From the NCBI RefSeq assembly GCF_001953175.1, contig NZ_CP018258.1, positions 1,764,210 to 1,828,209 on the forward strand: a stretch of DNA of 64,000 nucleotides, given 5' to 3'. This stretch comes from Dehalogenimonas formicexedens. Lineage in GTDB: Bacteria; Chloroflexota; Dehalococcoidia; Dehalococcoidales; Dehalococcoidaceae. A model generated the notes under the pieces. The model had not been told where the DNA came from and made no database searches. It saw only the letters and a program-made list of their open reading frames with translations. Positions 1-64,000 of this stretch are shown here, one piece after another. How positions within the stretch are numbered: the first letter of the stretch is position 1; the number at the start of each line of letters is the position of its first letter. The translations under genes and the position numbers were made by a program.

Positions 1-35
1 CTGTAAATTTGTCCAATCCATTATTACGAGGGTTA

Positions 36-92
36 ACCGTTCATGGTTCGATAGGCTCTCCCGACAGAAATCGGGGCAATCTCCGTGAACAG
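36..92. repeat. Intergenic palindromic repeat, copy 1
   Basis: It shares order and wording with a second copy near 29.3 kb: a GTTCATGG-type left end, a TTCGA.AGGCTC-like core, a CCGA...TCGGGG inner hairpin and a right end reading CCGTGAAC. The ends are inverted repeats, so it can fold into a long stem. It lies downstream of the minus-strand VOC gene. Function unknown; REP-like element or terminator are both possible. Confidence 0.55.
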
Positions 93-101
93 AACCTAAC
101 A

Positions 102-512
102 CTACATATCGCTCTGGCCGAACTGGAGCATCCAAATGAAACCAAACTTATCTATCACCTGGGCGTAAGTGCCGAAAAATTCTTCCTTTAGCGGTTGCTT
201 CACCTTGCCGCCTTCCACCAGCCTGGAGTACAGGGCATTGATCTCTTCCTTGCTCTGGCAAACCAGGGTCAACGCCACGGTATTCCCGGGAATGCGCTGC
301 TCAGGGACCAGCCAATCAGAAGCCATGATGACGACGCCGTCGCTGCGAAGGATGGAGTGGAGAATCTTGTCCTTGACCTCGGGACGCTGCGCGGCCATCG
401 GCGATTGTGCCACGGTCATCACTTTCAATTCGCCGCCGAAGATCTGCTTATAAAAATCCATCCCCTGTTTGCAATCGCCATTGAAATGTAAATAGACGTT
501 GAGAACGGCCAT
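102..512 (-). CDS. VOC family protein (PhnB/glyoxalase-like)
   Basis: A 136-residue protein of the vicinal-oxygen-chelate superfamily, PhnB-like branch. The N-terminus (VYLHFNGDCKQGMDFYKQIFGG) is the typical first beta-alpha unit, and the C-terminus ends with a FG.YAQVIDKFGFIWML strand as in PhnB-like proteins. It starts at an ATG preceded by a strong AGGAGGGGG. Family members include metal-dependent lyases, isomerases and resistance proteins; the substrate cannot be told from sequence. It is followed on the same strand by the repeat at 36-92 and preceded by the DUF1428 gene, with which it may be co-transcribed. Confidence 0.85.
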   Translation of the reverse strand: MAVLNVYLHFNGDCKQGMDFYKQIFGGELKVMTVAQSPMAAQRPEVKDKILHSILRSDGVVIMASDWLVPEQRIPGNTVALTLVCQSKEEINALYSRLVEGGKVKQPLKEEFFGTYAQVIDKFGFIWMLQFGQSDM

Positions 513-546
513 GCCCCCTCCTGAATAAATGTTCCGGTTTAAGATT

Positions 547-915
547 TTACAGATCTACGATAGCTTTGAAACCGCCGAAAGCAGTCCGCTTGACATCGAA
601 AGGCATCGGCTGGACGGTGCCGTTCATGAACGGATCCTTCATCACCTTGGCATTGACTTCGTCGCGATGCTCACGCGATTTGTAGACGATAAACGAAAAG
701 GCGACTGTCTCGCCAGGTTTGGCCCCCGCAATTTCGGGGAATGTTACCCCTTTCATTTCGCCAGGCATTTCCGGATTCAGGTCATCGCCAATGCACTCGA
801 CATACTCAAGCGCCCCGTATTTTTTCCAGATCCGGCCGGATTCCTCCGCCAGCTTGCGGTAAGCCTCCACGTTCCCTTCAGGGACTACAATGACAAACCC
901 GTCAACGTACCTCAT
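547..915 (-). CDS. DUF1428 family protein (YbaA-like)
   Basis: A protein of about 122 residues starting MRYVDGFVIVVPEGN, the usual start of the DUF1428/YbaA family, and carrying the family features (Y.ECIGDD region, F.EIAGAKPGETV, F.FIVYKSREHRDEVNAKVM, then MPFDVKRTAFGGFKAI). The family has a ferredoxin-like alpha/beta-barrel fold of unknown function. I chose the ATG at 915 over an upstream start at 942 because the family begins with this motif. It lies just upstream of the VOC gene on the same strand; the two are often small accessory genes of the cytoplasm. Confidence 0.85.
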   Translation of the reverse strand: MRYVDGFVIVVPEGNVEAYRKLAEESGRIWKKYGALEYVECIGDDLNPEMPGEMKGVTFPEIAGAKPGETVAFSFIVYKSREHRDEVNAKVMKDPFMNGTVQPMPFDVKRTAFGGFKAIVDL

Positions 916-942
916 CTCCGAGGCTCCTTCCTCGCAAGTCAA

Positions 943-1339
943 CTCTTTCCGGGCGCAAAGACACGGGCAAAATATCGGTGAATTCGCCTGAGAAAAAACA
1001 GGACCGTTACCGGGATCCGAGATAGCAATGCCAGTCTAAGGCCGGTTCACCCTCCACCTCCGGGCGTCCTCCCGAGAGGCCGGGGAGGGGCATCTGGAAC
1101 CCGCCGACAATGGGGGGAGCGGGGCAATTGTTTTGGTTTATAAGCGGCAATCGGCGCTCCGGCGGAATCGAGGCAACCGGTAATAATGCCACCTTCTGAA
1201 TTTCCTGTCCGGTCTGATTAGAGATCATGGCACCGTACTTATACACCATATATGGCACGGTGGGAATAGGTAGTTTTACCTAATTTTTAGCGAGATGCCA
1301 GGTATTTATTGAGCGGCGCGAATAAAAAGGCGAGACAGT
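943..1339. other. Intergenic stretch without a convincing gene
   Basis: A 397-base gap. It contains a GC-rich region with CCTCC/GGAGG complementarity around 1050-1095 and an inverted repeat CACCGT (1231-1236)/ACGGTG (1257-1262) around a TATACACCATATA core. An 83-codon minus-strand frame (1007-1258) has low-complexity, proline-rich content and no recognisable family, so I do not call it. Confidence 0.5.
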
Positions 1340-1726
1340 CTACAATTTCGCCTTGCCAACAGGCTGGAACCGCATGGCCGACCAGGTATCGTCAATAGCA
1401 ATCATGGCGACGCCGGCCATGCCAAATTTGGCCATTTCCGCCCACAAAATATACCGGTTCACGTCAGCGGGAATTTTAGAATTATCCGACGAATAAGAAA
1501 CCCATAAATAACCGCCGGGCTTCAATGCCCTCAGGATTTTCGGTAACTGAAGCAGGAATTCCAGCTTCCCGGTGACAAACACCTGGATAAAATCAAGGCT
1601 TGCCCTGATCGAAATATCATCCATAACCGGGATCCCTATCCGATCCAGGTAATCCGGCGGGGCGTTCAGAATGGCGGCTTGATACTCCCTTTTGAAGAGC
1701 AGTTTTTTAATTAATTCTTCGTCCAC
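1340..1726 (-). CDS. DUF3052-like small protein
   Basis: A 128-residue soluble protein. The segment AILNAPPDYLDRIG, followed by a D...DFIQVFVTGKLEFLLQLPKILRALKPGGYLWVSY region, resembles the DUF3052 family, which has a truncated Rossmann/methyltransferase-like core (the LKPGG-W-Y element recalls SAM methyltransferases but the SAM-binding GxGxG loop is absent). The C-terminal AIDDTWSAMRF.P is also as in that family. Start is a GTG with no strong ribosome binding site. Function unknown. It is divergent from the DUF488 gene. Confidence 0.7.
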   Translation of the reverse strand: MDEELIKKLLFKREYQAAILNAPPDYLDRIGIPVMDDISIRASLDFIQVFVTGKLEFLLQLPKILRALKPGGYLWVSYSSDNSKIPADVNRYILWAEMAKFGMAGVAMIAIDDTWSAMRFQPVGKAKL

Positions 1727-1786
1727 TGAGCCAGCATATTACGCCGCGCTTTTTGAGTCAACGAAAAAGAGGAGTAAATTGAAATT

Positions 1787-2140
1787 GTGACGATAAACAT
1801 CAAGAGGGCTTACGAAACGTCCGAAAAATCAGACGGTTACCGCGTCTTGGTGGACCGGTTGTGGCCGTGCGGGATCTCCAAAGAAAAGGCCGGAATCGAC
1901 CTCTGGCTCAAAGAGGTGGCGCCAAGTACTGAACTCAGGAAATGGTTCGGACACGATCCGGAGCGCTGGCCGGAGTTCCAGTCCAAATACCGGACTGAAC
2001 TAAAGAACCACAAGGACCTGTTGGAACAGCTGAAGCAGGTTGAAGTTGACCACAAAACGATGACCCTGGTTTATGCCGCCAGAGACGAGAGCCGCAACGA
2101 AGCCGTTGTTTTGAAACAGGTGTTGGAGGGCTCAGTTTGA
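1787..2140 (+). CDS. DUF488 family protein
   Basis: A 117-residue protein with the DUF488 hallmarks: IKRAYE near the N-terminus, DGYRVLVDRLWPCGISKEKA, LWLKEVAPSTELRKWFGHDPERWPEF and a terminal TLVYAARDESRNEAVVLK. The family is widespread, small and cytoplasmic; its biochemical role is not established. The GTG start follows a GAGGAG at about 12 bases. It converges on the Hyf-like operon, with only 3 bases between the two stop codons, leaving no room for a separate terminator. Confidence 0.88.
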   Translation: MTINIKRAYETSEKSDGYRVLVDRLWPCGISKEKAGIDLWLKEVAPSTELRKWFGHDPERWPEFQSKYRTELKNHKDLLEQLKQVEVDHKTMTLVYAARDESRNEAVVLKQVLEGSV

Positions 2141-2143
2141 GGG

Positions 2144-2671
2144 TTACCGGGGCTGCTTCTGAATCGCCCGCATAAATGCCAGGAGTCCTCGCATTATTTC
2201 GAGTGGAGAAGGCGGATTACCGGGGATCTTGAAGTCGACGGGAAGGATTTTTTCGGCGGCGCCGAGAACCGCATAACTGTCTTTGATTAAACCGATGCCG
2301 CAGGCATCGTCACCCACCGCCACCACCCAACCCGGCTGCGGCATCGCGTCGTAGGTTTTTTTGGCTGCCTCCGCCATGGCCATGGTAACCGGACCGGTGA
2401 TAATGATGACATCGGCGTGCCGAGGCGAAGCGACGAAACTGACGCCGAAGCGTTCGATGTCGTAATGCGGCGTCCCCAGGTTATTGAGTTCGATCTCAAC
2501 GGCGTTGTCCGATCCGGAATCCACCTCGCGGATAGCCAGGCTGCGCCCGAAAACCCGGGCGATCTCCTTTTTAAGCTCCAGCCCGGCCTTTTCGAATTCC
2601 TCATTTTTAAAAGCGACCTTGCCGGCGAGCTTCGGCGAAAGGATATTATTTATCAGGCTCCTGGTGCTCAT
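2144..2671 (-). CDS. hyfI: Hydrogenase-4-like small subunit (HyfI/NuoB type), cysteine-free cluster site
   Basis: A 175-residue homologue of HyfI/HycG/NuoB, the subunit that normally carries the N2-type [4Fe-4S] cluster next to the active site. The backbone motifs are intact (SPRHADVIIITGPVT, SYAVLGAAEKILPVD, PGNPPSP). All four expected cluster ligands are replaced: the GSCNGC position reads GSDNAV, the GDCACG position reads GDDACG, and PGCPP reads PGNPP. Only one cysteine remains in the protein. It therefore cannot bind a classical N2 cluster. It overlaps the hyfG-like gene by four bases and ends the operon. Confidence 0.85.
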   Translation of the reverse strand: MSTRSLINNILSPKLAGKVAFKNEEFEKAGLELKKEIARVFGRSLAIREVDSGSDNAVEIELNNLGTPHYDIERFGVSFVASPRHADVIIITGPVTMAMAEAAKKTYDAMPQPGWVVAVGDDACGIGLIKDSYAVLGAAEKILPVDFKIPGNPPSPLEIMRGLLAFMRAIQKQPR

Positions 2672-4242
2672 AGATCGTTACCCGCGTAGGACAGATTCAG
2701 GCTTTTGTTGATCAGGGGAAAGTCCGGCACGATGTTGCCGATGACGGCGTGCTGGATAGCCAGCCAGTTGCAGAACGAAGACGTCCTGATCTTCCAGCGG
2801 TCGATTCGGCCGTCTTTGAGGCACACCCAGTGCAGGTTCTGTCCCCGCGCAGCTTCGACCAAGGACAGGGCGTAACCATTTTCCGGGCGGCACTCAACCA
2901 TCACCGCTCCAGACGCAGTTTTCTCGATAATGTCGCCGATCAGGCGCAATGACTCCTCGATCTCTCCGGCCTTTACCTGGAACCGGCTCAAGACATCGCC
3001 GGATTCCCCCGTCTCAACCTCAGGCTTGAATTCTTCGTATAATCCATAAGGGTGATCGACCCGGGTATCAATAGCCGTACCGGCGGCGCGGGCGGTGGGC
3101 CCGGTCAGGTTGAGCGGCGCCGCCAGCTCCCGTTTTACTATGCCGGTAGTCTCGAAGCGGTCGATAACCCAGGCCGAATCATAAACACCGTCCAGGGCTT
3201 CGTTGAATCGTGCCGAAAAAGACAGGGTATACCGCCTGAGGTTTTCGAGATCATCTTGCGCCGGATCCCGGGCGCAGCCACCGGGCACGATGAAACCCTT
3301 GAGGAAACGCGAGCCGGTGAGTCCGGCGTTCCAGCGTAAAATCTCTTCTCGCAGTACAAAGAACGGAGCCGCCCCCACCGGGTAAGCCACATCCACCGAC
3401 ATGCCGGCCAGGTCGCCGAGGTGGGAGTAGATTCGTTCGAGTTCAAGCGCAATCATCCGCAACTGCCAGGCGCGACGCGGGATGCTGACCCCGGCAATGT
3501 TCTCTATAGCCATGGCGAAGCCGCAGGCGTTGGCAGCGCTTTCGTCGCCGGAAACCGTCTCCGCCAGTTTAATAACTTCATCCGGGGGCTTGCCTTCGGC
3601 CAGCTTCTCGATGCCGCGGTGCTTCCAGAAATGCCGGATCTCCAGGTTGAAAATGGTCTCGCCGATGACGCTGAACCGGAAATGCCCCGGTTCGATAATG
3701 CCTGCGTGAACCGGTCCGACAGGGATCTCATAAACCCCTTCGCCGGAAATTTCCTTGAACCGGTATTCGCGCTCCGGCGTAATTTTGGACGGTTCCTGGC
3801 GGCGGCCGTCGAAGGATTTCAGGAGGGGATGGAAATCGTCGCCGTACACCTCGTGGAGAAATAGTCTCCTGGTGTCGAACGCGCCCGAAAACTCGATGCC
3901 GAAACCGTCCGTTACTTCGCGCTGGAAATAGCTGGCGATGGGGTACTCCTGGGCGATCGAGATCGCCCGGTTGCCGACCAGCCTGACCTCAAGGACAAAA
4001 AGGTCCTTTGCGCCTCGCCTTTCGAAGCAATAGAACAAGGTGAAGCCTTCGGCCGAAAAATCCTGCGCCGCCCAAAGCCCAATCAGCACCACATCTTTTT
4101 GCGTTTTTAAAACCGACACCGCTTCCACCAGGGCGACGACGCTTATGGACAGGTGGATTTCACCACCGGACCCCCTGCGGCTGCGGCTGTCGAAGCCTTT
4201 TTGGTAGAGATGGTGTTCAACTAAAGATGTCAGGTTTTGCAT
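2668..4242 (-). CDS. hyfG: Hydrogenase-4-like large subunit (HyfG type, NuoC-NuoD fusion), no NiFe cysteines
   Basis: A 524-residue protein with an N-terminal NuoC-like 30-kDa domain (about 1-170) and a NuoD/hydrogenase-large-subunit domain (about 175-520), as in HyfG/HycE. Conserved landmarks include VGPVHAGIIEPGHFRF and the IRTSSFCNW and VPDFPLINKSL region near the end. Both CxxC pairs of the [NiFe] site are absent: the RICGxC position reads TVSGDESAANACG and the terminal DPCxxC position reads NLSYAGNDL. It is cytoplasmic-side peripheral by family analogy. This is the pattern of hydrogenase-related (Ehr-type) complexes, not of an active hydrogenase. Confidence 0.88.
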   Translation of the reverse strand: MQNLTSLVEHHLYQKGFDSRSRRGSGGEIHLSISVVALVEAVSVLKTQKDVVLIGLWAAQDFSAEGFTLFYCFERRGAKDLFVLEVRLVGNRAISIAQEYPIASYFQREVTDGFGIEFSGAFDTRRLFLHEVYGDDFHPLLKSFDGRRQEPSKITPEREYRFKEISGEGVYEIPVGPVHAGIIEPGHFRFSVIGETIFNLEIRHFWKHRGIEKLAEGKPPDEVIKLAETVSGDESAANACGFAMAIENIAGVSIPRRAWQLRMIALELERIYSHLGDLAGMSVDVAYPVGAAPFFVLREEILRWNAGLTGSRFLKGFIVPGGCARDPAQDDLENLRRYTLSFSARFNEALDGVYDSAWVIDRFETTGIVKRELAAPLNLTGPTARAAGTAIDTRVDHPYGLYEEFKPEVETGESGDVLSRFQVKAGEIEESLRLIGDIIEKTASGAVMVECRPENGYALSLVEAARGQNLHWVCLKDGRIDRWKIRTSSFCNWLAIQHAVIGNIVPDFPLINKSLNLSYAGNDL

Positions 4243-4245
4243 ATC

Positions 4246-5718
4246 TTACAGACCCAGGTCAGAAACGATGGTACTCAGGATGCTATTGAGCCAACCGGGC
4301 AGATAGAGCCCGAGGGCGAACAATGCCAGGAGCGTCAAAATTATCGGGGCTTTCATGGTCATCGGGGTGGGGTAAGGCTGGATGGTTTCGTCATCCGGCT
4401 GGGAAAACGCCCTGACGAGGTAATAGCCGAAACCGGCGGCGACCAGTAAAAACCCGGCCAGCACGGCGATGAACAGGGGTAACGCCTGGGAAGCCATGAT
4501 CGAAAGAATATTGAACTTGGCCAAAAATACGGGCAGCGTCGGGGTGCCGATGGCCGCGGCTGAGCCGAGGATCAAACCCCAGGCGGCCAAAGGTTGCAGC
4601 CGGAAGGGGCTCTTTACGGCAAAGAACTTATTGGAATTGTACTGGCGGTGAAAAATGCCGGCGGAGAAAAAAAGCAGCGCTTTCACCAGCGCATTCCCGG
4701 CTTTGTGGAATAATGCCCAGAACAAGGCGACCGGCGAGCCCAAGCCGATGGCGACGAGGATCAATCCGGCTTGCTCCACACCGGAAAAGGCGATGACCTT
4801 CTTGGTGTTGGTGCGGGCGATGAGCGCCAGGGCGGCGATGAAAATGCTGATGGCGCCGAAGCTGATAAGCAGCGGATTCAGGAAATTGTCATCGCCGGCG
4901 CGGTGGCCTATGGCATACAAGCGGATGATGGCGTACAACCCCAGGTTGAGCACCGCGCCCGAGATAACCGCCACCACCGAAGGCGCCCTGACATAGACGG
5001 TGGGGAGCCAAGTATGAAAAGGAACGATAGCCGCCTTGGCGGCGAAACCGATAAACAGCAGCACGAAGGCGAAGGTGTAGAGCTTGGGCGGGATGGCGGA
5101 AGCCGCCGACATCAGGTCGGTCCAATTCAGGGTGCCGCCCGGCACCGCGGTCCGCGACAAGGCGAATAACACGATGACGCCGATAAAGGCGAAGAGCATG
5201 GCGGTCGAGGTCACGAAAACGTACTTGAGCGCCGCGGTGATATTCTCCCTGGCTTTCAATGTCACCAGGAGGACAACCGACAACAGGGTGGAAAGCTCGG
5301 CGAAGATCCACATCAGGGCGATGTTGTTGGCCAAAAAGCCCAACACCAGCACCAGGGGCAACAGGGCGAAAGAGCCATAGAACAGGCCGAGAAGCGACCT
5401 CTCTATTTCTCCCCGATCAAGCAGCGATGCCAGGTAACCCCGGGAATAGACCGCCGATAAAAGGAACAGAACCGAGGTGATCAATATCTCATACGCGCCG
5501 AAGGTGTCGGCGAAGAGATAATGGTTGCCGACCAGATAACGAGGCAGATCAGTGGCGACCAGCCACACCGCCAGACCTGAATAAATGATCGACTCGGCGA
5601 TGAGGAAGCTGTTAAGCAGTCGTCCATCGGTCTGAGGACGGAAACGGCCGAGTAAGAACGACGCCGCGGCGATCAGCAGCGCCGGGGCCGCAAAGCCGAC
5701 AATGATCAGGAATTCCAT
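4246..5718 (-). CDS. hyfF: Hydrogenase-4-like membrane subunit (HyfF/MrpD/NuoN type)
   Basis: A 490-residue polytopic protein of the antiporter-like family (NuoL/M/N, MrpA/D, HyfF). About 13-14 membrane segments are visible. The family core is present: a GFAAKAAIVPFHTWLPTVY segment with the conserved lysine and proline in the broken helix, and a KKVIAFSGVEQAGLILVAIGLG segment. Such subunits carry proton or sodium translocation. It stops 3 bases before hyfG and its start touches the stop of the HyfE-like gene, so translation is probably coupled. Confidence 0.87.
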   Translation of the reverse strand: MEFLIIVGFAAPALLIAAASFLLGRFRPQTDGRLLNSFLIAESIIYSGLAVWLVATDLPRYLVGNHYLFADTFGAYEILITSVLFLLSAVYSRGYLASLLDRGEIERSLLGLFYGSFALLPLVLVLGFLANNIALMWIFAELSTLLSVVLLVTLKARENITAALKYVFVTSTAMLFAFIGVIVLFALSRTAVPGGTLNWTDLMSAASAIPPKLYTFAFVLLFIGFAAKAAIVPFHTWLPTVYVRAPSVVAVISGAVLNLGLYAIIRLYAIGHRAGDDNFLNPLLISFGAISIFIAALALIARTNTKKVIAFSGVEQAGLILVAIGLGSPVALFWALFHKAGNALVKALLFFSAGIFHRQYNSNKFFAVKSPFRLQPLAAWGLILGSAAAIGTPTLPVFLAKFNILSIMASQALPLFIAVLAGFLLVAAGFGYYLVRAFSQPDDETIQPYPTPMTMKAPIILTLLALFALGLYLPGWLNSILSTIVSDLGL

Positions 5719-6395
5719 CAGTCTTCCGACTCCAGGCCGAGCTGGCTCAGCCGCTTGTGGAAGGCCTCCACCGACGAATCGATGCCGAAAGCCAGGACCG
5801 TGGACAGGACGATGATCATCAGCAGGTCAACCACGATCAACACCTCAATGATGAAAGGCATCTCGGCGATGAACAGCGAAAAAAGAAGCACCCCGTTTTC
5901 CATCGTGAGGTAACCGATGATCTTGGTAACCACCTTGCGCCGGCTCACGATAACCAGCATGCCCATCAATGCCAACGAGACGCCTATAATCGCGCCCAAA
6001 AGGAACAACGGGCCGACATCGAGCGAGGCTGAGAATACCCCGAAGGCCTTATAGACTACAAAAAACAGCGCCGCCGACATGATGATGGAACCGATCGGCG
6101 TCAGGTAACGGAACTCCAGGTCCCGCTTTATGGGCATCACCGCCAGCAGACGGCGCAGGAACATCGGGATGATAATCACCTTGGAAATTATGGTCAGCAG
6201 CGCCATCAGGAGCAGGCTCAGGGTGGACTCCCGGGAGAACAGTACCAGGGCTATTGCCGCGAGTATGCCCGACTGCAGGGCGTAGATCGAAAAGAGCGAC
6301 GTCAGGGACCGCTGGGTGATGATCAGCGCCGCGCTGCCGATCAGGAACACCAGCAGTATCTTGATGATGTCATCGCCAAATACGGTATCTGTCAT
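5718..6395 (-). CDS. hyfE: Hydrogenase-4-like membrane subunit (HyfE type, NuoK-like)
   Basis: A 225-residue membrane protein with about six to seven hydrophobic segments, matching HyfE in length and position. The GYLTMENGVLLFSLFIAEMPFIIEVLIVVDLLM region contains the glutamates within membrane helices that NuoK/HyfE proteins keep for ion transfer. It overlaps the HyfC-like gene by four bases. The next gene upstream supplies the NuoH-like subunit, so gene order is the same as in the hyf operon of enterobacteria with hyfA, D and H missing. Confidence 0.85.
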   Translation of the reverse strand: MTDTVFGDDIIKILLVFLIGSAALIITQRSLTSLFSIYALQSGILAAIALVLFSRESTLSLLLMALLTIISKVIIIPMFLRRLLAVMPIKRDLEFRYLTPIGSIIMSAALFFVVYKAFGVFSASLDVGPLFLLGAIIGVSLALMGMLVIVSRRKVVTKIIGYLTMENGVLLFSLFIAEMPFIIEVLIVVDLLMIIVLSTVLAFGIDSSVEAFHKRLSQLGLESED

Positions 6396-7330
6396 GCCAG
6401 TAACTCAAAAACGATTGTCGCGAAGGAAAAGAACAGCGCCAGCATAAAAAAGCTGGGCAGGCGGAACAACCTGATCTTGGCCATCATCGATTCAAAAACT
6501 CCAACGACTATGGAAAAGGTCAGAACTTTGGCGGCGAAACTCGCCATTGAAACGGCGATCGGAACGATCCCGGCATTCGAGGCAAGCCCCACCGGCCAGA
6601 CGATGTTTATCAATAGCGCCATCAGGATGGTCTGCTTGACCCCCTGCGACAGTTCCATTAGCGCCAGCTTGGGCCCGGTCTGTTCCAGGATCATGGCTTC
6701 ATGGATCATGGTCAGTTCAAGGTGCGTCTCAGGATTATCGACGGGAACGCGGGCGGTCTCCACTATGATGACGATGAACAGCGAGAAGGCCACCAGGATA
6801 AGCGTAGGATACTGGGCCAGCGACCCGTTGAGAGTGGTGGCGAACATTTCCGGGATATCGGTGGACTTTAGGACGAATGCGAGGGCCGCGACCGAGGTGA
6901 TCGTTACCGGCTCGATAATGGCCGACAGGCTCATTTCACGGGACGAACCCATGCCGCCGAAGGTCGAACCGGCGTCCAGTCCCGCCAGCGCCATGAAGAA
7001 TTTGGCAGTCACCATCAGGTATAAGAAGAGAATGATGTTGCCGATCCCCGAAACCTGGGGAAGGAAAACGACCGGCACCATGACCGACGCCGCCAGCAGG
7101 AAACCGATATTAAGGTATGGCGCCAGGCGCATGATGAAGGATGAGTTCGGAGAGTAGACTATCTCCTTTTTGAACAGCTTGAAAAGGTTGTAGTAACCCT
7201 GCAGGAGCGGGGGGCCGACGCGTCCCTGGGTGTAGGCTTTGACCTTCTTGATCAGCGTCATAGCCAGCGGCGAAATCGCCACCACGAAAATGGTGTTCAA
7301 AAGAAGATAAAGAACCGTGTTCAAGATCAC
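6392..7330 (-). CDS. hyfC: Hydrogenase-4-like membrane subunit (HyfC/NuoH type)
   Basis: A 312-residue NuoH/HyfC homologue with about eight membrane helices. Family motifs are seen: KAYTQGRVGPPLLQGYYNLFKL near the N-terminus (cytoplasmic loop), GSSREMSLSAIIEP in the middle, and ETARVPVDNPETHLELTMIHEAM with conserved charged residues of the E-channel. This subunit links the peripheral arm to the ion-translocating membrane arm. Four-base overlaps on both sides place it firmly within the operon. All residues one expects in the E-channel loop appear present, in contrast to the lost cofactor ligands in the peripheral subunits. Confidence 0.88.
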   Translation of the reverse strand: MILNTVLYLLLNTIFVVAISPLAMTLIKKVKAYTQGRVGPPLLQGYYNLFKLFKKEIVYSPNSSFIMRLAPYLNIGFLLAASVMVPVVFLPQVSGIGNIILFLYLMVTAKFFMALAGLDAGSTFGGMGSSREMSLSAIIEPVTITSVAALAFVLKSTDIPEMFATTLNGSLAQYPTLILVAFSLFIVIIVETARVPVDNPETHLELTMIHEAMILEQTGPKLALMELSQGVKQTILMALLINIVWPVGLASNAGIVPIAVSMASFAAKVLTFSIVVGVFESMMAKIRLFRLPSFFMLALFFSFATIVFELLA

Positions 7331-9264
7331 AGCAGTTGTCCTACTGCCAGGAGGATAACGACCACAACGGCAAAAACGTACATGACATTGGCGTCAAGGT
7401 CAACGTTGTGGAGCCTGGAAATAAAGGAGGCTATCCGCTTGACGAAAAGGGCCGTCGGCAGGTAGATACGTTCCTCGAAGAACTGCAGGGTATGCACCTC
7501 GCCTGAACCGCCCGAGACTATCGCTTTGTCTTTATCGAAAAACTCGCGCTTACCGGTTTTCCTGGTGCGGAAGATCGGACTGAAGATGGTGATTATCGGT
7601 TCGGAGAACCCGGAGGCGGTGTACTCCATCTTGCTCGTCTGGGTGTGGATGCCGCAGCCCCAGGTTTCGGAGACTCGGGCTTTGGCCTCCGACCGGCGTA
7701 ACGCGAGTACCGCCAACCAAAATACGGCGGCGGCGATGAGGCTGACCGGCAGGACGTTAGGTAATGGCAAGTCCAGACCGATTGCCCTCAATATCTGGTA
7801 GCTGAAAACGCCCAGGATGATACAAGCCGCGGCCAGAATGCCGGGGCCGACAAGCATGGCGCGGGGCGCTTCACGGGCATGCTCCGCTTCGCGCGACCGG
7901 GGCAGGGCCAGGAAGACGGCGCCGAATGCCTTGACGAAACAGGCGGCCGCCAGGGCGCTCATCAAGGCAAAACCGGCCAGGGCGGTGAACAGCAGTACCG
8001 CCGTCAAAGGGCTGGGCACCTGAAAGGCGCCGAGGTAAGCCTGGAAAAGCATCACCTCCGACGCAAAACCGTTGAGCGGAGGTAAAGCCGAAATGGCAGC
8101 CGAGCCGATGAGGAATATCGCCGCCGTAACTGGCATGGTTTTCACCAGACCGCCCATCTCCTCGATGTTCCGGGTATGGGTGGCAGCCACCACCGAGCCC
8201 GCCGTCATGAACAGCAGGCTCTTGAATATGGCGTGGTTCAGGGTATGGAACAACGCGCCGAAAAGCGACAGGTCGGCCAGGGTGTTCAGGCTATAGTGGC
8301 TGAAGATGACCCACAGGCCGAGGCCGATGACGATGATGCCGATATTTTCGATGGAGTGAAAAGCCAGCAATTTCTTGAGGTCATGTTCCTTGAGGGCATA
8401 GATGACGCCCAGAACCGCCGATACGGTGCCGAAGACCAACAACAATGTTCCCCACCACAGGTCAGGCGACAGGACATCGAGGAGGACGCGGATCAAGCCG
8501 TAGATTGCTACCTTGATCATCACCCCGGACATCAGCGCCGAGATGTTGGACGGGGCGGCGGCGTGGGCGAAGGGCAGCCACTTGTGGAAGGGAATGATGC
8601 CAGCCTTGGTGCCAAAGCCGATAAAGAAGGCAATGAAGATTATTCCTGCCGTCGACAGGGTGAGGCCGCCGGCTGACGCGATATCGAAGCTCCCGGTGTA
8701 GCGGTGCAAAAGGAGAGCCCCCAATAAGAGGAATAATGTCGAAAACTGGGTCATCACCAGGTAGTAAATGCCGGCTTTAACGGTCTCCGCCTTCTCCCGG
8801 TCAAACATGACCAGGAACAATGAGGACAGCGACATCAGCTCCCAGAAAAAAATGAACCCGAAGAAGTTGGCCGAAGCCACCACCAGCACCATCGACAAAA
8901 TGAAAACGGACATGGCCGCCACCGACATGTCGCGCCGTGCCTGGCTACCCGTGTGCTCGATGTATTTGAGCGAGTAAATGGCGACACAAGCGGCAACGGA
9001 ACTGACAATCAGGATGAAGAAAGCGGCGAGCCGGTCGAGGTGAAACGCGATCCCGAGTTGCGGTGTGAGCGAATAAATCCGGAAGGTGAGGTCGGAGTCG
9101 TCAGCGAGGATGACAATGGACGCCGCGATCCAGGCAAGGGCGCCGGCCATCACGAGGCCCAAGGCGAAACGGCGCCCGCTGCCCCTTTCCCGGCTCCCGG
9201 TGACCGACGTCAGAGCCGCCAGCACCATCGCCGCCCCACCGCCGAGGAATAGCCCCTCTATCAT
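7327..9264 (-). CDS. hyfB: Hydrogenase-4-like membrane subunit (HyfB/NuoL type)
   Basis: A 645-residue polytopic protein of the NuoL/HyfB family and the first gene of the operon. The core antiporter domain shows GFGTKAGIIPFHKWLPFAHAAAPSNISALMSGVMIK and LLAFHSIENIGIIVIGLGL, with the lysines and glutamates expected for ion transfer, and an early FIFFWELMSLSSLFLV helix containing the conserved glutamate. A hydrophilic stretch near the end (about 520-600, with WGCGIHTQTSKMEYTASGFSEPI) is typical of HyfB. It is preceded by a 90-base leader with a terminator-like hairpin. Confidence 0.88.
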   Translation of the reverse strand: MIEGLFLGGGAAMVLAALTSVTGSRERGSGRRFALGLVMAGALAWIAASIVILADDSDLTFRIYSLTPQLGIAFHLDRLAAFFILIVSSVAACVAIYSLKYIEHTGSQARRDMSVAAMSVFILSMVLVVASANFFGFIFFWELMSLSSLFLVMFDREKAETVKAGIYYLVMTQFSTLFLLLGALLLHRYTGSFDIASAGGLTLSTAGIIFIAFFIGFGTKAGIIPFHKWLPFAHAAAPSNISALMSGVMIKVAIYGLIRVLLDVLSPDLWWGTLLLVFGTVSAVLGVIYALKEHDLKKLLAFHSIENIGIIVIGLGLWVIFSHYSLNTLADLSLFGALFHTLNHAIFKSLLFMTAGSVVAATHTRNIEEMGGLVKTMPVTAAIFLIGSAAISALPPLNGFASEVMLFQAYLGAFQVPSPLTAVLLFTALAGFALMSALAAACFVKAFGAVFLALPRSREAEHAREAPRAMLVGPGILAAACIILGVFSYQILRAIGLDLPLPNVLPVSLIAAAVFWLAVLALRRSEAKARVSETWGCGIHTQTSKMEYTASGFSEPIITIFSPIFRTRKTGKREFFDKDKAIVSGGSGEVHTLQFFEERIYLPTALFVKRIASFISRLHNVDLDANVMYVFAVVVVILLAVGQLL

Positions 9265-9312
9265 TTTGTTTTAATGTCCGTGCGACGCCGCGCCGGTTCC
9301 GGTGAAAAGTAA

Positions 9313-9336
9313 AAGGAAGCCCCCTTGGACTTCCTT
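9313..9336 (-). promoter_or_regulatory. Terminator-like hairpin in the hyf operon leader (possible attenuator)
   Basis: In the minus-strand transcript AAGGAAG, a 10-base loop and CTTCCTT are followed by TTACTTTT. It lies between the promoter (9365-9393) and the hyfB-like start at 9264. A short stem plus U-rich tail in a 5' leader suggests transcription attenuation, but could also be a simple leader stem. Confidence 0.45.
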
Positions 9337-9364
9337 GCGCGTCGTCTTGTGTTGATGGTTGATT

Positions 9365-9393
9365 ATTCTAGGCATCCGCTACTGAGGTGTCAA
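9365..9393 (-). promoter_or_regulatory. Sigma-70-type promoter of the Hyf-like operon
   Basis: On the minus strand a perfect TTGACA (9393-9388) is separated by 17 bases from TAGAAT (9370-9365). Predicted transcription start is near 9358, about 94 bases before the hyfB-like ATG. Confidence 0.7.
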
Positions 9394-9472
9394 GGGAAAA
9401 ATCATTCGACAAGAGCCGCCTCAGGGTGCGGTATTCCTGTGTAATCGACGGGAAATGGTATATTATCCGGAA

Positions 9473-9787
9473 ATGTCAAAAAAGACGCGGCCCGGAATTC
9501 CCGGCGGTAAATCACCCGGCAATCCCGGCTATCCCGACGCCGTACCGAGCCTCGATCTCCACGGACTCACCGTGGTTGAAGCGCTGCCGGAAGTAGATGA
9601 ATTCCTGCATTCATCGTTCCGGGCGGGATATTTCAGGGTGAGAGTCATCCACGGCAAAGGCACCGGCGTCCTCAAGCTCGAGGTCGCCCGCTATCTCGCC
9701 ACCCATCCGCTCGTCCTGCGCTACCAGTCTTCCGACTCCTACCACGGCGGCTCGGGCGCCACCGAAGTCGACATCACCAACCGATGA
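9473..9787 (+). CDS. Smr domain protein
   Basis: A 104-residue protein whose C-terminal 75 residues are a Smr domain: LDLHGLTVVEAL with the signature DLHG, then RVRVIHGKGTG and a closing terminus after a GGSGATEV strand. Smr domains in MutS2 and stand-alone proteins bind or nick nucleic acids; which substrate is used here is unknown. The N-terminal 30 residues are proline/glycine-rich. I prefer the ATG at 9473 to one at 9455: a TATATT-like box with TGG just before it (9458-9463) leaves almost no leader, so the mRNA could be leaderless. Confidence 0.85.
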   Translation: MSKKTRPGIPGGKSPGNPGYPDAVPSLDLHGLTVVEALPEVDEFLHSSFRAGYFRVRVIHGKGTGVLKLEVARYLATHPLVLRYQSSDSYHGGSGATEVDITNR

Positions 9788-9820
9788 AAAAGGGGATGCT
9801 CTACGCATCCCCTTTTTTCT
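9787..9820. terminator. Bidirectional rho-independent terminator between smr and GH3-like gene
   Basis: GGGGATGC (9792-9799) and GCATCCCC (9805-9812) form an 8-bp stem with a 5-base loop, flanked by five A on the left and six T on the right. It serves the convergent genes on both strands. Confidence 0.85.
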
Positions 9821-9842
9821 TTATCGCCTTTCCGGGCAGAGC

Positions 9843-11480
9843 CTAAACAGCGGCCGTAACGGGTTCTGTTTCCGCGACCCTGACGCGGCCGGCGATCGAG
9901 GTCAGGAATTCAACGATCGTATCGGAGGGATTGATGTGCGGCGGTTTCAAATGCGCCAGTTCAGCGCCGCCGGCCTGCTGCTTCATTTTGTACAATTTGA
10001 AAGCCCCGTGCGGCAGTACAGTGGCGTCAATGGGTTGAAGGCCGGTGAACTCTTCCAGTTCGGCGTACGGGGTATCGAGTTTCTTGAGTTCCGAGTGTAT
10101 GGCCGACGCTACTTCCTGCGCCGTCCTGGTTTCATGGCGTTTCAATTCAACGTAAACATGAAGCTCAGGCTTGTCACCCACGACCTCCTTGCGGGCGGTC
10201 CAGTCTTCATACTCTATTCCGGAGTTTTCAAGCGCCTGCCAGATAACCTTTTCGGAAAGCCTGGTGAAGCCCGCGATATCTATCTGGTCGTCCAGCCTGG
10301 TCAGGAACCTCATTTGCGGGATGTCGATATCAAGCTTGTCGTTCCGCAGCGCGGTGATCTCTACCAGGTGACCCAGGCGGTACCGGACAAAGGCGCCTCC
10401 GTGTAGATTGGTGATCACCAACTCATACTTACCGGGCTTGAGTTCATCCATCAGGAAAGTCTCAGGCTGATAGGTTGGATCCTGCCAGCACTTAACGGCT
10501 TCGGCTTCAGGGATGAATTCAAAAAAGTTCATATGGGGTACGAAAGTCATGCCTTCGTGATCCCAGGTCTGCATGGCGATGATGGGAGCCTCGGTGCATC
10601 CGTGGAAATCAAGGGGGTACTGGCCCCACATATCTTTAATCTTATCGCGGAAGACGTCGCCATCGATGCCGTAGGTGATCAGCCCCTTAAGCTTCCAGAG
10701 ATCCTTGGGCAGCATCTGGCGTCCTGCCAGTTTGGAGACCACCTTGCCTTTTATCAGCCGCGCCAATGTCCTGGGCTGTTTCACCAGTTTCTTGATATCC
10801 ACGGAACCGCCGCTGTGCTTGAACCTCTCACCGATGGCGTAGGCGACGCTGGACATGGACAGAACCCAATCCATGCCGTGGTCCAGCCCCATCTTGAACC
10901 CGGTGTTTATCCGGTCTTCGAACGAAACCTGCTCGGCTTCCGAAACAGGAGGCAGGAAATCGAACATCTCGTGGGGGAAAACGCGGGTCATCGTGCCGGT
11001 AGCGTAGGGCGGCGGGGCCATCCCGTAAAGGACGCGGTCACCGGGGCGGATCTTGATGTCATATCTCTTGGTCGCCGCGGAGAAGAAGGACAGCGCGAAC
11101 ACCAGGGCTTCGGTCTCGTCAAGCATCCTGGCGGTCACCGGCGCCCAGCGGTAGGAATACTCAGCGCTCTTGCCGGAAGTATACTGCCACAGGATAGGCT
11201 TGCGCGGCAGAACTTCCCAGCGCCGTTTCAGGAGGTAAGGGGCGTAGTCCTCGTAGCTGGTCAACGGCACCATCCTTCGGAATTCTTCAACGCTGGTCGG
11301 GTTGGCACCCTTCAGGATGCCTTTGCCGAGCTGGCAATTTTTCAGTAGTTCCAGTTGCTCCATGAGCAACCTCTTCTGGATACCCATGAACTCCGGGAGC
11401 GAAAGGTCGATGAAGCCGCAGCAGCGGTCCCACATTTCATCGTATTTACCCTGGCGGAATAACTCAGATAGCTGGCTCAC
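9843..11480 (-). CDS. GH3 auxin-responsive promoter family protein
   Basis: A 545-residue protein of the GH3 family, members of the adenylate-forming superfamily that make acyl-adenylates and in plants conjugate them to amino acids. Visible landmarks: KRLLMEQLELLKNCQLGKG, a LWQYTSGKSAEYSYRWAPVT nucleotide-binding region, ITYGIDGDVFR, the FHGCTEAPIIAMQTW core and YELVITNLHGGAFVRYRLGHLVEI. Bacterial GH3 proteins have no settled substrate. It converges on smr with a shared terminator and lies three bases downstream of the methyltransferase gene, so the pair is probably co-transcribed and could act on one small lipophilic acid; that link is inference. Confidence 0.85.
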   Translation of the reverse strand: MSQLSELFRQGKYDEMWDRCCGFIDLSLPEFMGIQKRLLMEQLELLKNCQLGKGILKGANPTSVEEFRRMVPLTSYEDYAPYLLKRRWEVLPRKPILWQYTSGKSAEYSYRWAPVTARMLDETEALVFALSFFSAATKRYDIKIRPGDRVLYGMAPPPYATGTMTRVFPHEMFDFLPPVSEAEQVSFEDRINTGFKMGLDHGMDWVLSMSSVAYAIGERFKHSGGSVDIKKLVKQPRTLARLIKGKVVSKLAGRQMLPKDLWKLKGLITYGIDGDVFRDKIKDMWGQYPLDFHGCTEAPIIAMQTWDHEGMTFVPHMNFFEFIPEAEAVKCWQDPTYQPETFLMDELKPGKYELVITNLHGGAFVRYRLGHLVEITALRNDKLDIDIPQMRFLTRLDDQIDIAGFTRLSEKVIWQALENSGIEYEDWTARKEVVGDKPELHVYVELKRHETRTAQEVASAIHSELKKLDTPYAELEEFTGLQPIDATVLPHGAFKLYKMKQQAGGAELAHLKPPHINPSDTIVEFLTSIAGRVRVAETEPVTAAV

Positions 11481-11482
11481 GT

Positions 11483-12082
11483 TTAGACCTCCGGTACCTT
11501 ATTTTGTTTCAATCCTTCGATGAAGGCGGTAACACTTTTTTGATTGGGCAGCAACATCGGGGTCGTCTTCCGATATTCCGAATATCCGGAAAACATCCGC
11601 GGGAAGATTTTCCGATCCTGAAGATAAACAAGGACCAGGGACAGGATTGTCCAGGCTAGACCGGCCTGGAATGCCAGGACCGACCGGGAACCGATTACCA
11701 GCCCGGCCATCGAAAGGGCGAAAAAAAGAAGCCAGGGATGGCGGACAAGGGCGTAGATTCCCCTGGTCACCAATTGCCCGCTGGTTCCCGATTTGATATA
11801 GGTGTCGCCCGCCGGAAGAGCAAAGTAGAGTGAATAGGCCATAAGCGAGATCGAGACCATAAAAACGATCCAGCCTGCCATCGACATCCAACCGGAAAGG
11901 CCGAATTTAACGCCGGTCACGGCGACCATTACCAAAGAGATGGCAATGAGGGCGGTGCCGCAAAAAGAAAGGATCGGTTTCAGGAAGGGCATTTTTTTCA
12001 TGGACGCCAAGTCCAGGAGGTGCATCAGGAGGAACCCGGCGGAGCCCATTAGAATGTATTTCATAGTATTTTCGGGAAACAC
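11483..12082 (-). CDS. ICMT/PEMT-like membrane methyltransferase
   Basis: A 199-residue integral membrane protein with about five to six helices. The C-terminal half has the isoprenylcysteine/phospholipid methyltransferase pattern: GIYALVRHPWLLFF (R-HP motif for SAM binding), then LVYLQDRKIFPRMFSGYSEYRKTTPMLLP. Such enzymes methylate lipophilic substrates at the membrane. Two starts are possible, GTG at 12082 or ATG at 12064; the shorter begins MKYILMGSAGF and fits better with membrane insertion. Its promoter carries a perfect palindrome between -35 and -10 (see 12120-12138). Confidence 0.8.
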   Translation of the reverse strand: MFPENTMKYILMGSAGFLLMHLLDLASMKKMPFLKPILSFCGTALIAISLVMVAVTGVKFGLSGWMSMAGWIVFMVSISLMAYSLYFALPAGDTYIKSGTSGQLVTRGIYALVRHPWLLFFALSMAGLVIGSRSVLAFQAGLAWTILSLVLVYLQDRKIFPRMFSGYSEYRKTTPMLLPNQKSVTAFIEGLKQNKVPEV

Positions 12083-12110
12083 TATGACATTCGTACGGGG
12101 CGATTGGAAG

Positions 12111-12144
12111 GTATTAAGTACTAGAACAATGTTCTAGTCAAAGC
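12111..12144 (-). promoter_or_regulatory. Promoter with palindromic operator for the methyltransferase-GH3 pair
   Basis: On the minus strand TTGACT is followed after about 17-19 bases by a TTAATA/TAATAC-like -10. The spacer is almost filled by the perfect palindrome ACTAGAAC-AAT-GTTCTAGT (12120-12138). A dyad in this place is typical of an operator. The neighbouring AGTACTAG (12117-12124) recurs upstream of the small winged-helix gene. Confidence 0.6.
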
Positions 12145-12156
12145 TAGGTCACGAAT

Positions 12157-12184
12157 AAAAAAATTCCCCCGGAATCCGGGGGAA
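12157..12184 (-). terminator. Rho-independent terminator after the RHH gene
   Basis: A 9-bp perfect stem TTCCCCCGG/CCGGGGGAA (12164-12172 and 12176-12184) with a 3-base loop, followed on the minus strand by seven T (12163-12157). Confidence 0.85.
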
Positions 12185-12225
12185 GCAGGGGGCGCGGCGC
12201 TTATTTTCTATTTTCTTCGGTTTTG

Positions 12226-12648
12226 CTATTTCCACTTGATCTTGACTTCCCGGCCTTCTTCCGGGATGTCCTTGTTGGCTTCTTTATCAAGACCGGCCAT
12301 CTTGCTGGTGATCTCTTTCAGGTCGATGGGACCATCCTTGCCAAGCTCAAGCCCGTACCCGATGAAAAAATCAACGAAGCTCTTGAGGAGCTTCTTGGTA
12401 TCTTCCTGGAAGCCGGCCATCTCGTCCTTGAGGGCATACTTGTAGCTCTCCTTGTTGAGCATCTTGGCGACATCGGCTTTTACGGCTTCGAGATCTTCTT
12501 TGGTGACGACACCGGCAGGAGAGGGAGTGCCCTTCAGGTGGCTTTCGATCAGGAAATCGATGAACTCAGCCTGAGAGATGTCCCCCCGGTTATCATCGAT
12601 TTTCTTGACCAGTTCGGCTGGCAAGATGAGCATGCGTTTTTCGGTCAT
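12226..12648 (-). CDS. Ribbon-helix-helix-like small protein with helical tail
   Basis: A 140-residue protein. The first 40 residues (KRMLILPAELVKKIDDNRGDISQAEFIDFLIES) look like a ribbon-helix-helix DNA-binding unit: a beta-strand followed by two helices in which substrates of the CopG type bind as dimers. The remaining 90 residues are helical and charged, with a FVDFFIGYGLELGKDG segment that I do not recognise. One base separates it from the winged-helix gene upstream, so the two regulators are made together. Target genes unknown; the nearby methyltransferase promoter is a candidate. Confidence 0.65.
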   Translation of the reverse strand: MTEKRMLILPAELVKKIDDNRGDISQAEFIDFLIESHLKGTPSPAGVVTKEDLEAVKADVAKMLNKESYKYALKDEMAGFQEDTKKLLKSFVDFFIGYGLELGKDGPIDLKEITSKMAGLDKEANKDIPEEGREVKIKWK

Positions 12649-12649
12649 A

Positions 12650-12943
12650 TCAGGCTCCTGTCTGGGGCGTCTCTTCGCCGTCGTCTTTGAGATTGAGGGT
12701 GTCGAGGATCTCGTCGATGTTGCGCAAAAGACTAAGCCCCTTCTTGGTTACCCGATAGGCGACCGAAGGATTGCCCAGCTTTACTCTGTCGATCAGTTCC
12801 CGCTCGACCATGAAGTTAAGGTACTTCTGAAGCTGAAAATAGCTCATGTTGACGGAGTACATGATCTCCGTCTTGCCTGCTTCGCCCAAGCGTAGCATAT
12901 CGGCAATTATTTCGATACTCGACCGTCGGCGGTCTAATCTCAT
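12650..12943 (-). CDS. Archaeal-type winged-helix regulator
   Basis: A 97-residue winged-helix protein: RRRSSIEIIADML, a GKTEIMYSVNMSYFQLQKYL recognition-helix region, MVERELID, a YRVTKKGLSLL wing, then an acidic tail. This RRxxxEI...KTxIMYxxNMSYxQLxKYL pattern is characteristic of small archaeal winged-helix regulators, so archaeal ancestry is plausible. It probably binds DNA as a dimer and may control itself: AGTACTAG lies upstream at about 12987-12994 within a TAGTA...TACTA dyad overlapping a TATAAT. Product level and ligand unknown. Confidence 0.75.
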   Translation of the reverse strand: MRLDRRRSSIEIIADMLRLGEAGKTEIMYSVNMSYFQLQKYLNFMVERELIDRVKLGNPSVAYRVTKKGLSLLRNIDEILDTLNLKDDGEETPQTGA

Positions 12944-13066
12944 TCGTACTTCCAGAGAACCAAAGTTCTGTCCGTATCCAGATTAACTAGTACTATTATA
13001 CTACCCAAGTCAAGGGCTGAGGGTGTATGATATGCCCAACGCTGAAAGCCCCTTCAGGAGCCGCGA

Positions 13067-14164
13067 ATGAAAGCTGACGAACTACTCCGGGCGATGGTCA
13101 AGGTCGGAGCTTCCGACATGCACCTGAAAGTACCCAATCCCCCCGTTTTCAGGATCGACGGTATCCTAAAAAGACAGCCCCAATACCCCTGCATCAACGC
13201 CGCCGACATGGAGCGCCTGATGAGGGAAATGACCACACCTCAACAGCAGGAGACTTTTTACGCCACCAAGGAACTGGATTTCGCAATCTCCGTTCCCGAC
13301 GTCTCCAGATTCAGAGTCAACATACTCTTTCAACGCGGCACCATCTCCATTGCCGTTCGCATGGTGCCCTTTCAGATCATGACCATCGACATGCTGAACC
13401 AGCCGACGATATTCAAGAGCCTGATCATGAAACCCAGGGGACTGATTCTGGTCACCGGGCCGACCGGTTCCGGGAAATCGACGTCCATGGCCGCCATGCT
13501 GCAGCACCTCAACGAAAACAGAAACTCAAGCGTCATCACCATCGAAGATCCCATCGAGTACGTCTTTCAGGACAACAAGTGCATCATCGCCCAACGCGAA
13601 CTGGGCGGAGACACCAACTCCTACCCCATTGCGCTGCGCCACGCCCTGCGCCATGACCCTGACGTAATTGTTGTCGGTGAGATCCGGGATGTCGAAAGCC
13701 TGACCACGGCCATCGCCGCCGCCGAAACCGGGCACCTGGTACTGGGCACGCTCCATACGATCAATGCCGTCCAGACGGTCGACCGCGTCATCGACATGTA
13801 TCCGCCGGGCCAGCAGCACCAGATACGGCTTCAGCTGTCCCAGGTATTGGAAGCCATTATTTCCCAAACGCTGGTAATCCGGGCCAATGGCCGCGGGCGC
13901 GTCGGCGTTTACGAGATTCTGCTGGCGACGACCGCCGTCCGGAACCTTGTTCGCGAGGGAAAGACTTTCGAACTTCAGTCGATCATGCAACTCAACCGGC
14001 AAATGGGCATGCAGACCCTTGACCAGCACCTGGCCGAACTCGCGGCCAACGGCATCATCGCCAAAGAAGAAGCCTTGATGAAGAGCGATAGCCCCGAACG
14101 GCTGGAGCGTTTGATCGAGGAAGCTAAACGCAACGTCAAAGGCCCGGATCCCTTTAAACGCTGA
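13067..14164 (+). CDS. pilT: Type IV pilus retraction-type ATPase PilT
   Basis: A 365-residue PilT-family hexameric ATPase. The N-terminal PAS-like domain begins ELLRAMVKVGASDMHLKV. Walker A is GPTGSGKST (131-139); an Asp box (ITIEDPIEYVF), Walker B (DPDVIVVGEIRD), and a His box (TGHLVLGTLHT) follow. The C-terminal AVRNLVREGK is the AIRNLIRE-type motif needed for retraction in PilT. Length agrees with the family. No pilin, PilB or PilC gene is nearby, so it is an orphan in this window. It starts at an ATG with AGGAG seven bases upstream, and precedes a c-di-GMP enzyme on the same strand. Confidence 0.9.
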   Translation: MKADELLRAMVKVGASDMHLKVPNPPVFRIDGILKRQPQYPCINAADMERLMREMTTPQQQETFYATKELDFAISVPDVSRFRVNILFQRGTISIAVRMVPFQIMTIDMLNQPTIFKSLIMKPRGLILVTGPTGSGKSTSMAAMLQHLNENRNSSVITIEDPIEYVFQDNKCIIAQRELGGDTNSYPIALRHALRHDPDVIVVGEIRDVESLTTAIAAAETGHLVLGTLHTINAVQTVDRVIDMYPPGQQHQIRLQLSQVLEAIISQTLVIRANGRGRVGVYEILLATTAVRNLVREGKTFELQSIMQLNRQMGMQTLDQHLAELAANGIIAKEEALMKSDSPERLERLIEEAKRNVKGPDPFKR

Positions 14165-14310
14165 TTAGATTTTCCCGGGTAGTACATCTCAAGTTCGGTC
14201 GACTATGCGTGACTTTTAGACGAAGGGCTCACGTTTGGTGGCCGTTGACTTCTCGCTTCAGAATGGACATAATGTGCCATCGAATTCTTATACTCGGGGG
14301 ATGGTGATTT

Positions 14311-16857
14311 TTGAACGCTTGGGCATTAATCCCCCTGGCCGCCAGCCTCATCTATCTTGTCCTGATCCTGCTCGTGATTCAGGACACCCAGCGTAAAGCA
14401 AACCGCTTTTTCGCCTATTTTCTCGGTGTCGCCGCTTTCTGGAGTTTCAGTTCATTCATGCTGGTGTTCAACCCGAGCGCCAGCCCCCAGCACCTTCAAC
14501 TCTGGAACGAACTGGTAGTTACCGCCATCGCGTGGGTGAGCATCGCGTATTACCATTTCGTCAGAGTTTATAACGACAAAGCCGGCGGCGTATGGACATA
14601 CCTGGGTTATGCCTTCACCTTGTTTATCCTGATCATGGCTCTTTCGGGGAATGTTGTCACCAACGTCTCCTTGGTAAACGGGTATTTATTCCATGATATA
14701 CGACCTTGGGACCTTTTTATCGGCGCTTTCATCGCACCTTTTGTTGTTGCCGGATTAATTATGTTGATCAGCCGGTACCGGCATTCGACAGACCCGTTCG
14801 ATCGCAACCGTTCGATCTACCTGATCATTGGTTCAGGGGCTCTAATTCTCCTTAGTTATGTCACCCCCTTTACACCGGCATTGGCCGGGTTAACAACCGA
14901 TCATATCGGCAATATCATCAATGCCGCCCTGGTGACCTACGCTATCTCCCGGTTCCATCTCTTCGACATTAAACTGGTTGCCAGGCGCGGTTTGACGTTG
15001 CTTGGTTTGACGGCTGCCATCGCAGTAACGTACGGTGGTCTGAGCTTCATCCTGATCAAGCTTGGCGTTCCCAGTACAACCGTGGTGATCACCGCCGGTT
15101 TGATCGTGACTGCGGCGGCTCTGTCCGGCCGGTCGCTAGCCCATTTTATCAGCGTTTCAGTCGACCGCCTGTTCTATCAGGACACCTACCGTTACCGCCA
15201 GGACCTGCTGGATTTTTCGCGCAAGATGAGCCATATCCTCAACCTCGACGACCTGTCACACGCCTTACTCCCGGCTCTCACCAAAGCTCTCGGGGTGACC
15301 CACTCGGCGCTGCTGTTTCAGGACAACGCCGCCGCCGATTTCCTGGTCCAATATACCTACCCCGATAACCACGAGCTCAAAGGCAGCCTGCGCCTGCCGG
15401 TGGACAACCCCATCATCGAATGGATGGACCGGGAAGGAAAGCCGTTAACCCCCGCCCAGGTAGAATCTCTGCCTGAGTTCAAAGGGCTGTGGCAGATGGA
15501 AAAAGAGCAGCTTACGACCGCCAACCTGGCCATGCTCCAACCCATAAAAAGCCGTGAAAAACTCATCGGGCTCATCGCCGTCGGACCTAAACGCCGCGGG
15601 GGAGTATACACCACCGAAGACCTCGATCTGATCGACCGGATATCTTCTCAAGCGGGAGTGATCATCGAAAACGCCCAACTCTATATCCAGGCCACCATCC
15701 GTGCCAACACCGATGAGTTGACCGGACTATATAATCACCGCCATTTCCACGAGCGAATCGAGCAGGAGATCGGCCGAGGCAGCCGTTTTGGGATTACCTT
15801 CTCGTTGATCATCCTAGATCTCGACCTTTTCAAGGTCTATAACGACATTTACGGCCACCTGGCGGGCGATCAACTGCTGCGCAAGGTGGGAAAGCTCATC
15901 CAGTCTTCAGTGAGAACCATCGACCTGGCTTTCCGTTACGGCGGCGAAGAATTTGCCGTCCTTCTGCCGGAAACACGGATGGAGGATGCTCTTCGGGTCG
16001 CTGAACGCCTGCGGAAAGCCATAGAATCAAAATCGTCCTTCCGCGAGATGCCGGTAACCGCTTCACTGGGCATCGCCAACTGGCCTACCGACGGGGTAAT
16101 GAAAGAAGAGATCATCCACCGGGCAGACACGGCGTTATACCGGGCTAAACAGACCGGCCGGAACCGTACCTGCGTCGCTTCGGACGGGCTAAAGCTGGTA
16201 AGCAACCCGAAAGAAGCTCCGGAAACGGAATCCCAGCCGAAGCCCCTTTCCATCATCTACGCCCTGGCCGCCACGGTAGACGCGAAAGACCACTACACTT
16301 ACGGACACTCGAGAAAGGTTAGCGAATACGCCGTATCCCTTGCCGAGGCGTTGAAGCTTCCTGAAGACACCGTGCATACCATCCGCGCCGCCGGCTTACT
16401 GCACGATATCGGCAAGATAGGTGTGCCCGATTCGATCCTGACAAAACCCGGAGCCCTGGAACAGAAAGAGTGGGAGCCTATCCGTACCCATCCTGAACTC
16501 GGCGTGGAGATCCTGAAACACGTCGTGGACCTTTCCAAATGCTTGCCCGCCATCATGCACCATCACGAGAACTGGGACGGCACCGGGTACCCGCAACGGC
16601 TCAAAGGCGAGGCGATCCCGCTGGAAGCGCGCATCCTTTCCGTTGCCGACGCCTACGATGCCATTACTTCACCGCGGCCGTATCGCACCCAGCTGGCTCT
16701 CAAGGACGCGCTGGGCGAACTCAGGCGCTGTGCCGGAACCCAGTTCGATCCGGACCTGGTACCGGTATTCTGCGAACTGATGGAGCAAGGGGCTAAATCC
16801 GGTCCGGTCGCCCTGGACAGGCGCACCGAACCGCAGATTCCTCAGACTGAGGACTAG
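14311..16857 (+). CDS. Membrane GAF-GGDEF-HD-GYP c-di-GMP enzyme
   Basis: An 848-residue protein that combines synthesis and degradation of cyclic di-GMP. Residues 1-230 form a seven-helix membrane sensor of the histidine-kinase N-terminal 7TM type; 300-465 is a GAF domain; 470-630 a diguanylate cyclase with GGEEF (544-548) and an upstream RxxD inhibition site (RTID, 535-538); 650-830 an HD-GYP phosphodiesterase with HD at 698-699 (LLHDIGKIG) and GYP at 759-761 (HHENWDGTGYP). Both catalytic motifs look intact. It starts with TTG after GGGGATGG. Net activity cannot be predicted. Adjacent PilT suggests control of pili, which is inference. Confidence 0.9.
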   Translation: MNAWALIPLAASLIYLVLILLVIQDTQRKANRFFAYFLGVAAFWSFSSFMLVFNPSASPQHLQLWNELVVTAIAWVSIAYYHFVRVYNDKAGGVWTYLGYAFTLFILIMALSGNVVTNVSLVNGYLFHDIRPWDLFIGAFIAPFVVAGLIMLISRYRHSTDPFDRNRSIYLIIGSGALILLSYVTPFTPALAGLTTDHIGNIINAALVTYAISRFHLFDIKLVARRGLTLLGLTAAIAVTYGGLSFILIKLGVPSTTVVITAGLIVTAAALSGRSLAHFISVSVDRLFYQDTYRYRQDLLDFSRKMSHILNLDDLSHALLPALTKALGVTHSALLFQDNAAADFLVQYTYPDNHELKGSLRLPVDNPIIEWMDREGKPLTPAQVESLPEFKGLWQMEKEQLTTANLAMLQPIKSREKLIGLIAVGPKRRGGVYTTEDLDLIDRISSQAGVIIENAQLYIQATIRANTDELTGLYNHRHFHERIEQEIGRGSRFGITFSLIILDLDLFKVYNDIYGHLAGDQLLRKVGKLIQSSVRTIDLAFRYGGEEFAVLLPETRMEDALRVAERLRKAIESKSSFREMPVTASLGIANWPTDGVMKEEIIHRADTALYRAKQTGRNRTCVASDGLKLVSNPKEAPETESQPKPLSIIYALAATVDAKDHYTYGHSRKVSEYAVSLAEALKLPEDTVHTIRAAGLLHDIGKIGVPDSILTKPGALEQKEWEPIRTHPELGVEILKHVVDLSKCLPAIMHHHENWDGTGYPQRLKGEAIPLEARILSVADAYDAITSPRPYRTQLALKDALGELRRCAGTQFDPDLVPVFCELMEQGAKSGPVALDRRTEPQIPQTED

Positions 16858-16922
16858 TCGGTAAACCCGGCCAGATAGGACGGATCCCGACAGGTGCGCT
16901 TGGGGGCAGGATTAAACCGTTA

Positions 16923-17786
16923 TCAGGCTTGGGGAGGCCTTCCGGTGATAAATGACAGACTGAAATCGATCGCCCTGGCGGAATGGGTGATCGCCCCGAT
17001 AGAGATCACGTCCACGCCGGTTTCAGCCACCGCCCTGACATTTTCGAGGGTGATACCCCCCGAGGCTTCCAGGCTGATGGAGGCAGGCACCATCTTCACC
17101 GCCTTTTTCATATCGTCGATGGCCATGTTGTCCAGCATGATGATGTCCGGTTTGCCCAGAATTGCCTGTTGAAGCTGCTCCAGGTTCTGGACCTCGATCT
17201 CAACCTTCATCCCTTTGGCGCCGGCCCGGGCCTTGGCAATGGCATCGGGTATGCTCACCCCTCTTGCGGCAAGGGCCACCAGGTGATTGTCTTTGATGAT
17301 GATGCCGGAAGCCAGGTCCGGCCGGTGGTTCTGGCCACCGGCGGCATAAACGGCGTACTTTTCGAGGAGCCTCAAGCCCGGCAGCGTTTTGCGGGTATCG
17401 CTGATTTTAACATCCAGACCCTTGACCTTTTCTACGAATTGCGAAGTCGCCGTGGCGACGCCGGATAAATGCGAAAGGAAATTCAAGGCCACCCTTTCGG
17501 TTTTCAAGATGCTGGCCACCCGGCCGGTCACCAGCAGCACCGGTTCCCCGGCCTTGGCTTTTTGTCCATCGGGAATATTTACCTTGATCTGGAGAGTCTG
17601 ATCAACCTTCATAAAGGCGATCCGGGCAATCTCCCCGCCGCAGACTACCGCGGGTTCTTTGGCAATGATGCCCGCCGTACCGCCCATGTTCTGGGGGATA
17701 ACCAGTTCAGTGGTGCGGTCACCCCGGCCTAGATCCTCGGCCAAGGCCACGTCAATGATCTGTTCTATCTGAGCCTGGGTTGCCAT
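16923..17786 (-). CDS. nadC: Nicotinate-nucleotide pyrophosphorylase (quinolinate phosphoribosyltransferase)
   Basis: A 287-residue NadC that makes nicotinate mononucleotide from quinolinate and PRPP, the third step of de novo NAD synthesis. Motifs: ALAEDLGRGDRTTE near the start, ERVALNFLSHLSGVAT, the KISDTRKTLPGLRLLEKYAVYAAGGQNHR quinolinate-binding segment, IKDNHL, and DIIMLDNM. The ATG at 17786 has GAGGAA upstream. It lies nine bases downstream of nadB on the same strand. nadA is not in this window. Confidence 0.95.
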   Translation of the reverse strand: MATQAQIEQIIDVALAEDLGRGDRTTELVIPQNMGGTAGIIAKEPAVVCGGEIARIAFMKVDQTLQIKVNIPDGQKAKAGEPVLLVTGRVASILKTERVALNFLSHLSGVATATSQFVEKVKGLDVKISDTRKTLPGLRLLEKYAVYAAGGQNHRPDLASGIIIKDNHLVALAARGVSIPDAIAKARAGAKGMKVEIEVQNLEQLQQAILGKPDIIMLDNMAIDDMKKAVKMVPASISLEASGGITLENVRAVAETGVDVISIGAITHSARAIDFSLSFITGRPPQA

Positions 17787-17795
17787 CTGTTCCTC

Positions 17796-19331
17796 CTAAT
17801 TCCCGCTGTTGATAACTATATGGCGCCGCCACTTATCCGAAGTCCAGGGAAAGTCGGCGCGGAAATGGGCGCCCCGGCTTTCCTCGCGGTACAACGCGGC
17901 CTCGGTCACCAGTCTCCCGCAAGTGACCAGGTGACGAATTTCGTAATCTTCCCGTGAAACCGGCCCGGGCGCTGATGCCTGCCAGTTCGCAAGTAATGCC
18001 GCGGTCTCGGCCAGGCTTGCTCCGTCACGGATGATCCCGGCATGCCGCCACATGGTCTCCTGGATGCCTTGTTTCCCGGGTAAAGATACTACCGTACCGG
18101 ACTTGGCTTCGGCAAGCTTCCGCCGCTGGGCGGGCGCCATGGTCAGGGATTCTCCACCGCCAACCGAATTTTCGATAATTCGATGGGAAAACACAAGCAC
18201 CTCGAGCAAAGAATTTGATGCCAGGCGGTTGGCGCCGTGGACTCCGGTGCAGGAGACCTCCCCGGCGGCGTAAAGCCCGGCAACTGAACTGGCGCCCCAG
18301 GCATTGACCCGGACGCCGCCGATCATATAGTGGGCGGCGGGCGCCACCGGAATCAGGTCCCGGGTAATATCCAGCCCCTGCTCCAGGCAGTAGTGATAGA
18401 TCTGGGGAAAACGCGCCAATACGTGAGTCGGCGCCAAATGGGTGACATCCAGGTAGACATGATCGGCGCTTGTCTTGGTCATCTCCGAAACGATAGCCCG
18501 GCTGACCACATCCCTGGGGGCAAGTTCGCCCCTGGCGGCGTAGTCCGTCATGAAGCGCCTGCCTTCCTGGTTACGCAGGATGCCGCCTTCTCCCCTGACC
18601 GACTCCGAAATCAGGAAAACCGGGACTCCGGGAAGCTTAAGCGCGGTGGGATGAAACTGGAAAAACTCCATATCCATAATGTCCGCCCCGGCTTCATAGG
18701 CCAGGGCTACGCCGTCGCCGGTGGCAACGGTTGGGTTCGTGGTCAGGCTGAATAACTGGCCGGCGCCGCCGCTGGCAAGGATTAGGTGGCGGCATAGCAA
18801 CGTCTCACGCTGGCCGGTAAGGACATTCAAGGTCTCCAGCCCCGCGGTTTTACCGCCGTCAACGATGATCCTGGTCGCCAGGCAGTGTTCAAGTACAGGG
18901 ATATCCGCCGCCCGTACCCGGGCGGAGAGAGTTTCTTCGATGTACCGGCCGGTGGCGTCGCCGCCGGCGTGGAGAATCCTGGGCACCGAATGCGCCGCTT
19001 CCAGGGTCAACGCGACCTCGCCCTCGATGGTGTCAAACGGGACACCGAGTTCGATCAGGTCTTTTATCCGGGGCGCCGCTTCGGAGGCGAGGATCCGGAC
19101 CATAATCTCATCGGACAGGCCGGCGCCGGCGGACATGGTGTCCTTGAAATGGAGCTCGGGCGAGTCTCCCGCCCCCACCGCCGCGGCGATGCCGCCCTGG
19201 GCGAAGCGGGTGTTGCATTCTTCGATGCTGCCCTTGGTGACGATGAGGACCGAGCCGTATTTCCGGGCCAGGAGGGCGCTGTACAACCCGGCGATGCCAG
19301 AACCGACGATGATGTAATCGTAAGACGCCAA
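17796..19331 (-). CDS. nadB: L-aspartate oxidase
   Basis: A flavoprotein of about 511 residues that oxidises L-aspartate to iminoaspartate in de novo NAD synthesis. FAD-binding YIIVGSGIAGLYSALLA at the N-terminus, RFAQGGIAAAVG, and a C-terminal succinate-dehydrogenase-like domain with SREDYEIRHLVTCGRLVTEAAL are visible; EVSCTGVHGANRLASNSLLE closes the FAD domain. I place the start at a TTG (19331) preceded closely by GGAGG; a longer GTG start at 19385 would add an unrelated leader. It belongs to a miaB-yajC-nadB-nadC cluster. In anaerobes fumarate is the usual electron acceptor for this enzyme. Confidence 0.92.
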   Translation of the reverse strand: MASYDYIIVGSGIAGLYSALLARKYGSVLIVTKGSIEECNTRFAQGGIAAAVGAGDSPELHFKDTMSAGAGLSDEIMVRILASEAAPRIKDLIELGVPFDTIEGEVALTLEAAHSVPRILHAGGDATGRYIEETLSARVRAADIPVLEHCLATRIIVDGGKTAGLETLNVLTGQRETLLCRHLILASGGAGQLFSLTTNPTVATGDGVALAYEAGADIMDMEFFQFHPTALKLPGVPVFLISESVRGEGGILRNQEGRRFMTDYAARGELAPRDVVSRAIVSEMTKTSADHVYLDVTHLAPTHVLARFPQIYHYCLEQGLDITRDLIPVAPAAHYMIGGVRVNAWGASSVAGLYAAGEVSCTGVHGANRLASNSLLEVLVFSHRIIENSVGGGESLTMAPAQRRKLAEAKSGTVVSLPGKQGIQETMWRHAGIIRDGASLAETAALLANWQASAPGPVSREDYEIRHLVTCGRLVTEAALYREESRGAHFRADFPWTSDKWRRHIVINSGN

Positions 19332-19394
19332 TCGGCCTCCGAAGAATGTGCCCGGCGAGAGCAGGCTATCCCGCCCCTCGACCACGGAAGTTGC

Positions 19395-19679
19395 CTAGGG
19401 TTGAACCGAGACTTCTTCTTCCTGCTTCATCGCCACGCCGCCGCGGACCAGACGAAGCATGGCGCCGGACTCGGTCTTGATGACGACGCTCTTTTCATCG
19501 ATGGCTTCGATAACCCCGAAGATGCCGCCGATGGTAATGATCTTATCGCCGCGCTTGAGGTCAGCCAGCATCGCCTGCTGGGACTTGGCCCGCTTCTGTT
19601 GCGGCCGGATGATCAGGAAATAGAACATGACGAACATGAGGACCATAAAACCGACGAGGGTTACCGTGTCGCTGGTCAT
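19395..19679 (-). CDS. yajC: Preprotein translocase subunit YajC
   Basis: A 94-residue protein with one N-terminal membrane helix (about 5-25), the YFLIIRPQQKRAKSQQ signature directly after it, and a small cytoplasmic domain (LKRGDKIITIGGIFGVIEAIDEKSVVIKT). YajC joins SecDF as a helper of the Sec translocase. Its start overlaps the miaB stop by four bases, and AAGGAG lies just upstream. SecD and SecF are not in this window. Confidence 0.95.
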   Translation of the reverse strand: MTSDTVTLVGFMVLMFVMFYFLIIRPQQKRAKSQQAMLADLKRGDKIITIGGIFGVIEAIDEKSVVIKTESGAMLRLVRGGVAMKQEEEVSVQP

Positions 19680-20956
19680 TTATTCTCCTTTAATGTTTCA
19701 ACCGGGTCTCCCTGGAGCGACCAGGGCCCCGATTTTGTTATTTTAACCGGTACCAATCGGCCTTTGAGATCGGAATTGGACACCTGGTCACGTTTGCCCT
19801 TAAAGAATACAAGTTTACCACTTCGTTCCCGGCCTCGCCACTTGTCCCTGCCCTCCCCTTCCACCAGGACTTCGACTACCGAGCCTACCAGCCCCGAATT
19901 TATTTCTGTCGCCAGTTTTGTTTGGAGCGCTTCGAGATCCGCTAACCGTCCCGCTTTCTCCTCCCTGCTCACATCGTCAGGGAATTTCTCCGCTGCTTCG
20001 GTGCCGGGGCGGGGTGAATAAGCCGCCAGGTGGACGGCATCGAACCGGATGTCTTCGATCAGGCGGCGGGTGTTAGCGAACTGTTCGGCAGTCTCGCCGG
20101 GGAAGCCGACGATGATATCGGTGGTCAGGGAAATGCCGGGGACTTTGTTTCTTATCGATTCAACAAGCGTCCGATAGTCCGAAATCCTGTAACCCCGCCG
20201 CATCCTCGCCAGTATTTCATCGTCACCCGCTTGTGCCGGCAGATTGAGCGACGGGCAGACTTTGTCGAGGGTAGCCATAGCTTCGATAAGCCGGGGGCTC
20301 ATATCCTTGGGATGGTTGGTCAGAAAACGAATACGTTTTAGCCCCTTGACCCCGTTCAGCGCTAGAAGCAAATCGGCAAGGTCCGCCGGTTGTGACAGAT
20401 CGTGTCCGTAGGCGTTCACATTCTGCCCCAGGAGCGTCACTTCGCGGGCGCCACGGTTTACTAATTCAGCCACCTCAGAAACTATGGCATCGAGGGGTCT
20501 CGACGTCTCCCTGCCGCGGCGGTAAGGCACGATACAATACGAACAAAAGTTGTCGCAGCCCTGAATGATCGGGACATTGACCGAAACTCCCGGCTTCTGG
20601 GGCAGGATGTCCGCGGGCAATCGGTCAAGGAAATCAGGCATCGCTCCGGCGGAAAAGAAGTAATCAACCATGGGGTACTGTTTTTTCATCAGTGCCAGGT
20701 CTTCTTCGACCATGCAGCCGGTGAGCGCGATTTTCATCGAGGGGTTTTGATTCTTGAGCCGCCGGAGCAGCGACAGCCTGTTGGTGATGCGATCCTCGGC
20801 TCCTTGCCGCACGGCGCAACTGACTAAAAGGACAAGATCGGCGGTCTCGGCGGAATCGACGGGGGAATAGCCCTTTTGACAGAGGATGCTTTCCAGGCGT
20901 TCTGACTCGGCCTGGTTCATTTGGCACCCGATAGTGAAAATAAAATAATTCGGCAT
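19676..20956 (-). CDS. miaB: tRNA-2-methylthio-N6-dimethylallyladenosine synthase
   Basis: A 426-residue radical-SAM methylthiotransferase that adds the 2-methylthio group to i6A37 of tRNAs. The N-terminal UPF0004 domain begins FTIGCQMNQAESERL with its cysteines (GCQMN, SCAVR, GCM), the radical SAM motif is GCDNFCSYCIVPYRRGRE (CxxxCxxC), and a C-terminal TRAM domain follows. The length suits MiaB. It is the first gene of the miaB-yajC-nadB-nadC run on the minus strand. A ribosome binding site is not obvious. Close paralogues (MtaB, RimO) were considered; NxxE/QAESER and the RRGRETSR region favour MiaB. Confidence 0.9.
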   Translation of the reverse strand: MPNYFIFTIGCQMNQAESERLESILCQKGYSPVDSAETADLVLLVSCAVRQGAEDRITNRLSLLRRLKNQNPSMKIALTGCMVEEDLALMKKQYPMVDYFFSAGAMPDFLDRLPADILPQKPGVSVNVPIIQGCDNFCSYCIVPYRRGRETSRPLDAIVSEVAELVNRGAREVTLLGQNVNAYGHDLSQPADLADLLLALNGVKGLKRIRFLTNHPKDMSPRLIEAMATLDKVCPSLNLPAQAGDDEILARMRRGYRISDYRTLVESIRNKVPGISLTTDIIVGFPGETAEQFANTRRLIEDIRFDAVHLAAYSPRPGTEAAEKFPDDVSREEKAGRLADLEALQTKLATEINSGLVGSVVEVLVEGEGRDKWRGRERSGKLVFFKGKRDQVSNSDLKGRLVPVKITKSGPWSLQGDPVETLKENK

Positions 20957-21546
20957 GTTATCTATTTGGAACTAGCAGGCGATAGGCCAAGGAGACTAAT
21001 AAAGAAATAATTATGTCAAGAAGTATAGCATAAAAGAGCCCCTGGTTGCAGCTTCGATACTCGGAATTGTGATTCGAATTCTGAAAATTGATATGTTTTT
21101 GGGTAACGAATCGGGTGCCTTCAGAAGGGGCAATAACTATTCAGGACGTTCATCGTATTTCGAAGTAGTAAACAAATTCGGTAACCCAATTCCGTAGATC
21201 CCTTCGAGAGAGCCAATCAGCCTTCGCCTGGGGGATGCCAAGCGTTTCATGCCGTTTCGGGAGGTTATTCCTAAAATAATTCCCAATGCGCCCGCACTTT
21301 CCACATCTTCATCACCAGAATTTCACGAATTTTCGTATATCTCTCGAGCGAAACAGGCAAAAATTCTAACAGTGATTAGTTCTTTGGGACGATGATATCG
21401 TATAAGACATGTGATATATATGATCTCAATGTCCTGCTTCCTATATAAATAAGGACATAATGGAGTCTGTACACCTGATCCAGTATAAAAGTTTCCTGTA
21501 GTACCTCAATAGGGGCTTAGAAAATAGTAATAGAAAGGATAAAAGA
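20957..21546. promoter_or_regulatory. AT-rich intergenic region upstream of rdhA1
   Basis: A 590-base gap with no credible coding frame, clearly richer in A and T than its left neighbour. It must hold the miaB promoter and the rdhA1 promoter. Close to rdhA1 it has an inverted repeat ATGTCCT (21429-21435)/AGGACAT (21452-21458) around CTATATAAATA, a plausible operator and -10 region. A GAAAGGAT ribosome binding site stands seven bases before the rdhA1 ATG. Confidence 0.55.
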
Positions 21547-22974
21547 ATGTTCTATCACTCTACTGTCTCCCGAAGGGATTTTATGAAAGGAATTGGCCTG
21601 ACTAGTGCCGGAATAGGAGTGGCCTCAGCAACAGCTCCCATATTCCATGACTTAGATGAATCGATGGATGGTTCGTCGAATTTCAAAAAGCCCTGGTGGG
21701 TTCGCGAAGTTGCCCAGCCGACCGCTGAAGTAGACTGGAACTCCATGACCTATTTCGATAGCCGACAGACCATGTTCAATAATGACGCCTTTATTAAAGT
21801 CATCGGTTTAGCCAAACTACAGGAAATTGCCAAGATCAATGAGGATAATACTAAAAAATGGATTCAGGAAAACAAACCCGGGGCTACATTACGCGATGTA
21901 GCCTTGAATAACGCCACTGGATTTGGGTTTGCTTATGGCCTAGAGGGCCACTTTGTTGCTCCGGAGATTGCTCCGTCTCCTGACCAACTTGGAGCAGCGC
22001 GCTGGGAAGGAACTCCAGAGGAAAATCTCAGGATGCTGCGGGTGGCTGCCCGGTTTTTTGGAGCAAAGGATATTGGAGTGTTTGAACTAGATCAGAACAC
22101 TCGGAAAACCGTTTACTCTTATGAATCTGATGGTAAGGCTTATACTTTCGAAAACGTCCCGACAGCTTATGAGACGGATACCAAGCGGGTCATACCAGAA
22201 AAAACCAAATATGTGGTGATGTTCACCATCCTGGAATCCGAGGAAATGCTCAAGCGAGCCCCTGATAATATCAATTCGGCTACTACCACCTTAGCCTACA
22301 ATCAAGGGGCGCTAACGGGTAACCGGCTGCAGCAATTTTTACGTGGCATCGGCTATCAAGGATTGGCCGAAATGATGTCGAACGCGATCGTCCAGGTGGC
22401 CGGTGGTAACGTCCTAAGTGGCTTAACGGAAATGGGCCGCATGGGAATAACTTCGTTAAATCCGGATTACGGGCCAATGATGCGAACTTATAAGATAATT
22501 ACCGATCTACCTCTGCAACCAACTAGCCCAATTGATGCGGGAATGTTCCGTTTTTGTAAAACTTGTATGCTTTGTGGTCATTCATGCCCTTCAAATGCAA
22601 TTAGCTTAGAGACAGAACCATCATACAAAACCCTGGGACCATGGAATAAACCAGGGATTAAAAACTATTACTACGATGGCGCAAAATGTTTAGTTTATTG
22701 GTTTGAAGGCGTGTTTGGGTGTGGAACTTGTCGGGCTGCCTGTCCGTTTGGGCAAAAAAGTAAAGCGTCAATCCATGATTGGATCGTTAAACCCGTGGCT
22801 GCCTATACCCCGGTTTTTAACAGTTTCTTCACGAATATGGACACGGCATTCGGTTACGAACCACGGGATCCCGATGGCTTTTCACCCAGAGAAAAGCTCC
22901 ATTCCTGGTGGGATATTGAAAACGCTCCCGTTTATGGAATAGACACCACTCGATATACTCTGAAACTCCAATAA
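21547..22974 (+). CDS. rdhA: Reductive dehalogenase catalytic subunit RdhA, copy 1
   Basis: A 475-residue corrinoid/iron-sulfur enzyme of organohalide respiration, removing halogen from organohalides at the outer membrane face. It starts with a Tat signal (SRRDFMKGIG, arginines 9-10). Two ferredoxin-type motifs are near the C-terminus: C337-x2-C340-x2-C343-x3-C347-P and C381-x10-C392-x2-C395-x3-C399-P. Length is usual for the family. Codon use is more AT-rich than in neighbouring genes, and no rdhB anchor or regulator adjoins. The substrate cannot be inferred. It is clearly related to copy 2 downstream. Confidence 0.95.
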   Translation: MFYHSTVSRRDFMKGIGLTSAGIGVASATAPIFHDLDESMDGSSNFKKPWWVREVAQPTAEVDWNSMTYFDSRQTMFNNDAFIKVIGLAKLQEIAKINEDNTKKWIQENKPGATLRDVALNNATGFGFAYGLEGHFVAPEIAPSPDQLGAARWEGTPEENLRMLRVAARFFGAKDIGVFELDQNTRKTVYSYESDGKAYTFENVPTAYETDTKRVIPEKTKYVVMFTILESEEMLKRAPDNINSATTTLAYNQGALTGNRLQQFLRGIGYQGLAEMMSNAIVQVAGGNVLSGLTEMGRMGITSLNPDYGPMMRTYKIITDLPLQPTSPIDAGMFRFCKTCMLCGHSCPSNAISLETEPSYKTLGPWNKPGIKNYYYDGAKCLVYWFEGVFGCGTCRAACPFGQKSKASIHDWIVKPVAAYTPVFNSFFTNMDTAFGYEPRDPDGFSPREKLHSWWDIENAPVYGIDTTRYTLKLQ

Positions 22975-23079
22975 ACACCCGAAGGAGGAAAAACTACGAG
23001 CTCAAAGACTAGATTTTAGCAGCCTTGTATACCGTTTCATGATCAAAGCGAGTCGAGATTAAAATTTTGAGGTGCATTA
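22975..23079. other. Spacer between the two rdhA genes, with an orphan ribosome binding site
   Basis: A 105-base spacer. AAGGAGG stands near 22983, but no start codon follows; the reading from an ACG would end after seven codons. No terminator or rdhB is visible. A GAGGTG at 23069-23074 serves copy 2. Confidence 0.5.
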
Positions 23080-24501
23080 ATGTCACATTTCCATAGTACC
23101 GTAAGTCGAAGGGATTTTATGAAAGGACTGGGGATCGCCGGAGTCGGTTTGGGATCTGCCGCACTTGCTTCCCCCGTTTTTCACGATCTGGATGAACTCG
23201 CAATTTCGACATCGAACTCTACAAAAACATACAAGGAATGGTGGGTCAAGGAAAGGGACCTGGGTGATCCGACCACTGAAATTGACTGGAAGATATACAA
23301 TTCCTATGATCCCAAAGCTCATCCAATGCCATTAATGTCGGGTGCAGGAGCGAACGGGGCTATGAGCCCGGCGAATGCTGCCGCCCGAACGAAGAGACAA
23401 GTTGATGGCATACTTAACAAATGGCCAGGCGGTACCTTAAGGGATTTGGCACTCGATGGCGCAACCGGAGGCAACTACCCTTCAATTCCTTTTGACGGAG
23501 GTAACGCGACAACTCCAAGTCAAAGAGGCTCAGGCGTTCCGGCCTGGGATGGAACCCCTGAAGATAACCTCGTTACACTGCGCGCGGCAGCGCATTTTTA
23601 CGGAAGTCCAAAAGCCGGGGCGATGCAAGTAACCGAGCAAACGAAGAAGTTTTTTAATAACACTGTGACATGGACAAACGTCGAAAAAGCTGAACAAGAC
23701 GCGAGCGGCATGCGTATACCAAATAAGTGTCAATGGATTTTCGCGTGGTTCACCAAGCAAAATCATGCGATGAATAAACTTGCCATGCGTAACGATCCCA
23801 ACGATCCCTGGAAGAACACCGTATTCCGCCAGGGTAAAGCCGGCGAAAACATGGCATATTCACATGCTCCCCAGATTCAGAACCAGGTTATGAAATTTAT
23901 CAAGGGCTTGGGTTATCAAGCGATCAAACCAACAGCTTCTTCAAACGTCCAATTCGGTGTCTGGTCTGGACTGGTTGAACAGGGCAGAACGGCCCATAGT
24001 TGTTCACCCGAATACGGGTTGATGATACGATACATCGACTATGTAGTCACCGATTTGCCGTTAACCCCAACAAAACCAATTGACTCCGGGGTTCGTTCGT
24101 TTTGTAGTGAATGCATGACCTGTGCGAAGGTATGCCCGTCGAACTCGTTAAGTCTTGAAAAAGACACTTCCTGGGATTCCGTCGATACCGGCAACAATCC
24201 GGGTATCAAAACCTGGCATATGAAATGGAAATCGTGCGCAGAAATAGGGGGTCCGTTTGACTGCGTGAACTGCCAAACGAATTGTCCGTTCGACCACGAT
24301 AACGATAAAGCCAGCATACATAACCTCGTGAGAACAGTGCAGGGCGCTACCCCGATTTTTAACAGTTTCTTTGCGAACTTTGAGAGGAATTTCGATTACA
24401 ACGGACAACTGAGCCCGGAGGTTCATACGGATTGGTGGTACCGGGACCTGGACACATGGGAGCATGACACGTTATTGGGGTTTGGTACAAAGGGATGGTA
24501 G
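23080..24501 (+). CDS. rdhA: Reductive dehalogenase catalytic subunit RdhA, copy 2
   Basis: A 473-residue RdhA with a Tat signal (SRRDFMKGLG, arginines 10-11) and two iron-sulfur motifs: C342-x2-C345-x2-C348-x3-C352-P and C386-x8-C395-x2-C398-x3-C402-P. The C-terminus (PIFNSFFANFERNFDYNG) matches copy 1 (PVFNSFFTNMDTAFGYEP), and the beginnings match too, so the pair arose by duplication or arrived together. The genes are 105 bases apart on the same strand without a terminator between them, so co-transcription is possible. No rdhB follows. Substrate not inferable. Confidence 0.95.
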   Translation: MSHFHSTVSRRDFMKGLGIAGVGLGSAALASPVFHDLDELAISTSNSTKTYKEWWVKERDLGDPTTEIDWKIYNSYDPKAHPMPLMSGAGANGAMSPANAAARTKRQVDGILNKWPGGTLRDLALDGATGGNYPSIPFDGGNATTPSQRGSGVPAWDGTPEDNLVTLRAAAHFYGSPKAGAMQVTEQTKKFFNNTVTWTNVEKAEQDASGMRIPNKCQWIFAWFTKQNHAMNKLAMRNDPNDPWKNTVFRQGKAGENMAYSHAPQIQNQVMKFIKGLGYQAIKPTASSNVQFGVWSGLVEQGRTAHSCSPEYGLMIRYIDYVVTDLPLTPTKPIDSGVRSFCSECMTCAKVCPSNSLSLEKDTSWDSVDTGNNPGIKTWHMKWKSCAEIGGPFDCVNCQTNCPFDHDNDKASIHNLVRTVQGATPIFNSFFANFERNFDYNGQLSPEVHTDWWYRDLDTWEHDTLLGFGTKGW

Positions 24502-24660
24502 ATATTCCCTTGATTGCCGAGACCACGAGGTTTAAATTTCACTGCCTTGTAGGGGACTCCTGCTGACGGCAACTATGAACCTCGCCAAGTAGTATGGAAA
24601 ACTACCCGGTTATTTGCAAAATCCTTGCTGGTTCGGCAGTGAAGGTTTGAGGAAGGATTC

Positions 24661-24700
24661 GATCGAGGGCTCGTTATAAGCCGATGGCCCTCGATCTATT
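24661..24700. terminator. Likely transcription terminator after rdhA2 / rsgA
   Basis: A 10-bp perfect inverted repeat GATCGAGGGC (24661-24670)/GCCCTCGATC (24687-24696) followed by TATTTACCGTTCTTTAT. It lies between convergent rdhA2 and rsgA. The T-run is weak, so efficiency is uncertain. Confidence 0.6.
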
Positions 24701-25788
24701 TACCGTTCTTTATAGAGCTGTTTAACAAGCTTAGCGATCGGCTTAAATTTCATCTTCTCGTACTGGCGGGCGCTATCCGCTTCCCGTGCGCCGACGTATT
24801 CAAGTTCTTTCTGCAACTTGCGGTAATTCTCCAGCCTGGCCGGATCCAGGTCTCCCCGCTCGACCGCCGCAAGCACGGCGCAACCGGTCTCCGAGGTATG
24901 GCTGCAATCCTTGAAACGGCAGTCCTCGGCGATTTGGCTTATATCGGAAAAAACACCGTCGAGGTCACTATCAGCGCCCCACATCTGGATCTCTCGCATA
25001 CCGGGTGTGTCGATGACGATGCCACCGCCAGGCAGGGGTATCAATTCGCGGCGGGTAGTGGTGTGCCGGCCCATCCGGTCATCGAGTCGCACATCTCCTA
25101 CCGCTTGCTTGTTCTTGCCGAGCAACGCGTTGATGAGAGCAGACTTGCCGACACCCGACGACCCCAAAAAACCGATCGTGCTCCCTTCCGTCAGGTACGC
25201 CAGAAGGGCTTCCAACCCCGCTCCGGTCCTGGCACTGACCGGGTGGACCGAGACCCCCGGGGCGATTCCTTCGACCTCTTGGATAAAAGTTTCAACGCTT
25301 TCAACCATATCGGCTTTATTCAGGATGACGACAGGGACGGCGCCGCTGTTCCAGGCAAGGGTCAGGTAGCGTTCAATTCTTCTAAGATTAAAACTTCTGC
25401 CCCCGTCCAAGCCGCTGACAATGAACACAAAATCGACATTGGCGGCAACCACCTGCTCTGCGGCGCATTCTCCGGCGACTTTCCTCGAAAACTTACTCTT
25501 CCGCGGCAATACGGCATGGATCATGGCTTTGTCTTCACCAGCTATCGGCATCGCCATCACCCAATCCCCGACTGCAGGAAAAATGGTGGCAGGGGCCTGC
25601 TCGTATCGCATCTTGCCGGTCAGCCGGGCGGACATTTCACCCTGCGGGGTCAATAACTGGTACAAACCCTTGGATTCTGAACTGACCCTGGCGGGTATTG
25701 TTCCGGTTGTTTGCATGGTCTCATAGTTGGCCTGGAAATACGTATTCCAACCCAATTGTTTTAGCCAACTATCAAAAGAGTAGTTCAT
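24700..25788 (-). CDS. rsgA: Ribosome small subunit-dependent GTPase A
   Basis: A 362-residue circularly permuted GTPase that helps mature the 30S subunit. An N-terminal OB-fold precedes the GTPase motifs in permuted order: NKADMV (G4), then GSSGVGKSALINALLG (G1) and DTPGMREI (G3). The C-terminal zinc site reads DCRFKDCSHTSETGCAV. I start at the ATG at 25788 (MNYSFDSWLKQLGW), which matches the longer RsgA group; a 50-residue extension to 25938 is not family-like. It converges on rdhA2. Confidence 0.93.
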   Translation of the reverse strand: MNYSFDSWLKQLGWNTYFQANYETMQTTGTIPARVSSESKGLYQLLTPQGEMSARLTGKMRYEQAPATIFPAVGDWVMAMPIAGEDKAMIHAVLPRKSKFSRKVAGECAAEQVVAANVDFVFIVSGLDGGRSFNLRRIERYLTLAWNSGAVPVVILNKADMVESVETFIQEVEGIAPGVSVHPVSARTGAGLEALLAYLTEGSTIGFLGSSGVGKSALINALLGKNKQAVGDVRLDDRMGRHTTTRRELIPLPGGGIVIDTPGMREIQMWGADSDLDGVFSDISQIAEDCRFKDCSHTSETGCAVLAAVERGDLDPARLENYRKLQKELEYVGAREADSARQYEKMKFKPIAKLVKQLYKER

Positions 25789-25894
25789 TCGCACATTATA
25801 TAACGACAGACAAGCGAAATGGATTCCCCGGTGTTCGAAATAACGGTCGGACTCAAAAACCGGCGACAACAACACCCTATTTACCCCCGCCCAA

Positions 25895-25922
25895 AATAAA
25901 TCCGCCGCCCTTGCGGGCGGCG
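25895..25922 (-). terminator. Rho-independent terminator after the coiled-coil protein gene
   Basis: CGCCGCCC (25903-25910) and GGGCGGCG (25915-25922) form an 8-bp stem with a TTGC loop; on the minus strand it is followed by GATTTATTTTGG. Confidence 0.7.
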
Positions 25923-25945
25923 AAAAGGGAGGACGCATTCGCGAA

Positions 25946-26731
25946 TCAGATCTTTAGTGGAGATTTGGTTTGGGCGATGAAGGTGGCAAAATCGAAGACA
26001 ACCTTCTTTTCAGTCTCAGTCTGTTCAGTTTTCGCCCGCTCCGGAATAATCTCGGGCTTCTTTAAGGATGGTAGCGGTTCGGATGATTTTGCCATCACCG
26101 CCTCAACCGGTTTAGCGACGGCTTCTTTTTCGTCGGCCTCTACCGGCTTAACCGGCTTTTCAACCATTGAGGGCGCCTCCTGAACTTGAGGTCCGGTTTC
26201 CGTCGCCGGTTTAACCGAAGGATCTTCCGTAGTTTCGGTGTTCACCGCCAGTAGATCCTGGGACATGCTCTCTGCCTCGATCTGCCACCCGAGGACAAAC
26301 TCGTCAACCAGGTTGAGCGCCTTCTTCTCGGTCTCCAGAAGGACTGCCTGCCTGATCTGGGTGGTGATTCGGGCACAAATCTCGTCGGCCAGGCGAACGC
26401 CCTCTTCCCGTATGGTGGATTGCATCGAACCGACAATCGCCTGCATCTGCCGGCGATACTCTTTCATCGCCAGCGCGGAGGCACGCTGAGCTTCGATTCT
26501 GGCCTGGGAGGCAAACTGGTCGATCGAAGGTGAAGCGGTGTTCACGGCGCTTTGAATTCCGCCGGCGGCTTTAATAATCTTGGAGACATCAATACCGCCC
26601 ACCATTTCAGCTTGATCCGGCTCTTCTGAAGAGTTAGCGGTTTCAGCTTCGGTCTCAGCATCAAGAGAGTCTTCGACTTCTTCCGGCGCCCTGTCGGCGT
26701 CCAGTTTATCGACATTGATTTTCTTACCCAT
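25946..26731 (-). CDS. Acidic coiled-coil hypothetical protein
   Basis: A 261-residue hydrophilic protein without a recognised family. Residues 1-45 are very acidic, 75-155 form a long amphipathic helix (QARIEAQRASALAMKEYRRQ through EEGVRLADEICARIT), and 160-240 is a low-complexity, proline/glutamate/lysine/valine-rich linker with repeated KPV..EA units. No signal peptide or membrane helix. The layout resembles a structural or scaffolding protein. It starts after GAGGTAGGGT, and has its own terminator, so it is probably a single-gene unit. Function unknown. Confidence 0.7.
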   Translation of the reverse strand: MGKKINVDKLDADRAPEEVEDSLDAETEAETANSSEEPDQAEMVGGIDVSKIIKAAGGIQSAVNTASPSIDQFASQARIEAQRASALAMKEYRRQMQAIVGSMQSTIREEGVRLADEICARITTQIRQAVLLETEKKALNLVDEFVLGWQIEAESMSQDLLAVNTETTEDPSVKPATETGPQVQEAPSMVEKPVKPVEADEKEAVAKPVEAVMAKSSEPLPSLKKPEIIPERAKTEQTETEKKVVFDFATFIAQTKSPLKI

Positions 26732-26890
26732 ACCCTACCTCAGTTTACGTTTTGTTACTGTTAATCCTAGTCCAGGCGGGTCGTGGTCACAATCCCTCTT
26801 TAGTACTTATCGACTTAATATAAAGTACCTGGGAAGAAGAAGAAAATCGAAAATGGAAAATTGGAACTGTGATGTTTCAGATAAAGGGGG

Positions 26891-26982
26891 TGGCGGAGGG
26901 AGGGAGATTCGAACTCCCGACCCCGGTTACCCGGGGTAAGCACTTAGCAGGCGCCCGCACTAGACCACTATGCGATCCCTCC
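26891..26982 (-). tRNA. tRNA-Ser (GCT anticodon)
   Basis: A class II tRNA on the minus strand. The acceptor GGAGGGA pairs with TCCCTCC, anticodon loop CTGCTAA gives GCT (codons AGC/AGU), a long variable arm ACCCCGG...CCGGGGT follows, and the T arm reads GGGAG-TTCGAAT-CTCCC. The 3' CCA is encoded (26893-26891). Confidence 0.95.
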
Positions 26983-27042
26983 GCGTCAGGCCGGGCAAAG
27001 TCGTAATATACCATGACCGGCTTTGAACGCTCAACCTTGAAG

Positions 27043-27306
27043 CTATTTGCCGGCCGACCCCTTATCATCCGATGAGCTCGACTCGTCATTTTCGGAATCA
27101 GGCGTTTCTTCAGCATAGAAACCGGGTTTTTCAATGCCGGATAGCGCTGCATGAGGCTTTCCAAGCCACCAAAGTATATTACCCAAAATACCCAGCGCAA
27201 TGGCAGCGATGAACAGAGCGATGTTGTCGCCGATGGCAACGGCAGAAAGGATGGAGACGACACAGGCGCCAATCAGCACCAGACCGAAAATCCGTAATGC
27301 GTTCAC
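27043..27306 (-). CDS. Small two-helix membrane protein
   Basis: An 87-residue protein with two membrane segments (IFGLVLIGACVVSILSAV, then NIALFIAAIALGILGNILWWL) and an acidic, serine-rich C-terminal tail after GFYAEE. I take a GTG at 27306 (VNALRIFG) because the promoter of rsfS lies just beyond and GGAAG precedes it. It is divergent from rsfS. No family recognised; a superinfection or transport accessory role cannot be claimed. Confidence 0.65.
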   Translation of the reverse strand: MNALRIFGLVLIGACVVSILSAVAIGDNIALFIAAIALGILGNILWWLGKPHAALSGIEKPGFYAEETPDSENDESSSSDDKGSAGK

Positions 27307-27346
27307 CCCGTGCTTCCTTTCAATCGAGATGTCAAAACTTCGATAT

Positions 27347-27354
27347 GGTATAAT
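27347..27354 (+). promoter_or_regulatory. Extended -10 promoter of rsfS
   Basis: TGGTATAAT has TG one base ahead of a perfect TATAAT (27349-27354). No good -35 stands at 17 bases. The predicted start near 27361 excludes the upstream ATG at 27329 and supports initiation at the CTG at 27392. Confidence 0.6.
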
Positions 27355-27391
27355 CATCCTGATTTTAACATCATCGGGGGACAGTAAACCA

Positions 27392-27739
27392 CTGGAAAAC
27401 ATCGATATTGCCCGGCGGATCGCCGACATCGCATCAGAAAAACAGGCATCGGACATCATTGTTACCGACGTCAGGGGTCTCTCAAGCATTACTGATTACC
27501 AGGTGGTACTTTCCGCGGATAATACTCGCCTGGCTCGGGCTATCCTCGACGAAGTCACAGAAAGATTAAAGAAGGAAGGCCAGCGCCCGCTTCATTCGGA
27601 AGGAATCGGGCCTGACCAGGAATGGCTGATCGTGGACTACGGTCCGGTGATGATGCACGTCTTCACCCCGGAAAAACGCGCCCTTTTCGATTTCGACCGC
27701 CTGTGGCCCGCGGCCAAAACGGTCCTCGCCCTCCAGTAG
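27392..27739 (+). CDS. rsfS: Ribosome silencing factor RsfS, probably CTG-initiated
   Basis: A 115-residue RsfS/Iojap protein that binds uL14 and blocks subunit joining. The family pattern IARRIADIASEKQASDIIVTDVRGLSSITDYQVV is followed by a catalytic-like H-SEGIGPDQEWLIVDYGPVMMHVF segment. The reading frame extends upstream, but the family start corresponds to CTG GAA AAC at 27392, preceded by GGGGGA at ten bases and downstream of a good extended -10. No ATG, GTG or TTG stands at this place, so a CTG start is likely. Confidence 0.88.
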   Translation: MENIDIARRIADIASEKQASDIIVTDVRGLSSITDYQVVLSADNTRLARAILDEVTERLKKEGQRPLHSEGIGPDQEWLIVDYGPVMMHVFTPEKRALFDFDRLWPAAKTVLALQ

Positions 27740-27745
27740 AGCGGA

Positions 27746-28345
27746 TTAACCCATCGCCGCCTTTTTCTGGGCTTCCAGGGACTCCATGACCTTCACCGCG
27801 GTCACCCTAACCGCGTAGGCGCATTCAGCCACGGGCTGGAGGCAGCGAATCCCCTTTTCGTTCGGCAAGGATGACGGCCAGATACGGCAGGTCACGGGCC
27901 GGATGCTGTAGATCTGGCAGCGCCCCGTCTTCTGGCTCCACCACTGGCAGGGGTGGGCGTTTTTGATCGTCCATTCCCCGTTACGGATTATAAAAAGGTC
28001 GTCTTTCTTCATTTTCAACTGGCGGCTGATCCGTCCTGCGTCCTCTGCGGAGACAACGATGTTACCGGTCTGGGAACAGCACCAGCCGCAGCCGGCGCAG
28101 GCAGCCTTGAGACGTTTCATCATTGCCTGGGTGTCTTCACCCACCGTATCAACGAACGCGATCAGATTGCGTAGCTGAGCATCGGGCATTCCCGCAAATA
28201 GTCCGGGAAATTCCGCCCGCAGCAGTTGCGCCACCGTCCAAAGGAACCGCTCGTACCGTTCGCCGTGTTTCTTCCGTTTCTGCTCGATCAACTCAAGCAC
28301 GGTTTTAAGGTTCTGTTCTGTTTTGGCGCTCTCGTTTTCCGTCAT
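27746..28345 (-). CDS. YkgJ family cysteine cluster protein
   Basis: A 199-residue protein with the zinc/iron cysteine cluster of the YkgJ family: CAGCGWCCSQTGNIVVS in the middle, a conserved PCQWWSQKTGRCQIYSIRPVTCRIWPSS stretch, and a later CLQPVAECAY. Family members are thought to bind a metal cluster; the activity is unsettled. The gene follows the lipid kinase gene after 11 bases on the same strand, so the two are probably one unit, and its end is tail-to-tail with rsfS. Confidence 0.85.
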   Translation of the reverse strand: MTENESAKTEQNLKTVLELIEQKRKKHGERYERFLWTVAQLLRAEFPGLFAGMPDAQLRNLIAFVDTVGEDTQAMMKRLKAACAGCGWCCSQTGNIVVSAEDAGRISRQLKMKKDDLFIIRNGEWTIKNAHPCQWWSQKTGRCQIYSIRPVTCRIWPSSLPNEKGIRCLQPVAECAYAVRVTAVKVMESLEAQKKAAMG

Positions 28346-28356
28346 TCAACCACCCG

Positions 28357-29241
28357 TCACGGTACAATAAAATTGATCGCCCTGGACCGCACCTTGAGCG
28401 ACACCGGCGTCGGGCCGATGATATCACCGTCGCCCTGCACCGACTGCTTGACATCGCTGTCGATGACCACCTCAGAACCCTCGCCCAACAGGCGGATAGA
28501 ACGGCGCTTCCGGCGCCGAAGGATGACTTCAAGAACGGCGCCGATAACGGTTGTCGGGGCAAGATCGGACAAGCCTAGCACTTCTACTTTGCCGTCATCG
28601 AGAAGGGAATGTTCGTGGATGTGATACCGGGGCAGGCCGAGGACGCCGAGGTTGGTAACATGCAGCTCCACGTCGCGGCTGCAGATCCGTCGGCCGTCGA
28701 TGGTTATATTAAAGCTGCAGGGCGCCACCTTCAGTGAGGCTCTGGCTACCCCGATAACATAAGAAAACATGCCCATCGTAGACTTGGTTTTTTCATTGAG
28801 GCGATCCAGCGAAATCGAGGACAGACCCGCCGAGACGTTAAGCAGGTATATCCGACCGCGCACGTCCATGCCGTCAACAAATTTGGTTTTACCCGAGGAG
28901 ACCGCCAGGCGAATGGCTTTTTTAGCCGACATGGGCACACCCAGGACCCGTGCCATGGTGTTGGCGGTACCTGCGGGTATTACACCGAGGCGGTGTGGCT
29001 TGCCATAAAGGCAGGACGCCACAAGGCTGACTGTGCCATCGCCGCCGACAGCGAGATAGTCCCGGCAACCAGCCCGGAATGCGGCGTCGATCTCGCCGGC
29101 AAGCTCTTTTTCGTCTTCGATATAGTAGAACCGGAGCGGGATGTTCGGGTGGGAAAAAGCCCTAGTAAGGTCGCGGCATACATTGGGACGGAAATGCCCC
29201 GCCTTCTTCGAGATAAGAGCCAAAAAACCCGCCTGTTCCAT
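28357..29241 (-). CDS. Diacylglycerol/lipid kinase family protein
   Basis: A protein of about 294 residues of the DagK/sphingosine-kinase-like family. The nucleotide-binding motif GGDGTVSLVA and GVIPAGTANTMARVLGVP are present, followed by a beta-rich C-terminal domain with LEVILRRRKRRSI. Such enzymes phosphorylate diacylglycerol or similar lipids at the cytoplasmic membrane. A TGCTATAAT stands only nine bases ahead of the ATG at 29241, so the transcript may be nearly leaderless. The gene is first in a pair with the YkgJ protein. Confidence 0.88.
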   Translation of the reverse strand: MEQAGFLALISKKAGHFRPNVCRDLTRAFSHPNIPLRFYYIEDEKELAGEIDAAFRAGCRDYLAVGGDGTVSLVASCLYGKPHRLGVIPAGTANTMARVLGVPMSAKKAIRLAVSSGKTKFVDGMDVRGRIYLLNVSAGLSSISLDRLNEKTKSTMGMFSYVIGVARASLKVAPCSFNITIDGRRICSRDVELHVTNLGVLGLPRYHIHEHSLLDDGKVEVLGLSDLAPTTVIGAVLEVILRRRKRRSIRLLGEGSEVVIDSDVKQSVQGDGDIIGPTPVSLKVRSRAINFIVP

Positions 29242-29250
29242 AACCAACCG

Positions 29251-29258
29251 ATTATAGC
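29251..29258 (-). promoter_or_regulatory. -10 element immediately upstream of the lipid kinase gene
   Basis: TGC directly before TATAAT (29256-29251) makes an extended -10. Nine bases separate it from the ATG at 29241, leaving at most a two- or three-base leader. Confidence 0.5.
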
Positions 29259-29295
29259 AGCACGCTTAATAATTAAGAATAGCTGGAGAAAACAC

Positions 29296-29360
29296 TGGCT
29301 CCGTTCATGGATTCGACAAGCTCCCGGACCGGTCCGGGGCAAGCACCACGAACGGAGCCA
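29296..29360. repeat. Intergenic palindromic repeat, copy 2
   Basis: Related to 36-92. The ends TGGCTCCGTTC (29296-29306) and GAACGGAGCCA (29350-29360) are perfect 11-bp inverted repeats, with an inner CGGACCGGTCCGG dyad. It lies upstream of the lipid kinase and downstream of ndk. It may act as a terminator or be a REP-like element. Confidence 0.65.
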
Positions 29361-29403
29361 AACTACTTTGATTCAATCAGATAACGAGCCGGGCTTGATC
29401 TAA

Positions 29404-29823
29404 CTAATACGAAACGATTTCCTCAGGCTTGAAGTACAGCGCGACCTCGACCATGGCGCTGTCCGGCGAATCCGAACCGTGGACGGCATTCCGTTCGATG
29501 CTCTCGGCAAAATCCTTGCGGATGGTGCCGGGCTCGGCGTTGGCCGGATTGGTGGCGCCCATGGCCTTACGAACCTTGGCGACAACATCCTGGCCTTCAA
29601 AAACCGCGGCGACGACCGGACCGGAGGTGATGAAGCCGACAACGCTGGGGAAAAAGGGCTTGGCCTTATGGGCTTCGTAATGTTTTTCAGCCAACGCCTT
29701 GGGGATCTGAAGCATCTTGGCGGCGACCAGTTTGGCGCCGGTGGCTTCGAGGCGGGCCAGGATGGCTCCGGTGTAGCCTTTCTCAACGGCATCGGGTTTG
29801 ACCAGGACCAGTGTTCTTTCCAT
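29404..29823 (-). CDS. ndk: Nucleoside-diphosphate kinase
   Basis: A 139-residue NDK that transfers the gamma phosphate between nucleoside triphosphates and diphosphates. Family motifs: ERTLVLVKPDAVEKGYTG at the start and RNAVHGSDSPDSA with the catalytic histidine near residue 117. ATP/nucleotide-binding ARL...GPV region and length are normal. It is 11 bases downstream of the tsaB-HAD gene, so likely in the tsaE-tsaB-ndk operon. Ends without a clear terminator before the repeat at 29296. Confidence 0.96.
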   Translation of the reverse strand: MERTLVLVKPDAVEKGYTGAILARLEATGAKLVAAKMLQIPKALAEKHYEAHKAKPFFPSVVGFITSGPVVAAVFEGQDVVAKVRKAMGATNPANAEPGTIRKDFAESIERNAVHGSDSPDSAMVEVALYFKPEEIVSY

Positions 29824-29834
29824 CTATACTCCTT

Positions 29835-31187
29835 CTAATTCTTGGCGTTAATAAGTTCCAGTAACTGCGAGGGTTCCACGTCTTCAAGAGAGGACAACAC
29901 GAGATCTGCCGCCGCAAGTTTCTCCCGGGGGTGGGTGTTGGTGACGGCAACGACAGCCATGCCGCCTCTTTTGGCGGCCTCCACCCCGGCCACGGCGTCC
30001 TCGATGACCAGGCAGGACCCTGGCGACAAACCTAGTCTCTCAGCGGCTTTCAAAAAAACCTCCGGGTCAGGTTTGCCCTTGGACACTCCGGAGGCGTCAA
30101 CGGTAGCCGATAGAAACGGTTCCAGCTTCATCTCGGCGACAACGAGCGCCAGATTGTCAGCGGGAGCCGAAGAGGCCACTGCCTGCTTGAAACCGCCTTC
30201 TTTTAAAGAGCTCATGAGTTCCAGGACGCCGGGGAAAAAGCGGGCGTTACCTTTTACCATCCGCCGGTAAGCCGCTTCTTTCTCCCGCCCAATGGCGCTG
30301 ACTTCCTCCGGGGTAATCGGCCTTTGGATGATCCCGGCGATAATATCATCGTTACGCCGGCCGAAGCCCTGCTCGAACTCCTCCCGGTCCATCCGAACGC
30401 CGTGTTTAGCCAGGGTCTCGCGCCATGCCTGAAAATGCAAATCGGCGGAGTCGATTATAACACCATCCATATCCCAGATGACACCGCGGCCCGGCACCCC
30501 CGACATGTCCCGGGGGACCTTGGGAGGGGTCACCTGGGGGCGTCGCAGGTAGAGCGCCTGCAGGGACTCGGCGGAATCGGTTTGGCCGCGTCGCAGCCGT
30601 TCAAAGGCGATCTGCCCCAATGCTGCGGCGCGGGAAATTTTCGCCTGGCACACGATGTCGATGCCGGGTGAAATGTCTCTCAAGGCCAGGAGCAACCTGT
30701 CCGGGAGATCCCCGGTGAGGATCGATCTCGCAGACAGAACCTGCGTCAGTTCATCAATGTTGACCGCCTGTTCAGGCTGGACACGGGTCCAGGTTCCGTC
30801 GCGCACCTCGAAAACCGCTATTGCGTAGTCATGGCCTAGCGGCAGGATCGCCGCAACCGGTCGCCCCAGGTCTTTGAAACGCCACGCCTCAGCTTCCAGG
30901 GTCGAAACACCGATCAAAGGCTTGTCGAGGGTAAAAGACAACCCCTTGGCGGCGGCCATGCCGACCCTGACGCCGTTGTAACTGCCCGGACCCCGGGTAA
31001 CGGCGATGGCATCCAGATCGGAGAAAGCCGCTCCGGCTTCACGCAACAGCGCTTCGATCCTGGGGTACATTTCCACGGTCTGATTATGCTTCGTCTGCCA
31101 GCAGACCTCGCCGACCACGGCCCCGTCTCTCAGGACCGCCAGGCCAGTGTTGGCGGTGGCGCAGTCTATGGCAAGTATCAACGTCAT
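29835..31187 (-). CDS. tsaB: TsaB - HAD phosphatase fusion
   Basis: A 450-residue fusion. Residues 1-220 are TsaB (YeaZ), the partner of TsaD in making t6A37 of tRNA: LAIDCATANTGLAVL and VTRGPGSYNGVRVGMAAAKGLS. Residues 230-450 form a HAD hydrolase of the beta-phosphoglucomutase group: DMDGVIIDS nucleophile motif, ASSAPADN, KGKPDPEVF and VIEDAVAGVEAAKRGGM. The frame is open without interruption. HAD substrate unknown. Stand-alone TsaB is normal; a HAD tail is unusual. It overlaps tsaE by four bases. Confidence 0.9.
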   Translation of the reverse strand: MTLILAIDCATANTGLAVLRDGAVVGEVCWQTKHNQTVEMYPRIEALLREAGAAFSDLDAIAVTRGPGSYNGVRVGMAAAKGLSFTLDKPLIGVSTLEAEAWRFKDLGRPVAAILPLGHDYAIAVFEVRDGTWTRVQPEQAVNIDELTQVLSARSILTGDLPDRLLLALRDISPGIDIVCQAKISRAAALGQIAFERLRRGQTDSAESLQALYLRRPQVTPPKVPRDMSGVPGRGVIWDMDGVIIDSADLHFQAWRETLAKHGVRMDREEFEQGFGRRNDDIIAGIIQRPITPEEVSAIGREKEAAYRRMVKGNARFFPGVLELMSSLKEGGFKQAVASSAPADNLALVVAEMKLEPFLSATVDASGVSKGKPDPEVFLKAAERLGLSPGSCLVIEDAVAGVEAAKRGGMAVVAVTNTHPREKLAAADLVLSSLEDVEPSQLLELINAKN

Positions 31188-31654
31188 CGCTTGTCACCGA
31201 ACTTCAGAGCCAATTTGTCCATCATCTTATGATAGCGTTTGCCGTGAGAGGTTACATTCATTGTCCTGGCCTTGTCCCCCGCATAGGCAAGGTCGATCCT
31301 CAAATGGTCGTCCGGCCACAGGGTTTCCGCCCGGTCGGCCCACTCGATGACGGTGACCCCGTCGCCGTAAAGGTAATCGTCAAGCCCGAGGTCGCTTATC
31401 TCGGGCATTTTCTCCAGGCGGTACAGATCTACGTGGTACATCGTTAGACGCCCTTCCAGTTCCCGCGCCAGGACAAACGTCGGGCTCATGACGCTGCCGG
31501 TCACCCCCAGCCCCCTGGCCATCCCCTGCACCAGTGTGGTTTTGCCCGCCCCCAGCGGCCCGGCCAATAGTATGACGTCGCCGGCTTTAAGCTCTTTGCC
31601 GATAGCCTCGCCGAAGCGGCGGGTCACCACGGCGGATTTCGATTCAAAAATCAT
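31184..31654 (-). CDS. tsaE: tRNA threonylcarbamoyladenosine biosynthesis ATPase TsaE
   Basis: A 156-residue TsaE (YjeE) ATPase, part of the TsaB-TsaD-TsaE complex that completes t6A synthesis. The P-loop is GPLGAGKTTLVQG, followed by SPTFVLARE and a Walker-B-like VIEWADR. Overlap with tsaB by four bases shows coupling. AAGGAC precedes the ATG. It opens the tsaE-tsaB/HAD-ndk run. Confidence 0.95.
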   Translation of the reverse strand: MIFESKSAVVTRRFGEAIGKELKAGDVILLAGPLGAGKTTLVQGMARGLGVTGSVMSPTFVLARELEGRLTMYHVDLYRLEKMPEISDLGLDDYLYGDGVTVIEWADRAETLWPDDHLRIDLAYAGDKARTMNVTSHGKRYHKMMDKLALKFGDKR

Positions 31655-31682
31655 AAGTCCTTAATTCTACCTGATAACGCAG

Positions 31683-31705
31683 GGGCGGGTCACATTGACC
31701 CGCCC
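31683..31705. terminator. Perfect inverted repeat between thiL and tsaE
   Basis: GGGCGGGTCA (31683-31692) and TGACCCGCCC (31696-31705) with a three-base CAT loop. No T-run follows on the minus strand, so it may be a processing or REP-like element instead of an intrinsic terminator. Confidence 0.5.
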
Positions 31706-31732
31706 TTCTCCACGGCTGATGCCTTTTTATCC

Positions 31733-32719
31733 TTAGAAATGATGCCAGCCGCCGTTTTCAACGGGAATCAACTTCCCATCGCTGCCGACGACTTCCAACT
31801 TGCCGGCGCCGCGGGTGACCTCGCCGATGATGGTGATGGGACAGCAGGCTTCAGCGGCGACCTTTTCAATGGCTTCCTTCTTGCCGGTAAACAGCAGTTC
31901 GTAATCTTCACCGCCGGTCAGGGCCAAATCAAGCCCTTCGAACCCCAGGACAGCCACGGAAGGATGAACCGGGATGCGCGCCGCTTCAATCCTGGCGCCC
32001 GCCCTGCTCATTTCCAGGATGTGTCCCAGGTCGGCAACGAGGCCGTCGGAAACATCCATGCCGCAGCGGATGCCGTTTTTGACCAGGATTCGGCCGACGT
32101 CGATCCTCGGCTGTGGATACCAGAAAGCCTTTTCCAGGGCTTCGGCATCGATGCGCGCCGCGTGGAGCGAGCCGGCGAGCGTTCTGAGTCCGCCCGCCGC
32201 CGCCCCGAGCCTGCCGGTGACGGCGATCAAATCGCCCTTTTTTGCCTTCGACCTCAACAGCGCCTTGCCCCGGGCCGGCACTTCGCCGATAACGGTGGTG
32301 TGAACGGCGATCTCGGAAGCCCGGGAGATATTGCCGCCGGCGATGATTGTGCCGGATTCGCGGGCGGCTTCGAGCATCCCCCGGTAAAGCCTGAGCACGT
32401 CTTCGACCTCGGTGTTCAAGGGAATAGCCAGTGAAACCAGGGCGTAATTGGGCGTCCCGCCCATCGCGGCGATGTCTGAAAGGTTTATCGCCAGGGCTTT
32501 CCAGCCCAGGGCGTTCCAATCGAGAAAACTCTTTTTGAAATGGACGTCTTCGACGAGGCAATCGGTGGTGGCCACCTGGTAGCGGCTGCGTGTCCTGATC
32601 AACGCCGCGTCGTCGCCAATGCCGGAGACCAGCGCGTTCCACTCCCCCGGTTTAACTTTGTTGATCTCGGCGATGATGCGGTCGATGAGGGCAAATTCGC
32701 CCGATTTAGAGGCTTTCAT
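31733..32719 (-). CDS. thiL: Thiamine-monophosphate kinase
   Basis: A 328-residue ThiL that phosphorylates thiamine monophosphate to thiamine diphosphate. It starts with KSGEFALIDRI, then GIGDDAALI, TTDCLVEDVHF, NLSDIAAMGG and GMDVSDGLVADLGHI metal/nucleotide-binding motifs, and LTGGEDYELLFT. The true start is fixed at the ATG at 32719 by a TGTGCTATAAT seven bases upstream: the mRNA is probably leaderless, so a longer frame to 32803 is ignored. Confidence 0.94.
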   Translation of the reverse strand: MKASKSGEFALIDRIIAEINKVKPGEWNALVSGIGDDAALIRTRSRYQVATTDCLVEDVHFKKSFLDWNALGWKALAINLSDIAAMGGTPNYALVSLAIPLNTEVEDVLRLYRGMLEAARESGTIIAGGNISRASEIAVHTTVIGEVPARGKALLRSKAKKGDLIAVTGRLGAAAGGLRTLAGSLHAARIDAEALEKAFWYPQPRIDVGRILVKNGIRCGMDVSDGLVADLGHILEMSRAGARIEAARIPVHPSVAVLGFEGLDLALTGGEDYELLFTGKKEAIEKVAAEACCPITIIGEVTRGAGKLEVVGSDGKLIPVENGGWHHF

Positions 32720-32726
32720 ACCCGAA

Positions 32727-32735
32727 ATTATAGCA
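32727..32735 (-). promoter_or_regulatory. Extended -10 element giving leaderless thiL
   Basis: TGTGCTATAAT, with TATAAT at 32732-32727, is followed after exactly seven bases by the thiL ATG (32719). No ribosome binding site precedes the ATG. The same TGTGCTATAAT occurs in the repeated cassettes at 37.8, 47.5 and 61.45 kb. Confidence 0.6.
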
Positions 32736-32821
32736 CACCGTGTAACGAATCCAGCTGTTGCCGGTAACCAAAAACGTAAAGTCGAGGCCCTCCCTTTCTT
32801 CATCGTCCGGCAATAACTAAT

Positions 32822-32853
32822 AAAAAACGCGGCGATGGGCGATCGCCGCGTTT
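32822..32853 (-). terminator. Rho-independent terminator after the serpin gene
   Basis: AACGCGGCGAT (32826-32836) and ATCGCCGCGTT (32842-32852) form an 11-bp stem with a five-base loop; the minus strand continues into TTTTT-ATTAG. Confidence 0.85.
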
Positions 32854-32873
32854 ATGTTCATCGACGGACCGGT

Positions 32874-34166
32874 CTAAGAGGGATCCGCCACCCGCCCGGT
32901 GAAGATGATGGCGCCGGTGGCGATGTCGCGGATAAGGAAAATGAAGGGATGGTCCAGGGTTACGGTTGCTTGTTCGACCGGAGCCGAGGTCGTGCCGACA
33001 ACGACGCCGCTGGCTGCCGCAGCCTCGGTGCCAGCCTCGTCGACCGAGATAAAAGCCTTGTGAACGACGTCCTGGATATGCAGGTCGGTCTTGCCGTCCA
33101 TCCCTGAGAAATCGGCTTTATCACTGAAAGCGATGGGCATGCCCAGGGTGGACAAAGCAGACTTCAAGCCGAAACTGGAATCGAATTCGAATTTCGGCAT
33201 GGTCAGGTTCACAGATGTGGGCTTGAGGCTGTTCAACATCAAGCGAATCTCGTCCCCGTTGAGGTGCTGTTCGAATTGGCTGAAGTTGTCTTTATCGGGC
33301 AGGATGATCAACATTGAAAGCTCTCCGCCATCGTATTTGAGTTCCACTGCCTGATAACCCGTGGGGAAGAACGAACTCAAAGCAAGGTTGCCGGAGGTGT
33401 AGCCCATGGTAGCAGTTTGGCGCATCATGGGCACGATGACTTTCTGCCCGTTCGGCAGGAAGAAAGAGCCATCTGAAGTAAGAGCTTTGTCAAAGGGATT
33501 CAACCACCCACCGTTGAAATAGACGGCGTTGGTCAGCACCAGGCGGGTCAGTTCGTTGATCGAACCCTGGGGAATGAGATCCTTGATCCGCTGCCCGGTC
33601 TCTTTTGCTACCCAGGCGTTGATCGTCTTGCGCGATTCTTCCGGCGACTTGATGAAATCCAGTATCCTGAGACCGGCGCCGTAATTCTGGGCCAGGAGAT
33701 CGAGATAGTCCGCCTTGAAACTGAAGTCCTTCTGTCCCCAAATGGCATTGACCACTTTGAGTACGAATGGCTCCTCGTCCTTGCCTTTGGCGCCCTGGCC
33801 CCTCGAAGCCAGAGCGGCGTCAAGGTAGTTGAAAGCCGCGTGGAGATCCGCTTGAGCCAGGTTGAAGCTCAACGCCTCGGCCATTTGACGTTCCGTTTCG
33901 GTGCGGGCGCCGCCCCAGGTCATGGCCAGGGCTTCGGAGATGCTGTAGGGTGAATAAAAAAGGTTGCCATCCTGTTCTTTAAGAACCTGGTAAAGCGCCA
34001 TGGCGAAATCGGTGTTGCCGTCAACCAATGCGGCGACATCCGCCTGCGATGCGTTAGATACCAGCCTGGCTTTGTCCGACTTGAGTTCCTCGCCGTAAGT
34101 TGTCTTGGAGCAGCCGGAGAATAACATCGCCGCCGCTAAAATGATGGGTACAGCAAATTTCTTCAT
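32874..34166 (-). CDS. Serpin family lipoprotein (inhibitory type)
   Basis: A 430-residue serpin anchored by a lipoprotein signal (MKKFAVPIILAAAMLFSGC). The body shows serpin landmarks (FYSPYSISEALAMTWGGARTETERQM; LVLTNAVYFNGGWLNPFD; DHPFIFLIRDIATGAIIFTGRV). The hinge of the reactive loop reads DEAGTEAAAASGVVV, which meets the consensus of inhibitory serpins (G at P15, T at P14, small residues P12-P9). By counting from this hinge the cleavage pair falls near TT-SAP, suggesting an elastase- or subtilisin-like protease target. It probably faces the outside. Confidence 0.93.
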   Translation of the reverse strand: MKKFAVPIILAAAMLFSGCSKTTYGEELKSDKARLVSNASQADVAALVDGNTDFAMALYQVLKEQDGNLFYSPYSISEALAMTWGGARTETERQMAEALSFNLAQADLHAAFNYLDAALASRGQGAKGKDEEPFVLKVVNAIWGQKDFSFKADYLDLLAQNYGAGLRILDFIKSPEESRKTINAWVAKETGQRIKDLIPQGSINELTRLVLTNAVYFNGGWLNPFDKALTSDGSFFLPNGQKVIVPMMRQTATMGYTSGNLALSSFFPTGYQAVELKYDGGELSMLIILPDKDNFSQFEQHLNGDEIRLMLNSLKPTSVNLTMPKFEFDSSFGLKSALSTLGMPIAFSDKADFSGMDGKTDLHIQDVVHKAFISVDEAGTEAAAASGVVVGTTSAPVEQATVTLDHPFIFLIRDIATGAIIFTGRVADPS

Positions 34167-34337
34167 CGTCGTCTCATTAGACCAATACTACTTCAATATC
34201 CGCTGATCTCTATAACGAATTTGAGAAGAGAAAGATATGAAAACGGGAACAAATGACTTCGAATTCGTGGGAGCGGGCGATTAGAAAAGACAGTACCCTG
34301 GCATCGGGACAAGTTTGGAAATTGGGGAGATGACTTG

Positions 34338-34547
34338 TTACCAGTCGTCAGTTGCAGTTTCTGATTTAGTGGATTCCGCTGGGCTCGGGCATTCGGAAAA
34401 CTTGACCGGAGCGTCTGAGCCGTGTGCCTGGATGTAGTCCTGGCATCCGATGACGATTTCATGACTTGCGCGAGGGCACCGGCAGGGGTAATTGTTCCGG
34501 TTACAGGTGTCGCACAGCGGTTTAAGGCCGCCAGCAATAGGTTTCAC
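34338..34547 (-). CDS. Small cysteine-rich protein
   Basis: A 69-residue protein with CDTCNRNNYPCRCPR near the N-terminus and further cysteines (IGCQDY, FSECPS). The arrangement suggests a small zinc- or iron-binding fold. It starts with a GTG seven bases after a perfect GGAGG. It lies alone in the 500-base gap between the serpin and arsR genes on the same strand. I do not recognise a family. It has no signal peptide. Confidence 0.65.
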   Translation of the reverse strand: MKPIAGGLKPLCDTCNRNNYPCRCPRASHEIVIGCQDYIQAHGSDAPVKFSECPSPAESTKSETATDDW

Positions 34548-34670
34548 AGAGTTACCTCCGGGCTAACAGCCCGAGACTTTGCTTGAGTGGGATTATAGGG
34601 CTGAAAATCCGGTTTAGCAAGCACTTTTTTAGTTATGTCTAGTAAATACTAGATAATGACCGGGTCACTC

Positions 34671-35045
34671 TTAACACACGCCGGACTGCTGTGACGGCGT
34701 TCCATCAGCGGGCGGGCAAAGCCTCTGGCTCACCGCCAGGCGTTTTAGGTCTTTGTCCGCGGCGGGATTGCCGCCCAAAGCTTCCCCGACCGCCTTCACG
34801 ACGAGGCTGCGATAATCCTCTTTCAGCTCGGAGGCCAGGGAGTAGATGATCCAAAGCCCTTCTGACCGCCTGTCGAGGAGACCGGCGTCGTAGAGTTGAC
34901 TGAGACTTCTGGAGGCGCGGGTTTGCGAAATCCCGAGAACCTGTACCACCTCACATACGCAGCATTCTCTATGGATCAGGAGGTTGAGAACGCGGAGCCG
35001 GGTCTCATCTGACAAAGCTTTAAAAACTTTAATCAAATCTCTCAT
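34671..35045 (-). CDS. ArsR family transcriptional regulator
   Basis: A 124-residue winged-helix repressor. VFKALSDETRLRVLNLLIHRECCVCEVVQVLGISQTRASRSLSQLYDAGLLDRR covers the helix-turn-helix, with an ECCVCE motif in the helix that resembles the arsenite-binding (CxC) site of ArsR-type sensors. A C-terminal extension has two more cysteines (RLCPP, SGVC). It likely senses a thiophilic metal or metalloid. It follows the RdhC-like operon on the same strand with its own upstream gap, which contains a likely operator. Confidence 0.9.
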   Translation of the reverse strand: MRDLIKVFKALSDETRLRVLNLLIHRECCVCEVVQVLGISQTRASRSLSQLYDAGLLDRRSEGLWIIYSLASELKEDYRSLVVKAVGEALGGNPAADKDLKRLAVSQRLCPPADGTPSQQSGVC

Positions 35046-35059
35046 CTCAAACCTTCAAG

Positions 35060-35085
35060 CCCATGCGAATATGTGCATATGGTAA
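35060..35085 (-). promoter_or_regulatory. Candidate ArsR operator
   Basis: The gap between arsR and the small membrane gene carries ATGCGAATATGTGCATATG, an imperfect dyad (ATGC...GCAT around AATATGT) of the kind bound by ArsR/SmtB repressors. It stands upstream of the arsR start, consistent with self-control. Confidence 0.4.
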
Positions 35086-35129
35086 CGTGATGAAGCGGCG
35101 AGGTCAAGAAGCAAACCCGCGAAACGTTA

Positions 35130-35252
35130 TTAAAGCGCGGCCACTTTAACGGCAATCACCACAAGCACCATTACCGCGGCTGTGACCACCAGGGCGGTCA
35201 CGAAGAAGTTGGAGAACGCCCCGGGTTTTTTTGGGGTCTGATTCGCTGCCAT
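35130..35252 (-). CDS. 40-residue single-helix membrane peptide
   Basis: A small frame overlapping the 3' end of the RdhC-like gene: MAANQTPKKPGAFSNFF, then one strongly hydrophobic helix (VTALVVTAAVMVLVVIAVKVAAL). A GAAAGGGGG sits eight bases before its ATG, inside the preceding gene, so it is probably translated by coupling. Small membrane partners are common in electron-transfer complexes; a role with the RdhC-like protein is inference. No family recognised. Confidence 0.6.
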   Translation of the reverse strand: MAANQTPKKPGAFSNFFVTALVVTAAVMVLVVIAVKVAAL

Positions 35253-36421
35253 ATGCCGACAACCCCCTTTCTCATTTTCAGGATGAGTTCCAACACCGCC
35301 CCCACCGGGCAAAGATAATGGCACCAGAAATTGTAGACAAACAACGCCGATACCAACGCAAAGATCATCAACACCCATTGGTCTGTGGTGCCCTTCATGC
35401 TGAAAAGGACGTTCCATGGCTCGAATACCGAAACCGATGGATTCTTCAGCAGCAGCACCAAGAACACCGCGATGAAAAGCAAGACGAAACGGGTGTTATG
35501 AAGTACTTTGAACAACTTAGGACCAGGCCGCGTTTTTTTATCGGTAATCAGGTGGAGGGACTCCTGAACCGCCGAATACGGGCAGAGCCAGAAGCAGTAA
35601 AAATTCTTCCCGAAAATCACCGTCAATCCTATTACGCCGAAAACCATCAGGTACATGACTAAAAAGGTCTGAAGATGCGGCGCGTAACCCACCAGCCATG
35701 AAGCTATATTGGTCAGGCTCAACGGAATCGAAAGCCAAACTCCCAGGATGATGAATCCGTAGAAGAGCGTTAACAAGCGAGGCCAGGATCTGCCTTTCAA
35801 CACAGGCAAAGTCCTGGCTATCACAGCCAGGGCCATTCCGGCCACCACCAGTATTTCCGGCCAACCAAATTTAAGCGGCTCCCGCGGCCCGCTGTAGGGA
35901 TGGCCCAGGTAGCTGGCAAGGACGAGTCTGCCGTTTCTCACGCCGACCGCCACTCCGTTGCTGGATACGGTGGAACCTGTGGCCGCATCGATATCGCTGT
36001 CCAGCAGCAGCGGCTCGGAATACGACCTCCCGATATACTGATTGAAAAATTTATCCTTGAACAGGACTTTCCACCAGGGCATGTCCTCATGATGGCGGGG
36101 GACGTTGACCGCAGTGATTGTGCCGTCAAGCGTCCAGTTGACTAACACCGACATCGGTCCGCCGTACCCCGGCCCTTCGGCGGCGGTAATATATCCGACC
36201 GGATTTCCGGAGGCATCGCGCGCCTGGTACAAAATGGCGCCCCCGGAGGTCTTCAACGAGGTGAACGACGATGCGGCGGGCATCGCATCTTTGAGGAAAG
36301 GCTCGTAACCGGAATGGCCTTCGCCATATTGGCCGAAAATGGCGGCGCCAATCAGAACGACCAATATAATCAAAACCAGAATGGAGCTGGTTTTTATTCT
36401 CCCTAATTTGAACGCCGCCAC
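35198..36421 (-). CDS. NosR/RdhC (PceC)-like membrane flavoprotein
   Basis: A 407-residue protein. Residues 14-32 are a membrane helix; 60-175 a periplasm-facing FMN-binding domain with TGSTVSS, the site where NosR/RdhC proteins hold FMN on a threonine (about T151); then about five more helices with two CX3CP motifs on the cytoplasmic side (CFWLCP at 276-281, CHYLCP at 367-372). Unlike NosR, no terminal 4Fe-4S ferredoxin domain follows, so it is closer to PceC/RdhC, proposed to pass electrons in organohalide respiration. It is upstream of a small membrane peptide and an ArsR regulator, not next to rdhA. Confidence 0.88.
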   Translation of the reverse strand: MAAFKLGRIKTSSILVLIILVVLIGAAIFGQYGEGHSGYEPFLKDAMPAASSFTSLKTSGGAILYQARDASGNPVGYITAAEGPGYGGPMSVLVNWTLDGTITAVNVPRHHEDMPWWKVLFKDKFFNQYIGRSYSEPLLLDSDIDAATGSTVSSNGVAVGVRNGRLVLASYLGHPYSGPREPLKFGWPEILVVAGMALAVIARTLPVLKGRSWPRLLTLFYGFIILGVWLSIPLSLTNIASWLVGYAPHLQTFLVMYLMVFGVIGLTVIFGKNFYCFWLCPYSAVQESLHLITDKKTRPGPKLFKVLHNTRFVLLFIAVFLVLLLKNPSVSVFEPWNVLFSMKGTTDQWVLMIFALVSALFVYNFWCHYLCPVGAVLELILKMRKGVVGIWQRIRPQKNPGRSPTSS

Positions 36422-36513
36422 AAAACTCCGTTTTAAGGCCGATTTATCGCAGGCTGGTCATTTCGACTCAGGTCGGAAAATCCGCTTTCGACACTTGAGC
36501 CGACAGTAATAAC

Positions 36514-36590
36514 TGGTACCCCTGGCGCGATTCGAACGCGCGACACGCGGTTTAGGAAACCGCTGCTCTATCCAACTGAGCTACAGGGGC
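36514..36590 (-). tRNA. tRNA-Arg (CCT anticodon)
   Basis: On the minus strand the cloverleaf is complete: acceptor GCCCCTG pairs with CAGGGGT (first pair G-T), anticodon stem GCGGT/ACCGC with loop TTCCTAA gives CCT (codon AGG), T arm GCGCG-TTCGAAT-CGCGC. Discriminator A and CCA are encoded. Confidence 0.95.
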
Positions 36591-36709
36591 ACGGTTCACG
36601 ATTATATCAATAAAGCGGCATGCCTGTGAACTGGGTAATACCAGGGCGCAAAGCAAGAACCGACTTGTGTCGAGATTCAGATGTATAAATTTTAACCGGG
36701 GCTCCAGGA

Positions 36710-37705
36710 TTACCTGGCTTTTTTGGACTGCGTGGCGGCCAAAACGGCGATTTGCTGCCGGTTTTTCAATTCAAGCTTTTGAAGGATGTTTTTAATATGG
36801 ACCTTAACGGTGTGCTCGGAAATAAATAACTGACTGGCTAGTTCCTTGTTCGTTGCCCCTTTTGAGACCAATTCGGCGATTTCCAACTCCCGCTTGGATA
36901 AGATGGCGGCGATATCCGGATAAGTTTCGGGCTGGTCAGGCTCACGCGAGGGGGAGTGCGATTGTTTTTCGAGAAACTCAATCGAGGTCTTGACCTGTTC
37001 GGGGCTGTCGATGAACCTGGTAAGCACTTCCTTTATGAACCGGCTGTTGGGAACGATTACGCACTGGCTGTCCGGGGTAAGAATCTCAACGTTCTGCCAG
37101 TTCAACTTGGAGATGATGCCCTGCAGGCCGTTCTGAAGCTTGATCGATTCTCCGACCCTGATGTGCTGCCACATTGCCAGTTGCAAAGCAGCCGCGTAGT
37201 CCGGGCCGGTGTCTCTCAAGGCCAGGACCAGGAGTATCGAAATGACCGCAATGAAGATCAGCAGCGGATTTGTCTCCGCGCCCCAAACCAGAAGCAGTAA
37301 CAAAACGGTCACGATCACGATTACGATAAACAATGCAACCCGGATAGCCCGGGTCGCCCCGGGAAGATTCAAGCGGCCGCCGAGGAAGCCCGCCAGGCTT
37401 TGAAGAATATTGAGCGCTGTCAGCATTACCGCGATGATGGTAAGTGATAAAAGGGTGTTCGGCGGCGCCTGGCCCCATCCGCCGGACCACGGAGACACCA
37501 GCAGCCCGGCGTAGGCGCTGATCAGCAGGACAATGATAATCGCCGATCGCCTGATGCCTGAGTAGATACTCGTGAAAGGCGTCGCAGTTTGCTTTTTGGT
37601 CCAGGGTTCGATCTTATCGAGCGCGAACCTGAGTAGCAACCACAAAGCTACCGCGCTGAAAATAAAGACAGCGATGGGCACAACCAGCTCGACTAAGATT
37701 CGCAT
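36710..37705 (-). CDS. MscS-type channel fused to LuxR DNA-binding domain
   Basis: A 331-residue protein with two unrelated known parts in one frame. Residues 1-165 have five membrane helices; 166-232 match the MscS pore-lining helix and beta domain (LRDTGPDYAAALQLAMWQHIRVGESIKLQNGLQGIISKLNWQNVEILT, VIVPNSRF). After a 35-residue polar linker, residues 268-326 are a LuxR/GerE helix-turn-helix (LSKRELEIAELVSKGATNKELA, ISEHTVKVHIKNILQKL). A membrane-bound, possibly tension-gated transcription factor is the obvious inference. TGGTATAAT lies upstream and CCGGAG precedes the ATG. It is alone in its unit. Confidence 0.88.
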   Translation of the reverse strand: MRILVELVVPIAVFIFSAVALWLLLRFALDKIEPWTKKQTATPFTSIYSGIRRSAIIIVLLISAYAGLLVSPWSGGWGQAPPNTLLSLTIIAVMLTALNILQSLAGFLGGRLNLPGATRAIRVALFIVIVIVTVLLLLLVWGAETNPLLIFIAVISILLVLALRDTGPDYAAALQLAMWQHIRVGESIKLQNGLQGIISKLNWQNVEILTPDSQCVIVPNSRFIKEVLTRFIDSPEQVKTSIEFLEKQSHSPSREPDQPETYPDIAAILSKRELEIAELVSKGATNKELASQLFISEHTVKVHIKNILQKLELKNRQQIAVLAATQSKKAR

Positions 37706-37796
37706 TTCTCCGGTTACCTTCCGGAAAATTATACCATTACCTTACACAAAGACCCCACGTTTTGGGTTTCCTTCGACCTCTAAAAAATATTTTTGA

Positions 37797-37886
37797 AAAC
37801 GCGCTAAAACGACACGAGCCGCTTGACAATCCCAACGTACACCCGTGCTATAATATGCGCCATGAATGTTAGCACACCTGTACACT
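37797..37886 (+). promoter_or_regulatory. Repeated leaderless promoter cassette, copy 1
   Basis: A conserved block: GACACGAGCCGCTTGACA, 20 bases, then TGCTATAAT (TATAAT at 37849-37854), 7 bases, ATG at 37862 and MNVSTPV coding. Two other copies (47.5 and 61.45 kb) share GTCGT..., GCTTGACA, GTGCTATAAT and the 7-base gap to the start codon. Nothing resembles a ribosome binding site. Confidence 0.7.
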
Positions 37887-38382
37887 CAGGAAGCTATGTT
37901 TTGATGGCAACCTATCGGTCATCGATGCCTGATATAGGTCAGACCGGCGCGCCCGCTTTGCCATTCCCATGCTATTCCGGGATTTCGATCCCGGCTGCCG
38001 GAGATTGTGCCAGGATTCGTTATGGTTCGCTTTCGAAATCAATTCTTGCGATTGAGCCAAAGCTGAATTCCGGTGATTCGTTCCGCAATAAAACTTTGCA
38101 TGGGAAAAAACGAAAAACCAATCTGGCTCATCCGGTTCGCCCTACACGCCTGCCCGGTATGCCAGTCGGGCAACGCGTTGGGCTCACTGGTCAGCCGACC
38201 CGCAACTGCGACTTGCTGCGGCGCGGTATTGGTAGTATTGGAGAATTGGTATTATTGGATTATTGGTATTATTCGGCCTGGGCCGAGGGAATTGTTTCCT
38301 TTGTTTTCGCACTTCGCGACTCAGCCCCTCCGCATTTCAGCCATCGTACCTTCCCGGTGTACTATGGAGAAAAGGAGGAAAC
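37862..38382 (+). repeat. Repeat mosaic / decayed frame downstream of promoter cassette 1
   Basis: A frame opens at 37862 (MNVSTPVHSG) and would run 196 codons to 38452, overlapping the DUF302 start; its sequence has no protein-like composition in the second half. Two blocks recur in the minus-strand region at 61.0-61.25 kb: a GGTGATTCGTTCC...AAAACTTT...GTTCGCCCTAC block (38074-38150) and an ATTGGTAGTATTGGA...ATTGGTATTATT block (38228-38272) followed by a CCTTTGTTTTCGCAC-like segment. Their order is opposite in the other copy. Confidence 0.6.
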
Positions 38383-38763
38383 ATGTACGCTTTTAAAAAG
38401 GAGGCCGCGGGAACTTACGAGGAAACCGTGGCCAGGACGAAGGCTGAGTTAAAAAATGAGGGTTTCGGTGTCATCACTGAAATCGACGTACAGAAGACCG
38501 TCAAAGAAAAACTCGGCGCCGAGTGTGAAAAATACGTCATCCTGGGTGCCTGCAACCCGCCGTTCGCTTATAAAGCCATTATGGCGGAACGGGATATCGG
38601 GCTGTTTATGCCTTGCAACGTGCTTGTTTATGAACATCAGGGCAAGGTCTTCGTAGCCTCGGTCAAACCGACGATGGCAATGAGCATGACCGGCAACAAA
38701 GCCCTGGAGCCCCTCGCCGAGCAGGTGGAGGCGAAGCTAAAAAAGGTAGTCGACAGCGTTTAG
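38383..38763 (+). CDS. DUF302 domain protein
   Basis: A 126-residue protein of the DUF302 family, small soluble proteins with a dimeric alpha/beta fold. Motifs: TYEETVARTKAELKNEGFGVITEIDVQKTVKEKLG, YVILGACNPPFAYKAIMAERDIGLFMPCNVLVYEH and a helical C-terminus. An AAGGAGG six bases before the ATG marks the start. Some DUF302 proteins are associated with sulfur or metal stress; nothing here settles it. The upstream repeat block may supply its promoter. Confidence 0.9.
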   Translation: MYAFKKEAAGTYEETVARTKAELKNEGFGVITEIDVQKTVKEKLGAECEKYVILGACNPPFAYKAIMAERDIGLFMPCNVLVYEHQGKVFVASVKPTMAMSMTGNKALEPLAEQVEAKLKKVVDSV

Positions 38764-38824
38764 ATCGGCTGGCGCCCGTTGCCGTAAAATCCGCTCTTAG
38801 GATATAATGGCGTTTGGTTCAGGC

Positions 38825-38900
38825 GCCAGCGTAGCTCAGTCGGTAGAGCAGCTGTTTCGTAAACAGCAGGTCGGAGGTTCGAGCCCTCTCGCTGGCTCCA
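38825..38900 (+). tRNA. tRNA-Thr (CGT anticodon)
   Basis: Acceptor GCCAGCG pairs with CGCTGGC, D arm GCTC...GAGC, anticodon stem GCTGT/ACAGC with loop TTCGTAA gives CGT (codon ACG), T arm GGAGG-TTCGAGC-CCTCT. CCA is encoded. A TATAAT at about 38803 is its likely promoter. Confidence 0.95.
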
Positions 38901-38961
38901 ATGTTCATCACCGCCGATAACTGATTCCCACCCGAATAAAATAACTCTTCAGGACGATAAG

Positions 38962-39672
38962 ATGGCTAACAAATTCAGCGAACAACTTGAGAAAGTAATC
39001 AGAGGCGGAACCCGCCCCCTGGGTTTCGGGCAGTATACAGCGCCGGCTAAACCAAGGCTTTTCATTTTGGCCGAGACTCACACGTTGGATGACGGCGCCA
39101 GGCTGAAAGGTGTAGACGCTATCGTGGTACCCGGACCCTGCAAGTGCCCGACCAGGAAATCAGAAATCCTCAGAGGGTGCTCGATCGGGGAAGATGTCGG
39201 GCACAAAGGCTGTGATTTCGTCGTCCTTGATCTTGACGGCGCTATTGTCGGCATTGACGAAGATACGGCGCGGGTGCTCCGGATAGGTGGCGACCTGACC
39301 GATGCCCAACTCCGCGCCCTGGGCGGGCTGGAAGCCGCGGCGCTTATTGGAGAAGCCGGGCTTGGCGATTCACTGACTTTCCGCGATCTTTTGGCCGTGC
39401 AGCGCTTGGTCGATTTCTGCGGTAAAACACTCCTCTTAAGACTGCCCAAAATATACGGCAAGGCTGAGATGCAGGCGCTCTCCGATCGCGGAATTGCCGG
39501 AGTGGTAGTTGATTCCGCTAAAATCGACACCGAGGCGTTGCGTAAGGCCGTCGATGAACTCGAACCCAAGAAAAAGGGCAAAGAAAAAAGCACCGCCATC
39601 GTGAACTGTCCTACGCCAGCGGCTCATCCCGAGGAAAGCGAACCGGAAATCGAACCGGACGAAGACGAATAA
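38962..39672 (+). CDS. Conserved-looking hypothetical protein
   Basis: A 236-residue soluble protein I do not recognise. It alternates beta and alpha elements with glycine/aspartate turns (DAIVVPGPCKCPTRKSE, GCDFVVLDLDGAIVGIDEDTARVLRI, GIAGVVVDSAKIDTEALRKAVDEL), giving the impression of half a TIM-barrel or a Rossmann-like repeat. The last 40 residues are lysine-rich, then acidic and probably disordered. It lies between tRNA-Thr and rsmI; the rsmI start is 37 bases downstream, so it is likely in the same unit. Function unknown. Confidence 0.75.
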   Translation: MANKFSEQLEKVIRGGTRPLGFGQYTAPAKPRLFILAETHTLDDGARLKGVDAIVVPGPCKCPTRKSEILRGCSIGEDVGHKGCDFVVLDLDGAIVGIDEDTARVLRIGGDLTDAQLRALGGLEAAALIGEAGLGDSLTFRDLLAVQRLVDFCGKTLLLRLPKIYGKAEMQALSDRGIAGVVVDSAKIDTEALRKAVDELEPKKKGKEKSTAIVNCPTPAAHPEESEPEIEPDEDE

Positions 39673-39709
39673 TCCCTTGTCCGCCACCGTTCCGGGAGGC
39701 GGTGTTGAC

Positions 39710-40528
39710 GTGCCAACTCTTTATATCGTAGCGACTCCCATAGGCAACCTTGAGGATATCACCCTCCGGGCTTCCCGGATCCTTAGGCAAGTTACCCTTA
39801 TCGCCGCGGAGGATACCCGCCACACCCTGAAGTTGCTCAATGCCCTGGGTATAAAGACGCCTTTGACCAGCTATTACGAGCACAACAAGCTGACCAAGCT
39901 GGACTATGTCCTCGGACACCTCGAAAAGGGCGACGTCGCTTTAGTATCGGATGCGGGAACACCGGGCATCGCCGACCCCGGCAGCGAGCTTATAGCAGAA
40001 GCCATCAGGCGGGGTTTTCGGGTAGAGGCGGTACCGGGCCCATCGTCGGTCGTGGCCGCGCTGACGGTATCGGGCCTGCCGACGTCGGAATTCCGGTTCG
40101 TGGCTTTCTTGCCCCGGAAAATATCTGAGCGGCACAGGGTGATCGAACAACTCGCGACCGAAACGGCAACTATGGTTTTTCTCGAAGCCCCCCATCGCCT
40201 CAGGACAACCCTCGAGGCTCTCTTGGAGGGTCTGGGCGACCGCCAAATCGCGGTGTGCCGGGAATTGACCAAGATTCACGAAGAGGTATTCAGGGGCACC
40301 TTGTCTGGAGCTTTGGCGCATTTCACCGAGCCTAGGGGAGAATTCGTTCTGGTTGTCGCGGGGGCGCCGGTCGTGCAAAAAACGCCGGAGTTAAATAACG
40401 ACGTCGAAACCCAGCTCTGCAAGTTGAAACAGAGCGGCGTTGCCGCCAGAGAGGCAACGACCATGCTGGCGGATGAAACAGGCCTCTCCCGACGTGAATT
40501 GTACAAGGCTTGGCTTAAAATTGAGTAA
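39710..40528 (+). CDS. rsmI: 16S rRNA (cytidine1402-2'-O)-methyltransferase
   Basis: A 272-residue RsmI. VPTLYIVATPIGNLEDITLRA opens the tetrapyrrole-methylase-like fold; AAEDTRHTLKLLN, SDAGTPGIADPGSEL, EAVPGPSSVVAAL and ETATMVFLEAPHRL are the family motifs. Start is the GTG at 39710, ten bases after GGGAGG; a TTG at 39677 would add eleven unlike residues. It begins a run with a small zinc-ribbon gene, metG and a polyprenyl synthase, closely spaced. Confidence 0.93.
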   Translation: MPTLYIVATPIGNLEDITLRASRILRQVTLIAAEDTRHTLKLLNALGIKTPLTSYYEHNKLTKLDYVLGHLEKGDVALVSDAGTPGIADPGSELIAEAIRRGFRVEAVPGPSSVVAALTVSGLPTSEFRFVAFLPRKISERHRVIEQLATETATMVFLEAPHRLRTTLEALLEGLGDRQIAVCRELTKIHEEVFRGTLSGALAHFTEPRGEFVLVVAGAPVVQKTPELNNDVETQLCKLKQSGVAAREATTMLADETGLSRRELYKAWLKIE

Positions 40529-40563
40529 AGCTATATAATACTAGGATATTTTCGGAGGCAAAG

Positions 40564-40779
40564 ATGCGACGCGGATGTATTTCATTAGGCAATATCAAGT
40601 GCGATAAGTGCGGCCGGATCATCGGATACCCGGAACGCTACCTTGTGGTTGATGAAAAAGACGGCGAAGAAGTCGCCAAGGGCGACACGGTGCGCTACTG
40701 CGTTGAATGCGCCTTGGACAAGGGTTATGCCCGCTATCGCGAAGAGAAGGGCGAACGGACACTGACCTTCCTCCCCTAA
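40564..40779 (+). CDS. Small zinc-ribbon protein
   Basis: A 71-residue protein with two CxxC pairs (IKCDKCGRIIG and YCVECALDKG), the pattern of a zinc ribbon. GGAGG stands seven bases before the ATG. It sits between rsmI and metG, only five bases ahead of the metG start, so it is very likely expressed with them. No homologous function recognised; small zinc ribbons often bind RNA or ribosomes. Confidence 0.8.
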   Translation: MRRGCISLGNIKCDKCGRIIGYPERYLVVDEKDGEEVAKGDTVRYCVECALDKGYARYREEKGERTLTFLP

Positions 40780-40784
40780 ACCCG

Positions 40785-42458
40785 ATGACTGAACGAATCT
40801 TCATCGGCGTTGCCTGGCCCTACGCCAACAACCTGCTTCACCTGGGACATGTCGCCGGGGCTTATCTGCCGTCAGACATATTCGCCCGCTATCACCGCAC
40901 CAAGGGCAATGAGGTTTTGATGGTCTCAGGCTCCGACCAGCATGGCACGCCGGTCACCATCAGGGCTGAAGCCGAAGGCAAAACACCTGCAGAGGTGGCC
41001 GCCTATTACCATCAGAAGTTCCTCGAGAGCTGGGCGGGCCTCGGCATCACGTTCGATCTATATACCACCACCGGAACACCGAACCATCGGGCTGTGGTGC
41101 AGGATATATTCCTCAAGCTTCTTGAAAAAGACTACTTGTACAAGGACACGGTCTCGCAGCCTTACTGCCCTAAATGCAGCCGATTCTTGCCCGACCGGTA
41201 TGTCGAGGGTGTCTGCCCCTCCTGCAAGATGCCTGGGGCCCGAGGGGACCAGTGCGATGCCTGCGGCAAGCCGATGAATCCGGCTGATCTGATCAACGCC
41301 TGCTGCAAGCTGTGCGGCACGACGCCTGAATTCCGTCAGACCGAACACTTTTTCCTGCGCTTATCGGCTTTCGAAAAGCCGCTTCTCGACTGGGTCAACG
41401 CCCAGGCCGAACATTGGCGCCCCAATGTACAACGGTTCACCCGGCGTTACCTCGAAGAAGGATTGCGCGACAGGGCTATCACCAGGGATATCACCTGGGG
41501 CATCCCGGTGCCGCTGCCCGGGTACGAGGACAAGCGCATTTACGTCTGGTTTGAGGCAGTCATCGGCTACCTGTCAGCGAGCAAAGAATGGGCCCAACTT
41601 CGGGGCGAACCAGAGTCATGGCGTAACTTCTGGCAGGGGGAATGCAAGAGCTACTATTTCATCGGCAAGGACAACATTCCCTTCCACACCATCATCTGGC
41701 CTGCCATGCTGATGGGCTACGGCGGCCTGAACCTGCCGTATGACGTACCTTCGAACGAATTCCTGACCGTCGAGGCCCAGAAACTGTCCAAAAGCAAGAA
41801 CCTCGCCATCTGGCTGGAGGATTTCCTGTCTCGTTACCAGCCCGACGCTTTACGCTACATGCTCTCGGTGAACATGCCCGACACCTCTGACACTGATTTC
41901 TCGTGGCGTGAGTTCGTGCGGCGCAACAACGACGAACTCGTCGCCACCTACGGCAACCTGGTCAACCGGACCCTCTCGATGCTCCAGAAGCATTTCGAGG
42001 GCAAGGTGCCGGACCACGGGGTGCTTGATGACCGGTCTCTGTCCATGATCGCCCGGACAGAAGAAATCCTGATCACAATGGACGATTTGCTCCACGCCTG
42101 CCGCTTCAAAGAGGCCATCAAAGCAGCGATGGCTTTAGCTTCCGAGACCAACAAATACCTCGACGAAAAAGCGCCGTGGAAAACGGTCAAGACGGATAAA
42201 GCCGCGGCCGGTGTCGCGCTATATACCGCCCTAACGGTCATTTCCGGCCTGCGGACGGCGTTTTATCCCTTCCTGCCTTTCAGTTCAGAGAGACTGCATC
42301 ACTTCCTCGGCTATGAGGGCACTACACAAAACGATGGCTGGAAACTTCGCCGCCCGGTTCCCGGCGCCAGCCTCAACCCTCCCGAAGCTCTGTTTATCAA
42401 ACTGGACGAATCGGTTATTGAAGAAGAAACCGCCCGCATGGGACTAACCCCTACATAA
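40785..42458 (+). CDS. metG: Methionyl-tRNA synthetase
   Basis: A 557-residue class I synthetase. Start MTERIFIGVAWPYANNLLHLGHVAGAYL with the HLGH nucleotide motif, a four-cysteine-pair zinc insert (CPKCSRFLP, CPSCKMPG, CDACGKPM, CKLCGTTPE), and LSKSKN for the KMSKS loop. Anticodon-binding helical domain follows. The C-terminal EMAP-like tRNA-binding extension of some MetG forms is absent. I take the ATG at 40785; a longer frame from 40707 would overlap the zinc-ribbon gene. Confidence 0.95.
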   Translation: MTERIFIGVAWPYANNLLHLGHVAGAYLPSDIFARYHRTKGNEVLMVSGSDQHGTPVTIRAEAEGKTPAEVAAYYHQKFLESWAGLGITFDLYTTTGTPNHRAVVQDIFLKLLEKDYLYKDTVSQPYCPKCSRFLPDRYVEGVCPSCKMPGARGDQCDACGKPMNPADLINACCKLCGTTPEFRQTEHFFLRLSAFEKPLLDWVNAQAEHWRPNVQRFTRRYLEEGLRDRAITRDITWGIPVPLPGYEDKRIYVWFEAVIGYLSASKEWAQLRGEPESWRNFWQGECKSYYFIGKDNIPFHTIIWPAMLMGYGGLNLPYDVPSNEFLTVEAQKLSKSKNLAIWLEDFLSRYQPDALRYMLSVNMPDTSDTDFSWREFVRRNNDELVATYGNLVNRTLSMLQKHFEGKVPDHGVLDDRSLSMIARTEEILITMDDLLHACRFKEAIKAAMALASETNKYLDEKAPWKTVKTDKAAAGVALYTALTVISGLRTAFYPFLPFSSERLHHFLGYEGTTQNDGWKLRRPVPGASLNPPEALFIKLDESVIEEETARMGLTPT

Positions 42459-42473
42459 GACGCAGGTGATGAG

Positions 42474-43445
42474 TTGGACCTGAAAACGCTTTACGCCCCG
42501 GTCAAAAACGACCTCGCCGACGTCGAGGGCAACTTCAAATCCCTTGCTGATTTCTGGAAAAAAGATTTCCCTGACCTCCATGATATGCTCAAGCACATCC
42601 TGGTGGGTGGTAAAATTCTCCGTCCCGCCCTTACTTTCATGTCAGGACGGTGCATTGACGGCAAAACCGACCGTATTCTCAAAATGGCCACCGCCAATGA
42701 ATTGATGCACATCGCCACCCTGGTTCATGACGACGCCATAGACCGGGCTGACACCCGCCGCGGGCGGGTAACGGTAAACAAGTTGTGGGGCACCGAAAAA
42801 GCGATACTGCTGGGCGATTTCCTGTTCGCCCGGGCGGGTGAATTTGCCGCATCCACCGACAACCTTCGGGTAACCAAATTATTCTCCCAGACACTGGGGA
42901 TTATCGCTGTCGGCGAACTCAGGCAGGCTCGGGACATATTTTCAGCCTCTCAAAACATGGAAGGCTACCTTCAAAGGATCGCTGGAAAAACGGCAGCCCT
43001 GTTGAAGATGTCATCCGAATCCGGGGCTATTCTCGCCGGCGGCACCGAGGAGCAGATCCAGACACTGGCGAATTACGGCTACAACCTTGGCCTGGCTTTC
43101 CAGATAGTCGATGATATCCTGGATTTCATCGGCACTGAAAAGGAACTGGGTAAACCGGTAGGTTCGGACCTCAGGCAAGGCACGGTGACCTTACCGGCCT
43201 TATTGCTGATGCAAAGGCAACCGAATTCCAACCCGGTGTCGCGATTCCTGGCGGGCAAAGACCGGGAGGAAAACATCGCTCGTGCTATCGAGCAGATCAA
43301 AAGCTCCGGGATCATCGAAGAGAGCTACCGTGAAGCCGAGAAATACTCCGAAAAGGCCATAAACCTGCTTGAGGGGTTGCCGGAAAGCACTTGCAAAGAA
43401 GCGCTCAAGGCCCTCGCATCTTACCTGGTCAGACGGCGGAATTAG
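42474..43445 (+). CDS. Polyprenyl diphosphate synthase (long-chain)
   Basis: A 323-residue all-trans prenyltransferase. First aspartate-rich motif region LVHDDAIDRADTRRG (DDxxD), second FQIVDDILDFIG, and a GGKILRPALT stretch. Chain length is set by residues before the first motif (MHIATL here); no bulky aromatics are seen at those sites, suggesting a long product such as octaprenyl or longer. It would feed undecaprenyl or quinone-like lipid synthesis. Start is TTG, 15 bases after metG. A terminator follows at 43497. Confidence 0.9.
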   Translation: MDLKTLYAPVKNDLADVEGNFKSLADFWKKDFPDLHDMLKHILVGGKILRPALTFMSGRCIDGKTDRILKMATANELMHIATLVHDDAIDRADTRRGRVTVNKLWGTEKAILLGDFLFARAGEFAASTDNLRVTKLFSQTLGIIAVGELRQARDIFSASQNMEGYLQRIAGKTAALLKMSSESGAILAGGTEEQIQTLANYGYNLGLAFQIVDDILDFIGTEKELGKPVGSDLRQGTVTLPALLLMQRQPNSNPVSRFLAGKDREENIARAIEQIKSSGIIEESYREAEKYSEKAINLLEGLPESTCKEALKALASYLVRRRN

Positions 43446-43486
43446 CGAGTCCGGAAACGTTCGCCCCTGCCGGACACCGGCTTGAA

Positions 43487-43520
43487 GAAAAGAAAAAGGC
43501 GAGTCAGACCGACTCGCCTT
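43487..43520. terminator. Bidirectional terminator between prenyl synthase and ftsH
   Basis: AGGCGAGTC (43497-43505) and GACTCGCCT (43511-43519) form a 9-bp stem with AGACC loop, A-rich on the left and TT-rich on the right. Serves convergent genes. Confidence 0.8.
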
Positions 43521-43542
43521 TCGTATTCCATTTAGTTACGGC

Positions 43543-45507
43543 TTAAGCAGGGGCGATGGCCGGTGAGGCTGTGCCAGGTTCCATAGGCTTGTCCCTGGGT
43601 TGCAAGACCGGCTCGGCTTTCTTCTCTGACGGCGAATCGTTCTTAGCCAGCGGCGGTTCGACAGGAGCGGTCGGCGCGGCAGCCGGCAACGCCTCGGTAA
43701 AAAGCTTCTCCAGTTCGTCACCTTCGAGGGTTTCCTCAGCCATTAGCTGGGTGGCGATATGGACCAGCCTGGCTTTGTTATCGGTCAAGATGGTCCTGGC
43801 TGATGTGTAGGCGTTCTGGATCAGGGCTTCGACTTCCTGGTCGATTAGGTCGGCGGTTTTTTCGCCGTAGTCTCGCTGCTCATGGATCTCCTTACCCAGG
43901 AAGACCATCTCCTCTTTGCTGCCGAAGGTGCGCGGCCCGAGCTTTTCACTCATGCCATAAGAGGTGACCATCTTTTTGGCCAGGTTGGTAGCCTCTTTGA
44001 AGTCTTGCGACGCGCCGGTCGACATCTCATTGAACATGATCTCCTCGGCGATACGGCCGCCCATGGAGATGGCAAGCTTGGCCTTGAACTGGGAGTCGGT
44101 GGCGATGTAGCGGTCTTCAGCGGGCAGTTGCTTGGTATAACCCCCCGCCATGCCCCGCGCAACGATGGTGATCTTGTGAACAGGATCGGCATTGGGCAAC
44201 ATCCGGGCGACCAGAGCGTGACCGGCCTCGTGGTAGGCGGTTATCTCCCGCTCGTGAGGCGAAACCTTGCGGCTCTTGCGCTCCGGCCCGGCGATAACCC
44301 TGTCGATCGATTCTTCAAGGTCGCACATCTCGATGGCCTTCTTGTCCTCGCGGGCAGCCAGGATAGCGGCCTCGTTCATCAGGTTGGACAGGTCCGCGCC
44401 GGAGAAGCCGATAGTCTGCTTGGCTAATGTTTCCAGGTTGACATCGGGGCTCAGGGGTTTGCCCTTGGCGTGGATATTGAGGATAGCCAGCCGGCCGTGC
44501 AGGTCCGGCATGTCGAGCACCACGCGGCGGTCAAAGCGGCCGGGGCGGAGCAGGGCGGGGTCAAGGACGTCAGGGCGGTTGGTGGCGGCAATGACGATGA
44601 TGGTGGTATTAGCCTCGAAGCCGTCCATCTCCACCAGAATCTGGTTAAGAGTCTGTTCACGCTCATCGTGGGACCCGCCGAGGCCGGCGCCGCGCTGACG
44701 GCCGACGGCATCGATCTCATCGATGAAGATAATGCAAGGGGCGTTGCGCTTGGCCTGGTCGAAGAGATCGCGGACCCGGGACGCGCCGACGCCGACGAAC
44801 ATTTCGACGAACTCGGAGCCGGAGATGGAGAAGAACGGTACCCCGGCTTCGCCGGCGATGGCCCTGGCCAGGAGGGTTTTACCCGTTCCCGGATAGCCGA
44901 TCAAAAGGACACCCTTGGGAATCCGGGCTCCCAGGGCCTGGAATTTCTCGCGGGATTTCAAAAACTCGACGATTTCCTGGACTTCCTGCTTGGCTTCGTC
45001 GACGCCGGCGACGTTGTCGAAACAGGTGGTGGGCTTGTCGACGTTAAAAAGCTTGGCGCGTGATCGTCCGAAACTCATCGCCTGGTTATTGGCGCCCCGG
45101 GCCTGGGAGAACAGGAAAATGATCATACCGCCGATAAGCAGCATGGGGATAAGGGTGCCCAGAAGCGATCCCCAATCAAAACTGGAAGGGCCCTTGGGTG
45201 TGATCTCGATTCCAGTCGGATCGAAACCGGGGATTTCGTAGATCGAAGTCAAGGTCTCTTTATAAGTGAAAAACTCACCTGAGGGGTCTCCCTGTTTGGG
45301 GTAATTGCCGGTGGTGGTGATATTGATGCGGTCGCCATCGATGACAATTGTCTTGATCAGGTGTTCCTGCGAGAGACTGACCAAGGTGTTCTGAGGAATC
45401 TCGGTCGGCTTATTCTGGTTGCCGGGAATGAGGATGGCGAAAATGACGATGCTGGCGATCAGCATGATGATGTAGGCGATGGTGGTGCGCTTCCAGTTAA
45501 ATTTCAT
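43543..45507 (-). CDS. ftsH: ATP-dependent zinc metalloprotease FtsH
   Basis: A 654-residue membrane AAA protease. Two membrane helices bracket a periplasmic domain (1-135); the AAA domain has Walker [12 protein letters not shown] (usual second residue is P, here Y), a Walker [13 protein letters not shown], and the second region of homology; the zinc site is HEAGH ([12 protein letters not shown]). A proline/alanine/glutamate-rich tail of 45 residues ends it, somewhat longer than usual. It degrades unneeded membrane proteins and some regulators. The gene is alone, with its promoter near TTGCTATAAT at 45557. Confidence 0.95.
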
Positions 45508-45566
45508 GAATGCCTCTATTTACAACCGTGGGGACTGACTAGTTTACAGAATATTATAGCAATAAA

Positions 45567-46403
45567 TCACATTCTTGGCGACAAATCAAGGTAAGTCCGC
45601 TGTAAAAGAAGGGTGTCCACTTCAATATTCGGGCTCTCGCAGATGAGCAACCCGCCCGCTTTCACATCTGTCAAGGCCTGGAGCAATTCATCGTAATGGA
45701 AATCGGAATCGGCCAGGTTGAGATGCCGCCGCTCGCCGGTTTTGGCGTATTCAATGCCTGAGACATGAAGATGGAGATCATCGAGGGCTTCCCGCCCCAG
45801 GGTATCGCCGACGCGGTTGAGCACCTCGGAGAATTCCGCATAGGAATTGTAACGCCCGGTAGACGCGTGGAGATGGGCGAAATCTATCGCCGGCGCTACG
45901 CCGGGTAATTCTTTGGAAAGCCTCAGGATCTCCGCCAGAGTACCGAATTGGGATATTTTACCCGCAAGTTCAGGCCTGAGTTTCACCAAGGTACCTTCTC
46001 CTTGCAGCTTATCCAGCACGACCTCGATCTGCGCCTTGATGGCGTCATATACAATCTCCGGGCTGTCTTTAAGGTAGTAGCCGGCGTGAAAGACGACGCT
46101 TTTTGCCCCGGCCTTGGCTGCCATGCTGGCCGCATGGTGGAGGACCCCGCCCGCCTGCCGCCGCCGAACCTCGTCGGCGTGGTTGAGATTGAGGTAGTAA
46201 GGCGCGTGGCACGATAATTTAAGGCCGAGCTTCTTGCCAACGTAAGCCACGGGCGCCGCCGTATGGTCCTTGAGATAAACGCCCCGGACGAATTCGATCT
46301 CCATGCCGCCGAGCCCGAGTTCCGCAATGCGCTTGAGGCCGGCAACGGTGTCGCCGCTGGCTTTTGTCGAGGCCGGAATGCCGGCGGTGCCGAAGGTGAG
46401 CAT
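45567..46403 (-). CDS. Endonuclease IV-like TIM-barrel protein
   Basis: A 278-residue TIM barrel of the AP endonuclease 2 / Nfo group. The metal-site motifs line up with endonuclease IV: SCHAPYYLNLN, VVFHAGYYLK, a Q-F-GTLAEIL stretch, APAIDFAHLHAS, LHLHVSGIEYAKTGERRHLNL and LLICESPNIEVD. Nfo cuts abasic sites; related sugar isomerases use the same fold, so exact activity remains open, but the histidine/glutamate set favours DNA repair. Start ATG at 46403 (MLTFGTAG) gives the family-like N-terminus. It neighbours ftsH on the same strand. Confidence 0.8.
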   Translation of the reverse strand: MLTFGTAGIPASTKASGDTVAGLKRIAELGLGGMEIEFVRGVYLKDHTAAPVAYVGKKLGLKLSCHAPYYLNLNHADEVRRRQAGGVLHHAASMAAKAGAKSVVFHAGYYLKDSPEIVYDAIKAQIEVVLDKLQGEGTLVKLRPELAGKISQFGTLAEILRLSKELPGVAPAIDFAHLHASTGRYNSYAEFSEVLNRVGDTLGREALDDLHLHVSGIEYAKTGERRHLNLADSDFHYDELLQALTDVKAGGLLICESPNIEVDTLLLQRTYLDLSPRM

Positions 46404-46424
46404 GGTCATTAAGTATACAGCCAA

Positions 46425-47037
46425 AAGCTGTCAGCTTTCAGCCATCAGCTATCAGCCATTAGCTTTCAGCAATCAACATAGAAATCCAAGGATCGAAGAT
46501 GTTTGTATTTGATTACCCCCCATAATAAGCATTTTTACCGAAACGAACGAGGCGGATGTACGATTGAGGATGGAAGGGGTTAAACGTGGATTTGTTTCGG
46601 GGTGAGAATAGTGATCAATTTTCATTGAAGTGTACAGTTGACAGTTTACAGTCTTCAGTTATCAGTTTGACCTGCTCCCGGGCCGGCACCGAGATTCTTC
46701 ACTTCGTTCAGAAAGACACACGTGGGTCATAATACCAATAATCCAATCCCCCTCCCCGCCATAGGATTTGTTTTTGTTTTTTGGAGGAAAAAAGGTTTTT
46801 TATAAAACGAATCCAAAAATGCGCGATTGGCTAATCGTGGGAAACGAATATTCGTTGTTTTGCCGGTAAGAAAAACCAATGTGTTCATTTCAATCAAGTA
46901 AACAGTTTACAGTTAACAACCGTCAGTTCAACCTGTTCCTAGCGTGGCACCGAGATTCTTCGTCCCGACTTTGTCGCGGACTCAGAAAGACGCGAGAAAA
47001 TAAGTACCAATAGTACCAATAAGCAAATAAGTACCAA
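46425..47037. repeat. Non-coding repeat mosaic
   Basis: A stretch without a gene. From 46429 to about 46480 a simple repeat of CAGCT/TCAGC units (AGCTGTCAGCTTTCAGCC). Later CAGTTGACAGTTTACAG repeats at about 46630 and 46900. Copies of a GAGATTCTTCxxxxxGxTCAGAAAGAC motif at 46691-46717 and 46952-46991 are each followed by ACCAATA-type repeats (46731-46747, 47004-47045). The same two blocks recur near 61.2-61.43 kb. Confidence 0.65.
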
Positions 47038-47482
47038 TTATCCAATCAAGCCTGAATCAGCTTTAAGGACACAGGCTTTTTCCAACCGTTGGCAGAGGTC
47101 AGGACGGAGGATAAGGTCGTAGGCGAGCTTGAGGAACAGTACCATCAGCGTTTCATAGTCCTTCCTGGACCTCAGGCCGTACTTGTGCCGGACGAGACTG
47201 AATACCCGCTCGGTAGAGAGCCTCGCGGTCAGGCGCGGCGCCCTGGATGCGTGCAGCTTGCCACAAGGCAAGGACGATCTCCAGATCGATCCCCCGGTAG
47301 GGGGTGGAAGCCTCCAGTTCCCAGCGGCAGGCATCGTTGGTTTTGCGGGCATAGTAGCCATGGACGCGGGCGTTGGAATTCCCTTTCGGCGCGCCCCGGC
47401 GACGTTGCGGATTACGCATTTCGGGTTGCGCGTCAAGAGACATGGGCGGAACGGGGTGTTGTACAGGTGTGCTAATATTCAC
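47038..47482 (-). pseudogene. Frameshifted GAPKGN-motif gene of promoter cassette 2
   Basis: A minus-strand gene split by a frameshift near 47205-47225. The first part, from a GTG at 47482, reads MNISTPVQHPVPPMS..., has RRRGAPKGNSNARVHGYYA and ASTPYRGIDLEIVLALWQAARI. The second part, in another frame, continues with FSLVRHKYGLRSRKDYETLMVLFLKLAYDLI and ends LIG at 47038. Joined, it is about 145 residues. The GAPKGN-NA-HG motif occurs in many small mobile-element proteins by my memory; the family's function is unknown. It begins at a leaderless cassette. Confidence 0.65.
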
Positions 47483-47545
47483 TCAGAGAATTATAGCACA
47501 GGAGTTCCGATTGTCAAGCGACTTTTGTCGTTTTTCCTGGATTAT
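47460..47545 (-). promoter_or_regulatory. Repeated leaderless promoter cassette, copy 2
   Basis: On the minus strand: GCTTGACA (TTGACA 47517-47512), 16 bases, TGCTATAAT (47495-47490), 7 bases, GTG start at 47482 coding MNISTPV. The upstream GACAAAAGT... block matches copies 1 and 3 around GTCGTTTTT. Spacer is four bases shorter than in the other copies. Confidence 0.7.
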
Positions 47546-48029
47546 TTTGTTATGTCTTGTTTTCCGTAGCCTGATGAAGCATTAGACCCCCACGTCGCTT
47601 ACGCTCCACGGGACGGCTTCGCCGGTTTTCAGTAAACAGTTCGGCCAGAATTTGTGTTACACCGAGATTCTTCGTCCCGGCTTATCGAGGACTCAGAAAG
47701 ACAAATGTTAGGTTAGGGCTTTTCTCGCCTTCGCGGGGATTGGAATGACAACATGGAGAACAAGGGTGAAATTGAGATTGCTTCGCCACGGCGTGGCTGG
47801 GACTTGCAACGACGGACGAGGGCGGGCGGGTTAAAAACCCGCCCCTACGTGTGTTTGCCGGGAGGGCACGGCATGCCGTGCCGCTACGGGGGAGGAGAGC
47901 ACGGTATATCGTGCCCCTACCACATGATTTGAAGGCGGGTGGGGAGGGGCGGGGCAATCAAGACGGGGCGGGCGAGGCCGCTCGCCCCTACGCGATGGAT
48001 CGAAATTTACGATAGTAATATCCCTGGGT
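47546..48029. repeat. Non-coding palindrome-rich repeat region
   Basis: No gene. It carries another GAGATTCTTCG...ACTCAGAAAGAC copy (47660-47702) and several short palindromes typical of dispersed Chloroflexota repeats: GCGGGTT-AAAA-ACCCGC near 47827, GGCACGGCATGCCGTGCC near 47867, GCACGGTATATCGTGC near 47898, and a GGGGCGGGC...GCTCGCCCC stem near 47965-47990. Confidence 0.6.
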
Positions 48030-48041
48030 TATAATCGTCTG
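48030..48041 (+). promoter_or_regulatory. -10 element for leaderless glycosyltransferase-like gene
   Basis: TATAAT (48030-48035) is followed after six bases by the GTG at 48042; no ribosome binding site intervenes. A weak TTACGA stands 17 bases upstream. Confidence 0.5.
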
Positions 48042-49439
48042 GTGCCGGAAACAGCGAAAAGTCTTACATTCAACGACCGCATCGGCATAGCTTTTTCCAA
48101 ATTCCAAAACCGTTTTTTCACACCACGGTTCGCGCTATTCGTTTTCGCTGTCATCTTTCTCGCCGGAGCAACCGCGCGAATCGTTGCAGCTCCATATTCT
48201 GCCACCCAGGATATGGCTCAGTTCTGGTCTTTCGCTCAACTCTTCAAAGAGCACGGCTTCGATTTCTACCGCTATTACAACGGCTACGATCCGATAAACC
48301 CGTGGCAGGGGTGGGGCTATGTGTATCCGCCGATCTGGATACTCATTCTGGGAGTCGCGTTGGCGGCGGTTCCGGGTACGATGGCAGGCCAATTTTTTGT
48401 GGATACGGCCTGGCGGATTGCTGAAAAGGCGCCGATCATCACCGCCGACCTGGCTATTGGATTGATGCTTTTCATAGCTATTCCAGGGTCGCGGTGGAAA
48501 AAACTGTTCTTCTCCGCCCTTTGGCTGCTCAACCCGGTCGCCTGGTACCAGTCGGGGGTTTTCGGGCAGTTCGACGCCATCGCCGCCGCGTTTCTTGTTG
48601 GTTCGCTTATCCTCCTCGAACGGGGGCATGACCGATGGGCGTTCGGGGTGGCCGCCCTGGCGGTGATGACCAAGCAACATACGTTGATTCCGGTGGCCTT
48701 CATGATGGCGGCGACGCTGCGGACCATGCCATGGAGACGCTTCGCGGTGAATTTCGCGATATTCGCGGGGATTGCCGCCCTATTCTCAGTGCCTTTCATG
48801 GTGACCGGGAATATCTTGGAATATGCCCGGGCGGTGGTGCTGCCGGGGCAGGCGCCGGCTTACCAGGAACCTCTGTTATATACATTTTCCGGGAGCGGCG
48901 CAGCCTTTACCTACCTGCATGACAGGTACGGCTGGGACACCTTGAGCTGGTTCAGCTACACCATCCCGGTCCTGGTAATCGCCATTATCGGCGGTTTGGT
49001 CCTGACATACCTCAAACGGCTGTCGCCACTGCGGGCGATGCTGGTCGGTATCCTCCTGTTCATCGGGCTCTTCTACCGCATTAACTACCAGTACCTGGTA
49101 ATATTCATCCCCCTGGCGATCCTGGCCATGGCAAGGACAAGCTATGTGTCAGAGCGGATCATCGCCCTTTGGCTGGCTATTTTCCCGGCGGTGTGGTTAT
49201 GGTACTTCAACCTGTCTTTCTGGTTCACCTACCTGACTCCAGACCACCCTGAGGCGATCTCTTTTTTCGAACGCATCGGGTTGACTCACCTTACGGCTTC
49301 GGACACCGTGTATCTGCGGATCGCGCTGGCTATTACGGTACTTTGCCTGGCCTACACCGCTTTTGCGTTCACCCGATGGAAGCGGCCTACGAATCAACTA
49401 AATCCCGAGGAGGTTAAACGTCAAACAGCTATTCAATGA
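48042..49439 (+). CDS. GT-C-type membrane protein (mannosyltransferase-like)
   Basis: A 465-residue protein with about ten membrane helices. The first periplasmic loop contains SATQDMAQFWSFAQLF and a DFYRYYNGYDPINPWQGWGYVYPPIW region; GT-C glycosyltransferases use acidic residues there. WLLNPVAWYQSGVFGQFDAIAAAFLVGSLILLERG and AVMTKQHTLIPVAFM resemble PIG-M/DUF2029-like proteins that add hexoses to lipid-linked acceptors. Actual donor and acceptor are not inferable. It stands alone and the GTG start appears leaderless. Confidence 0.7.
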   Translation: MPETAKSLTFNDRIGIAFSKFQNRFFTPRFALFVFAVIFLAGATARIVAAPYSATQDMAQFWSFAQLFKEHGFDFYRYYNGYDPINPWQGWGYVYPPIWILILGVALAAVPGTMAGQFFVDTAWRIAEKAPIITADLAIGLMLFIAIPGSRWKKLFFSALWLLNPVAWYQSGVFGQFDAIAAAFLVGSLILLERGHDRWAFGVAALAVMTKQHTLIPVAFMMAATLRTMPWRRFAVNFAIFAGIAALFSVPFMVTGNILEYARAVVLPGQAPAYQEPLLYTFSGSGAAFTYLHDRYGWDTLSWFSYTIPVLVIAIIGGLVLTYLKRLSPLRAMLVGILLFIGLFYRINYQYLVIFIPLAILAMARTSYVSERIIALWLAIFPAVWLWYFNLSFWFTYLTPDHPEAISFFERIGLTHLTASDTVYLRIALAITVLCLAYTAFAFTRWKRPTNQLNPEEVKRQTAIQ

Positions 49440-49498
49440 GTTTGGACCGCCGGATGGTGTAATATTATCATGTTATCATCAAATCGAGGTGAAACCCT

Positions 49499-50335
49499 TT
49501 GAACGCAAACCAGCGCCTAGCTTTAGCGATCGGAATCCTGATGTTAATCGCCATTGCCGGGACAATTGGATTCAGCCGCCTGGAAGGACTATCGGCATTT
49601 GATGCCTTCTATCTAACGGTAGTCACCATCACCACCGTCGGTTACGGGGATATCGTACCGACGACCGATGCCAGCCGATTACTTGCCATGGGGCTAGTAG
49701 TTACCGGTTTCACATTCTTCACTGCGGTGGTCATAACCTCGGTACAATCGCTATTCGAAAGGCGGGAGGAGACCCGGCGCAGCCAACAATTACAGACCCT
49801 CATCACTCTTTTTTATAGTGAAGTTGGCGACAGGCTCATCCGGCTGTTGAGTAGCTGCGACCCGGACCTACCATGCATCCAGGAACCGCCGTCGACTGAA
49901 AAAACCTGGACCCACGAGGATTATTCTCAATTGGCTGAAGTGCTGAAATACCATGGCTTCAAAGTCAGCCTTGAAAAGCTGGACGCGGGGAAACTCAAGG
50001 AGATTCTCGACTCGCCATTGTTGCTGACGCTGCTGGAAAATCCTCAGGTTTTCAATCATGCGCTGTTCAATAAAGTGCTGCGCGGGATGTTCCATGTCAA
50101 AGGTGAGCTTGCGATTCATGAACAGTTCAGCAATCTATCAGATAACCTGCAAGCTCATTTGTCTAATGATCTGAGTAAGATCTACGAACCCGCAGTCAAG
50201 TTGTGGCTGTCTCACATGAAACACCTTGAAAAGGCCTATCCGAGCCTGTTTATGACCATCCTGGAAACTAACCCATTCGGAGTGGCCAAACCGGAACGCT
50301 CCTGCCCGCCGCCGTTCCCGGTCGAACCGGCTTAA
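49499..50335 (+). CDS. Two-helix potassium channel protein
   Basis: A 278-residue protein. Two N-terminal membrane helices flank a pore loop with TTVGYGD, the K+ selectivity filter; ALDAFYLTV-like residues lead in. After the second helix a 190-residue cytoplasmic domain begins RREETRRSQQLQTLITLFYSEVGDRLIRLLSSC; it has no RCK/TrkA nucleotide-binding glycine motif that I can see, so gating ligand is unknown. Start is TTG after GAGGTG. It stands alone downstream of the GT-C gene. Confidence 0.88.
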   Translation: MNANQRLALAIGILMLIAIAGTIGFSRLEGLSAFDAFYLTVVTITTVGYGDIVPTTDASRLLAMGLVVTGFTFFTAVVITSVQSLFERREETRRSQQLQTLITLFYSEVGDRLIRLLSSCDPDLPCIQEPPSTEKTWTHEDYSQLAEVLKYHGFKVSLEKLDAGKLKEILDSPLLLTLLENPQVFNHALFNKVLRGMFHVKGELAIHEQFSNLSDNLQAHLSNDLSKIYEPAVKLWLSHMKHLEKAYPSLFMTILETNPFGVAKPERSCPPPFPVEPA

Positions 50336-50404
50336 TAACCCTCTTGGATTAGCTCGACCCTCTTGGTATGATTAGCCGAACAAAAAAAGGAAAGGATGAA
50401 TTGA

Positions 50405-50980
50405 ATGAAATCGATAAAAGGCTCCAAGACTGAGGTCAATCTGTTAACGGCTTTTGCCGGGGAATCACAGGCGAGGAACCGGTACACCTATTTTGCGTCC
50501 GCGGCCCGGAAGGAAGGTTTCGAGCAGATAGCCAATATCTTCATCGAAACGGCTGAAAACGAAAAGGAACACGCCAAAGTCTTCTTCAAATACCTGGAAG
50601 GCGGCGACGTTCAAATCACCGCCAGCTATCCCGCCGGGACGATAGGTTCAACGCTCAAAAATCTGGAAGCGGCAGCGGCTGGAGAGAACCTGGAGTGGAC
50701 CAGGATTTACGCTGATTTTGCCCAGACGGCTAAAGAAGAAGGATTCCCGGAAGTAGCGCAGTCTTTTGAACAGATCGCCAAGGTCGAGAGATTCCATGAA
50801 TCAAGGTACAGCAAACTGATCTCTAATGTAGCCAACGGCGAGGTTTTTAAGAAAAACGGCGCGGTAAAATGGCATTGCCTCAATTGCGGGTACGTCCATG
50901 AGGGCCCCGAGGCACCGGAAACCTGCCCCGCCTGCAGGCATCCCAGGTCGTTCTATGAAGTGCTGGCCGAAAACTGGTAG
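50405..50980 (+). CDS. Rubrerythrin
   Basis: A 191-residue rubrerythrin, an NADH-peroxidase protein for peroxide defence in anaerobes. The N-terminal ferritin-like di-iron domain has LLTAFAGESQARNRYTYF, ETAENEKEHAKVFF and a second EHA...ESRYSKL helix pair; the rubredoxin-like C-terminus has WHCLNCGYVHEGPEAPETCPACRHP (two CxxC). Start ATG at 50405 follows AAAGGAAAGGATGAATT. Tail-to-tail with a tiny membrane ORF. Confidence 0.95.
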   Translation: MKSIKGSKTEVNLLTAFAGESQARNRYTYFASAARKEGFEQIANIFIETAENEKEHAKVFFKYLEGGDVQITASYPAGTIGSTLKNLEAAAAGENLEWTRIYADFAQTAKEEGFPEVAQSFEQIAKVERFHESRYSKLISNVANGEVFKKNGAVKWHCLNCGYVHEGPEAPETCPACRHPRSFYEVLAENW

Positions 50981-51070
50981 CTAATCATCTTCTGAGTAGA
51001 TATGGGAGACCTTGAGATCGGCGATCCAGGCAATGGCGCTGACCGCCGCGGCAAGTAGTACCAGTAACAT
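50981..51070 (-). CDS. 29-residue membrane peptide (predicted)
   Basis: A short frame too small for usual gene calls. It starts ATG TTA CTG (51070) after AGGAGG at seven bases, a perfect ribosome binding site, and encodes MLLVLLAAAVSAIAWIADLK plus a polar VSHIYSEDD tail, ending directly at the rubrerythrin stop. One hydrophobic helix. It lies downstream of the LuxR regulator gene across a terminator-like stem. Function unknown. Confidence 0.5.
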   Translation of the reverse strand: MLLVLLAAAVSAIAWIADLKVSHIYSEDD

Positions 51071-51110
51071 TTCCGTCCTCCTGATTGCCTTACACCGACA
51101 GCATAAAACG

Positions 51111-51150
51111 GAAATCCCCCCGAGAAATCAGCTTTCCGGGGGGATTTTTT
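51111..51150. terminator. Bidirectional terminator near the response-regulator gene
   Basis: AAATCCCCCCG and CGGGGGGATTT form an 11-bp stem with a 15-base loop, A-rich on one side and TTTTTTAT on the other (51112-51148). It lies between the response regulator's stop at 51178 and the small ORF. Confidence 0.8.
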
Positions 51151-51177
51151 ATATCCGGAGGGCGGGTTTTGGCCAGG

Positions 51178-51819
51178 TCATTTGACCAGTTTTTGTTTCA
51201 AGGCCAGGGAAACGGCCTCGGTGCGGCTTGATACGCCCAGCTTGGAAAGGACGTTGGAGACGTGGAATTTGGCGGTGGAGGGGCTCACCCCCAGCTTATC
51301 GGCGATCTCGGTGTTGGGCAGGCCGTCCACCATGAGCTTAAGTATCTCCTTTTCACGGGCGGTCAGGTCATAGTCCCGGGCGGCGGGGCTCCTCATCTCC
51401 TGGATGAGCACCTGGGTAGCCTCGGAGGACAGCTTGGACTGCCCGGCCATGGCGCCCCTTATGGCTGAGACCAGTTCCGAGGCGGAGACGGTTTTCAGGA
51501 GGTAGCTCATGGCCCCGGCCTTGAGGGCGCCGTCCACCTGCTCCCGCTCCTTGAAACTGGTTAGGACGATGATCCGGATGTCCGGCCAGCGGTCATGGAT
51601 GGCTTTGGTGGCGGCCACGCCGTCCATCACCGGCATCAAGAGGTCCATCAGGATGACGTCGGGCTTGAAGCGCTCGACGAACCTGACGGCCTCGCTGCCG
51701 TCGGCGGCCTCCCCGGCCAGTTCCAGGTCATCCTCGGCGGCCAGCATCGCCTTAAGGCCCGACCGCACCACGCCGTGATCGTCAACCAGCATGACCCGAA
51801 TTGGTTCAGTTTCCGCCAT
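51178..51819 (-). CDS. NarL/LuxR-type response regulator
   Basis: A 213-residue response regulator. The receiver domain holds DVILMDLLMPVMDGVAAT with the phospho-acceptor aspartate near 56, a T and K switch pair (LTSFKER), and the HTH is LTAREKEILKLMVDGLPNTEIADKLGVSPSTAKFHVSNVLSKLGVSSR. The gene overlaps the 3' end of the kinase gene by 14 bases, which shows strong coupling. It is the last of the BMP-lipoprotein, kinase and regulator run. Confidence 0.94.
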   Translation of the reverse strand: MAETEPIRVMLVDDHGVVRSGLKAMLAAEDDLELAGEAADGSEAVRFVERFKPDVILMDLLMPVMDGVAATKAIHDRWPDIRIIVLTSFKEREQVDGALKAGAMSYLLKTVSASELVSAIRGAMAGQSKLSSEATQVLIQEMRSPAARDYDLTAREKEILKLMVDGLPNTEIADKLGVSPSTAKFHVSNVLSKLGVSSRTEAVSLALKQKLVK

Positions 51820-53587
51820 TTGTTGCCTCCTTAACCGGCTTTTGCCATTTAACGGTCACCGTCGTCCCTTGACCGGGCTGACTTTCGATCGATAATTCTG
51901 CCCCGATCTCCCTGGATCTCTCGGTCATGATGCCTAACCCGAGGCTGCCCGGCCTGGCGTACGCCCGGTCGAAGCCCCGGCCATTATCGGCGATACTCAG
52001 GCGGATCGAATCCCCTTCACACCACAGCCTGATAGAGATTTGAGAAGCCTGGGCATGCTTGGCGATATTGTTGAGGGCTTCCTGGGCTATCCGGTAAAAA
52101 GCCACTTTCACCTCAGGGTCCATGGAACATTCATCTTCAATTTTAAGGTCCAGCGGTATCCGGTGCCGGTTCCCGAACGATTCAACAAGCTGGCGCAAAA
52201 GGTAGCTCGTTTCCGCTTCAAGAAGGGCTTGCGGCCTGAGTTCAAATAATAAAGTGCGCATCTCAGCCAGCGCGCCGCGAGTCAATTGCTGGATCTCGGC
52301 AAGCCGGCGGCGGCCTTCATCCGGGTTTTTAGCCCACAATTTTGGCAGGACTTCAGCGATTATCGATGCCGAAAACAAGGTCTGGCTGACGGCGTCGTGG
52401 AGCTCCCTCGCGAGCCGATTGCGTTCGTCGATAGCCGCCCGCTCCAGTTTTCCTTCTGTCGCCTGCAGACGCTCTATCATCTGGTCGAAGGAGCGTGAAA
52501 GCTGTCCAATCTCATCGCTTCGTTTCATCGGGTTGATGCGTTTCAAAGAACCGGTGCGGGCGATATCATTCGTCGTCACGGTTAGCGTTACTATCGGTTT
52601 GGTCACACCGTTTACGGCACGGAAAATGGCAGCCGTGCCCAAAAAGGCCATAAACATCCAAATGCCTATGACGGCGGCGCCCATGCGGCTGATGGGAATG
52701 TTGGTCTCCGAGGCGGATTGCTCAATGACCACTCCCCATCCGGTCAAGCCCCCCACCGGGCTGAAGGCTGCCAGGATCAATCCCCGGGCGGGATCATGGT
52801 ACTCCGCAAAACCTTCATTGCCGTCGAGCAAAGGGGTGAGGGAGTTTTCGATGGGATGTCCCAGGTGCGATGATTCCGGATAGGCGATGATGGTACCCTC
52901 ACGCGACACGATATAGGTGAACCCGGTCTGGCCGAAGGTGATCTGGTCTATGCGTTCCCACATGGACTGGAGATCTATTTCGAGGACAGCGATGACGGGA
53001 TTGCCTGCCACCGGACTCAACGACAACCCCAGATGTAAAACCGGCACATTTCCGAGGTCAGTATATTGCACCCCGGAAACGTAGGTGCCGCCGGCCAGGG
53101 ATTGCCGGAAGGCGTTCATCACCCTCTCGTCGACAACAGCCGGGGAACGGGTGATGATATCGGCGCTTCTCAACCGGAGAAGGCTATCGACACTGTCGTT
53201 GACAAAAATCTGGAGCCTGCCCTGAAGGTCAAACAGATAAATACCCCGGTACTGCTGCGGGGCTGACAGGCGCAATGATATCGCTGCCGAAGCCTGGGCG
53301 TCCAGATCCGGGCTCAAAAGTTCAAGGTGCCTCGTAAAATTCCGGGCATCAGCCAGAATGCCGTTCATCTGGGAGTTCAGGTCACGGCTGATGATCGAGG
53401 CGGTCTGAACGTTACGGTCCCGGGTCTCGTTAAGCATCTGCTGTTGCCCGAAACCAAGGAAGGTGAAAGCGATAATGGTCACGGCCACAATCCAGAAAAC
53501 CGCGCTGGATACGACCAGGCGGCGTTTTAGACTAACGGCCACCCACCGGGTAATCCGAGACCAGATGGGCGGGCGACTTGAAGACAT
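51806..53587 (-). CDS. Sensor histidine kinase (dCache-HAMP-HisKA_3)
   Basis: A 593-residue kinase of the NarL-partner group. Membrane helix 1 at 26-46, a large outside sensor (50-295) of dCache form with VSREGTIIAYPESSHLGHPIE, helix 2 near 300-322, HAMP to 375 (RINPMKRSDEIGQLSRSFDQMIERL), HisKA_3 (ERNRLARELHDAVSQTLFSAS) and a HATPase domain with DNGRGF and GLGIMTERSREIGAELSIES. Stop and start of kinase and BMP gene overlap by one base. Ligand unknown, but the adjoining lipoprotein may deliver it. Confidence 0.94.
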   Translation of the reverse strand: MSSSRPPIWSRITRWVAVSLKRRLVVSSAVFWIVAVTIIAFTFLGFGQQQMLNETRDRNVQTASIISRDLNSQMNGILADARNFTRHLELLSPDLDAQASAAISLRLSAPQQYRGIYLFDLQGRLQIFVNDSVDSLLRLRSADIITRSPAVVDERVMNAFRQSLAGGTYVSGVQYTDLGNVPVLHLGLSLSPVAGNPVIAVLEIDLQSMWERIDQITFGQTGFTYIVSREGTIIAYPESSHLGHPIENSLTPLLDGNEGFAEYHDPARGLILAAFSPVGGLTGWGVVIEQSASETNIPISRMGAAVIGIWMFMAFLGTAAIFRAVNGVTKPIVTLTVTTNDIARTGSLKRINPMKRSDEIGQLSRSFDQMIERLQATEGKLERAAIDERNRLARELHDAVSQTLFSASIIAEVLPKLWAKNPDEGRRRLAEIQQLTRGALAEMRTLLFELRPQALLEAETSYLLRQLVESFGNRHRIPLDLKIEDECSMDPEVKVAFYRIAQEALNNIAKHAQASQISIRLWCEGDSIRLSIADNGRGFDRAYARPGSLGLGIMTERSREIGAELSIESQPGQGTTVTVKWQKPVKEATNGGN

Positions 53588-54570
53588 TATTCTGCCTTGA
53601 CCACGATCTGACCGGCGATAATTTTCTGCTTGAGATCATCGAGACGGGCGCTGATTTGAGGCGTGACGATGTTCGGGTCGAACGGACCCAGGGCTAAGCC
53701 GTTCTCTTTCAAACCAAGCGAACTGACACCCGGTTTGAATGAGTCATGGTAAACCCCGTCGATAAGCAGCATCACCGCTGTGTCCACCCTTTTTGGCCGG
53801 TTGCCGACCATGTTGCCGGGGGCCAGGTAGCGTTGATCGCCGCTGGTGCCGGTAACGTACTTATTGACCTGCTGGGCCGCCTGGATGATGCCCAAGCCGG
53901 TTTTGGAGGCGGCGTTATGGATGACATCGACGCCTTCGCCGTAGCGCTTCAGGGCTAAAGCCAGCCCGACCGCCGGATCAGCGAAGGTGCCGGCAAAATC
54001 AGTCAGGACAGTAACGCCCGGATCCTGGTATGCCACACCCTGAGAAAATCCGGTCATAATGCGGCGAATGGCCGGGATGTCGGTCCCGCCGATGACATCG
54101 ACCTTCTTTGTCTTAGTCAGCATGGCGGCGAGGGCGCCCATCAGGAAATCTGCTTCCTGCTCCCGGTAGACGACGGAGGCGACGTTATCCGCGGCTAATT
54201 CAAAATCGATACCGGCGAAATGGATACCCGGGAATTCGGAAGCGACGGTTTTGAGGCTTTCCAGGTTCTCGAAGGCGACGGCGATGATGAGGTCATAATG
54301 GTTGCGGGCAAACAGCCGGAGCGCATCGATATTAGCGTCCTTGGTACCGGTATCGATAGTTTCAAAACGGATATTATATTTCTTTTGCGCTTCGAGTAGT
54401 CCGGCATAAGCGGAATCGTTAAATGAACGGTCCCCCAGGCCGCCGCTACCCAACAGGAGCCCCACGTTCAATATCCTGGCAGGTTGCGCGGGCTGAGCGC
54501 AGCTAAAAACGGGGAGGAGAAGCGCGGCTGAAATCAACAGAACGAATAAGCGCCGGCCCGGCAAAAACAT
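53587..54570 (-). CDS. BMP-family (PnrA-like) lipoprotein, two-component partner
   Basis: A 327-residue substrate-binding lipoprotein of the basic membrane protein family, which includes purine-nucleoside receptors. The signal is MFLPGRRLFVLLISAALLLP with lipobox FSC (Cys 24). Body features: LLLGSGGLGDRSFNDSAYAGL, YDLIIAVAFENLESLKTVA, and YVTGTSGDQRYLAPGNMVGN. I start at 54570; a longer frame from 54618 lacks family-like sequence. No ABC permease or ATPase genes follow, so it likely works as a ligand-sensing subunit for the kinase. Ligand is not inferable. Confidence 0.88.
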   Translation of the reverse strand: MFLPGRRLFVLLISAALLLPVFSCAQPAQPARILNVGLLLGSGGLGDRSFNDSAYAGLLEAQKKYNIRFETIDTGTKDANIDALRLFARNHYDLIIAVAFENLESLKTVASEFPGIHFAGIDFELAADNVASVVYREQEADFLMGALAAMLTKTKKVDVIGGTDIPAIRRIMTGFSQGVAYQDPGVTVLTDFAGTFADPAVGLALALKRYGEGVDVIHNAASKTGLGIIQAAQQVNKYVTGTSGDQRYLAPGNMVGNRPKRVDTAVMLLIDGVYHDSFKPGVSSLGLKENGLALGPFDPNIVTPQISARLDDLKQKIIAGQIVVKAE

Positions 54571-54737
54571 AAGATAACTCTCTGGTAACGCAATCGTCCA
54601 TAATCGTAATTGGGACATTAATAAATGTCAATTGAAATCTTCACATTTCACGATCCCGGTTCATGCCCCCCGCCGTAAGTACGGTAATGAAAACTAGCCG
54701 TCTATATAGTTAAAATCCGTCCTTTTCCACGGCGTTT

Positions 54738-55562
54738 ATGAACCGTTCCCAACCTATACTGTCTATCGTGAACGCAACTAACACCATATCCAACGCCAGA
54801 AATCAGATCTACGCTCTGCCAAAGGTATTGGCTCTCAGATCTTCGAATATCGCTACGGTCATGGGACTTGCTTTCCCGGCCATTTTCCTAGGGGGCACGA
54901 CCGCCCTGGAAATATATCAACCCGGTTACAACCGGGTCTCAAATACCATCAGCGAACTGGTATGGGGGCCGGCGGGTTGGGTAGAGAACCTGATGTTCGT
55001 GGCTTTCGCGCTAACCCTAGTTTTATTGGGTATGAGGATCATGGCAGCGAGGTTGCCCCTGCTGGCCGCCGCCCTGGGTTTTGCCGTAATCGCGGTATTT
55101 CCGACCCAGGCCCCTGATTCGGCGCCCACATTTGGGTCCCTGGTCCACCAGTACACAGCCCAGGGAATCGCGGCAGCGCTGCCGGTCGCCTGCTTCATGC
55201 TGGCCCGGACGCTCCGGAAATGCGAGGAGCACCGGTTCCTGGTGATGTGCAGCCTAACCGGGGGAGTGATCGGGGCTACCTTGAACCTTGCCGGCCTGGT
55301 GGCGATTTACGCTGACACAAACTGGATAGGCGGCATCGAACGCCTGATTGTGCTTAACGGACTGATCTGGATACAGCTATCAAGCATCCATCTTTGGCTG
55401 GCGGACAGAAAGGCGCGCGAGGGTGACCGCTTCCAATACAGGAATCCGAAGCGTTGTTCTGTAAAAGGGCCTCCGGCGATGCGACCGGTTATGGCGAGCG
55501 CATTTGACCTCAATGAGAACCACGCTCAGCGGCGTTACAAATCCGGGTTCCAACCCGATTGA
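54738..55562 (+). CDS. DUF998 family membrane protein
   Basis: A 274-residue protein with about six membrane helices, DUF998 type: FPAIFLGGTTALEIYQPGYNRVSNTISELVWGPAGWVENLMFVAFALTLVLLGMRI is the family start; a PD...THFGSLVHQYTAQGIAAALPVACFMLARTL region is typical. Two start sites are possible (ATG at 54738, or one near 54861 just before the first helix). The extra N-terminal 40 residues are polar. Function unknown. Confidence 0.75.
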   Translation: MNRSQPILSIVNATNTISNARNQIYALPKVLALRSSNIATVMGLAFPAIFLGGTTALEIYQPGYNRVSNTISELVWGPAGWVENLMFVAFALTLVLLGMRIMAARLPLLAAALGFAVIAVFPTQAPDSAPTFGSLVHQYTAQGIAAALPVACFMLARTLRKCEEHRFLVMCSLTGGVIGATLNLAGLVAIYADTNWIGGIERLIVLNGLIWIQLSSIHLWLADRKAREGDRFQYRNPKRCSVKGPPAMRPVMASAFDLNENHAQRRYKSGFQPD

Positions 55563-55595
55563 CGCCCTTTGTTAAAAGTACTAAGATACCGGCGT

Positions 55596-56012
55596 ATGAT
55601 CGGGACAAAAGTCCTGCGGGCTGCAACAATCAGCGCCTTAACTCTGACCCTCACCCTGGCATCAGGTTGCGACAGCGTTAAAGGCGTTTTCGATTCCAAA
55701 GACGACACATCGACAACGACCGCTGCTCCAGTCACTTCGATGCCCAAACCCAAGCCGGTGGTGAAATCCGTCGAAGCCACGACGAGCGGCATGGACAGCC
55801 ACTACTACGCAATTCTCCAGATTACTATCGAGAATAAAGGCTCCGACGGCACCGTTATCGTCAGGGCGACATTGACCCAGGGCGGGGTGACCCAGACCAA
55901 CGACATGATCACCAACCTCGATAAAGATAAGACACAAACCCTCCCCCTGGTTTTCCCGCTCAAATGGCAAGGCGGCGACTGGACGCAGACAGTCGACGTT
56001 ATTGTCCCGTAA
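55596..56012 (+). CDS. Hypothetical lipoprotein with Ig-like body
   Basis: A 138-residue protein with a lipoprotein signal (TKVLRAATISALTLTLTLASGC), a threonine/serine-rich low-complexity linker (DDTSTTTAAPVTSMPKPKPV) and a beta-rich domain (AILQITIENKGSDGTVIVRATLTQGG) reminiscent of FxLYD/CARDB-like transport or adhesion folds. The ATG at 55596 gives a standard signal start. It follows DUF998 by 33 bases. No recognisable family. Confidence 0.7.
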   Translation: MIGTKVLRAATISALTLTLTLASGCDSVKGVFDSKDDTSTTTAAPVTSMPKPKPVVKSVEATTSGMDSHYYAILQITIENKGSDGTVIVRATLTQGGVTQTNDMITNLDKDKTQTLPLVFPLKWQGGDWTQTVDVIVP

Positions 56013-56297
56013 GCAATCCGCCGGCGCCAATTGATTCCATTGCAACTTGGGTGTTTTTTCCCAGACCCCTGAAAAATCGTAACCATTAACTTCGCTTCTC
56101 GGTTCGTGTTGTTTACCCGAAGGGTTATCAATTACTAATCCGCCCCATTCGTATGACAAAGCTACGACCAATTTACTTTGCTTGAAATCTGTGCTATATT
56201 TTGCCGATGGTATTAATCCTTGACATCTTTAGCCTAATCAGGGCCTACAAATCCCAATTTTTCAGTCATTAAGCATTTTTAAGCAAAGGAGACCGCT

Positions 56298-57086
56298 ATG
56301 CCCGTTGGAATGCTGATCGACACCACCAAGTGCATCCTGTGCCTGAGGTGCGAGAACGAATGCCACAACTTCTATGGTCTAAAAAACAAGCGTCTCGAAG
56401 GCTCAAGCGACAAACCGGAATTGGATGCGTACCACTATGTGGTGGTGAAGAACTACGAGGTCCCTACCCCTAACGGAACCAAAGTCGTGGGCGTCAGCAA
56501 ACGCTGTCTGCACTGCTTCAGCCCGGCCTGCGCCTCTGTTTGCCCGGTTGCCGCCCTTCATAAAACCCCCGAGGGGCCGGTCGTCTGGGATGAGGGACGG
56601 TGCATCGGCTGCCGCTACTGCCAGAACGCCTGCCCGTTCGAGATCCCCAAATTCGAATGGGATGTCGCCTGGCCTAAGATCCAGAAGTGCATTTTCTGCC
56701 ATGACCAGCGCCTCCTCAAGGGGTTGAACCCGGTGTGCGCCGATGTCTGCCCCACCCAGGCTATCCGATTCGGCGACCGGGCGGACCTTATCGCTCTGGC
56801 TCACCAGAGAATCGCTGACAACCCGGACGTGTACTTCGATCATGTCTACGGTGAGACAGAAGTCGGCGGCACGCTAAAGATGTACATCGGCGCGGTGGAT
56901 ATGCGCGAGCTGGGATTCCCCGAGACCGAAACCGAAATGTACCCCAATTTCACTCACGAATTTCTCAGCAGAATCCCGGTTGAAATCGCCTCACTGGCCC
57001 TGATCCTGGGCGGGATTTACACCTTCCGGTCGCGCCGCATGGCAGCCGCCGGTAAAGACAACTCTCATAACGAGAAGCGAGGTTAA
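56298..57086 (+). CDS. hybA: Hydrogenase ferredoxin-like subunit (HybA/HupX type)
   Basis: A 262-residue protein with four [4Fe-4S] cysteine sets: CILCLRCENECH, CLHCFSPACASVCP, CIGCRYCQNACPFE and CIFCHDQRLLKGLNPVCADVCP, and one C-terminal membrane helix (VEIASLALILGGIYTF) before a basic tail. This is the electron-wire subunit of HybOABC-type uptake hydrogenases. Unlike E. coli HybA, no Tat signal precedes the first cysteines (the protein starts MPVGMLIDTTKCILC), so export must rely on the small subunit or the protein faces the cytoplasm. It opens the four-gene operon. Confidence 0.9.
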   Translation: MPVGMLIDTTKCILCLRCENECHNFYGLKNKRLEGSSDKPELDAYHYVVVKNYEVPTPNGTKVVGVSKRCLHCFSPACASVCPVAALHKTPEGPVVWDEGRCIGCRYCQNACPFEIPKFEWDVAWPKIQKCIFCHDQRLLKGLNPVCADVCPTQAIRFGDRADLIALAHQRIADNPDVYFDHVYGETEVGGTLKMYIGAVDMRELGFPETETEMYPNFTHEFLSRIPVEIASLALILGGIYTFRSRRMAAAGKDNSHNEKRG

Positions 57087-57088
57087 TC

Positions 57089-58141
57089 GTGACAGTCAAA
57101 TTAACGCGCCGCCATTTTATCGAACTGGGCGCCGGATCGACCGCCGCGCTCGGTATGTCGCTGTTCAAATATCCCGAATTTCACAAGCTGTTCGCCCAGG
57201 CGCTGACCGAGGTACCGGTCATCTGGTTCCAGGGCTCAGGCTGCAACGGCTGCAGCGTTTCCGTATTGAATACTTTCCCGATCACCATCCAGAACCTCCT
57301 GCTGTCCGAAGTCGTCACCGGCAAGCATGTGAGCCTGCGCTTTCACAATACGGTGATGGCCGCCCAGGGAGACCTGGCGATGAAGGCGCTGACCGATACC
57401 GAGACAGGGCCTTTCGCGTTGGTGGTCGAAGGCGGTATCCCGCTTAAGGACGACGGTTTTTACTGCGAGGTCGGGGAGAAAGACGGCAAGGGCATTCCGA
57501 TGGCCGATACGATTGCCCGGCTGGGCCCGAAAGCCATTGCCACCATCGCTGTTGGTACCTGCGCCTCATCTGGCGGCATTTCCGCCACTCCGCCCAATAT
57601 CGGCGAGGTGGTCGGCGTCCACGAATTTTACAAACAGAAGGGCATCACCACCCCGGTTATCAATACCCCCGGGTGTCCCCCCCACCCGGATTGGTTCGTC
57701 GGCACGCTAGCCCAGGTCCTTATGAACGGGCCGGAGTCGGTCAAGGTTGACGGTGATTTGAGGCCGACCGCTTTCTACGGCGGCACCATCCACGACCAGT
57801 GCCCCCGGCGGGGTAGTTTCGCCGCCAAGCAGTTCGCCAAGAACTTTGGCGAGCCGGACTGCCTGTACCTCCTGGGTTGCAAGGGGCCGATCACCCATGC
57901 CGATTGCAACTCCCGATTGTGGAACAACAAGACCAACTGGTGCATCGGATCAGGCGCTCCCTGCATCGGCTGCGCCGAATTGAAATTCCCCGGCCACCTG
58001 GGCCCGGTGCATGAACCCATCGACCTGACCCAGACCATCGACAAAGCCGCCATCGGCATAGTCGGCGCCACCGCCGCGATTGTGGTAGGCGGGGCGATTG
58101 CCGCCTCTTCCGGCTCCGGCGATAAAAAGTCCGAACACTAA
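57089..58141 (+). CDS. hybO: [NiFe] hydrogenase small subunit (HybO-type)
   Basis: A 350-residue small subunit. A Tat signal (LTRRHFIELGAGSTAALGMSLF) exports the folded complex. Proximal-cluster cysteines (GCNGCSVSVL), medial/distal clusters (GTCASSGG, CPPHPDW, LGCKGPITHADC, CIGSGAPCIGCAELKFPG) are intact. The C-terminal TM helix (AIGIVGATAAIVVGGAIAA) anchors it. Starts with GTG two bases after hybA ends. Heterodimer partner of the downstream large subunit. Confidence 0.94.
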   Translation: MTVKLTRRHFIELGAGSTAALGMSLFKYPEFHKLFAQALTEVPVIWFQGSGCNGCSVSVLNTFPITIQNLLLSEVVTGKHVSLRFHNTVMAAQGDLAMKALTDTETGPFALVVEGGIPLKDDGFYCEVGEKDGKGIPMADTIARLGPKAIATIAVGTCASSGGISATPPNIGEVVGVHEFYKQKGITTPVINTPGCPPHPDWFVGTLAQVLMNGPESVKVDGDLRPTAFYGGTIHDQCPRRGSFAAKQFAKNFGEPDCLYLLGCKGPITHADCNSRLWNNKTNWCIGSGAPCIGCAELKFPGHLGPVHEPIDLTQTIDKAAIGIVGATAAIVVGGAIAASSGSGDKKSEH

Positions 58142-58165
58142 TCGAGGATTGAAAAGGAAAAATAA

Positions 58166-59734
58166 ATGGGAAACATAGTCATCGATCCCATCAGCCGCAT
58201 CGAAGGACACCTGAAGATAGACGTAGTCGTTGAAAACGGCGTGGTCAAAGACGCCCATTCTTCCGGGACGCTGTTCCGCGGTTTCGAGATGTTCATGAAG
58301 GGGCACAACCCGACCGATGCCCAACACTACACCCAGCGCATCTGCGGCGTCTGTCCCGTGTCACACGGCGTGACATCTGTCCTCAACCTGGACAGCGCCT
58401 TCGGCGTCGCCGACAAGATCCCCGCCAACGGCCGGATCATTCGCAACCTTATCCAGGCCGGCAACACCATCCAGTCTCACATCCTTCACTTCTATCACCT
58501 GGCGGCTCTTGACTACGTCGACGTGACCGCCGCCGCCGGCTACACCGGAAATGACCCGGGGTTGATCAAGGTGGCGGATTTCATCAAGCGTGCCGGAAGC
58601 GACACGGCTAAGCTGGGCCCGTTCTTCCCCCGTTATGAAGGCGATTACCGCCTGTCGAAGTCGATCAATCAGAAGGCCGTCGCCGATTACGTTAAAGCCC
58701 TCGATATGCGGCGCCTGGCGCACGAGATGACCTCGATCTATTTCGGCCGCATTCCCCACGGGCCCGGCCTGGTGGTGGGCGGCGTCACCCAGGGACCGAC
58801 CGCGGACAATATCGCCCTGTACCGCCAGAAACTGACGGTGCTGCGCGATTTTATCGATAATGTTTATATTCCGGACGTCATCGCTGTGGCCGAGGCCTAC
58901 GCCGATCACTTCGCCCAGGGTGTGGGTTGCGGCAACGTGCTGTCGTACGGCGTATTCGACCTCGATTCCACCGCCGATCTGACCAAGCGCCGGCGTTTCA
59001 TGCCCCAGGGCACAGCGAACACCAAACTGCAGTTGGCGGCTATGGACCCCAAAGCGATCACCGAAGACGTCAAATACAGCCGGTTCTCCAGCGTTTCCGG
59101 AGCCTATCCCGGCAACGGAGATACCCAGGACAGCCCTGACAAATCCGGCGCCTATTCGTGGCTCAAAGCCCCCCGTTACAAAGGCGGCGTTTACGAAGTA
59201 GGTCCGATGCCGCGGATGCTGGTGGCCTATCTTTCTGGCGACGCCACCGTCAAGGCCATGGTAGATTCGACCCTGGCCCATTTCAATGCTCCCGCGTCAG
59301 TTCTGTTCAGCACCCTGGGACGCCATGCCGCCCGCGCCCTCGAATGCAAGCTGGTTGCCGACGCCGCAGACGGTTGGTTGAACGAACTCAAGGTTGGCGA
59401 TCCCTTCAACGTTCCTTTCGAAATTCCCGATTCGGCTGAGGGGATGGGCCTGTGGGAGGCTCCCCGCGGCGCCCTGGGTCACTGGATAACCATCAAGGAT
59501 AAGAAGATCGACCGCTACCAGTGCGTAGTGCCGTCAACCTGGGACTGCTCGCCCCGCGACGACAAGGATCAGCCCGGGCCCATCGAACAATCCCTCATCG
59601 GCGCCAAGGTCAAGGACGAGGCCAATCCGTTCGAAGTCGTCCGCATCGTCCGCGCCTACGACCCCTGCCTGGCCTGCGCCGTCCACCTGGTAAGGCCGAA
59701 CGGCGATGTCATCGGCCAGTACAGAGTTGTCTAG
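58166..59734 (+). CDS. hybC: [NiFe] hydrogenase large subunit (HybC-type)
   Basis: A 522-residue uptake hydrogenase large subunit. The four Ni-binding cysteines are present in RICGVCPVSHG (L1) and DPCLACAVH (L5). The latter is followed by a 15-residue tail (LVRPNGD...YRVV) that a maturation protease would remove. Further family features: DPISRIEGHLKIDVVVENG at the start and GPLARM-like GPMPRMLVAYL near 350. It oxidises H2 on the outer face. Preceded by hybO and followed by hybB. Confidence 0.96.
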   Translation: MGNIVIDPISRIEGHLKIDVVVENGVVKDAHSSGTLFRGFEMFMKGHNPTDAQHYTQRICGVCPVSHGVTSVLNLDSAFGVADKIPANGRIIRNLIQAGNTIQSHILHFYHLAALDYVDVTAAAGYTGNDPGLIKVADFIKRAGSDTAKLGPFFPRYEGDYRLSKSINQKAVADYVKALDMRRLAHEMTSIYFGRIPHGPGLVVGGVTQGPTADNIALYRQKLTVLRDFIDNVYIPDVIAVAEAYADHFAQGVGCGNVLSYGVFDLDSTADLTKRRRFMPQGTANTKLQLAAMDPKAITEDVKYSRFSSVSGAYPGNGDTQDSPDKSGAYSWLKAPRYKGGVYEVGPMPRMLVAYLSGDATVKAMVDSTLAHFNAPASVLFSTLGRHAARALECKLVADAADGWLNELKVGDPFNVPFEIPDSAEGMGLWEAPRGALGHWITIKDKKIDRYQCVVPSTWDCSPRDDKDQPGPIEQSLIGAKVKDEANPFEVVRIVRAYDPCLACAVHLVRPNGDVIGQYRVV

Positions 59735-59779
59735 GGTAGGAATATTTAACGACCCGGTAATAATTGTTGGAGGCTTGAT

Positions 59780-60943
59780 TTGAACAACAAGAATATACCT
59801 CTCTTCAGCTTCTGGGGCGTCGTCCAGATACTGCTGGCGCTGGGCGCCCTGGGCGTGCTCGCCGCCAAGATGATCTGGGGCCTGGGGGCGGTGACCAACC
59901 TGTCCGACAACTGGCCCTGGGGACTCTGGGTCGCCTTCGACGTCGGCATCTATATCGCCTCGGCGGCCGGCGGCTTCGTTCTGGCGGCTCTGGTCTACAT
60001 CTTCAAGATCGAGACCTTCCGTCCCCTGGTCAAGCCCGCCATCCTGATCGCCGCCCTGGGCTACACCATCGGCGCCCTGGGCATCGCCGTCGACCTTGGC
60101 CGCAGCCCGCTCATCGTCCACCCGCTGTGGATGTGGCAGCCCAGTTCGATCATGTTCGAAGTGGCCTGGTGCGTCATGATGTACCTGACGGTGCTGTACC
60201 TTGAGTTCTCGCCCAACGTCTTCGCCCGCTTCGGGCTGCACAGGGCCGAAACCGTCCAGCATGCCCTGGCCGTACCGCTGGTCACCTTCGGCATCCTCCT
60301 GTCCTTCCTGCACCAGTCGTCCCTGGGCGCCCTGTTCCTGATCACCCCGGAACAGCAGCCGCTGTGGCACCTGCCGCTCATGGGCTACCTCTTCGTCATC
60401 TCGGCCATGTCGCTGGGCCTTTCGGTGCTGACCATTTTTACCATCGTCACCGCCAAGTCATGGAAACTGACGCTGCGGCTGGACGTGCTCTCCAAGGTCA
60501 TGGCCATCGCCGGCTGGATACTGGTCGTCTACTTGGGCCTGAGGATCTGGGATACCGCCCAGTCCGGCCACTTCTCGGCCTTCAAGTTCGACACCTACGG
60601 CTTGCTGTACATCGCCGAGGTGGGCCTGGGCATGATCGTCCCGGTCATCCTCATCGCCATGAAGAAGGTCAGGGAGTCCAGGGCGGGCCTCCTCTGGGCA
60701 TCATCGCTCATCTTCTTCGGCATGCTCTTAAACCGCATCAACACCCTGGTGCTGTCGCACGCGGTCTACCGCGAGGGCAGCTACTTCCCGACGGTGTGGG
60801 AGTTCATCTTCACCCTGGGCCTCATTGCCGGGGCCATCTACGCCTTCAGGCTGGCGGCCAAGTACCTGCCGCTCTTCGCGGATAACAAGGCCGGCTTGCC
60901 CGAGACAGTGGCCAAGTCCAATCCGGTGGTCGTACCGGCTTAA
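59780..60943 (+). CDS. hybB: NrfD/HybB-type membrane subunit
   Basis: A 387-residue polytopic protein with about nine to ten helices of the NrfD/PsrC/HybB family. GLWVAFDVGIYIASAAGGFVLAALVYIF and FEVAWCVMMYLTVLYLEF, RFGLHR..., SSLGALFLITPEQQPLWHLPLMG match. Such subunits pass electrons to quinones or, in organohalide respiration, act as OmeB-like partners of reductive dehalogenases; Dehalococcoidia are known to lack quinone-dependent respiration, so the second role is of interest. TTG start, GGAGG upstream. Confidence 0.93.
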   Translation: MNNKNIPLFSFWGVVQILLALGALGVLAAKMIWGLGAVTNLSDNWPWGLWVAFDVGIYIASAAGGFVLAALVYIFKIETFRPLVKPAILIAALGYTIGALGIAVDLGRSPLIVHPLWMWQPSSIMFEVAWCVMMYLTVLYLEFSPNVFARFGLHRAETVQHALAVPLVTFGILLSFLHQSSLGALFLITPEQQPLWHLPLMGYLFVISAMSLGLSVLTIFTIVTAKSWKLTLRLDVLSKVMAIAGWILVVYLGLRIWDTAQSGHFSAFKFDTYGLLYIAEVGLGMIVPVILIAMKKVRESRAGLLWASSLIFFGMLLNRINTLVLSHAVYREGSYFPTVWEFIFTLGLIAGAIYAFRLAAKYLPLFADNKAGLPETVAKSNPVVVPA

Positions 60944-60965
60944 TTCTCAACTTCGCCAACCATTG

Positions 60966-61001
60966 AGTGGAGCGGTTCGCGAGAGCCGCTCCACTTTTTT
61001 T
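60966..61001 (+). terminator. Rho-independent terminator after hybB
   Basis: AGTGGAGCGG (60966-60975) pairs with CCGCTCCACT (60986-60995), a 10-bp stem with a TTCGCGAGAG loop, followed by seven T. Confidence 0.9.
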
Positions 61002-61009
61002 GCGCCTGT

Positions 61010-61260
61010 ATAGGACCTTTCGCGTAGGGCGAACCGGCTACGCTGGATCGTTTTTCGATTTTCCCGTTAAAAGTTTTAAGAAGGAACGAATCACCTGATT
61101 TCAGCTTCAGCACAATCGTGAACATTCGTTCCAAAAACGAAGGATAACCAATCCGCCCCATGCCGTTGCGCATTTCAAAAACGACTGAAACGACTGGGAC
61201 GGCCTCGTTCGAATAATACCAATAATGCCAATTATCCAATACTACCAATCCTCAACCCGC
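61010..61260 (-). repeat. Repeat mosaic shared with 37.9-38.3 kb
   Basis: Minus-strand reading of this block matches two pieces of the 38-kb region: ATTGGTAGTATTGGATAATTGGCATTATTGGTATTATTC-like repeats (61251-61212) and GGTGATTCGTTCCTTCTTAAAACTTTT...GGTTCGCCCTACGCG (61100-61020). In the 38-kb copy the second block comes before the first, so the modules are in opposite order. A 102-codon frame (60940-61248) spans it but is not protein-like. Confidence 0.6.
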
Positions 61261-61293
61261 CCGGATTCCCGGGTTTCCACAAATACCCCCCCA

Positions 61294-61440
61294 CTAATTG
61301 TTGGTTGCGTTTCGCTTCACCCACCCGACCGCCACGTCGAAACAATTTCGTGTTCGGACATCGACAAACGAATGGCAGCTGTCAGCATGGGCGACATCGA
61401 GATTCTTCGCGCCGCTCAGAAAGACACCCGGAAGAGACAC
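61294..61440 (-). CDS. Short frame of promoter cassette 3 (48 residues, uncertain)
   Basis: A GTG at 61440, seven bases after TATAAT, starts a 48-residue frame: MSLPGVFLSGAKNLDVAHADS..., ending NATNN. The DNA of its beginning is the dispersed GAGATTCTTCGCGCC...CAGAAAGAC repeat read on its other strand. It has two cysteines and no recognised motif. I keep it as a doubtful gene: promoter and start are convincing, the product is not. Confidence 0.3.
   Translation of the reverse strand: MSLPGVFLSGAKNLDVAHADSCHSFVDVRTRNCFDVAVGWVKRNATNN
61398..61427. repeat. Dispersed GAGATTCTTC...CAGAAAGAC repeat, copy 4
   Basis: CGAGATTCTTCGCGCCGCTC followed by AGAAAGACAC; the same wording stands at 46687-46720, 46948-46991 and 47660-47702, always in this orientation. 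The short inner part (CG.GCCGC or equivalents) is a small inverted repeat between GATTCTTC and GAAAGAC ends. Confidence 0.7.
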
Positions 61441-61506
61441 AGGCAGTATTATAGCACACGTGTTCCTCTGGACTGTCAAGCGTTTCGTGTCGTTTTTAGG
61501 GTTATA
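61438..61506 (-). promoter_or_regulatory. Repeated leaderless promoter cassette, copy 3
   Basis: Minus strand: GACACGAAACGCTTGACA, 20 bases, TGTGCTATAAT (TATAAT 61453-61448), 7 bases, GTG at 61440. This agrees with copy 1 in spacer length and in the flanking GTCGT/GACAC block. Confidence 0.7.
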
Positions 61507-61612
61507 TTTTTTATCGGGGCTTTCAGTAATCGGTATCGGCTCCCGACCCATCAGCGGGCGGCAAAAACCCGCCCTATACGGCTTGGAGCTGATCTAAAGA
61601 CAAACTTCGTAT

Positions 61613-61647
61613 AAAAAAAGAGAGCTCCCCATATGGAGCTCTCTTTT
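61613..61647 (-). terminator. Rho-independent terminator after the second hydrogenase
   Basis: AAAAGAGAGCTCC (61616-61628) and GGAGCTCTCTTTT (61635-61647) form a 13-bp perfect stem with CCATAT loop; the minus strand then enters a T-rich tract (complement of AAAAAAA at 61613-61619). Confidence 0.9.
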
Positions 61648-61666
61648 AACTTGTGGCGGGAATCGA

Positions 61667-63274
61667 TTACAGATTGACCACCCTGACGTCGTTGGTGCTG
61701 GGATCGATGATATGGACGCCGCAGGCGATGCAGGGGTCGAAAGAGCGGATAATGCGGACGATATTAATCGGATTATCGATGTCCGGCACCGGCGCGCCGA
61801 TAAGGGCCTGTTCGTACGGACCGCGAACACCTTTGTCATCACGGGGTCCGGCATTCCAGGTGGAAGGAACGACCAGCTGGTAGTTCTTGATCTTCCAGTT
61901 ATCGACTGAGACCCAGTGGCCGAGAGCGCCGCGGGGGGCGTCCCAGACGCCGAAACCCTGGGCGGTCTTGGGTACGGCTTTTTCATTCATGCCGACGATC
62001 GGACCCGCAGTCCTGAGAGAGATCAACTGATCAATCCAGGCGATACCGGCATCTACAATCTGCTTGGTGATGAGAGCGCGGCACAGGTGACGGGCGACGA
62101 CGCCCTCGCGGCCGCCAGCCTTGAAGAAATCAACCAGCGCCGGGAACTTATTGACCAAACCGCGCGCCAGAGGGCCGACTTCCATGGTCTGCGAGTTGTA
62201 GCGGGGAGATTTGAAGAAGGAGTAGGCGCCGGTCTTGTTGACGTTGAATTCGGTGACGCCGGCGGACGGATGGAGCGCGGTGGTGCCGGAGGGGTAATTG
62301 TACCAGGAATTGGTCACCGATTCGGTGATCTTGGAATAATCAACTGCGCCGATGGCCAGGCCGGCAACATCGGAAAGGGTGCCACGCTCCCCGGTCGAAG
62401 TGATAACGCCGCCCTTGAACATCGGGTTCGATCCGCCGAAGGAGGTGTCAGCCGGAGAAGCCGACGGGTTCTGAGGAAGCATCGGGTAGGCCAGGTAATT
62501 GCCGGCGGTGGCGCCGAGAGCAATCTTGGCCAATGGGAACAAAGGACCGGTTCCAACGGCCAGCACATCAGGCAGATAGTAGTTGTCCACGAAGGCTTTC
62601 TGCTCCAGCCACAGGTCGCGGAAGGCCAGAAGCTGTTCGCGGGAAGGAGTAGCGACGCAGCCGCCTACGGTGATGGTGTTCGGATGGGGCTGGATGCCGG
62701 TGATATAAGCCAGCATCTTCTGCGATTTAGCTTTCATCTCGAGGGATTTAATGTAATGAGACACCAGAGTGGTAACCGTGTCCGGGTCATTCAGGGAAAA
62801 GGCATCCGGGGTGTAGCGGGGAACGAAGGGAGAGGCATCACCCCTGGTAACCAGCCCGACTACCTTATCCCTGATAGCCTTGAGACCTTCATCGGAACCC
62901 TTGTAGTTGGCAACGGCGAGGATATCGATGTAGTCCAAAGCCGACAGGTTGTAAAAGTGGACGTAGTGATCATGAACATAGTAGCCGGCGCAGAAAAGGT
63001 TTCTGAGCAGGCGGCCGGCTTCGGTGAGTTCGATACCGAAGGCGTTCTCCATGGCCTGGGCTGAAGCAATGGCATGGACGCCCTCGCACACGCCGCAGAC
63101 ACGGCTGGTGACATATGGAGCATCCCAGGGATCCCGCCCTTGAAGCAGTATTTCAAAGCCGCGGGCCATGGTCCCGGCAGACCAAGCATCGGTAACAACC
63201 CCGTTGTTGACCTCAACTTCAATCCGGAGGTGACCTTCAATTCTCGTTATCGGATCGACGACAACTCGAGTCAT
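61667..63274 (-). CDS. hupL: [NiFe] hydrogenase large subunit, second system (HupL-type)
   Basis: A 535-residue large subunit. Start VVVDPITRIEGHLRIEVEVNNGVV, Ni ligands in RVCGVCEGVHA and DPCIACGVH, and a 14-residue tail (IIDPSTNDVRVVNL) for proteolytic removal. It is clearly a paralogue of the HybC-like subunit at 58 kb but distinct in length and detail. The order small subunit then large subunit on the minus strand is the usual one. It probably oxidises H2 on the membrane's outer face. Ends in a strong terminator. Confidence 0.95.
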   Translation of the reverse strand: MTRVVVDPITRIEGHLRIEVEVNNGVVTDAWSAGTMARGFEILLQGRDPWDAPYVTSRVCGVCEGVHAIASAQAMENAFGIELTEAGRLLRNLFCAGYYVHDHYVHFYNLSALDYIDILAVANYKGSDEGLKAIRDKVVGLVTRGDASPFVPRYTPDAFSLNDPDTVTTLVSHYIKSLEMKAKSQKMLAYITGIQPHPNTITVGGCVATPSREQLLAFRDLWLEQKAFVDNYYLPDVLAVGTGPLFPLAKIALGATAGNYLAYPMLPQNPSASPADTSFGGSNPMFKGGVITSTGERGTLSDVAGLAIGAVDYSKITESVTNSWYNYPSGTTALHPSAGVTEFNVNKTGAYSFFKSPRYNSQTMEVGPLARGLVNKFPALVDFFKAGGREGVVARHLCRALITKQIVDAGIAWIDQLISLRTAGPIVGMNEKAVPKTAQGFGVWDAPRGALGHWVSVDNWKIKNYQLVVPSTWNAGPRDDKGVRGPYEQALIGAPVPDIDNPINIVRIIRSFDPCIACGVHIIDPSTNDVRVVNL

Positions 63275-63329
63275 TTCATCTATCCTCTTTCTTAATCTAT
63301 TTCCAGATTTTCACTAACTTGATTGAACG

Positions 63330-64000
63330 TCACACGCCGAAGTTGAAATCGTGGGCGATAAGCATGTTGCCTTTTTCAAAAAACTCAGGTTGCGAGCAGG
63401 CGACACAGGGGAAGCTGCTCTGGATGCAGTAGCTGGCCCGGTTGTTCCACAGCCTCTCCCAGCAGTCCTGGAAGGCGATAGGACCTTTGCAACCCTTCAG
63501 GATCAGGCAGTAGCCCTGCTGCTTGGGATCGTTGAAGTTGGTGACGAAGTGCCGGGCTTCGAACTGACCGCGGCGGGCGCAATTATCATGCTGCAGCTTG
63601 CCGTAGAAGGCGACCGGGCGCTGGTACGCATCCAGTTCCGGGGCTTTGCCGAAGGTTAAATAGTAAACCAAGGTGGCGACCAGGCGTTCGTTATGAACGG
63701 GGCAGGTCGGCAGGTTGATAACGGGCGCCTTGATATCAGCAAATGTGTTGTGCTTGGTAGTGCCGTTATAGAGAATCCCCACGCCGCCAGTCGGCCCGAA
63801 GCGGGGGATGCCGCCGAATGAGGAGCAGACCCCCGCGGCGACAATCACCGCGGCATTCTTGGCGGCGGCTTTGAACTGGTCGACGAAGGTCTGGCCGCCG
63901 ATGGTGCAGTATTTACCGTTCTCCGCCAGCGGGATGGCGCCATCAACGACGAGAACATATCCGCCCTTGGCGATGGTCTGGGCCAAAGCCTCTTCGGCCT
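63330..64000 (-). CDS. hupS: [NiFe] hydrogenase small subunit, second system (HupS-type), partial
   Basis: The C-terminal 222 residues of a small subunit that runs off the right end; the open frame continues past 64000. Visible cluster ligands: GVCSSFGGIP, LPTCPVHNERL, the HDNCARRGQ and CLILKGCKGPIAFQDCWE medial/distal sets and CIQSSFPCVACSQPEFFEKG. Unlike the HybO-type paralogue it ends right after the FNFGV segment, with no C-terminal membrane helix. Anchoring must come from another subunit. A start call at 63986 by TTG is not real because the frame continues upstream. Confidence 0.93.
   Translation of the reverse strand, partial: AEEALAQTIAKGGYVLVVDGAIPLAENGKYCTIGGQTFVDQFKAAAKNAAVIVAAGVCSSFGGIPRFGPTGGVGILYNGTTKHNTFADIKAPVINLPTCPVHNERLVATLVYYLTFGKAPELDAYQRPVAFYGKLQHDNCARRGQFEARHFVTNFNDPKQQGYCLILKGCKGPIAFQDCWERLWNNRASYCIQSSFPCVACSQPEFFEKGNMLIAHDFNFGV

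Follow-up and report, generated by a model that had tools for sequence, protein, structure and literature searches.

A hydrogenase-like complex encoded in Dehalogenimonas formicexedens has, almost certainly, lost its known cofactor sites; both the [NiFe] ligands of the large subunit and the N2 [4Fe-4S] ligands of the small subunit are replaced. The complex belongs to a conserved clade common to bacteria and archaea and is not a local oddity, which extends the preliminary description of this DNA. The best explanation, held with moderate confidence, is a cluster-less Ehr complex that would act as a gated, gradient-driven ion transporter with a non-redox site at the former redox site.

Operon layout and replaced ligands

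The window (the whole stretch of DNA that was analysed, 64,000 nucleotides) is part of a single-contig genome of 2,092,789 bases. The operon is located at 2144-9264 on the minus strand and encodes a relative of complex I and group 4 hydrogenases. It contains six genes in the order hyfB-C-E-F-G-I, as given in the preliminary description; all six reading frames are found there, neighbouring frames overlap or sit a few bases apart, and the Pfam and NCBIfam assignments agree. Two antiporter-like membrane subunits are present, B (HyfB/NuoL-like, 645 aa, 7327..9264) and F (HyfF/NuoM/N-like, 490 aa, 4246..5718). Between them lie a HyfC/NuoH-like membrane subunit (312 aa, 6392..7330) and a HyfE-like membrane subunit that holds a NuoK-like stretch (225 aa, 5718..6395). 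The remaining genes encode the large subunit (HyfG/NuoCD/EhrL-like, 524 aa, 2668..4242) and the small subunit (HyfI/NuoB/EhrS-like, 175 aa, 2144..2671). In Pfam, the membrane subunits are NADHdh and Proton_antipo_M, the large subunit is Complex1_49kDa plus Complex1_30kDa, and the small subunit contains Oxidored_q6 (E 3.9e-21). In NCBIfam, subunit B scores 863.8 bits with PRK08667, above the cut-off of 794; subunit F scores 500.4 bits with PRK08676, below the cut-off of 511.

Alignment with E. coli HycE reveals that both NiFe CxxC pairs are missing from the large subunit: VCGIC is replaced by VSGDE and DPCYSC by LNLSYAG. The protein stops at the L2 position, three residues beyond LNLSYAG. Its AlphaFold model (mean pLDDT 85.8, with a weak loop at 165-207) matches HycE over 483 residues (Z 43.0). 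Over most of their length, the models of both soluble subunits match structures of complex I and of formate hydrogenlyase. A relative of Selenomonas ruminantium (L120:8902-10440) has both CxxC pairs (CGAC and CYAC) in an otherwise Ehr-like large subunit; this protein, which branches near the family's base, may be a true hydrogenase, and it resembles the one Ehr with all four cysteines on record (PMC3569383).

All four N2 cysteines are replaced in the small subunit. In an alignment with MbhJ (6cfw_J), the CxxC pair corresponds to D55 and V58, the third cysteine to D122 and the fourth to N152. Computed from the protein coordinates, the codons of D55, D122 and N152 are located at 2507..2509, 2306..2308 and 2216..2218 of the minus strand, respectively. 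The AlphaFold model (mean pLDDT 91.5) matches 6cfw_J at residues 18-155 (138 residues, Z 18.7, 2.0 A). A shift of the ligands to other positions is ruled out, as the protein has a single cysteine, C124. The soluble-arm fold is predicted to be intact; the ligands are not kept. The replacement of both sets of ligands, proposed from the letters alone, is borne out by the HycE and MbhJ alignments. So is the removal of the known electron path, there being also no subunit for a known redox cofactor in the operon.

The membrane ion path appears largely intact. Subunit B retains NuoL E144, K229, H334 and H338, and has Glu at the position of K399, as does E. coli HyfB. Subunit F retains NuoM E144 and K234, and subunit C retains NuoH E157, D213, E216, E220 and E228. 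In subunit E, as in E. coli HyfE, there is no aligned Glu for the two NuoK glutamates. The statement that all membrane ion-channel motifs are kept is thus slightly too strong; it holds for most of the charges and fails for the NuoK glutamates. At the last NuoM channel position, subunit F has Lys in the window and in Methanosarcina, whereas Dehalococcoides and one cluster-intact Ehr have Glu; the ion path through this subunit may therefore differ among members. No MrpF-type subunit (PF04066) is found in any of the eleven genomes of the family, which rules out an Mrp antiporter.

Relationship to Ehr complexes, distribution and constraint

The complex has neither the large-subunit CxxC pairs nor the small-subunit proximal [4Fe-4S] ligands of group 4 [NiFe] hydrogenases. 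It shares gene order, membrane subunits and both soluble-subunit folds with E. coli hydrogenase-4 and formate hydrogenlyase (Hyf, Hyc), but lacks NiFe, N2, HyfA, HyfH, HyfD and the C-terminal tail past L2. With respiratory complex I it has in common the NuoB/NuoD fold and the NuoH-like and antiporter-like subunits (NuoB, NuoCD, NuoH, NuoL/M/N); in contrast to complex I, it has no N2, and NuoI, NuoE-G, NuoA and NuoJ are absent from the operon.

Ehr complexes have the same subunits, no NiFe cysteines and an SGD / SYxGND signature, and the window complex falls inside Ehr in the tree (PMC6349859, PMC10432482, PMC10284858). Hyf/Ech-like membrane subunits are encoded in one operon with a large subunit, devoid of NiFe CxxC pairs, and a small subunit. 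In contrast to Ehr, all four N2 cysteines are replaced by fixed residues; N2 ligands are usual in Ehr and are not given as defining in published accounts.

A scan of species genomes with the large-subunit alignment identified 574 relatives, of which the best 80 were kept; counts are consequently lower bounds. One group of 100 tree rows (support 100) is separate from E. coli HyfG and from Nuo and Ech. In this group the window large subunit is found with taxa having published Ehr (Nitrosotalea, Nitrososphaeraceae, Nitrospirae, Saganbacteria and CPR), matched by taxon rather than by published protein; the Ehr family is reported from taxa that are also in this tree (PMC6349859, PMC10432482, PMC10284858, PMC7304191). 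Among the best 80 of 574 relatives, practically every large subunit has SGD and SYxGND-like residues instead of NiFe cysteines. Loss of NiFe ligands alone is ordinary and is the hallmark of known Ehr complexes. Loss of N2 goes beyond this, as most Ehr keep it: all four cysteines are present in 60 of 94 aligned small subunits and, outside the window clade, in 60 of 68, a set that takes in a few references (Nuo, Ech and Hyf). The preliminary view of an Ehr-type relative that departs from ordinary Ehr is supported by the tree and by these counts. The literature searched contains no report of Ehr small subunits that lack the cluster, but the primary accounts of Ehr (Coppi; Marreiros 2013) may mention them.

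Ten of eleven genomes of the family have orthologues arranged in the same order (G007 is the exception), and the complex is present in 25 of 156 genomes of the order Dehalococcoidales. When 400 genomes are drawn evenly from the phylum, it is present solely in members of that taxonomic order at the threshold used; a wider draw also finds it in two other members of the class. Leaving the class aside, the nearest of the best 80 of 574 relatives come from archaea (Bathyarchaeota, Altiarchaeales, Methanosarcina and Methanoregula, with 52-58% identity), and together with Dehalococcoidales these make up the window clade. The clade comprises at least 25 large subunits (SH-aLRT support 100), and the operon in its complete loci always consists of the same six genes. 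The copy in Methanosarcina sp. 2.H.T.1A.6 is on a 220 kb contig, where a gene from the FilR1 family of methanogenesis regulators adjoins the operon; contamination is therefore unlikely there.

The conservation of the replacement residues in Dehalococcoidia has been checked: identical replacements recur in ten of the eleven family genomes and in archaea, which rules out sequencing error. An oddity of a single genome is likewise ruled out by the surveys of family, order and phylum. In an Altiarchaeales locus (L066:3949-19575), the six-gene unit is followed by a few other genes, including one restriction-endonuclease homologue; after these, B, C, E and F are present a second time, in a copy that continues past the end of the locus.

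Cluster-less small subunits are found in the main clade, in a CPR group (L128, L132, L139 and L140) and in a Dehalococcoidia pair (L152 and L153); L119, a long branch from Micrarchaeota, adjoins the main clade. This distribution needs at least three changes on the tree. When all cluster-less sequences are held as one clade, the AU test gives p 0.029, for a group that was named post hoc and contains several long branches. A single origin fits worse; several origins are likely, though not certain, and the result is suggestive. The four CPR loci have different replacements (e.g. GSDNACE/GDDAI/PGDPP), and their small-subunit gene is first rather than last. L152:4619-5554 and L153:11884-12789 have no N2 ligands, but these proteins are longer and contain a ferredoxin-like C..C..C...C motif; apparently the proximal cluster has been lost and an outer one kept.

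The replacement motifs GSDN/GDDAC/PGNPP are fixed in the window clade. D55, D122 and C124 are present in 26 of 26 small subunits and N152 and K148 in 25 of 26; the replacements are nearly as invariant as the cysteines that they replace. C124 has a counterpart in 16 of 53 cluster-intact Ehr, against all 26 in the clade. Further clade-specific residues are N64 in the small subunit and E234, N238, T487 and H498 in the large subunit. Within the genus, dN/dS is 0.04-0.15 in all subunits compared; for more distant pairs dS is near or above saturation, so these ratios are approximate. At the replaced sites synonymous codons turn over while the residues stay unchanged. The complex is under strong purifying selection. 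In separate branches, Asp, Glu or Asn recurs at former cysteine positions.

Proposed ion transport and its alternatives

These sequences are read most economically if ion flow is coupled to an event that is not electron transfer. The complex would not be a hydrogenase, and electrons would not pass through the classical chain. Less certainly, the soluble arm may have become a non-redox site that binds a ligand, a metal ion or a proton; putative site residues are D55, N64, D122, C124, K148 and N152 in the small subunit and E234, N238, T487 and H498 in the large subunit. The state of this site would be relayed to the NuoH-like subunit and the antiporter-like subunits, and the complex would then operate as a gated transporter of H+ or Na+ that is driven by a gradient; a pump powered by a non-redox reaction at the site is less likely. 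It is plausible, though a tentative proposal, that electron transfer was abandoned and the ion path was coupled to a new non-redox site in place of N2, one that is fixed in the clade and evolved more than once. CPA1-type exchangers are also encoded in the window's genome, so another antiporter is not obviously needed; this counts against the transporter reading.

Two further points weaken the non-redox reading. The strong conservation of the soluble arm is explained just as well by a redox role that has gone unrecognised, and an operon-based view would miss a partner protein, or a bound organic cofactor, whose genes lie elsewhere. A complex that still pumps ions by redox chemistry, with electrons passing through an unrecognised cofactor or an unlinked partner, is unlikely but draws on several observations. 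Ehr is generally suspected to be redox-coupled (PMC6349859), and a Geobacter Ehr, a presumed counterpart of this complex, rises with formate (PMC7894505). Purifying selection on the soluble arm is strong, and only two residues separate the invariant C124 from the position of the third ligand. A carboxylate can serve as ligand to one iron of a [4Fe-4S] cluster. Candidate cofactors would be a metal site of Asp, Asn and Cys124, a flavin or F420; direct hydride transfer is a further candidate. Against a redox role, C124 is the sole cysteine in 17 of 26 clade small subunits, which excludes a conventional four-cysteine cluster. In addition, Dehalococcoides is described as having no quinones or cytochromes (PMC10772276), which makes a quinone acceptor unlikely there.

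Gene neighbourhoods likewise offer little to a redox complex, as no redox gene is linked to the operon in clade loci. In these loci, no reading frame with a C..C..C...C motif belongs to the operon; one is found further off in L148. The preliminary description was correct that a ferredoxin-type subunit is absent from the operon; this is not special, since most inspected cluster-intact Ehr operons also have no separate ferredoxin-motif gene. When the neighbouring genes were clustered, bacteria and archaea shared just one grouping, of response-regulator receivers, and its position varied; conserved neighbours thus give no functional link. Ten archaeal neighbours tested are regulators, transferases, a citrate transporter, a restriction enzyme and the like, while the operon in the window is flanked by DUF488, Smr and GH3 proteins. 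The GH3-family protein (auxin-amido-synthetase fold family), at 9843-11480, lies beside the operon in a Dehalococcoidia genome.

Less probable still is a chemical pump, in which the former redox site would catalyse a non-redox reaction (e.g. hydration or hydrolysis) coupled to ion movement. DAB inorganic-carbon pumps, which consist of a NuoL-like subunit and a zinc protein, are comparable in principle, and the former N2 motifs contain conserved polar residues (two Asp, one Asn, one Cys and one Lys). However, there is no conserved His in the small-subunit motifs, a metal at the site is putative, and no enzyme gene is linked. A decaying relic heading for loss is very improbable: the complex is missing in one of eleven family genomes (G007) and a B gene in Dehalococcoides has an in-frame TAG near its end, but dN/dS is low, the replacement residues are invariant across bacteria and archaea and the six genes are intact in nearly all complete loci, so that the constraint data already contradict it.

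Hyc of Dehalococcoides and relatives in Methanosarcina

Hyc is listed among the hydrogenases of Dehalococcoides (PMC2930330, PMC6113397). In a D. mccartyi 195-like genome (G001), the cluster-less small subunit is located at 1.41 Mb; the genome has just two further NuoB-like genes, whose identity and position assign them to Nuo and Ech. DET1570 is annotated as 'hydrogenase, group 4, HycG subunit' (PMC5102406), which fits this position. By position, we infer that the cluster-less complex of Dehalococcoides is Hyc. The B gene of this genome (L037:12141-14075; G001:C1:1417131-1419062) carries one in-frame TAG close to the 3' end, so that 621 aa remain; it is intact in the other two genomes of the genus.

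NCBIfam PRK08667 (cut-off 794) gives 864 bits for the B subunit of the window, 1114 for that of Dehalococcoides and 1045 for that of Methanosarcina; the Methanosarcina F subunit scores 755 bits with PRK08676 (cut-off 511). Five Ehr B subunits from outside the clade (three N2-intact and two cluster-less) score just 522-566 with PRK08667, and this model therefore tracks the window clade, as does PRK08676. The name 'hydrogenase membrane subunit', carried by both models, is unfit for this clade. Among 14 control genomes searched at strict thresholds, Methanosarcina acetivorans is the only match, and it is above the curated cut-off for both models. M. acetivorans is genetically tractable; the system, known there from the clade-specific membrane subunits alone, looks genetically testable.

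It has long been asked how complex I uses redox chemistry to move ions. A complex found in nature that has the membrane arm and the soluble fold but no known redox centre raises the question whether electron transfer is separable from the rest of the machine. For organohalide respiration, an assumption is corrected: Hyc of Dehalococcoides, which is counted as a hydrogenase, is without NiFe and N2 ligands. Judged from its sequence, this 'hydrogenase' is probably an ion transporter that is driven or controlled by an event other than electron transfer.
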